DNA of 38,062 bases from Patescibacteria group bacterium (GTDB lineage: Bacteria > Patescibacteriota > Patescibacteriia > UBA10025 > JAHIVO01), in NCBI GenBank assembly GCA_018816445.1, contig JAHIVO010000010.1:1-38062 (forward strand), in the 5' to 3' direction. The translations under genes were made by a program, and so were the position numbers. Shown piece by piece: positions 1 to 38,062 of the stretch. The notes beneath the pieces are model-generated. The model saw only the letters and a list, made by a program, of their open reading frames with translations, was not told where the DNA came from and ran no database searches. Position 1 is the first letter of the stretch, and each line of letters begins with the position of its first letter.

Positions 1-145
1 CATCGGTCTTTATTGCCAGTCCATTTTTAGTCGTTTGGCATAAATTTTCTAATAAATAGCAGATTACTTACAATATGCATTAGAATTTAATGCTTGTCTT
101 TTATTTGCCAAACAAATTAGAATTTGGTTTAATATATAAATACTC

Positions 146-174
146 TTGACTTATTTAATAAAGTATGCTATACT
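146..174 (+). promoter_or_regulatory. Sigma70-like promoter upstream of ORF 202 (TTGACT - 17 nt - TATACT)
   Basis: TTGACT at 146-151, TATACT at 169-174, 17-nt spacer, 27 nt before the ATG. Confidence 0.7.
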
Positions 175-201
175 AAACATATCTTAATTCATAATATTAA
201 T

Positions 202-1335
202 ATGGATAACCAGTTTAACCAATCAAATTCAATATTAGATAAAATTATTACCAGTAAAAAAACGACTGAAATAGAGCAATTTAATCCTTCAGAAGTCGTA
301 ACTGCATTGTTTAAAACCCTATCTTCCCGTGAGGAAGATGTTTTGCGTAGACGTTATGGATTGCTTGGTAAGGATAAAGAAACTTTAGAAAATATTGGGA
401 CTTCATATAAAGTAACCAGAGAGAGAATTAGACAAATTGAAAATACGGCCATACATAAAATCAAGAAGCATAAGAATTTTTATAATATTATCAGCCCCAT
501 TGAAAGCACAATTTTTTCAGTTTTGGAACAACACGGAGGCATAATGTCAGAAGATTCTTTGTTAAAAACCCTTTTACAGGCTATCGGCGATAATAAAATA
601 AATAGACAAAATATATTATTTATTATTTCAGAATTACTAAATCATAAATTTAAAGAATTACGTCCTTCAAATGATTTTAGACAGTCCTGGCAAATAATGC
701 ATGCCCCAATTAGACTTTTAAGAGATAGCATCACTGAACTGATAAAAATAATTAGTGAAAAAAACCAGCCACTTACAATAAATGAAATCATTGATTTATT
801 TAAAGGAACTGAATTATTTACAAAGAATCAATCACAAATATCCGAAGATATAATAATTTCTTATCTTGAAATCAGCCCAGGAATCTCAAAAAATCCTTTT
901 GATGAGTATGGTTTGACTGAATGGGGAAGTATTGTCCCTAAAAGAATGAATGATAAAATCTATTTAATTTTAAAAAGACATAAAGAACCGCTTCATTTTA
1001 CTGAAATTGCACAAAAAATTAACGAAGCAAAATTCGATAATCGCAAGTCTTATCCGCCTACTGTACATAATGAATTAATATTAAATGATAAATACATATT
1101 GGTTGGCCGCGGTATCTATGCGCTGAAGGAGTGGGGCTATAAACCTGGAGTTGTATCGAACGTATTGATAGATATTTTAAAGAAAGAAAATAGGCCAATG
1201 AGCCGTGATGAACTCGTTAACCAAGTTTTGCAACAGCGAATCGTAAAAAAGAACACAATTCATTTAGCTTTAACAGAAAAAACTAAGTTTAAAAAGCTGA
1301 CTGATGGTACTTATCAATTAACTGAACAAATATAG
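202..1335 (+). CDS. Sigma-70 region 4 domain protein fused to HARE-HTH/RpoE(delta)-like winged-helix domains
   Basis: LSSREEDVLRRRYGL...TLENIGTSYKVTRERIRQIENTAIHKIKK is a classic sigma region 4. MNDKIYLILKRHKEPLHFTEIAQKINEAKF...GRGIYALKEWGY is HARE-HTH-like. No sigma region 2 is visible. Confidence 0.75.
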   Translation: MDNQFNQSNSILDKIITSKKTTEIEQFNPSEVVTALFKTLSSREEDVLRRRYGLLGKDKETLENIGTSYKVTRERIRQIENTAIHKIKKHKNFYNIISPIESTIFSVLEQHGGIMSEDSLLKTLLQAIGDNKINRQNILFIISELLNHKFKELRPSNDFRQSWQIMHAPIRLLRDSITELIKIISEKNQPLTINEIIDLFKGTELFTKNQSQISEDIIISYLEISPGISKNPFDEYGLTEWGSIVPKRMNDKIYLILKRHKEPLHFTEIAQKINEAKFDNRKSYPPTVHNELILNDKYILVGRGIYALKEWGYKPGVVSNVLIDILKKENRPMSRDELVNQVLQQRIVKKNTIHLALTEKTKFKKLTDGTYQLTEQI

Positions 1336-1362
1336 TTCTTTATTGTTCATAGTACAATTACT

Positions 1363-2763
1363 ATGGATTTCATAATTTTTGATCCAAATAGTTTTATATC
1401 AAATTTACCAAGTGCTAACAATCCGTTTAGCGCTATGTTTTATATTATTGTTAGCGGTGGATGGATTTTATTCATTCCTGTGTTTATTTGGGGGTTTTGG
1501 ACAGGCTGGGTTGAATATATTAGAAATAAATATGATGAAAAATTAGAATTTATAGTACTAGCCATAGACATCCCAAAGGATAATGAGCAAACACCTAAAG
1601 CTGTTGAACATATTTTTTCTCATATTTATGGCATAAAAAAGACAGGAACACTAGTGCAGAGATACATTAACGGATATAACCAGCCGGGCATCAGCCTGGA
1701 AATTGTAAGCATTGAAGGATATATTCAATTTTTAATTAGAACGCCCGTTAAATTCAGGGATTTAATTGAAGCTGCTATTTATGCGCAATATCCAGAAGCA
1801 GAAATTACTGAAGTTGAGGATTACGTTGATGGTATACCAAAGCCTTTAGAATATCCTCATGAAGAATGGGATTTTTATGGCACTGAATACAGATTAGTTA
1901 AGGATGAACTTTATCCGATTAAAACTTATCCGTCTTTTGAACATAGTCTTTCACAAAAATTATTAGACCCCATGGCTTCGCTACTGGAAATTCTAAGTCG
2001 CATGGGTCCCGGCGAACAGTTATGGCTACAATTAGTAATTGCCCCGGTTAGCGGAAAATGGCGTGAAAATGGCATTAAGCTTATCAATAAATTAATCGGA
2101 AAAAAAGGTGATAAGAAAAAGGGAGGAGATTTATCTTATTTCCCCAGAGAAATTAGTAGGGGAATAGTTGAGTCATTTACAGCTTCAATTGTACCTTCAT
2201 CCGAAATGGGTTCTGAGAAGCAAAAAACTGAACGTGAATGGCCAAGCATGATGCAGCATTTATCGCCTGATGAAAAAGACATCATTGAGGCCATTGGTAT
2301 GAAAATGTCAAAGCTTGGATATAAATCAAAGATTAGAATGATTTATGCTTCTAAAAAAGATGCTTTTAACAAGGGTAAGGGCATTTCAGCTATACATGGG
2401 GCATTTCAGCAATTTTCCACTATGAATTTTAATGGAATTAGAGAGAACAAAAAAACTAGAACTAAAGTATATTACATGTTCAAAAAATATAGATTATTAG
2501 CAAGAAAACGCCGCATACTATGGGCATTCCGATATCGCAGTATGAAAAGAGGAAGGAAGGGATTTATCTTGAATACCGAGGAACTTGCCACTCTTTGGCA
2601 TTTTCCGACTATGGATGTAAAAGCACCTTCTATACAAATGGTCGACGCCAAGAAGTCGCAACCTCCTTCTGAACTGCCCCTGGAATCATCTGTACCAATA
2701 CCTGCAAGACACAAAGCAATAACTCAAAAGGGAGCAGCTCCGCCTAATTTACCAACAGGATAA
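1363..2763 (+). CDS. Membrane-anchored protein of unknown function paired with the downstream VirD4/HerA-like ATPase
   Basis: Full ORF, N-terminal hydrophobic segment (AMFYIIVSGGWILFIPVFIWGFW), 10-nt gap to the ATPase gene, Pro-rich C-terminal tail. Confidence 0.6.
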   Translation: MDFIIFDPNSFISNLPSANNPFSAMFYIIVSGGWILFIPVFIWGFWTGWVEYIRNKYDEKLEFIVLAIDIPKDNEQTPKAVEHIFSHIYGIKKTGTLVQRYINGYNQPGISLEIVSIEGYIQFLIRTPVKFRDLIEAAIYAQYPEAEITEVEDYVDGIPKPLEYPHEEWDFYGTEYRLVKDELYPIKTYPSFEHSLSQKLLDPMASLLEILSRMGPGEQLWLQLVIAPVSGKWRENGIKLINKLIGKKGDKKKGGDLSYFPREISRGIVESFTASIVPSSEMGSEKQKTEREWPSMMQHLSPDEKDIIEAIGMKMSKLGYKSKIRMIYASKKDAFNKGKGISAIHGAFQQFSTMNFNGIRENKKTRTKVYYMFKKYRLLARKRRILWAFRYRSMKRGRKGFILNTEELATLWHFPTMDVKAPSIQMVDAKKSQPPSELPLESSVPIPARHKAITQKGAAPPNLPTG

Positions 2764-2773
2764 TTTTTATTAT

Positions 2774-4390
2774 ATGACTAACGTAGATGATAAAAATGTA
2801 ACTGCCTTTGCCAGAACAAATTTCCGCAATCAGGAAGCGAAATTTGGTATTAAACTTGATGACAGAAGACGCCATATGTATTTGATTGGAAAAACAGGTA
2901 TGGGTAAAACTACCGTACTTGAAAATATGGTAATTGCCGATATCCGTTCAGGCAATGGCTTAGCTTTAGTGGATCCGCATGGTGATTTAGTTGATAAGGT
3001 TTTAGATTATATACCTTCTTATAGAATTAATGATGTTGTATATTTTAATCCTGCAGATACTGACTTTCCTTTAGGTTTTAATGTATTGGAAAGTGTTGAT
3101 GCTACTCAAAGACACCTTGTAGCCTCCGGTCTGATGGGTGTATTTACAAAAATTTGGGAAGGCGTTTGGAGCGCTAGAATGGAATACATTCTTAATAATT
3201 CAATTCTTGCCTTGTTAGAATATCCCGGTTCTACAATGATGGGAATTTCAAAAATTTTAGTTGACAAAAAATTTCGACAAAAAGTCCTGACCAAGGTAAC
3301 TGATCCTGTCGTGAAATCATTCTGGCAAGACGAATATGCACTTTATAATGAAAGGTTTCGTAATGAAGCCATTGCTCCGATTCAAAATAAAGTTGGCCAA
3401 TTTTTATCTAGTTCAATAATCAGAAATATCGTAGGCCAGCCCAAAAGCACTATTGATTTAAGGGATCTAATGGATAGAAAAAAGATTTTACTTTTTAACT
3501 TAGCTAAAGGCAGGATTGGTGAAGATAATTCAGCTCTTTTGGGAGCTATGATGATTACGCGTATTCAGTTAGCAGCCATGAGTAGGGTTGATATTCTTGA
3601 AGAAGATCGTGAGGATTTTTATCTATATGTAGATGAGTTCCAAAATTTTGCTACAGAAAGTTTTGCTAGTATTCTGTCGGAAGCCAGGAAGTACAGATTA
3701 AATCTGATTATTGCGCATCAATATATAGAACAATTGGATGAAACAGTCAGGGCAGCTGTTTTTGGCAACGTTGGAACAATAATGTGCTTTAGAATCGGAG
3801 CGGCTGATGCAGAATTCCTAGCTAAGGAATTTTTACCAATTTTTGATGAAGATGATTTATTGAATCTTACTAAATATAATGTTTATTTAAAACTGATGAT
3901 AGACGGAGTTGCCTCAGAGCCTTTTTCAGCGATAACGCTGCCGCCGCTTGAGGGGATTACTAATAACAAAGGCAAAGTGATCAATGTATCAAGGGAGAGA
4001 TATAGCAAACCAAGGAAAGTTGTTGAGGATAAAATTATTCGTTGGACTGGAGTTAATGAAATACATTTTAATGAATCAGACGAAAAACCCAGAAAAAGAA
4101 TCCAAAACAATTTTAGAAGAAATGAAGATAAAAATTTTAATATTCCAAGTAATCTCAAAAAAAATAATAGGATTGCTTTTAATAAGCTAGAATCAGTTCC
4201 ATTGAATGAAAGTCAGGAGGGGATCTCATTACAAGAAGCTTTACAAAGAAGACCAGAAACTTTCCATAGGAAAAGAAGAGACAATAATAACCAGTCAAAG
4301 GATAATAGTAGTCCACAACCGCAATTTCCAAGAAATCCACATATTAACAAATCTAATCCAATTAAGCCCGGACAAATAGTTAGGATGTAA
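2774..4390 (+). CDS. TraG/TraD/VirD4-like or HerA-like (DUF87) DNA-pumping ATPase
   Basis: Walker A GKTGMGKTT; LALVDPHGDLVDKVLDYIP; Walker B-like FYLYVDEFQNFATESFASILSEARKYRLNLIIAHQY. Confidence 0.8.
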   Translation: MTNVDDKNVTAFARTNFRNQEAKFGIKLDDRRRHMYLIGKTGMGKTTVLENMVIADIRSGNGLALVDPHGDLVDKVLDYIPSYRINDVVYFNPADTDFPLGFNVLESVDATQRHLVASGLMGVFTKIWEGVWSARMEYILNNSILALLEYPGSTMMGISKILVDKKFRQKVLTKVTDPVVKSFWQDEYALYNERFRNEAIAPIQNKVGQFLSSSIIRNIVGQPKSTIDLRDLMDRKKILLFNLAKGRIGEDNSALLGAMMITRIQLAAMSRVDILEEDREDFYLYVDEFQNFATESFASILSEARKYRLNLIIAHQYIEQLDETVRAAVFGNVGTIMCFRIGAADAEFLAKEFLPIFDEDDLLNLTKYNVYLKLMIDGVASEPFSAITLPPLEGITNNKGKVINVSRERYSKPRKVVEDKIIRWTGVNEIHFNESDEKPRKRIQNNFRRNEDKNFNIPSNLKKNNRIAFNKLESVPLNESQEGISLQEALQRRPETFHRKRRDNNNQSKDNSSPQPQFPRNPHINKSNPIKPGQIVRM

Positions 4391-4428
4391 TAAATATTAT
4401 TAAACGTCAATATTTATTGTAGTTTTTT
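4389..4428 (+). terminator. Putative intrinsic terminator after the VirD4/HerA-like gene
   Basis: AATAAATATT / AATATTTATT, a 10-bp AT-only stem (4389-4398 / 4409-4418) followed by GTAGTTTTTTAG. Confidence 0.45.
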
Positions 4429-4444
4429 AGTTTTATGATATAAT
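4417..4444 (+). promoter_or_regulatory. Promoter for the LiaI/LiaF-DSP-OLD cassette (extended -10 TGATATAAT)
   Basis: TATAAT at 4439-4444 preceded by TGA (extended -10); TTGTAG at 4417-4422 as a possible -35 with a 16-nt spacer. Confidence 0.6.
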
Positions 4445-4480
4445 ATTATTAATCTTAAAATAAATAAATTAGTATGAACT

Positions 4481-4975
4481 ATGTCAAAAGCTAGATTATT
4501 TGGGGGATCATGTATAATTTTATTTGGAGTTCTACTATTATTGAGTCAATTTGGTATAAATATTAATTTTGGAAATATTTGGCCTATTGCCATATTAATT
4601 CCTGGTTTATTTTTTTGGATTTTATTTTTGTCTAAAAAAGATAAATCAGGAGGTGTATTGATACCAGGCACGATATTAGTTGTTTATAGCTTGTATTTTT
4701 TCTTTAATCAGGTGACAGATTATGAATTTGCAGGTCAAACATCATTCGTCTTTATAATAGGAGTTTCTTTAGGCTTTTTTGCTGCATATTTTTTACCTCA
4801 AAAAAAGGAACCGATTTTTCTGGTGCCTGCCTGGATATTGCTGGCAATTTCAATCTTTATTCTATTGATCACAGTTTTTAACGGAAGCTGGTGGCCAATT
4901 TTAATAATCATTTTAGGAATATGGTTATTATTTAAAAACTATAAAAAAGATCATCTTGATAATAATGAAAAATAA
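4481..4975 (+). CDS. LiaI/LiaF-like (DUF5668-type) transmembrane protein with two modules
   Basis: GGSCIILFGVLLLLSQFGININFGNIWPIAILIPGLFF and WILLAISIFILLITVFNGSWWPILIIILGIWLLF. Confidence 0.65.
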   Translation: MSKARLFGGSCIILFGVLLLLSQFGININFGNIWPIAILIPGLFFWILFLSKKDKSGGVLIPGTILVVYSLYFFFNQVTDYEFAGQTSFVFIIGVSLGFFAAYFLPQKKEPIFLVPAWILLAISIFILLITVFNGSWWPILIIILGIWLLFKNYKKDHLDNNEK

Positions 4976-4984
4976 TTTAAAATT

Positions 4985-5203
4985 ATGAATGAAAAAAATA
5001 TAAGCAATAAAACTAGCAATAATCCAGAAAAAAAAGATAGTTTTGAAATAAAAAAAGGTCCCTTATTAATCATCCTTATAGGTATATTTTGGTTACTCGG
5101 AAATTTAGGAATAGACTGGATAGGAAAAATTTGGTTGCCTATTGTAATTATTTTAATTGGTATATACGCATTATATAAGAGTAAAGAATCTAATTTAAAA
5201 TAA
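4985..5203 (+). CDS. Small LiaI/DUF5668-type transmembrane protein
   Basis: GPLLIILIGIFWLLGNLGIDWIGKIWLPIVIILIGIYALYKS matches the same module. Confidence 0.6.
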   Translation: MNEKNISNKTSNNPEKKDSFEIKKGPLLIILIGIFWLLGNLGIDWIGKIWLPIVIILIGIYALYKSKESNLK

Positions 5204-5214
5204 ATTTATAAAAT

Positions 5215-6399
5215 ATGATAGAATCTAATTCGCAAAATGAAAACAATAAAAAAGAACCTATATTGCTAAAAGATGAAATGGCAACAGAGAAACATATCCA
5301 TCATTATCCTAAAAAAAGATCGCATGTTGGGCCGGTAATTTTAATATTATTGGGTGTAATATTACTCCTAAGCAATTTAGGAATTGATTTTAACTGGAAC
5401 ATACTATGGCCCAGTATTATTATCATTATTGGATTAATTTTACTTATAGGTCGTGATACAGTGGGCGGATGGGTTATAGCTGTGTTGATAATCGCCATTG
5501 CTGGTGGTCTCATTTATACTCTTTCAACAACAGATTGGGGAAAAGATATTGGAATCAATTTTGGAGATTTTAGGTTCGATTTTAGTTTTGATAAAATTGA
5601 TGTAAAGACTAAACAAATTAATATTGAACAAAATGATTATCCTGATGCAAAAAAAATAAACCTGTCAGTTGACTTGGGAATAGGAACATACACATTATCC
5701 AACAATGATGATGATAAAAATATATTCTGGTCCGAATCAGCATATAACTATAGTAATTTGGAACCAATCCTTAATCAATCATATGAAGATAATATTCTAA
5801 ATCTACAGTTTACTACCATCGAAGATAGATCATTTAATTTATTTGGTTATACGGATTTAAAGGCTGACTATAATTTAAAGCTTGGCCAGTCAGATATTAT
5901 AACTGATTTTGATCTAAATATTGGAACTGGTACGGCAATTATTGATTTAAATAATCAAAATTATTCCAAACTAGATACGCATATTGGAACTGGAAATATT
6001 ACTGTAAATTTAGCAGGAACAAATGAATCGGTTTCTATGATAAAATTTGACGTTGGTACTGGAAAACTAAATTTTAATGGCTTGGGAAGCGCCAATACTG
6101 ATGAATTACTTGGTGAATTTGGTACAGGTACCGTTACCCTAAACTTTGATGGTGAATATTCACTGAAAAAAATGCAAGCAGAGATTGATGGAGGTACCGG
6201 TAAATTAATAATTACCATTCCAAAAAAGATTGGATTTAAAATAATCCCATCTGTTGGCACAGGTTCTATTTCTATCAATGGTAAAAAAATTAACAAAGAT
6301 GATGATTTTATTTCTGATAATTATGAAAAAGCTCAGAATCTAATTGATTTTAAATTAGAAATTGGCACAGGTTCTATCGAAATTGCTATCCCAGAGTAA
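5215..6399 (+). CDS. LiaF-like protein: DUF5668-type TM region plus a GTG-repeat 'toast-rack'-type beta domain
   Basis: PVILILLGVILLLSNLGIDFNWNILWPSIIIIIGLILLIG, then repeated IGTG/VGTG/FGTG/GGTG-x-beta-strand units. Confidence 0.7.
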   Translation: MIESNSQNENNKKEPILLKDEMATEKHIHHYPKKRSHVGPVILILLGVILLLSNLGIDFNWNILWPSIIIIIGLILLIGRDTVGGWVIAVLIIAIAGGLIYTLSTTDWGKDIGINFGDFRFDFSFDKIDVKTKQINIEQNDYPDAKKINLSVDLGIGTYTLSNNDDDKNIFWSESAYNYSNLEPILNQSYEDNILNLQFTTIEDRSFNLFGYTDLKADYNLKLGQSDIITDFDLNIGTGTAIIDLNNQNYSKLDTHIGTGNITVNLAGTNESVSMIKFDVGTGKLNFNGLGSANTDELLGEFGTGTVTLNFDGEYSLKKMQAEIDGGTGKLIITIPKKIGFKIIPSVGTGSISINGKKINKDDDFISDNYEKAQNLIDFKLEIGTGSIEIAIPE

Positions 6400-6875
6400 T
6401 GAAAAAAAATATTGGCAGTAAAAGTCATAAAATAAAGCATCTTGAATATAGTCAAGTAGATAAATATATTTATATCGGTACTACGATTTGTTGCCGCGTT
6501 CATTTCAATAAGCTCATTGAAATGGGTATAATGGCCGATATTGATCTGCAGGAAGAGAAAATGGACAGACCTTCTGGAGTAACTGCATTTCTATGGTTAC
6601 CTACGATTGATTTTACGTCACCTTCACAAGCTCAACTAATCATTGGTTCCCATTTTATAGAGGATTTAGTAAAAAGTAATATGAAGTGTTATGTGCATTG
6701 TAATGCCGGTCATGGACGTGCGCCAATCTTAGTGGCAGCTTATTATATATTAAATAAAAAAATGGGAGTTATGGAGGCTATAAATGAAATTAAAAAAAAG
6801 AGATCATTAGTACATCCTACAAACATACAGATAAAAGCACTAAAAGTCTTTAAAAAACACTTAAATACATCATGA
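6399..6875 (+). CDS. Dual-specificity/tyrosine protein phosphatase
   Basis: CX5R active site HCNAGHGRAP; upstream possible general acid in TIDFTSPS; start overlaps the previous stop (TAATG). Confidence 0.8.
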   Translation: MKKNIGSKSHKIKHLEYSQVDKYIYIGTTICCRVHFNKLIEMGIMADIDLQEEKMDRPSGVTAFLWLPTIDFTSPSQAQLIIGSHFIEDLVKSNMKCYVHCNAGHGRAPILVAAYYILNKKMGVMEAINEIKKKRSLVHPTNIQIKALKVFKKHLNTS

Positions 6876-8170
6876 AAATTTCTGAAATAACAATCAATAA
6901 ATACAAAAGTATTAAAAAAACTTTTAACTTGACTAGGCTTGGAAAGATTCATATTTTTATTGGTTCTAATAATGTTGGCAAAACTAATATATTAAATGCT
7001 ATTGAACAGTTGTATAATAGCCAAAATAACAAAATTATCGATAAAGCAGCGGATATTAAAATATCTTTTGAAGTAAAAAGTAAATATGGAAAAATACTAG
7101 CTATCCAGCAAAAATTAAATAAACAAATCTTAAAACTTGATGGGAAAAATGTGTTGAAAGGTAAGGCTGCGGATATACTGAATAAGCATATTATAAGGTT
7201 ATGCGCTTCAAAAAAAATTAACATGAAAAAATTCTATAAAGATTATCAAAATTTTAAAACTAATTTTCCTGAAATATTTAATAACTTTTATAAAACACTA
7301 GGAAGATATATACCAAAAATTAAACTCAATAAATCTGATCAAAACAGAGATGCTATGGGCAAAATTAATGTTTCGTTTGAAAAGTTAGGTGATGGATTCC
7401 AGCAAGTGTTTATAATCTTGTTGTACCTCTATCATCCCCAATATACAATATTACTATTAGAAGAGCCTGAAATTCATTTACATCCTGCTTTGCAAAAAAA
7501 GTTGCTTAAAATCCTAGAAACTGAAAACACTTACAATCAAGTTTTTATTACTACACATTCACCAATTTTTATTCATACACAGAATCTGCATAGATTATTC
7601 AGGGTTACCAAGGAAGATAACTCAACAATAGTATATTCTCCAAGACTCACTGGACATAGAATTAATTATGCACGCTTAAAACAAGAGCTTAACTCTGACA
7701 ATTGTGAAATGTTTTTTGCAGACAAAGTCTTATTAGTTGAAGGTCCCTCCGACCATATTTTGATGCGAAGTTTGATTGATAGATTTTATAAAGGTGAAAA
7801 TAATATAAAAGTAATCCAGACATACGGGAAAAGCAACATTGATATATACACTGATTTATTAGATGTTTTTAATATTCCGTATGTTGTTTTATTAGATAGA
7901 GATGCACTATATGATACCAGCATTAAATTACTCCAAAGCAAAATAAGAGAAAAATTTACCGAACCAGAAAGTACCTTAATTGAAGTTTTGAAAAGATATT
8001 ATATTTATATATTTCCTAATGGTAGTATAGAAAGAAATTATCCGAAGAAATACCAAGGAAAAAGAAAACATAAACCTCAAAATGCGATGTATGCTGCAAG
8101 CCATATAACTGAAGCTGAATTTAATTCAAAACTTATGAGCAATATTAAGGAAGTAGTAGATAATCTATAA
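6872..8170 (+). CDS. AAA/ABC ATPase - TOPRIM protein, OLD-family-like nuclease
   Basis: Walker A GSNNVGKTN, Walker B TILLLEEPEIHLHP, H-loop TTHSP, TOPRIM motifs LLVEGPSD and LLDRDA; ATGA overlap with the phosphatase gene. Confidence 0.85.
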   Translation: MKISEITINKYKSIKKTFNLTRLGKIHIFIGSNNVGKTNILNAIEQLYNSQNNKIIDKAADIKISFEVKSKYGKILAIQQKLNKQILKLDGKNVLKGKAADILNKHIIRLCASKKINMKKFYKDYQNFKTNFPEIFNNFYKTLGRYIPKIKLNKSDQNRDAMGKINVSFEKLGDGFQQVFIILLYLYHPQYTILLLEEPEIHLHPALQKKLLKILETENTYNQVFITTHSPIFIHTQNLHRLFRVTKEDNSTIVYSPRLTGHRINYARLKQELNSDNCEMFFADKVLLVEGPSDHILMRSLIDRFYKGENNIKVIQTYGKSNIDIYTDLLDVFNIPYVVLLDRDALYDTSIKLLQSKIREKFTEPESTLIEVLKRYYIYIFPNGSIERNYPKKYQGKRKHKPQNAMYAASHITEAEFNSKLMSNIKEVVDNL

Positions 8171-8198
8171 TTTGGACATAATATCATAATTTTTTCAT

Positions 8199-8227
8199 TA
8201 GTCAGTTATTCTGACTATTTTTATTTG
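8199..8227 (+). terminator. Intrinsic terminator after the OLD-like gene
   Basis: Perfect 7-bp stem TAGTCAG-TTATT-CTGACTA followed by TTTTTATTTG. Confidence 0.8.
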
Positions 8228-8253
8228 TCATAAAAAAGGTTATTGCCTATAAT
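8225..8253 (+). promoter_or_regulatory. mnmA promoter TTGTCA - 17 nt - TATAAT
   Basis: TTGTCA 8225-8230 and TATAAT 8248-8253; the -10 ends 7 nt before the A of ATG 8260. Confidence 0.75.
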
Positions 8254-8259
8254 CAAGTC

Positions 8260-9324
8260 ATGGTTCAAAATATGAAAAAAGTATTTGTAGCTATGTCAGG
8301 AGGGGTCGATTCCTCTGTAGCTGCTTATTTACTAAAAAAACAAGGTTATCAGGTAACAGGTGTATTTATGAGAAATTGGTCTGATCCATTATCTAATTAT
8401 TGCCCATGGAAGAAAGATATAAAAGATTTCAAGCAGGTATGCAAAGTATTAAAAATTCCAACAAGGATTGAGATATTTGAAGAAGAATACAGAAAAAAAG
8501 TTGTCCATTACTTAATATCCGGATATAAAAGAGGAATTACACCCAATCCTGATATGTTATGTAATAGTGAAATTAAATTTAAAGTATTTTTAAATAAAGC
8601 TCGGGGGTTAGGCGCTGATTATATCGCCACTGGGCATTATGTTGTAAATAAAATTAACAAGCAGGGAATATATAATTTATATATATCAAAGGATAAGAAT
8701 AAAGACCAGTCTTATTTTCTTGCTCTGCTTAATCAAAAACAACTTAAATGTTCATTATTTCCAGTAGGAATTTATACAAAAGCGCAGGTAAGAAAAATCG
8801 CAGAAAAAGCACAATTATCTGTTTATAATAAAAAAGATAGCCAGGGAATTTGCTTTATTGGAAAGATAAAATTTAAAGATTTTATTCGTCAATTCATAAA
8901 AGGAAAACAGGGGTTGATTATGGATAGTTCAAAAAGAGTTATCGGCCACCATGATGGTCTTGCTTTTTATACCATTGGCCAAAGACACGGATTGGGTATC
9001 GGTGGAGGAGCGCCTTATTATGTAGCTGATAAAGACTATAATAAGAATATTTTAATTGTTGCAAAAGGCAGAATGAATAAATTATTATATTGTAAAAAAA
9101 TAAATATAAAAAAGATCTCCTGGATTTCAGGAAGAATTAATAAATTACCATTAACATGCAGGGCTAGAATACGCTATAGGCAGAAATTAAATAATTGCAT
9201 TATTAAAAAAGCTAAAAAAGGCTACCTTGTTGAATTCAATAAGGGCGTAAAGGCAGTAACTCCCGGGCAATTTATTGTTTTCTATAATAAAGACGTATTA
9301 TTGGGTGGAGGAGTGATAGAGTAG
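8260..9324 (+). CDS. mnmA: tRNA-specific 2-thiouridylase MnmA
   Basis: FVAMSGGVDSSVAAYLLKKQGYQVTGVFMRNW, CNSEIKF, KKDSQGICFIG, IGQRHGLGIGGGAPYYV. Start could also be ATG 8272. Confidence 0.95.
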   Translation: MVQNMKKVFVAMSGGVDSSVAAYLLKKQGYQVTGVFMRNWSDPLSNYCPWKKDIKDFKQVCKVLKIPTRIEIFEEEYRKKVVHYLISGYKRGITPNPDMLCNSEIKFKVFLNKARGLGADYIATGHYVVNKINKQGIYNLYISKDKNKDQSYFLALLNQKQLKCSLFPVGIYTKAQVRKIAEKAQLSVYNKKDSQGICFIGKIKFKDFIRQFIKGKQGLIMDSSKRVIGHHDGLAFYTIGQRHGLGIGGGAPYYVADKDYNKNILIVAKGRMNKLLYCKKINIKKISWISGRINKLPLTCRARIRYRQKLNNCIIKKAKKGYLVEFNKGVKAVTPGQFIVFYNKDVLLGGGVIE

Positions 9325-9359
9325 TTTATTTTATGACACTTTTTAATATTTTTATAATT

Positions 9360-9368
9360 TGATATAAT
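9360..9368 (+). promoter_or_regulatory. alaS promoter with extended -10 (TGATATAAT)
   Basis: TGATATAAT at 9360-9368; the -10 ends 7 nt before the A of ATG 9375. Confidence 0.6.
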
Positions 9369-9374
9369 AACACA

Positions 9375-11192
9375 ATGAATTCAAATAAAATAAGGGAACA
9401 ATTTATAAATTATTTCAAAAAAAACAAGCACAAGGTGTTTGAATCATCTTCGCTTTGGCCTCAAGATGACCCATCAGTTTTACTAACTATTGCAGGAATG
9501 CAGCAATTCAAGCCTTTTTTTATGGGCATATTAAATCCCGAGAAGGAATTGCAGAGTACATCTATAGCATCAGTCCAAAGATGCTTCAGAACTTCTGATA
9601 TTGAGGAAGTTGGTGATAAAATACACAATACTTTTTTTGAAATGCTGGGTAATTTTTCTTTTGGACAATATTTTAAAGATGAAGCCATTAAATTGGCCTG
9701 GAACTTTTTAATTAAAAAATTAAAAATTAATAAAAAATTTCTTTGGACTACATACTTTAAAGGCGAAAAAGGATTAAAAAAAGATATTGAGACCTTTGAA
9801 GTATGGCAAAAATATATCGATGGAGAAAAAATTATCGGTTTTGGAAAAAAAGAAAATTGGTGGGGCCCACCAGGCAAGACCGGTCCTTGCGGACCCAGCT
9901 CAGAAATCCATTATGATTTGACCGGCCAACCATGCCAAAAGGGAAATTTATGTAAGCCAAATTGTCAATGCGGGAGGTTTATTGAACTTTGGAACCTAGT
10001 ATTTATGCAATATCACATTAATTCCAAGGGAACACTTAATAAGCTACCAAAAAATAACATTGATACAGGCCTTGGACTTGAAAGACTGGCCATGATATTG
10101 CAAAAAAAGGATAATATTTTTGCCACTGATCTATTTAATGATTTAGTAAATACAATAATAATTGATAAAAGCTTCGGTAATTCTAATGATTATGAGGATG
10201 TAATCAGAAGCAGAATCGCAGCTGATCATATGAAGGGCAGCGTCTTTTTATTGGCAGATAATGTATATTTCAGTAATAAGGAACAGGGTTATGTCTTAAG
10301 AAAAATTTTTAGAAGGGCATTAGATCAATATCTGCACTCAAACGTTAATTTAGAAAATATAGTTGATAGTGTTTGTGAAACATATAAAAAAACATATCCG
10401 CATCTGATCAAAAAAAAGCAGAATATTTTATCCAGCTTGCAAAAAGAGTTAAACGCTTATAAAAAAGTACTTGAGATTGATGTGAATGAAATTGTCAGTA
10501 AAATTAATAAGTTAAAGCATCAAACTAAAAGGTTGGCTCTTAAAGGCCCATCTTCAAGAAAATTAACAGCCCAAGAAGCTTTTGTAATTTATTCTACTTA
10601 CGGCTTATCACCAGAAAGACTTAAGCGTAAAGGCTTTACTTTTGATGATGAATCATTTAAGAAATTAATTATTAAACATCAGCAACTTTCACGGGATAAT
10701 ACAAATAATAAATTCGGTGGACACGGATTAAACAGTAAAGAATGGTCAAATGAAGATCGGCAAAAAATTATTAGGCTACATACAGCTACGCATTTACTGC
10801 ACCAGGCTTTAAGGGATGTATTAGGTTTGAATGTAAAACAGCAGGGCTCTGATATCAATCCCGAAAGACTTAGATTTGATTTTGAGCATTCAGAAAAATT
10901 AACGGATGACGAAAAGCAAAAAATCGAAAACATTGTTAATGAAAAAATAAAGCAAAACCTACCAGTTACAAAAAAAGAAATGAAATATTTGGATGCAATC
11001 AAAGACGGGGCTTTGGCATTTTTTAAAGAAAAATATCCTGAAATTGTAAATGTTTATTCAGTAGGTCAATATTCAAAAGAATTATGTGGCGGACCCCATG
11101 TAAAAAATTCTGGTGAAATAGGTAGTTTTAAAATAATATCAGAGAAATCTTCCTCATCCGGAATTAGGAGAATTAAATCAATCGTAAAATAA
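9375..11192 (+). CDS. alaS: Alanyl-tRNA synthetase, short form apparently lacking the C-Ala domain
   Basis: IREQFINYFKKNKHKVFESSSLWPQDDPSVLLTIAGMQQFKPFF, GLGLERLAMILQ, HTATHLLHQALR, ELCGGPHVKNSGEIGSFKI; ends right after the editing domain. Confidence 0.95.
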   Translation: MNSNKIREQFINYFKKNKHKVFESSSLWPQDDPSVLLTIAGMQQFKPFFMGILNPEKELQSTSIASVQRCFRTSDIEEVGDKIHNTFFEMLGNFSFGQYFKDEAIKLAWNFLIKKLKINKKFLWTTYFKGEKGLKKDIETFEVWQKYIDGEKIIGFGKKENWWGPPGKTGPCGPSSEIHYDLTGQPCQKGNLCKPNCQCGRFIELWNLVFMQYHINSKGTLNKLPKNNIDTGLGLERLAMILQKKDNIFATDLFNDLVNTIIIDKSFGNSNDYEDVIRSRIAADHMKGSVFLLADNVYFSNKEQGYVLRKIFRRALDQYLHSNVNLENIVDSVCETYKKTYPHLIKKKQNILSSLQKELNAYKKVLEIDVNEIVSKINKLKHQTKRLALKGPSSRKLTAQEAFVIYSTYGLSPERLKRKGFTFDDESFKKLIIKHQQLSRDNTNNKFGGHGLNSKEWSNEDRQKIIRLHTATHLLHQALRDVLGLNVKQQGSDINPERLRFDFEHSEKLTDDEKQKIENIVNEKIKQNLPVTKKEMKYLDAIKDGALAFFKEKYPEIVNVYSVGQYSKELCGGPHVKNSGEIGSFKIISEKSSSSGIRRIKSIVK

Positions 11193-11213
11193 TTTTTTTG
11201 CTAATATTAGCAT

Positions 11214-11243
11214 AAAATATTAAAATGAATAATAATATTTTTT
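11214..11243 (+). terminator. Putative AT-only intrinsic terminator between alaS and infA
   Basis: AAAATATTA (11214-11222) / TAATATTTT (11233-11241) stem running into TTTTTT. Confidence 0.4.
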
Positions 11244-11249
11244 AATTTC

Positions 11250-11277
11250 TTGACATTTGTTTTTATATTGATATACT
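11250..11277 (+). promoter_or_regulatory. Promoter of the infA ribosomal operon: TTGACA - 16 nt - TATACT
   Basis: TTGACA 11250-11255 and TATACT 11272-11277, with an A/T-rich tract upstream. Confidence 0.75.
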
Positions 11278-11307
11278 GAAATAAATAATTTGTAAGTTAA
11301 AACCTCA

Positions 11308-11390
11308 AAGAATTCAAGCATTTGGCAAGAACCAGGACTAAATAAATTTTTAGTAGTTCAAATTCTTGCTTTAAGACAAGAATTTTTTAT
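11308..11390 (+). promoter_or_regulatory. Candidate attenuator/5' leader of the infA operon
   Basis: Hairpin AAATTCTTG-CTTTAAGA-CAAGAATTT (11360-11368/11377-11385) with a T-run, 15 nt before the infA ATG. Upstream AAGAATT (11308-11314) and GCAAGAA (11325-11331) can pair with its 5' arm. Confidence 0.5.
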
Positions 11391-11400
11391 TTACTTATAA

Positions 11401-11672
11401 TGGCTGTCCAAAAAAAACAAATAAATATACCTTCGGATACACAAAGAAATTTCAATAAAAATAAAAAAGGTTTTATTGAAATTGATGGTATTGTAGAGGA
11501 ATTGCTGCCAGCAGCAAATTTTAAAGTTAAGTTAGAAAATGGTCATTTAATACATGCTCATTTATCAGGAAAAATGAGAATGCATAAAATCCGAATTCTC
11601 CCTGGCGACAGAGTAACGATAGAAATGACGCCATATGATCTTACTAAAGGCAGAGTAATATATAGGCACTAA
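11401..11672 (+). CDS. infA: Translation initiation factor IF-1 with an N-terminal extension
   Basis: [65 protein letters not shown]. The supplied ORF track gives 11400; I place the ATG at 11400-11401 by reading. Confidence 0.95.
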
Positions 11673-11682
11673 TTAATCTTAA

Positions 11683-11796
11683 ATGAAAGTAAAATCATCA
11701 GTAAAAGCAATATGTCCAAAATGCCGCGTTATTAGACGAAAAAAACGTGTTTATGTAATTTGTGATAATCCCAAACATAAGCAAAGACAAGGATAA
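11683..11796 (+). CDS. rpmJ: Ribosomal protein bL36 (zinc-binding form)
   Basis: 37-aa ORF absent from the supplied track: [38 protein letters not shown]-x2-C...C...H ligands; sits between infA and rpsM. Confidence 0.95.
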
Positions 11797-11800
11797 TAAT

Positions 11801-12193
11801 ATGATAGCAAGAATTGCCGGTGTAACATTACCACCAAACAAAAGAATTGAAATAGCTTTAACAAATGTTTTTGGAATTGGCTTGACACTAGCAAGAAAGA
11901 TTCTACATAAATCAAATGTAGATCCAAATAAACGTACTAGAGATCTTAGTGAAGAAGAAATAAACAAACTAAGAGATATTATTGAAAATCAAATTAAAGT
12001 AGAAGGTGAATTAAAGCGTGAAATATTGATGAATATAAAAAGACTAAAAGAAATAAACACTTACCGTGGATCAAGGCATGCAAAAAATCTACCTTTAAGA
12101 GGACAGCGAACAAAAACTAATTCTAGAACTACTAGGGGTAATATTAGAAGAACTATGGGCTCAGGACGCCAAAATTCTGCTGATAAAAAATAA
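11801..12193 (+). CDS. rpsM: Ribosomal protein uS13
   Basis: [27 protein letters not shown]...[26 protein letters not shown]; start trimmed from 11762 to ATG 11801. Confidence 0.95.
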
Positions 12194-12203
12194 TTAATAT
12201 ATT

Positions 12204-12611
12204 ATGGAAGAAGGTAAAAAACCTGTTACAAAAAAGAAGCCTGCCAGCCCTAAGAAAAAGAAATTTATTACTCATGGTAATGCATATATACAGGCTACTT
12301 ATAATAATACAATTATTACCATAGCTGATCCGGAAGGAAATACTATTGCCTGGTCATCAGCCGGTCATGTCGGGTTCAAAGGACCCAAAAAAGCGACCCC
12401 TTATGCTGCTAGTATCATTGTTAAGGATGTTGTTGAAAAAGCAAAAAATATTGGATTAAAATCAGTTGATGTTTTCATAAAGGGTGTTGGTGCAGGACGT
12501 GAATCAGCTATCAGAGCATTAAACGCAAATAATATAAACGTAATATCAATTAAAGATATCACTCCAATTCCGCATAACGGTTGTCGTCCTCCAAAAATAA
12601 GAAGGATATAA
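12204..12611 (+). CDS. rpsK: Ribosomal protein uS11 with a Lys-rich N-terminal extension
   Basis: [37 protein letters not shown]...[15 protein letters not shown]. Confidence 0.95.
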
Positions 12612-12620
12612 ATTAATAAT

Positions 12621-13253
12621 ATGGCAAGAAAATTAGATCCAAAATGTAAACAATGCAGAAGAATTGGGGAAAAGCTATTTCTTAAGGGAGAAAGATGTTT
12701 TTCTCCGAAATGTGCAATGGTTAAGAGAAATTATACCCCAGGCATGCACGGAGTTAAGCGCAATGCAAGATTATCAGAATATGGCATCCAATTAAAAGAA
12801 AAACAAAAAGCCGCCAGAACATACCAAATTTTAGAAAAACAATTTGTAAATTATTATTTTAAAGCTATAAAAATGAAAGGAGAGACTGGTGAAAATATGA
12901 TGCGTCTACTGGAAACACGCTTGGATAATACAATATATCGTATTGGTATTGCCCAATCTCGCAGTGGAGCTAGACAGTTAGTAAATCACGGCCATTTTTT
13001 AGTTAATGGAAAAAAAGTTGATATCCCGTCTTACCAGGTTAAAATTGGCAATATCATAAGTATAAAAGATAAAAGTGAAAATAAAACATTATTTAAAGAT
13101 CATATTAAAAAAATTAATAAAAAGAATTTACCCTCTTGGTTAACTTTTACAGAAGACAAGTATCCTACGGTAAAAGTAGTTGCTATGCCCTCTAAGAATG
13201 ACATTATGGAAGGCATAAATACTGCTATGATTGTTGAATTTTATTCAAGATAA
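12621..13253 (+). CDS. rpsD: Ribosomal protein uS4 (zinc-binding form)
   Basis: CKQCRRIGEKLFLKGERCFSPKCAMVKRNYTPGMHG; S4 domain LLETRLDNTIYRIGIAQSRSGARQLVNHGHFLVNGKKV. Confidence 0.95.
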   Translation: MARKLDPKCKQCRRIGEKLFLKGERCFSPKCAMVKRNYTPGMHGVKRNARLSEYGIQLKEKQKAARTYQILEKQFVNYYFKAIKMKGETGENMMRLLETRLDNTIYRIGIAQSRSGARQLVNHGHFLVNGKKVDIPSYQVKIGNIISIKDKSENKTLFKDHIKKINKKNLPSWLTFTEDKYPTVKVVAMPSKNDIMEGINTAMIVEFYSR

Positions 13254-13269
13254 AATAATTAATAAAAAT

Positions 13270-14088
13270 ATGGAAAAATTACCTTTACCAGAAAAACATA
13301 AAGTAATCAAAATAGGGGATAACCAGGCTGATATAATAATTGAGCCATGCTATCCTGGCTACGGAACCACTCTGGGTAATGCATTAAGACGAGTTTTACT
13401 GTCTTCATTATCAGGAGCAGCCATAACAACTGTTAAAATTAAAGGGGTTACGCATGAATTTTCTACTTTGCCGGGTATCAAGGAAGACATTGTTGAAATT
13501 TTATTAAATCTCAAGAGGATTCGTTTCAAATTACATGCTACCGATGAAACTAAAGTAACTCTTAAGGTTAAGGGAGAAAAAAATGTAAAAGCTAAAGACA
13601 TTAAATTAACTAGCGAAGTTGAAGTAATAAACTCCGACGCAGAAATTGCAACTCTATCTGATAAAAACGCTGAACTTGAAATGGAATTTACAATAAAATC
13701 AGGCAGAGGTTATTTACCTGTTGAAAATATTGAAAAGAAAAAATTAATTCTTGGTAATATTGCAATTGATGCAATATTTACGCCAGTTAAAAATGTTAAT
13801 TTTCATATACAAAATGTACGAGTCGGACAAATGACAAACTATGATAAATTAACACTTAGCATTACCACAGACGGATCAATTACACCGGAAGAATCATTAA
13901 AACAAGCAGCTCAGATTTTGCTTGATCACTTTCAGCAATTATCAATATTAGAAGAAGAAAATAAAGAAATGCCAAGCGAGATAGCTACAAAAAAGGAAAA
14001 AGATGAGAAAAAGGATGAAAATAAAAATGATATCAAGGAAGAAGCTCCAAAAATCAAGAAAAAAAGAGGACGTCCAAAAAAACAATAA
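13270..14088 (+). CDS. rpoA: RNA polymerase alpha subunit; alphaNTD present, alphaCTD not recognisable, AT-hook-like C-terminus
   Basis: YGTTLGNALRRVLLSSLSGAAITTVKIKGVTHEFSTLPGIKEDIVEILLNLK; tail ...KEEAPKIKKKRGRPKKQ*. Start trimmed from 13231 to ATG 13270. Confidence 0.95.
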   Translation: MEKLPLPEKHKVIKIGDNQADIIIEPCYPGYGTTLGNALRRVLLSSLSGAAITTVKIKGVTHEFSTLPGIKEDIVEILLNLKRIRFKLHATDETKVTLKVKGEKNVKAKDIKLTSEVEVINSDAEIATLSDKNAELEMEFTIKSGRGYLPVENIEKKKLILGNIAIDAIFTPVKNVNFHIQNVRVGQMTNYDKLTLSITTDGSITPEESLKQAAQILLDHFQQLSILEEENKEMPSEIATKKEKDEKKDENKNDIKEEAPKIKKKRGRPKKQ

Positions 14089-14094
14089 TATTTT

Positions 14095-14478
14095 ATGCGA
14101 CACCATAAAAAAAAGCTAAAAATCAACAGAGATAAAGCTCATCGTAAAGCGCTCATACGAAATCTAGTAATTTCATTTTTTAAGTATGGGAAGATTTCTA
14201 CAACAGAAACCAAGGCAAAAAGAGTCAAGCCTTATATTGAAAAACTAATTACCCTGGGGAAAAAGAATAATCTGCATGCCCGGCGTTTAATAATAAAAAA
14301 AATTAATAATATCGGTACTGCTGAAAAAATCATTAAAGATGTCTCACCGATGTTTAAGGATATAAATGGGGGGTACCTGAAAATAATTAAAATAAATACC
14401 CGTAAAGGTGATGGAGCGACAAACGTTATGATAAAATATGTAATTAATAATGATTCAGAAAAAAAGAAGACAATTTAA
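14095..14478 (+). CDS. rplQ: Ribosomal protein bL17
   Basis: MRHHKKKLKINRDKAHRKALIRNLVISFFKYGKISTTETKAKRVKPYIEKLITLGKK. Confidence 0.93.
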   Translation: MRHHKKKLKINRDKAHRKALIRNLVISFFKYGKISTTETKAKRVKPYIEKLITLGKKNNLHARRLIIKKINNIGTAEKIIKDVSPMFKDINGGYLKIIKINTRKGDGATNVMIKYVINNDSEKKKTI

Positions 14479-14803
14479 AGTTGATGCAGCCAATAGGTCA
14501 ATTGGAAGAGTTGCCAGTGAAGTGGCTAACTTAGTAATTGGCAAAAAAGAACCGGATTATGCACCAAATATATTGCCCAATATATATGTTACAGTTTTAA
14601 ATATTGAAAAAGTGAAAATATCTGAAAAAAAGTTAAATTCAAAAATATATTATCATCACAGTGGATACCCAGGGGGTTTAAAAGAAACCTTATGGAGAGA
14701 TATATTTAAAAAAAGTCCAAAAAATTTATTTTTGCTGGTGATTAAAAATATGCTACCGAATAATAAATTAAGAAGGGAAATATTAAAACATATTAATTTT
14801 TAA
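14450..14803 (+). CDS. rplM: Ribosomal protein uL13, short C-terminus
   Basis: VDAANRSIGRVASEVANLVIGKKEPDYAPNILPNIYVTVLN...YYHHSGYPGGLKE...IKNMLPNNKLRREILKHINF; overlaps rplQ by 29 nt. Confidence 0.92.
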   Translation: MIQKKRRQFKVDAANRSIGRVASEVANLVIGKKEPDYAPNILPNIYVTVLNIEKVKISEKKLNSKIYYHHSGYPGGLKETLWRDIFKKSPKNLFLLVIKNMLPNNKLRREILKHINF

Positions 14804-14809
14804 TAATTT

Positions 14810-15328
14810 ATGCCTCAAATCACTAAATTAAAGAAAACTATTAAGCCAAAAAAGAAGACTGCTACACCAAAAAAGAAAAAAGTTAAGATTGTAAAAACTG
14901 AAACAGTAGAAAAAAAGAAGAATGAAGTAAGAAAAAGAAAAGATTTTATTTCTGCTATTGGCAGAAGAAAACGCGCCATAGCTCGCGTTCGTTATTATCA
15001 AAAAGGAGAGAATGAAATCATAATTAATAGCCAACCATTGGATAAATACTTTCCTCATTTTGAGCTTAATAAAATTGTTAAAGAACCCATAAATCTTACA
15101 AAAGTAGCCAATACTGGCAAGTTTAGTATAAAAGTATTAGGTGGCGGTAAACGTGGTCAGGCTGAAAGTATACGACTAGGAATAAGTAGAATAATTCTTT
15201 TAATTGATAATTCAATAAAACCTTTATTAAAGTCTAAAAAACTATTAGTCCGAGATTCAAGAGTTAAAGAACGAAAAAAATACGGTTTAAGAAAAGCACG
15301 ACGTGCACCGCAGTGGCAAAAACGATAA
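14810..15328 (+). CDS. rpsI: Ribosomal protein uS9 with a Lys-rich N-terminal extension
   Basis: SAIGRRKRAIARVRYYQKG...GGGKRGQAESIRLGISRIIL...DSRVKERKKYGLRKARRAPQWQKR. Confidence 0.95.
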   Translation: MPQITKLKKTIKPKKKTATPKKKKVKIVKTETVEKKKNEVRKRKDFISAIGRRKRAIARVRYYQKGENEIIINSQPLDKYFPHFELNKIVKEPINLTKVANTGKFSIKVLGGGKRGQAESIRLGISRIILLIDNSIKPLLKSKKLLVRDSRVKERKKYGLRKARRAPQWQKR

Positions 15329-15332
15329 TAAG

Positions 15333-16811
15333 ATGCAAAGTACGTCGCCAACTAATAATGCTAATAACCACGCGCAAGAAAGAATTCTGAAAAATACTAG
15401 CTATCTAACAATAGCATTTATACTACAAAAAATTCTTTCTTTTTTGTATTTTATATATATTGCCAGAAGCCTAGGCCCAGTGGACTTAGGCCTTTATGAT
15501 CCAATAAAATCATTAATCCCAATATTATTAATACTAATTGATTTTTCGTTAAGCGTTGTCCTGGTCAGAGAAATTGCACGAACTCCCAGTAAAACAGAGG
15601 ATTATTTAAGTGCAGTACTAGGTATAAAAGTAATTTTTGCATTTGCTGTAATTCTATCAATGGGTTTATTTACAAATTTTTCTGAATATTCATCACTTAT
15701 TAAAACTATATTGTATCTAGACGCCATTATTGTGATTCTTGATACGTTTACTTTAACTTTTTTTGCAGTTTTTCGTGGTATGCAGAACATGAAATACGAA
15801 TCTTTGGGTATAATTGGCACTCAGGTTTTAACCATTATTTTTGGAGTAACAAGTCTTATATTAAACTGGGGCTTACAGACTTTATTTATTGCTGTTTTAG
15901 TTGGCAGTATTTTTAATTTTTGTTTTTCATATTTAATGCTAAAAAAGAAATTGAAAATTAAAATTAAACTTGGATGGAATAATGAAATAATAAAGAAATT
16001 TTTACGCATTGCTTTACCATTTGCAATGGCAGCCATTTTAGTTAAGATTTATACATATACAGATAGGTTCATGCTTTTGACGCTAGCTGGTCAAGGATAT
16101 GTAGGCTGGTACATTACTGCACATAAATTAACTTATGCCTTAGAATTCATACCTTCAGCTTTTGCAGTCAGTATTTTTCCAGCCATGAGTGCCTTTTTTA
16201 TATATTCCCGAAAAAGTCTAGCTAAAACGTTTGAAAAAACGTTTAATTACCTGATGATATTAGCAATTCCAATTTCTTTTGGTATGATTGTACTGGCTGA
16301 TAAATTAATTTTAACCATTTATGGCACCGCTTTTGAAACTTCAATTACTCCATTACGTATTTTGATGGTAGGTTTAGTCGTGGTATTCTTAAATTTTCCT
16401 GTCGGTGCTTTTTTAAATGCCTGCAACCGCCAAATTATTAATACAATGAATATGGCTATTACTGTAGGTTTTAATGTTATAATTAATTTATTTTTAATAC
16501 CATATTTTACATTTAATGGCGCAGCTGTTGCTGCTTTGGTCAGTGGTTTTATTTTATTTTTTCTAGGTTTAAGGTGGGTTGGTAAAATCATAGATTATCA
16601 AAAAAAATTATTATTAAAATCACTCGGTAAAACATTTATATCCGGTATAACTATGGTTATCGTGCTTTTACTAACCCGAGATTATTTAATGATATATTTT
16701 TTAATTCCAATTGGCGCTATTACATATTTCATAGTATTATACTTATTGCGAGGAATCACCAAGCATGACCTGCAAATTTTTTATAAATCATTTATTAAAA
16801 AATTAGCATGA
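15333..16811 (+). CDS. Polysaccharide flippase (Wzx/MATE-like oligosaccharide transporter)
   Basis: Multi-TM protein; LKNTSYLTIAFILQKILSFLYFIYIARSLGPVDLGLYD. Start trimmed to ATG 15333. Confidence 0.85.
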   Translation: MQSTSPTNNANNHAQERILKNTSYLTIAFILQKILSFLYFIYIARSLGPVDLGLYDPIKSLIPILLILIDFSLSVVLVREIARTPSKTEDYLSAVLGIKVIFAFAVILSMGLFTNFSEYSSLIKTILYLDAIIVILDTFTLTFFAVFRGMQNMKYESLGIIGTQVLTIIFGVTSLILNWGLQTLFIAVLVGSIFNFCFSYLMLKKKLKIKIKLGWNNEIIKKFLRIALPFAMAAILVKIYTYTDRFMLLTLAGQGYVGWYITAHKLTYALEFIPSAFAVSIFPAMSAFFIYSRKSLAKTFEKTFNYLMILAIPISFGMIVLADKLILTIYGTAFETSITPLRILMVGLVVVFLNFPVGAFLNACNRQIINTMNMAITVGFNVIINLFLIPYFTFNGAAVAALVSGFILFFLGLRWVGKIIDYQKKLLLKSLGKTFISGITMVIVLLLTRDYLMIYFLIPIGAITYFIVLYLLRGITKHDLQIFYKSFIKKLA

Positions 16812-17950
16812 AAAAAACTTTATTAATTTCATTATTTTTTCCACCCCAAAGAGGTGGAATTTCAAATAGTTTGTGGAATACTTGCATCAATTTACCTCAA
16901 GATAAAATTGTAGTACTAACCAAACCATCAAAAGTAAAACCCAAAGCTGATTTTAAAATATACCGAAGAAAAATCTTAAGTAATTCAAAGTTTATCTGGC
17001 CGAGATGGATATGCTTATTTTGGTATACAAAAAAAATTATAAAAAAAGAGGAAATTGAGATAATTCAAGCTGGTCAAATATTACCAATCGGTACAGTTGC
17101 ATTAATATTTAAAAAATTATTTAAAATTCCTTATCATGTTTACGTATATGGTCAAGATATATTAATAATGAGGCGATCAAAAAGAAAAATAAATCTTATT
17201 AAAATTATATTAAAAAATGCCAACATGATAATTACTAATAGTAACTATACTAAACAAAAAACTGTTGAATTGGGCGCTGCACCAGAAAAAATGATTGTTG
17301 TATATCCTTCACCTTTAGGCTTGATAAATAATAATATTGATCAGCAATATTTTGAATATTTCATTAACAAAAATGATTTAAAAAATAAAAAAATAATATT
17401 ATCAGTTGGCAATATTGTTGAAAGAAAAGGACAGGATACAATGATTAAAGTCATGCCAAAACTTTTAAAGAGGTTTCCTGAAGCAATCTATTTAATTGTT
17501 GGACGTGGTCCATATAAGAAAAATTTGGAAAAAATAATTAAAGATTTAAATCTACAAAAGAATGTTAGAATTTTTGAAAATATCAGTGACGAAGAGCTGC
17601 CATATTTTTATCATGCTTGTGATGTATTTACCATGCTTTCCAGAGAATTAAAAAACAAGCAGGGTCAAGTGACTGACATTGAAGGTTTTGGTATCGTTTA
17701 TTTAGAGGCTAATCTTTTCGGCAAACCTGTTATTGGAGGCAATTCAGGTGGTGTTGCAGAAGCAATAGAACATAATGTTTCAGGAATTCTGGTTGATCCA
17801 GTAAATATTAATGAAATTACTGAAAATTTTATTAAAATTCTCTCAGATAAGCAATTCAGGCAACAATTAGGCGAAAAAGGACGTGCGCGAGCACTAAATG
17901 AATTTCAATGGTTAAAAGAAGTTGATAAAATTAGACAGATCCTTAGATGA
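16808..17950 (+). CDS. Glycosyltransferase family 4
   Basis: ILSVGNIVERKGQDTMIKVMPKLLKRFPEAIYLIVGRGPYKKNLE...EGFGIVYLEANLFGKPVIGGNSGGVAEAI; ATGA overlap with the flippase gene. Confidence 0.88.
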   Translation: MKKTLLISLFFPPQRGGISNSLWNTCINLPQDKIVVLTKPSKVKPKADFKIYRRKILSNSKFIWPRWICLFWYTKKIIKKEEIEIIQAGQILPIGTVALIFKKLFKIPYHVYVYGQDILIMRRSKRKINLIKIILKNANMIITNSNYTKQKTVELGAAPEKMIVVYPSPLGLINNNIDQQYFEYFINKNDLKNKKIILSVGNIVERKGQDTMIKVMPKLLKRFPEAIYLIVGRGPYKKNLEKIIKDLNLQKNVRIFENISDEELPYFYHACDVFTMLSRELKNKQGQVTDIEGFGIVYLEANLFGKPVIGGNSGGVAEAIEHNVSGILVDPVNINEITENFIKILSDKQFRQQLGEKGRARALNEFQWLKEVDKIRQILR

Positions 17951-18588
17951 ATTACTATCCTTTAATCAGCATAATAATCCCTTGCTTTAATGCTGAAAAA
18001 ACATTAGCTAATACTTTAGCGCAAATTTATAACCAAACATATAGAAATATTGAAATTATAGCTGTAAATGACGGATCAATTGATACAACTTCGCACATAC
18101 TGAATCAGCACAAGGATAAAATAAAAATATTCAAACAGGAACACAGAGGAGCGTCAGCTGCCCGAAATTTAGGATTTAAACATTCACATGGAGAATTTGT
18201 ATTATTTTGCGATGCTGATGTGATTATGGATAAACAAATGATTAATAAAATGATTGATAAACTATTAAGAAATCCTGGCAAGGCATATTGTTACTCAAAT
18301 TTTAAATTTGGGCTGCATTCATTTGATTTATTTCCTTTTGATGGAAAGAGATTAATTAAAGAAAACTATATCAGCACTATGTCGCTCATTCGTCGTAGTA
18401 AATTTATAGGATTTGATGAAAGTTTAAAACGTTTTCAAGACTGGGACTTATGGAAAAGGATGCTTGCAAAAGGAGATGAGGGAATCTGGTATCCAGAAAG
18501 ATTATTTGAAGCACCTCTCAATAATAAAGGAATTTCTAAGTTTAATGTAAAAAACATCATTAAACTGATCAAAAGGCAGTTAAAATAA
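17947..18588 (+). CDS. Glycosyltransferase family 2
   Basis: PLISIIIPCFNAEKTLANTLAQIYNQTYRNIEIIAVNDGSIDTT...FCDADVIMD; ATGA overlap upstream. Confidence 0.88.
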   Translation: MNYYPLISIIIPCFNAEKTLANTLAQIYNQTYRNIEIIAVNDGSIDTTSHILNQHKDKIKIFKQEHRGASAARNLGFKHSHGEFVLFCDADVIMDKQMINKMIDKLLRNPGKAYCYSNFKFGLHSFDLFPFDGKRLIKENYISTMSLIRRSKFIGFDESLKRFQDWDLWKRMLAKGDEGIWYPERLFEAPLNNKGISKFNVKNIIKLIKRQLK

Positions 18589-18606
18589 AATAATTAAAAT
18601 TTTTTG

Positions 18607-18634
18607 AAAACACCCAATTTAACGTGTTTTTTTT
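18607..18634 (+). terminator. Putative intrinsic terminator within the EPS cluster
   Basis: AAAACAC (18607-18613) / GTGTTTT (18624-18630) followed by TTTT. Confidence 0.6.
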
Positions 18635-18639
18635 AATAT

Positions 18640-18668
18640 TTGCCAAGTTCATTCAAAATCATTACAAT
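18640..18668 (+). promoter_or_regulatory. Promoter TTGCCA - 17 nt - TACAAT upstream of GT2 18677
   Basis: TTGCCA 18640-18645 and TACAAT 18663-18668; ATG begins 9 nt after the -10 end. Confidence 0.6.
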
Positions 18669-18676
18669 ATATCCAT

Positions 18677-19543
18677 ATGGATGTATCAATAATTATTGTA
18701 TCCTGGAATGTTAAGGACCATTTAACCCGTTGTTTAAGATCTATATTTAAACATACAGACAACCTCAATTATGAGGTTTTTGTAGTTGATAATAATTCTA
18801 TTGATGGTAGCGCTGCTATGGTCAAATCATTATTTCCCGCCATAAATCTGATTATCAACAAAAAAAATATTGGTTTTGCAGCAGCCTGCAACCAAGCAAT
18901 TAAAGAATCTAAAGGTAATAATATATTATTATTAAATCCCGATACTGAAATTACTGACAATGCAATTTATAAAACAAGCTTATATTTACGTAAAAATATA
19001 AAAATCGGCATAGTGGGTTGTAGAATATTAAATGAGGATGGAACCATTCAACCATCAGTAAGACGTTTTCCAGACTTGATCTCACATATATGCATTTTAT
19101 TAAAACTACATAATTTTTTTCCAGAAATAAAATCTGTAAAAAAATATTACATGACAGATTTTAAGTATAATTCTAATACCCGGGTGGAACAGGTTATGGG
19201 AGCATTTTTTATGATAAAGCGGGAATTACTAAAATCTATTGGCCTGCTGGATAAACATTTCTACATTTGGTATGAGGAAGTAGATTTTTGTAAACGTGCT
19301 GTAAATAAGGGCTGGCAAGTATATTATTATCAAGATGCAAATGTAATTCATCATAAAGGAAAGAGTTTTGAACAAGTAAAACCCGTATTAAAACAATCAA
19401 TATTCAACCGCAGTATGCTTTACTATTTTTTTAAACACCATTCAATTTTTGAATATTTAGTTTTATTAATATTATTTCCTACCAGTTTAATTTTAGCTTT
19501 GATTGTGCAGCTTTTAGGTATAAAAAGTGCTAATAGTCAATAA
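18677..19543 (+). CDS. Glycosyltransferase family 2 (rhamnosyltransferase-like)
   Basis: VSIIIVSWNVKDHLTRCLRSIFKHTDNLNYEVFVVDNNSIDGSAAMV...LLLNPDTEI...FYIWYEEVDFCKRA. Confidence 0.88.
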   Translation: MDVSIIIVSWNVKDHLTRCLRSIFKHTDNLNYEVFVVDNNSIDGSAAMVKSLFPAINLIINKKNIGFAAACNQAIKESKGNNILLLNPDTEITDNAIYKTSLYLRKNIKIGIVGCRILNEDGTIQPSVRRFPDLISHICILLKLHNFFPEIKSVKKYYMTDFKYNSNTRVEQVMGAFFMIKRELLKSIGLLDKHFYIWYEEVDFCKRAVNKGWQVYYYQDANVIHHKGKSFEQVKPVLKQSIFNRSMLYYFFKHHSIFEYLVLLILFPTSLILALIVQLLGIKSANSQ

Positions 19544-19545
19544 AT

Positions 19546-20502
19546 ATGGATAATAACAACTTTTTACTAGATTCATTAATTCAATGTCCAACCTGTGGAC
19601 ATGAATTGGTTTCATTAAACAATTCATTTACTTGTTCTGATTGTGGTAAAATTTATACCTCCAAAGAAATGGTATTAAATTTACTTCCTAAAAAAAACAA
19701 TAAATTTCGGGATATTGAACAAGAATTCTGGAACTATACTTATGATAAGGAAGGATCAAGAGATATAGCTAATCGTAATTTTGCTTTTCACCATCATTTT
19801 AGGCAGCCGCTTATAGATTTACCAAGTGGATCAAAAGTTATTGAACTTGGCTGTGGTACCAGGGCGGATAGTATTGAAATAGCACTTTCCAACAAATATG
19901 TTGTAGCAACCGATATTTCAATGAAGGCAATACAGTTAGCGCGTTCGCTGGCAAAACAAATGAAAGCTAATTCAATGAAATTTATTTTAGCGGAAGCTGA
20001 GAATCTGCCATTTAAGAATGATAATTTTGACGGTGCCTTAATGGCTGCTTCATTCCACCATATTGAAAATCCTGAAGCTGGACTGCTGGAGATGAAACGA
20101 ATAGTAAAAAAAGGTGGCTATATTATATTAGGTGTTGAGCCAAACAGTTGGCCTTATAAAACAATTTACATGCTTTTAAATCCATTAAAATCTTATATAA
20201 GAAAAACAAGGAAGAGGAATATAAATTCTATAGCTGATGATACAACGGAAGGTTTCAGCAAAAAATCATTAATTAAAATTCTAGAAAAAAATAATCTTGA
20301 AATAATTGAAATTAAACCAATAAAATTTACTCTGGAATTTTATGATTCATACTTAAGATTAAAGGAGCGGCTTGGATCAAGAAATATCAATGCTTCTAAA
20401 AATGTACAGCAATTCTTCAATTCAATTGATAAAATTATCGAAAAGATTCCTTTAATAAAAAATTATCCATGGCATTGGAATGTCATTGCAAGGGTTAAAT
20501 AA
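19546..20502 (+). CDS. Class I SAM-dependent methyltransferase with an N-terminal zinc ribbon
   Basis: CPTCGHELVSLNNSFTCSDCGKIY; VIELGCGTRADSIEIALSNKYVVATDIS; NFDGALMAASFHHIENPEAGLLEMKRIVKKGGYIIL. Confidence 0.85.
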   Translation: MDNNNFLLDSLIQCPTCGHELVSLNNSFTCSDCGKIYTSKEMVLNLLPKKNNKFRDIEQEFWNYTYDKEGSRDIANRNFAFHHHFRQPLIDLPSGSKVIELGCGTRADSIEIALSNKYVVATDISMKAIQLARSLAKQMKANSMKFILAEAENLPFKNDNFDGALMAASFHHIENPEAGLLEMKRIVKKGGYIILGVEPNSWPYKTIYMLLNPLKSYIRKTRKRNINSIADDTTEGFSKKSLIKILEKNNLEIIEIKPIKFTLEFYDSYLRLKERLGSRNINASKNVQQFFNSIDKIIEKIPLIKNYPWHWNVIARVK

Positions 20503-20504
20503 CT

Positions 20505-22007
20505 ATGCAGACTTTATTTTTTTATGATAAGCCATTCAAAATAGCATTTTGGTTAATAGTTATTATTGAATCCTTGTCGTTTTTAAGTCATACATATAGT
20601 GTTGTTAACCAGGTGTTGTTTTTCACTATTATCGCCGCTACTCTAATTATTAGTTTTTGGAAGCTTGAATATGGATTTTGGATTATATGTACTGAATTAT
20701 TTATTAGTTCATTTGGTTATTTATTCTATTTTGATGCTTTCGATTTCAGATTTTCAATTCGCTTAGGTATTTTTTTTGTTATTTTTTTAGCCTGGCTTAT
20801 TAAAGCCGTTCATACGAAGCAATGGCAATTTTACAGATCTAGGTTAAGATGGCCATTTGTCGCCTTATTAGCTGTACTGGCGTGGGGGATTGTAAACGGG
20901 ATAATTAATGGCAATCCTTTAAAAGACGTTTTTTTTGATGCTAATGCCTATTTATATTTTGGAATAATTTTTGTTGCTTTTTCAGTATTAAATACCTGGT
21001 CAAAAATCAACACTCTTATCCAGCTGCTGTTTGCTTCCATCACCGCTATGGCCATAAAAACTATATTTTTACTTTTTTATTTTGCACATCAAGCAGATAT
21101 AAACTCAATACGATTACTTTATACCTGGGTTAGGGACACTAGAGTAGGGGAAATAGCCCCAGTAGCACAAAACTACTATCGGATCTTTTTTCAAGGGCAT
21201 ATATGGAGTTTATTTTCATTGATATTATTATTATTGTTTTTAATTTTAATAACAAAAAATGACTGGTTAAAAATTAACTATAAAATATCGTGGGTATTAA
21301 CGATCCTCGCAAGCTTAACTTTAATAATAAGTTTTTCACGAAGTATATGGTTGTCACTAATAGTTACTATGTTTTTAATCCTTTTTTATTTAGTATTCAA
21401 AGAAAAAGTCAAGTGGAAAAGGATTTCAAAAATTTCAGTAATAATAATAGCAGTAGTAATTGCTGAATTAGCTTTAATTACCATATTAGTAAATTTGCCT
21501 CTACCTGGAGGAAGCAGTGATGGAATATCGGCCGGTACTTTAGTTAAGGAAAGGCTGACTACCACAGACGAAGCTGCCCTAGGCAGCCGGTTTCAATTAT
21601 TTAAGCCGCTAATAACAAAATTTTTTGATAATCCAGTCATAGGTTCGGGCTTTGGCACAACCGTCACTTACCAAACACTAGATCCACGCACTAAGGATAT
21701 TAATGGTGGGTGGTATACCAGCTATTCTTTTGAATGGGGCTATTTGGATATTGTTATTAAAATTGGTCTGATTGGACTGCTTGTATATCTTTACTTTATT
21801 TGGCTTATTATTAAAGATGGCATCAAATTACTCAAAATTACAAAAAACAAAGAAGAATACTTATTAATCCTGGGATTACTCTTCAGTTTGATAGCACTAT
21901 TAATTACACATATTTCAACTCCTTATATTAACCATCCATTAGGCATCTTTTTGATAATTATTTCAGCTGCAATATTGAACACATTAAAAGTAAAAACACT
22001 TGAATAA
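20505..22007 (+). CDS. O-antigen ligase/polymerase-like membrane protein
   Basis: Multi-TM; LIISFSRSIWLSLI; NPVIGSGFGTTV; ESLSFLSHTYS... Confidence 0.75.
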   Translation: MQTLFFYDKPFKIAFWLIVIIESLSFLSHTYSVVNQVLFFTIIAATLIISFWKLEYGFWIICTELFISSFGYLFYFDAFDFRFSIRLGIFFVIFLAWLIKAVHTKQWQFYRSRLRWPFVALLAVLAWGIVNGIINGNPLKDVFFDANAYLYFGIIFVAFSVLNTWSKINTLIQLLFASITAMAIKTIFLLFYFAHQADINSIRLLYTWVRDTRVGEIAPVAQNYYRIFFQGHIWSLFSLILLLLFLILITKNDWLKINYKISWVLTILASLTLIISFSRSIWLSLIVTMFLILFYLVFKEKVKWKRISKISVIIIAVVIAELALITILVNLPLPGGSSDGISAGTLVKERLTTTDEAALGSRFQLFKPLITKFFDNPVIGSGFGTTVTYQTLDPRTKDINGGWYTSYSFEWGYLDIVIKIGLIGLLVYLYFIWLIIKDGIKLLKITKNKEEYLLILGLLFSLIALLITHISTPYINHPLGIFLIIISAAILNTLKVKTLE

Positions 22008-22012
22008 TCTAT

Positions 22013-22040
22013 TTGAAATTGCTAGAATATAAGCTACAAT
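22013..22040 (+). promoter_or_regulatory. Possible promoter TTGAAA - 16 nt - TACAAT upstream of GT2 22060
   Basis: TTGAAA 22013-22018 and TACAAT 22035-22040. Confidence 0.45.
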
Positions 22041-22059
22041 CTAAAATTATTTTATACTA

Positions 22060-22890
22060 ATGCTAGATTTATCAATAGTTATTGTAAATTACAATAGTAG
22101 GGGGTTACTTAGGCAGTGTTTAAAGTCACTCCTCAAAAACCTGGCTCAATCAGATTTGCAGTATAAGGTAGTTGTTGTAGATAACAGCTCCAGGGATGGA
22201 AGTGTGGAAATGGTCAGAGAATCATTCGCAAATGTGAGATTAATACCTCTGCAGGAAAATAAGGGATACGCAAAAGGAGTAAATATCGGCATAAAATCAA
22301 TTGAGTGCAGATATTACCTAGTTTTAAACATGGATACAACCATTGTCCAGGATAGGGCTATTGAAAGGATGGTTGCCTTCATGGATACCCATAATAATGT
22401 TGGTTTAGCAGGCCCAAAATTAATTAACCCAAACGGTACGACTCAGGTATCATGCTGTACTTTCCCAAAATTTCAATTTCCCATGTACAGGCGTATGTTC
22501 ATCAGAAATTTTTCTTTTGCAAAAAAATCCATGCGTGATTATTTAATGCTTGATTGGGACCATAAATCAACAATACCTGTAGATTGGGTCATTGGTACAG
22601 GCATGATTATCAGGAATGAAGCCATAAAACAGGTTGGATTGATGGATGAAAGATTCTTTATGTATTTTGAAGATGTGGATTGGTGCAGAAGATTTTGGGA
22701 CAGTGATTGGCATGTTTATTATATTTCTGATATTGAAATTGTTCATTATTACAGCCGTGATTCAGCCAAAAGAATGGGTGTAATGAGCATTTTTAAAAAA
22801 CAAACGAGGATACATATAATTTCATGGTTAAAATACTTTATTAAATATATTGGGAGAGAAAAAGTAAATGCCAAACAAAAAACAAAGTAA
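22060..22890 (+). CDS. Glycosyltransferase family 2
   Basis: LDLSIVIVNYNSRGLLRQCLKSLLKNL...VVVDNSSRDGSVEMV...LVLNMDTTI...FFMYFEDVDWCRRF. Confidence 0.88.
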   Translation: MLDLSIVIVNYNSRGLLRQCLKSLLKNLAQSDLQYKVVVVDNSSRDGSVEMVRESFANVRLIPLQENKGYAKGVNIGIKSIECRYYLVLNMDTTIVQDRAIERMVAFMDTHNNVGLAGPKLINPNGTTQVSCCTFPKFQFPMYRRMFIRNFSFAKKSMRDYLMLDWDHKSTIPVDWVIGTGMIIRNEAIKQVGLMDERFFMYFEDVDWCRRFWDSDWHVYYISDIEIVHYYSRDSAKRMGVMSIFKKQTRIHIISWLKYFIKYIGREKVNAKQKTK

Positions 22891-24820
22891 TTTTACAGAA
22901 TCCTATTCTGCAAATTCTAAAAAGAAAATAAAAATCCCTAAATATGCGGCTATTATTATTGTTATAATTGGCTCACTCATAATAATCAGCGGGGCTCTGT
23001 TTTTAATATATCGAGGTCCGGCTCAAAACGTTTATAACAAAAGTATTAGCGGAAAAGATGATTTTTACCTAGCTCAGGATCAGCTGCTGACACAAGACTT
23101 TACTGCAGCCAAGAAATCTTTAGAATCAGCTATAATTAATTTTCACGAAGCTGACAATGAATTTAATTCATTTAACTGGCTTAAAGTATTACCCTGGATT
23201 GGTAAGCAAATCTCAGCTGTTGATAATTTATTGGGTGCTGGCATAAGCACCGGCGAATCATTAGAAAGAATTAATGACATTGCAGATTTAATTCTTACTC
23301 CACTTCAAGAGAATGAGAATGTCAGCTTAAATAGTCTTTCAGATGAGGAAACTGAGCATTTATTAGCTAGCGTTTTTAATTCCAAACCTGATCTCGAATT
23401 AGCGAAAAGTGAAATTGATAATGCGGTTAACCTAATTAATAAAATCCCGGAAAAGGGATTAATAAATAAAATTTATGAAATTGTTGAGCCATTTGAAATC
23501 AAAGCTGAAGATTTGCAAATAGCTCTTGATCAGGCAATTTCAGCCAGTCAAATTATTCCATATATTTCAGGATACCCTGAACAACACACATACCTTTTTC
23601 TTTTGCAGAACAACACTGAAATAAGACCAACAGGCGGGTTTATTGGAACTTATGGAATATTAAAAATAAAAAATGGCGATATAGTCCATTTTAAAACAGA
23701 CAATTCATATAATTTAGACAAGCCCGCCGAGGCTTGGCTATTTGAAGAACCACCCTGGCCGTTAACCCGCTATAACAATGTTCACCAATGGTTTTTCAGG
23801 GATTCTAACTGGTCACCTGATTTTCCCACTGCAGCGCAGGAAGCTGAACGTTTTTACCATGCAGAAAAAGGCCCTGAAAATGATATTAACGGATTAATTG
23901 CTGTAACCCCAACTTTTATTGAATCCTTAATGACCCTAACGGGGGATATAAGCGTAGATGGTACTATTTTTAATTCAGATAATTTAATTGAAACACTGCA
24001 ATACCAGGTGGAGCAAGGTTTTCTGAGGCAGGGGATAGAGGAAAGTGAACGTAAGGAAATTATTGGCGTATTGTCAAATAAAATTCTGGAACAGATCTTA
24101 GAATTACCAACCAGTAAATGGCCCGACCTATGGCAGGTATTCTCGCAGGATATTAAGGAAAAACAAATACTGATTTATTCAAAAGATGACAGCATCCAGG
24201 ATTATATCCAAAAAGAAAATTGGGGTGGACATATAGTACAAAGTTCATCTGATTATTTCTCAGTGATTGATGCAAATTTAGCTAGTCTAAAAACAGATCC
24301 AGTTGTACAGAGGACGATAAATTATACGCTCAGAGAAGATAGCGATAATATTATTGCTGATTTAGAAATCACCTATGCTAATGTAGGTACAATTACCTGG
24401 AAAACTACGCGCTACCGCACTTACACCAGGATACTAGTGCCAGCCGGATCTACATTATTAGGCGTAGAAGGTGCTATGGTAGACTGTAAGCTATCTGACG
24501 AAGGAAGTGTGGAGACCACTGAAGAATTAGGAAAAACCGTTTTTGGTACTTTTATTTGCATAGAGCCAAACGAAACAAAAACACTATCATTTAAATATAA
24601 ATTACCGGACGAAATAACTGAACAGCTGAAAAAAAAGAAATATGAAATATATATCCAGAAACAGCCTGGCACGGCTAATCATAATATTAACCTCAGTATA
24701 AACTTAAATAAAAAACCAAAAGGTGTTTTTGGCATTGACAACTTCAGTATATCTGATAATAATGTAGTACTGATTAAAAACGACTTAAATAAAGATTTAA
24801 ATACTTATATTGAATATTAG
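22868..24820 (+). CDS. DUF4012-type membrane-anchored protein
   Basis: Single N-terminal TM; HTYLFLLQNNTEIRPTGGFIGTYGILKIKNGDI is a DUF4012-type signature. Overlaps the upstream GT2 gene by 23 nt. Confidence 0.75.
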   Translation: MPNKKQSNFTESYSANSKKKIKIPKYAAIIIVIIGSLIIISGALFLIYRGPAQNVYNKSISGKDDFYLAQDQLLTQDFTAAKKSLESAIINFHEADNEFNSFNWLKVLPWIGKQISAVDNLLGAGISTGESLERINDIADLILTPLQENENVSLNSLSDEETEHLLASVFNSKPDLELAKSEIDNAVNLINKIPEKGLINKIYEIVEPFEIKAEDLQIALDQAISASQIIPYISGYPEQHTYLFLLQNNTEIRPTGGFIGTYGILKIKNGDIVHFKTDNSYNLDKPAEAWLFEEPPWPLTRYNNVHQWFFRDSNWSPDFPTAAQEAERFYHAEKGPENDINGLIAVTPTFIESLMTLTGDISVDGTIFNSDNLIETLQYQVEQGFLRQGIEESERKEIIGVLSNKILEQILELPTSKWPDLWQVFSQDIKEKQILIYSKDDSIQDYIQKENWGGHIVQSSSDYFSVIDANLASLKTDPVVQRTINYTLREDSDNIIADLEITYANVGTITWKTTRYRTYTRILVPAGSTLLGVEGAMVDCKLSDEGSVETTEELGKTVFGTFICIEPNETKTLSFKYKLPDEITEQLKKKKYEIYIQKQPGTANHNINLSINLNKKPKGVFGIDNFSISDNNVVLIKNDLNKDLNTYIEY

Positions 24821-24823
24821 GCG

Positions 24824-25831
24824 ATGTTTTCCAGAAGATTAGGCATTGATTTAGGAACGACATATTCGCTTGTCTTTATACCAGGACGCGGAATTGTTAT
24901 TAATGAACCGTCAGTGGTAGCTATTTCTTTGATTGATAAGCAGGTTATGGCTGTAGGTAATGAAGCTAAGGAAATGCTTGGACGTACCCCTGATACAATT
25001 GTCGCTTCCAGACCTTTGAAGGACGGCGTAATTGCAGATTATAAAACTACAGAATCCATGCTTAAATATTTTATTAATAAAGCACTTGGGGGAGTCCGTT
25101 TTTTCAGACCAGAAGTGATGATTGCTGTTCCGGCAGGCATTACTTCTACGGAAAGAAGGGCTGTGATTGAAGCAACCCTCCAAGCTGGAGCAAAAGCAGC
25201 TTACATAATTAAAGAACCAGTTGCTGCAGCTATTGGAGCAAACATTCCTATTGGTTCAGCTTCCGGCCATATGATTGTAGACATGGGAGGGGGTACCTCG
25301 GAAGTAGCAATAATATCCTTAGGTGGAATTGTTGCAAATGCCTCTGTTAGAATTGGGGGGAATAAAATTGACGCCGCTATCCAGGAATTTATTAGAAAAA
25401 AGTATAATTTAAATATCGGCGAAAGATCCGCTGAAGATTTAAAAGTAAATATTGGATCCGCCTTACCTCTTGAAGAAAAATTATTTATGGAAATTAGAGG
25501 CCGTGATTCAATTCAGGGGTTGCCAAAAGTTGTGACTGTTGAAAGCGATGATATAACTGAGGCGATCCAGGATGAGCTGGCCGGAATTATTCAGGCTGTT
25601 AAATCGGTTTTACAAGAAACGCCTCCCGAACTATCAGCTGATATTATGGATAAAGGTATGATATTATCAGGCGGTACCGCACAGCTAAAAAATATGGACA
25701 AGATTCTTTCGCAAGCGACTGGAATTCCAGCCTTTTTAGCAGATGACGCCCAGCTTTGTGTTGCTAAAGGTACCGGTATAGCTTTAGAAAATTTGGAATC
25801 TTATAAAAAAAGTATATTATCCACAAAATAA
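24824..25831 (+). CDS. MreB-family actin homolog (paralog 1, in the EPS cluster)
   Basis: RRLGIDLGTTYSLVFIPGRGIVINEPSVVAIS...IVDMGGGTSEVAIISLGGIV...MILSGGTAQLKNMDKIL. Confidence 0.9.
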   Translation: MFSRRLGIDLGTTYSLVFIPGRGIVINEPSVVAISLIDKQVMAVGNEAKEMLGRTPDTIVASRPLKDGVIADYKTTESMLKYFINKALGGVRFFRPEVMIAVPAGITSTERRAVIEATLQAGAKAAYIIKEPVAAAIGANIPIGSASGHMIVDMGGGTSEVAIISLGGIVANASVRIGGNKIDAAIQEFIRKKYNLNIGERSAEDLKVNIGSALPLEEKLFMEIRGRDSIQGLPKVVTVESDDITEAIQDELAGIIQAVKSVLQETPPELSADIMDKGMILSGGTAQLKNMDKILSQATGIPAFLADDAQLCVAKGTGIALENLESYKKSILSTK

Positions 25832-27024
25832 TGCTGATCGGCATTGATGCCTCAAGGGCAAATGTAGATAAAAAAACGGGCACTGAATGGTATGCTTATT
25901 ATGTAATCCAAGAATTTAAAAAGATCGCTGATCCTAATGATCAGTTTATTTTATATTCCAAAGAAAAACTTCGAGGATCGTTATCTGAATTACCCGCGAA
26001 TTTTAACAATAAGGTTCTTAATTGGCCCCCTAAATTCCTTTGGACGCAAATACGTTTAGCCTGGGAAATGCTGGTACATAAAACAGATGCCTTGTTTGTT
26101 CCTGCTCATACAATCCCATTAATTCACCCAAAAAATACTGTCACCACTTTACATGATATCGGTTTTGAGGAGTACCACCAATTATATTCGCCAAAAGATA
26201 TTGGCCCTGAAAATACGGCCATAAAAAAAATCATTAAGATATTAGTAATAATTTTTACCTTTGGAAAATATTCAAGCAATGAACTTGATTATCACCGTTG
26301 GTCAGCCAGATTAGCATTAAAACATGCCAAACGGATAATTACTGTTTCAATATTTTCAAAGGAAAAAATACTTGAAAAATTCCCAATTAATGAAAGAAAG
26401 GTTTCTATAATTCCAAATGCTTATAGCCCTATTTACCGAGTCATCCACGATCAGGATAAAATTAATGCTATTAAAAACGAATACAATTTAACAGAGCCAT
26501 TTTTTTTATATATCGGACGACAAGAAGAAAAAAAGAATGTATATAAGCTGATTCAGGCCTATTTAAACTTTAAAAAACAATCAACAAATAATTTTCAACT
26601 AGTATTAGTAGGTGATAAGGGATATGGTTATGAAAAAATTGCCAAATTAATTTCAAGTTCATCTCAGAAAAATAATATTAAAACTTTAGGCTGGGTGGAC
26701 AGCAAGGAATTGCCATATCTTCTTAATGCGGCTGAAATATTTATATTCCCAACACTATATGAAGGATTCGGCATACCCATACTTGAAGCAATGGCATGTG
26801 GTACACCAGTCATCACCTCAAATTACGGTGCAATGAAGGAAATTTCAGGTCAAGCCGCTTATTTAGTTAATCCCAATAACTTATCTGAAATTTCATCGGC
26901 TCTGAATAGATTAATAACTGATCCAAACTTAAAAACAAATTTAATTACTAAGGGATTGCAGAGAGTCCGAGATTTTTCTTGGTCAAATACAGCTAAACAG
27001 ACACTTACTCTGATAAAAGAATAA
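25831..27024 (+). CDS. Glycosyltransferase family 4
   Basis: IGIDASRANVDKKTGTEWYAYYVI...FLYIGRQEEKKNVYKLIQAYLNF...FPTLYEGFGIPILEAMACGTPVITSN; TAATG overlap with the mreB paralog. Confidence 0.9.
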   Translation: MLIGIDASRANVDKKTGTEWYAYYVIQEFKKIADPNDQFILYSKEKLRGSLSELPANFNNKVLNWPPKFLWTQIRLAWEMLVHKTDALFVPAHTIPLIHPKNTVTTLHDIGFEEYHQLYSPKDIGPENTAIKKIIKILVIIFTFGKYSSNELDYHRWSARLALKHAKRIITVSIFSKEKILEKFPINERKVSIIPNAYSPIYRVIHDQDKINAIKNEYNLTEPFFLYIGRQEEKKNVYKLIQAYLNFKKQSTNNFQLVLVGDKGYGYEKIAKLISSSSQKNNIKTLGWVDSKELPYLLNAAEIFIFPTLYEGFGIPILEAMACGTPVITSNYGAMKEISGQAAYLVNPNNLSEISSALNRLITDPNLKTNLITKGLQRVRDFSWSNTAKQTLTLIKE

Positions 27025-27160
27025 TTAACCTGGAATATTTGTTATTATTTAATAATTACTTCATTTTTTTGGTATTTTATCCAACTTGCAAAATATAAGA
27101 AATTATGGTATGTTATGTTATACTTAGAATAGAAAACATATCTAGATCTAAAAATTGAGC

Positions 27161-28168
27161 ATGACAACAGAATTAAAAGAAAAATTCCACTGGCCAATAT
27201 TGGGTCACCAGCAGATTAAATACTATTTACAATTAAATATTGAGGATAAAGCTTTTTCGCATGCTTATTTATTTTATGGCCCAAATGATACAGGAAAATT
27301 TTCCATGGCTTACCATTTTACCGCTGCGCTGCTGTGTGAATCAAAAAATTCAAAAAAACCATGCAATAACTGCAATTCATGCGATCAAATTAAAAAAAAT
27401 ATTCATCCCGATGTCACTATAGTGCAGGTCCAAGAAAAAAAGCAAAAAATATCCATTAACCAAATAAGAGAATTACAGCATAAGCTTTCTATGAGATCTT
27501 TTCTTACGGATTACAAAGTTGCCATAATTAATAATGCAGAATTGATGACCGAAGAATCATCCAATGCTTTACTAAAAACTTTAGAAGAACCTACAAATAA
27601 TACGATTTTTATTTTAATTTCAGAACATAAAGATTTATTGCCAGCAACCATACAATCTCGATGTCAATTATTTCAATTTCATTTAATACCAAATACTCAA
27701 ATTGAAAATTGGTTAATTCTGCATGAAGCAACAAAAAAAGACGCAAAAATTATTGCACATTTTTCTGAGGGACGACCCATATTAGCACAAAAAGTAAAAG
27801 ATAATAAATTTATTATTGAACAGCGAAATAGCCGACTGGTTCAATTAACTATAATTCTAAAATCAAACTTTAACGATAAATTTCAAATTATTAACCAACT
27901 AAACAAACAAGCATCAAGTGCAAACAAGCAATTTTACACTGAATTAATCAGAGATTGGATGACCTTCTTCAGGGATATGCTGCTTTTAAAAAACAATAAT
28001 AAAAATATTTACAATATCACTGTAAAAGATCAGATTGTTAAAATAATGTATAAATTTTCAAATGCAGCAATAATTAATATTATAAATAAATTAAGAACTT
28101 CAAACCAAGCCTTAGATCAACAAGCCAATCCAAAATTAGTAATTGAGAATTTGGTACTTTCTATGTAA
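27161..28168 (+). CDS. holB: DNA polymerase III delta' subunit / clamp-loader ATPase
   Basis: ILGHQQIKYYLQLNIEDKAFSHAYLFYGPNDTGKFSMAYHF; zinc motif CNNCNSCDQIKKNIHPDV; NAELMTEESSNALLKTLEEPTNNTIFILIS. Start trimmed from TTG 27155 to ATG 27161. Confidence 0.88.
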   Translation: MTTELKEKFHWPILGHQQIKYYLQLNIEDKAFSHAYLFYGPNDTGKFSMAYHFTAALLCESKNSKKPCNNCNSCDQIKKNIHPDVTIVQVQEKKQKISINQIRELQHKLSMRSFLTDYKVAIINNAELMTEESSNALLKTLEEPTNNTIFILISEHKDLLPATIQSRCQLFQFHLIPNTQIENWLILHEATKKDAKIIAHFSEGRPILAQKVKDNKFIIEQRNSRLVQLTIILKSNFNDKFQIINQLNKQASSANKQFYTELIRDWMTFFRDMLLLKNNNKNIYNITVKDQIVKIMYKFSNAAIINIINKLRTSNQALDQQANPKLVIENLVLSM

Positions 28169-28173
28169 TTAAT

Positions 28174-29220
28174 ATGAAGAAACTTTTAATTATTATTGTC
28201 CTTATTGCATCAGCGGTCATTGTTTCAGGCTGCGATAAAAAGACAGGTACGTCAAAAACTGACGGTGGGGTGTACAAATCATCTGATTTTGGTGAAAATT
28301 GGAATCAAAAAGTGTTCGTTAGCGAAGGCGAAAATGGTGCGCAAACAATTTCAAATGTCGACACCAACTTCATGGTATTCGACCCAAAAAATAAAAACAT
28401 TATGTATCTAGTCACCCTAGGAGCGGGAATATTTAAATCTGATAATGCAGCTGAAAAATGGCAAGCCACCACACTGAATACGGGCACTTATAAAAGTTTA
28501 GCCATAGATTTATTAAATACAAATGTAATCTATGTCACTGAAGGTACAAAAATATCAAAGACTGTTGATGGTATGAAAACTTGGTTTGATACTTATATAG
28601 AAAAAAGACCCGGCCAAACATTGATATCTGTCTTAGTAGATCCTTTTAACTCAAATATAATATATGCCGCTACTAACACTGAAATAATTAAAAGTCAAGA
28701 TTATGGAAATAGCTGGACATTATTGGACTGGACCGAGCCAACCATTTCACAAATTTACATCAGCAAAAAAAATAGTAGCGTACTTTTCGCACATACAAGT
28801 GCGGGAATACATAAATCAGTAAACGGGGGATTAGACTGGATACGTGTTAGTGATAAATTAAAGGAATTTGATGAAGGTTCATTAACATTTTTATGGGTAA
28901 ATTTTGATCCCCATACTGAATATTTTATAATAGGGACAAGCGCTGGAATATTCAGATCTCTAGATGGTGGATCAAGCTGGAAGGAAATACCTACATTATT
29001 TGATTTTAAAAAAGTGCCAGTAAGAACCGTGGTATACAATCCAAAAAACTTAAATCAGATTATTTTCAGTATTGATAATATTTTATATAAAACACAAGAT
29101 GATGGTAGAACTTGGACCACACTAAAAACTGTAGCAACAAGCAGGATTATAAATTATTTGCTAAGCGATCCTGAAGATGAAAATCTAATTTATTTAGGTA
29201 CTTTTAAACAAACTAAATAA
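28174..29220 (+). CDS. Lipoprotein with Asp-box/BNR (YCF48/VPS10-like) beta-propeller repeats
   Basis: Lipobox VIVSGC; repeated SDFGENW, VDGMKTW, SQDYGNSW, SVNGGLDW, SLDGGSSW, TQDDGRTW. Confidence 0.75.
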   Translation: MKKLLIIIVLIASAVIVSGCDKKTGTSKTDGGVYKSSDFGENWNQKVFVSEGENGAQTISNVDTNFMVFDPKNKNIMYLVTLGAGIFKSDNAAEKWQATTLNTGTYKSLAIDLLNTNVIYVTEGTKISKTVDGMKTWFDTYIEKRPGQTLISVLVDPFNSNIIYAATNTEIIKSQDYGNSWTLLDWTEPTISQIYISKKNSSVLFAHTSAGIHKSVNGGLDWIRVSDKLKEFDEGSLTFLWVNFDPHTEYFIIGTSAGIFRSLDGGSSWKEIPTLFDFKKVPVRTVVYNPKNLNQIIFSIDNILYKTQDDGRTWTTLKTVATSRIINYLLSDPEDENLIYLGTFKQTK

Positions 29221-29232
29221 CAATTAAAAAAT

Positions 29233-29784
29233 ATGAGTATTATTGACGAAAAAAAATTCCAATTTGATCAAGCCGTCAGCCATTTAAAATCAGAACTTAA
29301 TAATATAAGAACAGGCCGGGCTAATCCAGTCTTAGTGGAAAACTTGCAGGTTGATTATTATGGCACTCGTACGCCGCTTATTCAATTAGCTTCTATCAGC
29401 GTTCCGGACGCAAAATCTATAGTAATTCAACCCTGGGATAAAAATACAGCAAAAGATATTGAAAAAGCAATACACAATTCACAACTTGGACTAAATCCGG
29501 TAAATGAGGGGAATATCATCAGACTGCCAATCCCTCCGTTAACCGAAGAAAGAAGGAAAGATCTATCCAAGATTGTCGGCCAAAAAGCAGAAGAAGCCAA
29601 AGTTAGTGTAAGAAATACCAGGGAAGAAATTTGGAAAATAATTAAAGATCAGAAGAATAAAAGTCTTATTACAGAGGATGATATGTTCACATACCAGAAA
29701 GAATTACAGGAAATTGTTGATGATTATAATAGCCAATTGCAAAAACTAGGGCAGGAAAAAGAAAAAGAAATTCTAACAATTTAA
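29233..29784 (+). CDS. frr: Ribosome recycling factor
   Basis: LKSELNNIRTGRANPVLVENLQVDYYGTRTPLIQLASISVPDAKSIVIQPWDK...IPPLTEERRKDLSKIVGQKAEEAKVSVRN. Confidence 0.96.
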   Translation: MSIIDEKKFQFDQAVSHLKSELNNIRTGRANPVLVENLQVDYYGTRTPLIQLASISVPDAKSIVIQPWDKNTAKDIEKAIHNSQLGLNPVNEGNIIRLPIPPLTEERRKDLSKIVGQKAEEAKVSVRNTREEIWKIIKDQKNKSLITEDDMFTYQKELQEIVDDYNSQLQKLGQEKEKEILTI

Positions 29785-29790
29785 TTTCCT

Positions 29791-30969
29791 ATGTTTATTA
29801 CCATAGTCTTATTAGTTGTAATATTAGGGCTACTGATTTTTGTGCATGAATTTGGGCATTTTGTCATGGCCAAAAGAACAGGCATGGGAATTGAAGAATT
29901 CGGATTTGGATATCCACCAAGAGTGATAGGTATTCAAAAAACCACAGAAAATGAAAAGAAATCGTGGCGAATCGTTTTTAAAAAAACACAAAAAGGTGAA
30001 AAATCAAATAAAAATACTATTTATTCACTTAACTGGATTCCCTTTGGTGGATTCGTGAAAATTAAAGGTGAGCAAGGAGATAAAATAGATGAAACAGATA
30101 GTTTTACTAGTAAAAAAATATGGCAAAGGGCAGTAGTACTTTCAGCAGGTGTTATAATGAATATCATGCTGGCTTTTGTACTTTTTTCTGCCGGCTTTAT
30201 GATTGGCTTACCTGATGTTGTTGACGGTAATTTATCCGATCAAGCAAATATTGAAGAACGGTTCGTGCAAGTAGTCCAGGTTGAAAATGAATCACCGGCA
30301 GCTAACGCAGAAATGAAACCCGGAGATATCATTAAAAATGTGGAGGGCGAGGAGATTTTCTCGGTTGATCAATTCAAACAAAAAATAGAACCATCAATTG
30401 ATCAATCATTAAACATAACATATATAAGAGCTGATGAAATCTTTAAAAAATCAGTTACTCCCGTAGATTTGAATAATACAGGTGATGGCAAGATAGGCGC
30501 TTATTTAACTGATACTGGGATCGTAAGCTACCCTTGGTATTATTCCATCTGGATGGGCGTTAAAACCACATTTTCATTAACTTGGCGTATTGTTGTTGCT
30601 TTTTATGAAATAATAAAAAATTTGATTGTTAGCCATCAGGTTAGCGAAGACATTGCTGGCCCGGTAGGAATTGCGGTCTTAACCGGCCAAATGGTTAAAC
30701 TAGGTTTTATTTATGTTTTACAGTTTACTGCTATCCTGTCAATAAACTTAGCTATAATTAATTATGTTCCCTTTCCGGCATTAGATGGCGGACGGGTTCT
30801 ATTTTTAATTATTGAAAAAATTAAAGGCAGCCCGATTAATCAGCGTATTGAAGGAATTATTCATAGTGCTGGTTTTTTTATACTAATTTCTGTTTTATTG
30901 TTTTTTACGTTTAAAGATGTCAGTCGCTTCAGTGAAAGTATTATGGGTTTTTTTAATAATATATTATAA
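29791..30969 (+). CDS. rseP: Site-2 protease RseP (M50 metalloprotease with PDZ)
   Basis: FVHEFGHFVMAKRTGMGIEEFGFGYPPR; GGFVKIKGEQ; PDZ region ESPAANAEMKPGDIIKNVEG; NYVPFPALDGGRVLF. Confidence 0.92.
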   Translation: MFITIVLLVVILGLLIFVHEFGHFVMAKRTGMGIEEFGFGYPPRVIGIQKTTENEKKSWRIVFKKTQKGEKSNKNTIYSLNWIPFGGFVKIKGEQGDKIDETDSFTSKKIWQRAVVLSAGVIMNIMLAFVLFSAGFMIGLPDVVDGNLSDQANIEERFVQVVQVENESPAANAEMKPGDIIKNVEGEEIFSVDQFKQKIEPSIDQSLNITYIRADEIFKKSVTPVDLNNTGDGKIGAYLTDTGIVSYPWYYSIWMGVKTTFSLTWRIVVAFYEIIKNLIVSHQVSEDIAGPVGIAVLTGQMVKLGFIYVLQFTAILSINLAIINYVPFPALDGGRVLFLIIEKIKGSPINQRIEGIIHSAGFFILISVLLFFTFKDVSRFSESIMGFFNNIL

Positions 30970-30974
30970 AAAAT

Positions 30975-32219
30975 ATGTACCAATCACATTACTTCGTTAA
31001 AACACTTCGCGAACCTCCAAAAAATGAAGTATCAATTAATGCTAAATTATTAGAACAGGCTTGTTATATCCAGAAATTAATGGCTGGAGTTTATACTTAT
31101 TTGCCTCTTGGTCTACGTGTCCTGAATAACATTAATGCAATAATACGCGAAGAAATAAATAATATTGGGGGGCAGGAAATTTATATGCCGGCTATGCAGC
31201 CTAAAGAATTATGGGATAAAACAAATCGCTGGGAAGAATTATCTAATATTATGTACCAATTCAAGGATAAATCTGACCACCTGATAGGTCTGGCTACTAC
31301 CCATGAAGAGACTATTACATCAATTATAAAGGACAGAATTAACTCATATAAGGATTTACCGTTTTATCTTTATCAGATACAGGATAAATTCAGGAATGAA
31401 CCACGAGCCAAATCCGGACTTATCAGAGGAAGGGAGTTTGCTATGAAGGATTTATACAGTTTTCATCAAGATGAAGAGGATCTTGATGAGTATTATAAAA
31501 AATCCATGAAAGCGTACTTTAATATTTTCAGCAGAGTTGGACTAAAATCAATTATGATTGAAGCTTCGGGCGGAGCATTTACCAAGCAATACTCACATGA
31601 ATTCCAGGTTTTATCAGAGGCTGGCGAAGATAGGATAATTTATTGTCCTAAATATGATTTTGCACAAAATATTGAAATTTCAAAATTCAAGGAAGAAGAT
31701 AAATGTCCTAAATGTGGAAGATTGTTAAAATTTAGTAAAGGAATTGAAGTCGGTAATATCTTTAAACTTGGTACAAGATTTAGCCAGGCTTTTGGCGCTT
31801 ATTATTTGGACAAGACTGGCAAAAAGCAACCTATTGTTATGGCCTCTTATGGCATTGGCCCAGGCAGATTAATGGGTGCAATTATTGAAGTGCACCATGA
31901 TAATAATGGCATTATTTGGCCACCCGGAGTCACCCCATTCAAAGTCCACTTAATTGACCTATGTAAACAAAAAAATAATCCATTAGCCAAGAAAACTTAC
32001 CATGCTTGTCAAGAAAATAATTTTGATATACTATATGATGAACGAGATGTTTCTCCTGGAATTAAACTAAAAGATGCTGATTTAATAGGCATCTCCGTGA
32101 GATTGATTATCAGTGATAAAAATAAGGATAAAATTGAATTAACATATCGTGATACAAAAGAAACATCACATCATTCACTTGTTTCAGTATTAAAAGAACT
32201 AAAGAAGTATTATAAATGA
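30975..32219 (+). CDS. proS: Prolyl-tRNA synthetase, short form apparently lacking the INS editing domain
   Basis: LEQACYIQKLMAGVYTYLPLGLRVLNNI...GLIRGREFAMKDLYSFHQDEEDL...KGIEVGNIFKLGTRFS...MASYGIGPGRLMGAIIE; 414 aa. Confidence 0.92.
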   Translation: MYQSHYFVKTLREPPKNEVSINAKLLEQACYIQKLMAGVYTYLPLGLRVLNNINAIIREEINNIGGQEIYMPAMQPKELWDKTNRWEELSNIMYQFKDKSDHLIGLATTHEETITSIIKDRINSYKDLPFYLYQIQDKFRNEPRAKSGLIRGREFAMKDLYSFHQDEEDLDEYYKKSMKAYFNIFSRVGLKSIMIEASGGAFTKQYSHEFQVLSEAGEDRIIYCPKYDFAQNIEISKFKEEDKCPKCGRLLKFSKGIEVGNIFKLGTRFSQAFGAYYLDKTGKKQPIVMASYGIGPGRLMGAIIEVHHDNNGIIWPPGVTPFKVHLIDLCKQKNNPLAKKTYHACQENNFDILYDERDVSPGIKLKDADLIGISVRLIISDKNKDKIELTYRDTKETSHHSLVSVLKELKKYYK

Positions 32220-33277
32220 AAATTTTCAATAATGCATTAGGCAGATTTTCAAAAGACATGGGCATTGATTTGGGCACGGCTAATACTTTAGTGTATTTAA
32301 AAGATAAAGGCATTGCCATAAATGAACCTTCCGTAGTAGCCATTAATATAAAAAATGATCAGATTTTAGCTGTGGGCGAAGAAGCTAGAAAAATGATAGG
32401 CAAGACACCGGCCCACATAGTAGCTTCACGGCCCTTGGTTGATGGAGTAATTTCTGATTTTGAAATAACTGAAAAAATGTTAAAATATTTTATTGATAAA
32501 GTTCATCGTGGAGGTTTTTCTATACTTCCCAGGCCAAGGATTGTGATTGGTCTTCCCCTTGGAGTAACTGAGGTAGAGAGAAAAGCTGTTGAAGACGCCT
32601 GTTTAAGTGCTGGGGCACGTGAGGCTTTCCTTATAGAAGAACCCATGGCAGCTGCTATTGGCGCCAGGCTACCAATTCAGGATGCCTCTGGTAATTTAAT
32701 TGTTGATATTGGCGGTGGTACTACTGAAATCGCCGTAATTTCACTAGGTGGCGTAGTTACCTGGAAATCTATTAGAATCGCCGGCGATGAGCTAGACCAA
32801 AATATTATTCAATACGCCAGAGATCATTTCAACTTATTATTAGGCGAACGAACTGCTGAAGAAATAAAAATTAAAGTAGGATCAGCCATAGCCTCAGAAG
32901 AACCATTAGAAACATCCATGCGTGGACGAGACTTAATATCTGGCTTGCCTAAGGAAGTTATTATAAACAGCAACCAAGCCAGAGAGGCCATTGCCAGGTC
33001 ATTACGAAGCATAGTAGATAATATTAAATCAACTATTGAAATTACTCCTCCTGAACTGGTAGCTGACATTTTTGAACGCGGAATAGTATTATCCGGCGGT
33101 GGGGCCTTGCTTAAAGGACTGGGTAAATTAATCAACCAGGAAACAAAAATACCTGTACATGTAACTGACGATCCTTTAACAGCCGTTGTTAGAGGCACAG
33201 GTATAGTTTTGGATGATTTAGAAAATTTGAAGCAGGTTTTATCTTCGTCAACTAACGAAGATTATATAAAAGATTAG
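32216..33277 (+). CDS. mreB: Rod shape-determining protein MreB (paralog 2, in the mre operon)
   Basis: KDMGIDLGTANTLVYLKDKGIAINEPSVVAIN...IVDIGGGTTEIAVISLGGVVTWKSIRIAGDELD...IVLSGGGALLKGL; ATGA overlap with proS; followed by mreC and mreD. Confidence 0.97.
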   Translation: MKIFNNALGRFSKDMGIDLGTANTLVYLKDKGIAINEPSVVAINIKNDQILAVGEEARKMIGKTPAHIVASRPLVDGVISDFEITEKMLKYFIDKVHRGGFSILPRPRIVIGLPLGVTEVERKAVEDACLSAGAREAFLIEEPMAAAIGARLPIQDASGNLIVDIGGGTTEIAVISLGGVVTWKSIRIAGDELDQNIIQYARDHFNLLLGERTAEEIKIKVGSAIASEEPLETSMRGRDLISGLPKEVIINSNQAREAIARSLRSIVDNIKSTIEITPPELVADIFERGIVLSGGGALLKGLGKLINQETKIPVHVTDDPLTAVVRGTGIVLDDLENLKQVLSSSTNEDYIKD

Positions 33278-33280
33278 GCC

Positions 33281-34096
33281 ATGAAAAAATTGCTAAAATC
33301 ACGTTGGGGGATAATTGTGATAATTATTGCTGGTATTTTGATTTTAGTGGTTTTATACAGAGCTAATGTATTAAATCCCGTTGAAAATAGCGTCACGTAT
33401 ATCTTAAAGCCAGTGCAGTCGTTTTTTTCAGAAACAGCCGGTAAAATTAAAAATTTATCAAATTATTTTCAGAATACTGAGGAGTTGAAAAAAGAAAATG
33501 ACAAGCTTAAAAAACAAATTGACGAATTAACGATTAAAAATCTAGGCTTGGAACAAAAACTAGAAGATAGCCAAATTTTTTCTGAAGAGCTGGAATTTAT
33601 CACTTCTCATCAGTATGATTCTGTTAGTGGAAAAATTATTGGATATAGTACAGCTGAAAATCTGCAAATTGTAATTTTAAACAAAGGACAAACTCATGGC
33701 ATTAAAAAAGGATATCCAGTGATCGTAAATAATGGGATACTAATTGGTAAAATTCTGGAAACTAACAGTCAAATATCAAAAGTCTTACTTTTAAACGACA
33801 ATCACAGCGAAATTAGTGCCATTATTCAGAATGAAGATAGATCCCCCGGAATTATTGAAGGACAATTTGGTTTATCTCTAATTATGGATTTTATTCCGCA
33901 GGATCAAAAAATTCAAAAGGGACAACTAGTTACTTCTTCAGGATTGGAAGAAAATATTCCAGCTGATATTGTGATCGGTGAAATTAATGAGGTCATAAAA
34001 ATTGATGGACAATTATTTCAGCAAGCGATCATTAAACCTTCCTTTAATTATGAGTTATTGAATATTGTCACGGTAATCTTACCAATCAATGCCTAG
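33281..34096 (+). CDS. mreC: Rod shape-determining protein MreC
   Basis: N-terminal TM, coiled coil TEELKKENDKLKKQIDELTIKNLGLEQKLE, SGKIIGYS...QIVILNKGQTHGIKKGYPVIVNNGILIGKI. Confidence 0.92.
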   Translation: MKKLLKSRWGIIVIIIAGILILVVLYRANVLNPVENSVTYILKPVQSFFSETAGKIKNLSNYFQNTEELKKENDKLKKQIDELTIKNLGLEQKLEDSQIFSEELEFITSHQYDSVSGKIIGYSTAENLQIVILNKGQTHGIKKGYPVIVNNGILIGKILETNSQISKVLLLNDNHSEISAIIQNEDRSPGIIEGQFGLSLIMDFIPQDQKIQKGQLVTSSGLEENIPADIVIGEINEVIKIDGQLFQQAIIKPSFNYELLNIVTVILPINA

Positions 34097-34622
34097 AAAT
34101 ATACTATTTATAATCTTCATTATACTAATCACCGTATTCCAGATAAGTTTTTTATTTGAATTCAGTTTTCTTAGAAATTATGTGAATTTAATTTTAATTG
34201 CACTTGTTTTTATCACTGTAATGGTCAACAGTAAAGCTGGCTTAATATTTGCCATTATTAGTGGCCTAATTTTAGATTTTTATTCGCCGTTCAGCTTTGG
34301 AATTTACCTAACGGCTTTGATTATCCCAGTTTTTATAATAACTAATTTATTCAAAAAACTCTTAGCTCGAAAAACTATTTACACATTAATAGCAGCTGCC
34401 TTAACTAGCACTGTCATATTTCAAATTGCCGTTCTTCTGATTTCGAACTTATTATTCTGGTTTAATTGGAATGAAATTAATTATACTTTGAATATTGAAT
34501 ACTTATACACATTATTGCGGCAATTAATTACACATACTATTATTATTTCCATTCTATTCATTATTACCAATTTCTTGAGTGAAAAATTAAAATCAAAATT
34601 CCTAATAAGTGAACGGATTTAA
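34089..34622 (+). CDS. mreD: Rod shape-determining protein MreD
   Basis: Multi-TM 177-aa protein directly after mreC (8-nt overlap); LIFAIISGLILDFYSPFSFGIYLTALI. Confidence 0.85.
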   Translation: MPRNILFIIFIILITVFQISFLFEFSFLRNYVNLILIALVFITVMVNSKAGLIFAIISGLILDFYSPFSFGIYLTALIIPVFIITNLFKKLLARKTIYTLIAAALTSTVIFQIAVLLISNLLFWFNWNEINYTLNIEYLYTLLRQLITHTIIISILFIITNFLSEKLKSKFLISERI

Positions 34623-34625
34623 ATA

Positions 34626-36539
34626 ATGTCTAATGATTTATTTGGTATCGGAACTGATGAAAAGAAGATATCCAAGCTGGAACGTAAAACTGAATGGGTT
34701 GGAGACGCAATACCAATACAAAATAATAATGAGGAATATTTAACTTCAAACTTTGACTTAAAAAAGCTGCGGTTATTATTTTATATAATATCATTGACTT
34801 TTATAATTATTTTATTTAGGGTTGGATATTTACAAATGGCTAAGGGAGTCGAGTATCGCTCCGCAGCCGAAGAAAATAGAATTAGGATAGTCGAAATTAA
34901 GGCTCCCCGCGGAATAATTTATGATAGGGATTTAACAGTTTTGGCATATAATATTCCAAATTTTTCTCTGTCTATTACACCAGCTGACTTTCCAGATGAA
35001 GAAAATAAAAAAATACAAATTATCGAAAAAATATCAGATATTTTAACCATTGATGCATCTGATTTATTGACGCAAATTAGTGAAATTCCTGATTATTCAT
35101 ATGAATCATTCATTTTAGCGGATCATATCCCGTACGAACAGGCAATGCTACTAAAAATTGCATCATCTGATTTACCGGGCATAACCTTAGATGCTTCTAC
35201 TTTTAGGGAATACATCAATAATACATTATTTTCTCATACCTTGGGATATATGGGTAAAATATCACCTGATGAAATGGAAAAACATCCTGATTATTCTTTT
35301 GATGACTATATTGGAAAATCTGGCGTTGAGTTATTTTACGAGGATGTGCTCAGAGGAACTCACGGAAAAAAAGAAATTGAAGTAGATTCTCTAGGTAAAG
35401 AAAGCAAAATTATAACAGAATCAAAGCCAGAACAGGGTAAAAATATTATTTTAACTATTGATAGCGATATCCAGAATACTTTAGGTCAAGAATTAAATGC
35501 ACTTGTTGAAAAATCACAAACCATAACCGGCGCTGCCGCTGCAGCCATTGATCCTCAGAACGGAGAAGTACTTGCCTTAGTATCTTCACCTACATTCGAT
35601 AATAACAGCTTTACTGCCGGTCTTACGCCAGAACAATATGCAGATATAGCAAACAACCCGGATAAACCATTATACAATAGGGCAATAGCAGGGGAGTATC
35701 CTTCTGGATCAACAATAAAGCCGCTGATTGCCTTAGCTGGACTGCAAGATGGAATTATTAATGAGCATACTTCATTTTTAAGTACTGGGGGCATAAAAAT
35801 TGATAAATGGTTTTTCCCAGACTGGAAGGCAGGTGGCCATGGCCAGACTGACGTAAAAAAGGCAATTTCTGAATCTGTAAATACATTCTTTTATCTTGTC
35901 GGCGGCGGTGATGAAAATATACAAGGTTTGGGTGTAAATAGGATTAGGTCATATTTAGAATTATTTGGATTAAATGATGCCTTGGGCATTGACATCCCAG
36001 GTGAGGCAACTGGATTTTTACCTACTAAAGAATGGAAACAGGAAGTTAAAAATGAACCTTGGTATATCGGTGACACTTATCATTTGAGTATTGGGCAAGG
36101 TGATATCCTGGTTACCCCCCTGCAAGTTGCAACTTATACAGCAATAGTAGCTAATAGTGGAACGTTTTATAAACCACATTTATTAAAGTCATATTCAGAT
36201 GCCACTAACCAGAATGTTGAGGAAATTGATCCAACTATTATTAGAGATAACTTTATTAATGATTATTATTATAAAATTGTGCAGGATGGGCTGCGTGAAG
36301 CCGTATTATCCGGCAGTTCTAGTGCTTTAGGGGATTTGCCATTTTCTTCAGCTGGGAAAACCGGTACTGCCCAGTTCGGCAGTGAGGGCAAGACCCATGC
36401 CTGGTTTACCTGTTTTGCTCCATTTGAGGACCCCAATATTGCCATTACCGTAGTTGTAGAATCTGGAGGAGAAGGCCATGCCACCGCCTTGCCTGTAGCT
36501 AAAGAAGGGCTGAAAAAATGGTATGAAAAATACAAATAA
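34626..36539 (+). CDS. mrdA: Penicillin-binding protein 2 (class B transpeptidase)
   Basis: SxxK SGSTIKP, SVN in SESVNTFFYLVGGG, KTGTAQFG; APRGIIYDRDLTVLAYNIP. Confidence 0.93.
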   Translation: MSNDLFGIGTDEKKISKLERKTEWVGDAIPIQNNNEEYLTSNFDLKKLRLLFYIISLTFIIILFRVGYLQMAKGVEYRSAAEENRIRIVEIKAPRGIIYDRDLTVLAYNIPNFSLSITPADFPDEENKKIQIIEKISDILTIDASDLLTQISEIPDYSYESFILADHIPYEQAMLLKIASSDLPGITLDASTFREYINNTLFSHTLGYMGKISPDEMEKHPDYSFDDYIGKSGVELFYEDVLRGTHGKKEIEVDSLGKESKIITESKPEQGKNIILTIDSDIQNTLGQELNALVEKSQTITGAAAAAIDPQNGEVLALVSSPTFDNNSFTAGLTPEQYADIANNPDKPLYNRAIAGEYPSGSTIKPLIALAGLQDGIINEHTSFLSTGGIKIDKWFFPDWKAGGHGQTDVKKAISESVNTFFYLVGGGDENIQGLGVNRIRSYLELFGLNDALGIDIPGEATGFLPTKEWKQEVKNEPWYIGDTYHLSIGQGDILVTPLQVATYTAIVANSGTFYKPHLLKSYSDATNQNVEEIDPTIIRDNFINDYYYKIVQDGLREAVLSGSSSALGDLPFSSAGKTGTAQFGSEGKTHAWFTCFAPFEDPNIAITVVVESGGEGHATALPVAKEGLKKWYEKYK

Positions 36540-36608
36540 CATTGTGGATAACTCTCTTGACATTCGTCATATAAAGTAATACTACTTAATAAGTAATGCT
36601 ACAAAAGA

Positions 36609-36614
36609 TATAAT
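36609..36614 (+). promoter_or_regulatory. Candidate greA -10 box (TATAAT)
   Basis: TATAAT at 36609-36614; a separate TTGACA lies at 36557-36562 without a clear -10 at ideal spacing. Confidence 0.4.
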
Positions 36615-36629
36615 ATTAAGCATATAAAT

Positions 36630-36658
36630 ACTCTATTTAATAGTGGAGTTTTTATTTT
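36630..36658 (+). terminator. Terminator-like hairpin in the greA 5' leader
   Basis: ACTCTATT-TAAT-AGTGGAGT stem with two G-U pairs (36630-36637 / 36642-36649) followed by TTTTATTTT, about 25 nt before the greA ATG. Confidence 0.5.
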
Positions 36659-36682
36659 GTTTCGTTTAAAGAAAATAAATTT

Positions 36683-37147
36683 ATGGCTGAACAAAACACA
36701 TTTATTACCAGTGATGGATTAAATAAATTAAAGAATGAACTGGATAAGCTGAAAACAAAAAAACGCAAGGAAATTGCAGAAAGAATTCAAGAAGCAAAAG
36801 AACTAGGTGATCTTTCCGAAAACGCAGAATATGTTGAAGCAAAAAATGAACAGGCTTTTGTAGAAGGGAGAATTCAGGAAATTGATTCACTGATTAAGCA
36901 TGCAACTATCATAAAACAGACAAAAACAGGGGATACCGTTGAAGTTGGCTCAAAAATTAAAATTAAAGATGATAATGACACTAAGGAATACTATATTGTA
37001 GGTTCTAACGAAGCTGACCCATCAAAGGGAAAAATTTCAAATGAATCTCCAATTGGTAAAGCTTTTCTTGGTAAAAAAATCGGAGATACTATAGAAATTG
37101 ACGTACCGCAGGGCAGTAAAAAATTTAAAATTATTGCCATTGCTTAG
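36683..37147 (+). CDS. greA: Transcription elongation factor GreA
   Basis: FITSDGLNKLKNELDKLKTKKRKEIAERIQEAKELGDLSENAEYVEAKNEQAFVEGRIQEID...ISNESPIGKAFLGKKIGD. Confidence 0.96.
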   Translation: MAEQNTFITSDGLNKLKNELDKLKTKKRKEIAERIQEAKELGDLSENAEYVEAKNEQAFVEGRIQEIDSLIKHATIIKQTKTGDTVEVGSKIKIKDDNDTKEYYIVGSNEADPSKGKISNESPIGKAFLGKKIGDTIEIDVPQGSKKFKIIAIA

Positions 37148-37250
37148 ATAAAATTAATCATTACTATAGCCTTACATATTTAGGAAATTTTGTAATTGCA
37201 ATATTGACAGTTTTTTGTTATTATTAATCAATAAATAAGGATATTATTAC

Positions 37251-38062
37251 ATGTCCCGTTTTGAGGAAGAATATAATATTAGGCTAAAAAAACTAAACAA
37301 GGCGCAGAAAAAAGGCATAAATCCCTATCCTGCGCGAGTCAACCGTAGCCATGAGATTAAAAATGTGCTGCATGATTTTAAGGCGCTAGTTAAAACAAAT
37401 ATTGAAATAAGTATCGTTGGTCGCACAAAATCCATTCGTTTACATGGCGGTTCGTGCTTTGCTAACATTGTGGACGGTACAGAACAAATACAAATATTTG
37501 TTAAAAAAGATAAGATCGGTCAGGAAAATTATAATAATTTCAAAGAATTGGTTGACATTGGAGATTTTATTCAAATTAAGGGGACCGCATTTAAAACTAA
37601 AAAAGGCGAGTCAACAATATTGGTTGACGACTTTAGACTTATTTCAAAATCTTTAATGCCATTACCTGAAAAATGGCATGGATTATCAGATGTAGAAATA
37701 CGCTATCGCAAAAGATACTTAGATCTGATTTCAAACGACCAAGTAAAAAACATATTTAAAAAACGAGCTTTAATAATAAAGAATATCAGGGATTTCTTAG
37801 ATGCAAATAACTTTTTGGAAGTTGAAACTCCTGTATTACAATCTATTCCGGGCGGGGCCAATGCTAAACCATTTGTTACTCACCATAATGCATTAAATAT
37901 TAATTTGTTTTTACGGATCGCACCTGAATTATATTTAAAACAATTAATTACAGGCGGCTTTGAAAAGGTTTATGAAATTGCACGGTGTTTCAGGAATGAA
38001 GGCATAGATAAAAATCATAATCCTGAATTTACTCAAGTTGAATTTTATGCAGCTTACTGGGA
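37251..38062 (+). CDS. lysS: Lysyl-tRNA synthetase (class II), 3'-truncated by the window edge
   Basis: Open frame from ATG 37251 to the window end, not in the supplied track: [30 protein letters not shown]...[21 protein letters not shown]...[21 protein letters not shown]...[31 protein letters not shown]. Confidence 0.95.

Follow-up and report, generated by a model that had tools for sequence, protein, structure and literature searches.

The RNA polymerase alpha subunit (RpoA) encoded in the window, the whole 38,062-nucleotide stretch of Patescibacteria DNA analysed here, has lost its C-terminal domain (alphaCTD) and ends instead in a disordered charged linker followed by a basic tip, KKKRGRPKK, that carries the RGRP core of an AT-hook. 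The tip is conserved among close relatives and recurs elsewhere in the class at the protein level, while the loss of the alphaCTD is class-wide and has occurred in other Patescibacteria too. The alphaCTD is described as a general feature of bacterial polymerases, where UP elements and class I activators dock on it. That a whole class is without it means that the promoter-recognition rules of E. coli and Bacillus are inapplicable to these organisms. We propose, giving the reading even chances, that with the alphaCTD lost the charged linker and the AT-hook-like tip act as a weak bivalent, AT-preferring DNA tether of RNA polymerase. Loss of the alphaCTD was already known, and an AT-hook on RpoA is apparently the new part, since no report of such a tail was found in a search of the open-access literature.

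RpoA and its missing domain

The rpoA gene (13270-14088, forward strand) opens at a natural ATG start at 13270 and codes for a protein of 272 amino acids. It stands in the gene order S13-S11-S4-rpoA-L17, with rpsD directly 5' of it and rplQ, the gene for L17, at 14095-14478 on the same strand. Two NCBIfam RpoA equivalogs matched the protein above cut-off, NF003519 (E = 8.4e-87) and TIGR02027 (E = 1.5e-82), and both alignments covered it only to residue 256, leaving the final ~60 model positions unmatched. The N-terminal domain (alphaNTD; residues 1-225, 13270-13944) has canonical dimerisation and insert domains and was matched above cut-off by the Pfam families PF01193 (1.5e-24) and PF01000 (3.3e-32). 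In addition, the best structural matches of the AlphaFold model were solved alphaNTDs (TM-score of ~0.9 by target length), with a pLDDT of ~97 across this domain and of 43-61 across residues 231-272.

The alphaNTD profile match stops at residue 225, and what follows (residues 226-272, approximately 13945-14085) is a tail of 47 residues, ILEEENKEMPSEIATKKEKDEKKDENKNDIKEEAPKIKKKRGRPKKQ, predicted to be disordered and ending in KKKRGRPKKQ. It consists of a Glu/Lys/Asp-rich linker (residues 226-262, 13945-14055), disordered in the AlphaFold model and not conserved in sequence when compared with the tails of relatives, and of the basic tip itself (residues 263-271, 14056-14082). The original prediction described the reading frame and the tail correctly but dropped three residues, SIL, when quoting the latter; the true sequence runs ...LLDHFQQL-SIL-EEENKEMPSEIATKKEKDEKKDENKNDIKEEAPKIKKKRGRPKKQ up to the stop codon. 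Its claim that RpoA has no alphaCTD held in a profile search, as PF03118 (RNA_pol_A_CTD, the helix-hairpin-helix alphaCTD) gave no match to the protein even at E≤10. There is also no room for the domain behind the gene, as had been stated, because rplQ starts six bases past the rpoA stop codon, and a frameshifted or downstream alphaCTD is ruled out on the same ground. A separate alphaCTD reading frame was looked for as well, and PF03118 had no match above cut-off anywhere in the genome as assembled (1.34 Mb, 92% complete; a 16S gene was looked for in it and not found), its top match (E = 0.07, below cut-off) falling in an ORF with a LexA-like start. A stand-alone CdnL/CarD protein was considered as a substitute for the alphaCTD and none was found in the genome, the sole PF02559 (CarD_CdnL_TRCF) match being a Mfd-sized frame of 1052 amino acids; the Pfam families that matched RpoA did not include PF02559 either.

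The alphaCTD in the class and in the rest of the phylum

From 95 related genomes, which represent the Kerfeldbacteria/Uhrbacteria group, probably GTDB class ABY1, 89 RpoA tails could be read, and four further class RpoAs brought the sample to 93. None of these 93 proteins keeps an alphaCTD, and for 50 class RpoAs the list of families matched at E≤1 does not contain PF03118. In five class genomes (G019, G040, G048, G051 and G094), of which three have a completeness of 93% or more, the query found no RpoA; divergence, masking or a missing contig may account for this. Of the 144 genomes examined from the rest of the phylum, 128 have PF03118 above cut-off, mostly in a frame that has the size of RpoA and lies where rpoA is expected, and the RpoAs of Doudnabacteria and Berkelbacteria retain the domain. 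At least ten RpoAs from outside the class are without it (L218-L223, L226, L227, L229 and L230), all of them with Lys-rich tails that hold no GRP. On the RpoA tree, with its deep branching unresolved, the state of the alphaCTD requires at least four changes.

The domain was also encountered away from rpoA. PF03118 matched above cut-off in seven of the 95 class genomes searched, never within rpoA, and the idea of a separate alphaCTD subunit was rejected, the ORFs examined being fusions with sigma region 4 or other small ORFs and the genome of the window having none. In class genomes whose RpoA is without an alphaCTD, separate proteins fuse sigma-70 region 4 (PF04545) to an alphaCTD (PF03118), namely L174:394-1734 on the forward strand (E = 5e-21 and 3e-20 for the two families), a 467-aa protein on the minus strand of L172 (7e-15 and 3e-21) and a 200-aa protein on the minus strand of L176 (1e-11 and 8e-12). 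L177, in which the alphaCTD was the only part matched, may be a divergent fusion of the same kind, and the alphaCTD may survive outside RpoA in such sigma-like regulators. Additionally, class genome G027, the RpoA tail of which has only ~9 residues, encodes two small alphaCTD-domain proteins on the forward strand (L186:1237-1959 and L175:1246-1719), one of them with two matched stretches, and these are candidate free-standing alphaCTD proteins. An RpoA from an out-of-class genome (L228 in G235) has a divergent alphaCTD-like end, FNAKAVKILAENNITSLDDIKNASQETIDALSGLTQKALTEINKIRA, and may be an intermediate stage in alphaCTD decay; no PF03118 match was found in G235 at E≤0.001.

The AT-hook core and the variety of tails

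The tip has a GRP core with basic flanks, and the Pfam AT_hook profile aligns with residues 263-271 at 12.9 bits. This match sits below the cut-off of 17.4 and is therefore no proof by itself, and a single nine-residue motif can hardly attain that cut-off; among 50 class RpoAs, seven matched the profile at E≤1, the best at 0.023. We found the hook in 18 of the 89 class tails, spread over nine families, as RGRP[K/R] in 17 of them and as AGRPKK in one, and the 17 RGRP copies end 2-7 residues from the C-terminus. When the residues of each of the 89 tails were permuted with its composition preserved, RGRP[KR] arose in a mean of 0.001 tails and in a maximum of one over 2000 rounds, compared with the 17 observed. 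The conservation of the terminus among close relatives, which had been proposed as a check, was borne out for the GRP-cored basic tip in all four genera of its own family, and the hook is present in every sampled member of this family (4/4) and of families f18 (3/3), f11 (3/3) and f43 (2/2, with AGRPKK counted). The linkers of the tails in hook families are not alignable. Because the R-G-R-P codons vary between carriers (AGA GGA CGT CCA, CGG GGA CGC CCT, AGG GGT AGA CCT and CGC GGA CGG CCG within the window's own family), the constraint acts on the protein. Furthermore, RGRP holds 34 of the 76 arginines of all 89 tails, though Lys is used ten times more there, and the hook persists in a window of ~31% GC, where Arg, Gly and Pro codons are disfavoured.

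A DNA pattern coding for RGRPKK occurs once in the own genome, at the 3' end of rpoA. A slightly looser pattern has 57 matches in the 95 class genomes, and rpoA, which makes up ~0.1% of a genome or less, yet takes 16 of them, assigned by position to its 3' end; no RGRPKK-type pattern was assigned to rpoA by position in the 144 out-of-class genomes. A census of 306 kb (~23%) of the own genome covered 259 ORFs with a length of 100 aa or more; RGRP or GRPK occurs only in RpoA among them, and this protein, with a charge of +8 in its last 14 residues, is one of six ORFs that reach +6 or more there. Wherever it was found in RpoA, the hook sits in a protein without an alphaCTD. An assembly error in the poly-A runs near the motif was ruled out by the recurrence of frame and motif in independent genomes with different codons, and a GC-driven excess of Gly, Arg and Pro by the composition of the hook genomes, which are not GC-richer (median 0.406 vs 0.43). 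Judged from the sequences, the hook is not attributable to chance and the tip is constrained at the protein level.

The original prediction that the lineage had replaced its alphaCTD with an AT-hook needs to be narrowed: the domain is gone and the tip is kept in the family, but the hook is patchy (18 of 89 tails, leaving 71 without it) and the loss is class-wide. On the alphaNTD tree the hook requires at least 10 changes, compared with 12-18 (mean 16.5) for shuffled labels, so that it is inherited within families yet has been repeatedly gained or lost. Most hook-less class tails end in a Lys patch without GRP and some have no basic end, and near-hooks such as KKKRGKAKK, KKKRGRKPK and KRGRKKK occur among them. 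The part before the last 14 residues is acidic in 63 of 83 class tails, with a median charge of -4 vs +5 in the last 14; the tail encoded in the window has a mixed Glu/Asp/Lys linker and then the hook. Tails of 5-15 residues were found in a few relatives. Other relatives have a purely acidic tail and the RpoAs of L143, L145, L149 and L126 have nearly none, so a DNA tether is not obligatory. The sampled tails point to a class-level trait that comprises the lost alphaCTD and, usually, an acidic linker with a basic, mostly Lys-rich tip, the AT-hook being one recurrent version of this tip.

Possible roles of the tip and known systems

In the proposed tether, the retained alphaNTD would allow normal polymerase assembly, and on each alpha the position of the alphaCTD is taken by ~35 residues of flexible acidic/charged linker that end in one basic tip. 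Because alpha is a dimer, each polymerase would carry two tips, and the DNA immediately upstream of the -35 region would be within their range. We infer that the tip binds DNA, prefers the minor groove and affects transcription, and a preference for AT-rich minor grooves would make the polymerase bind more strongly to promoter DNA on the upstream side or to the nucleoid generally. A single AT-hook binds weakly. Of the two functions of the alphaCTD, the tail would take over DNA binding and not the docking of activators: linker and hook would keep the alphaCTD geometry and offer no surface for class I activators, which is consistent with a report that CPR lack ligand-binding CRP/FNR regulators (PMC12531629). 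The more far-reaching scenario, in which the class dropped its alphaCTD and repeatedly evolved a covalent HMGA/CarD-like AT-hook tail as a minimal bivalent UP-element reader, with a peptide motif substituting for a folded domain by which the core polymerase recognises promoters, is put forward tentatively, as possible rather than probable. If the tip binds promoter DNA, it provides a natural test of the minimum that suffices for reading an AT-rich element upstream of a promoter, and also a portable tail that could be grafted onto E. coli alpha for direct assay.

It is also conceivable, though we find it doubtful, that selection after the loss of the alphaCTD kept only a short positive tip for non-specific electrostatics, RGRP being interchangeable with Lys-rich ends (H1-like KKTAKK) and having no minor-groove role. 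This would accommodate the finding that 51 of the 89 class tails reach a net charge of +4 or more over their last 14 residues when only 18 tails have the hook, as well as the hook-less ends KKKATKSKKEK and KKKSTKSKKE of the sister family in the same order and the Lys-rich ends without GRP of the alphaCTD-less RpoAs outside the class. However, RGRP stays intact within families while the rest of the tail drifts, the tails contain little Arg elsewhere, and a need for charge alone would not fix the positions of G, R and P in an AT-rich genome.

We regard as improbable that the tip works on nascent RNA or rRNA, or as a polymerase-ribosome bridge in coupled transcription-translation, and not on promoter DNA. 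The location of rpoA inside a ribosomal protein operon would fit such a contact, as would the presence of the same motif (RGRPRK/RGRPKK) in the basic N-terminal extension of S9 in two relatives (L200 and L201, rpsI region, family f43), which means that the motif is able to arise on RNA-touching proteins. Yet no positive sign of an RNA partner was seen, AT-hook cores are known above all for binding the minor groove of DNA, and the tip occupies the place of the DNA-binding alphaCTD. With regard to S9, two further genomes have an RGRPKK-type pattern downstream of rpoA at the distance expected for the S9 start, and in the S9 encoded in the window (14810-15328) the N-terminal extension is rich in Lys and contains no GRP. 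Lastly, it is very improbable that the tail is a drifted, functionless leftover of the alphaCTD linker, as the nearly tail-less class members might suggest, given that the tip is constrained despite scrambled synonymous codons, conserved within families and fixed in its C-terminal position.

The AT-preferring tether can be set beside several known systems. In E. coli, the alphaCTD hangs from a flexible linker and contacts both UP elements and activators, while assembly and basal transcription do not require it (PMC8321222). The RpoA described here resembles the canonical subunit in the sequence and fold of its alphaNTD, in its position before rplQ and in its flexible linker with a terminal putative DNA-contacting element, and differs from it in that this element is a peptide motif and no helix-hairpin-helix alphaCTD is present. 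PMC8321222 also reports alphaCTD loss in Tremblaya, Hodgkinia and algal chloroplasts and, in a single sentence, in Parcubacteria; no mention of alpha, rpoA or RNA polymerase was found in the paper that it cites for the latter. These alpha subunits are similar to ours in having lost the alphaCTD in reduced genomes, whereas the passages on them in that paper describe erosion only and leave a conserved AT-hook-like replacement unmentioned. Eukaryotic HMGA proteins share the RGRP core between flanking Lys/Arg, set in a disordered chain that includes acidic residues in a stretch. They differ from the RpoA tail in their number of hooks, which is three, and in being chromatin proteins that are not attached to a polymerase subunit.

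The closest working precedent for the hook tail of RpoA is CarD of Myxococcus xanthus, an RNAP-beta-binding protein with an unfolded acidic segment and, behind it, RGRP AT-hooks; these bind the minor groove of AT-rich DNA on the upstream side of a promoter, which needs them for its full activity (PMC4374960). Like CarD, the RpoA tail combines an unfolded acidic segment with a basic RGRP hook physically on RNA polymerase, an arrangement known here from sequence. CarD is a separate beta-bound factor in which four hooks accompany a folded CarD_CdnL domain, whereas RpoA has a single hook per chain, which is covalently part of an alpha subunit whose alphaCTD is missing.
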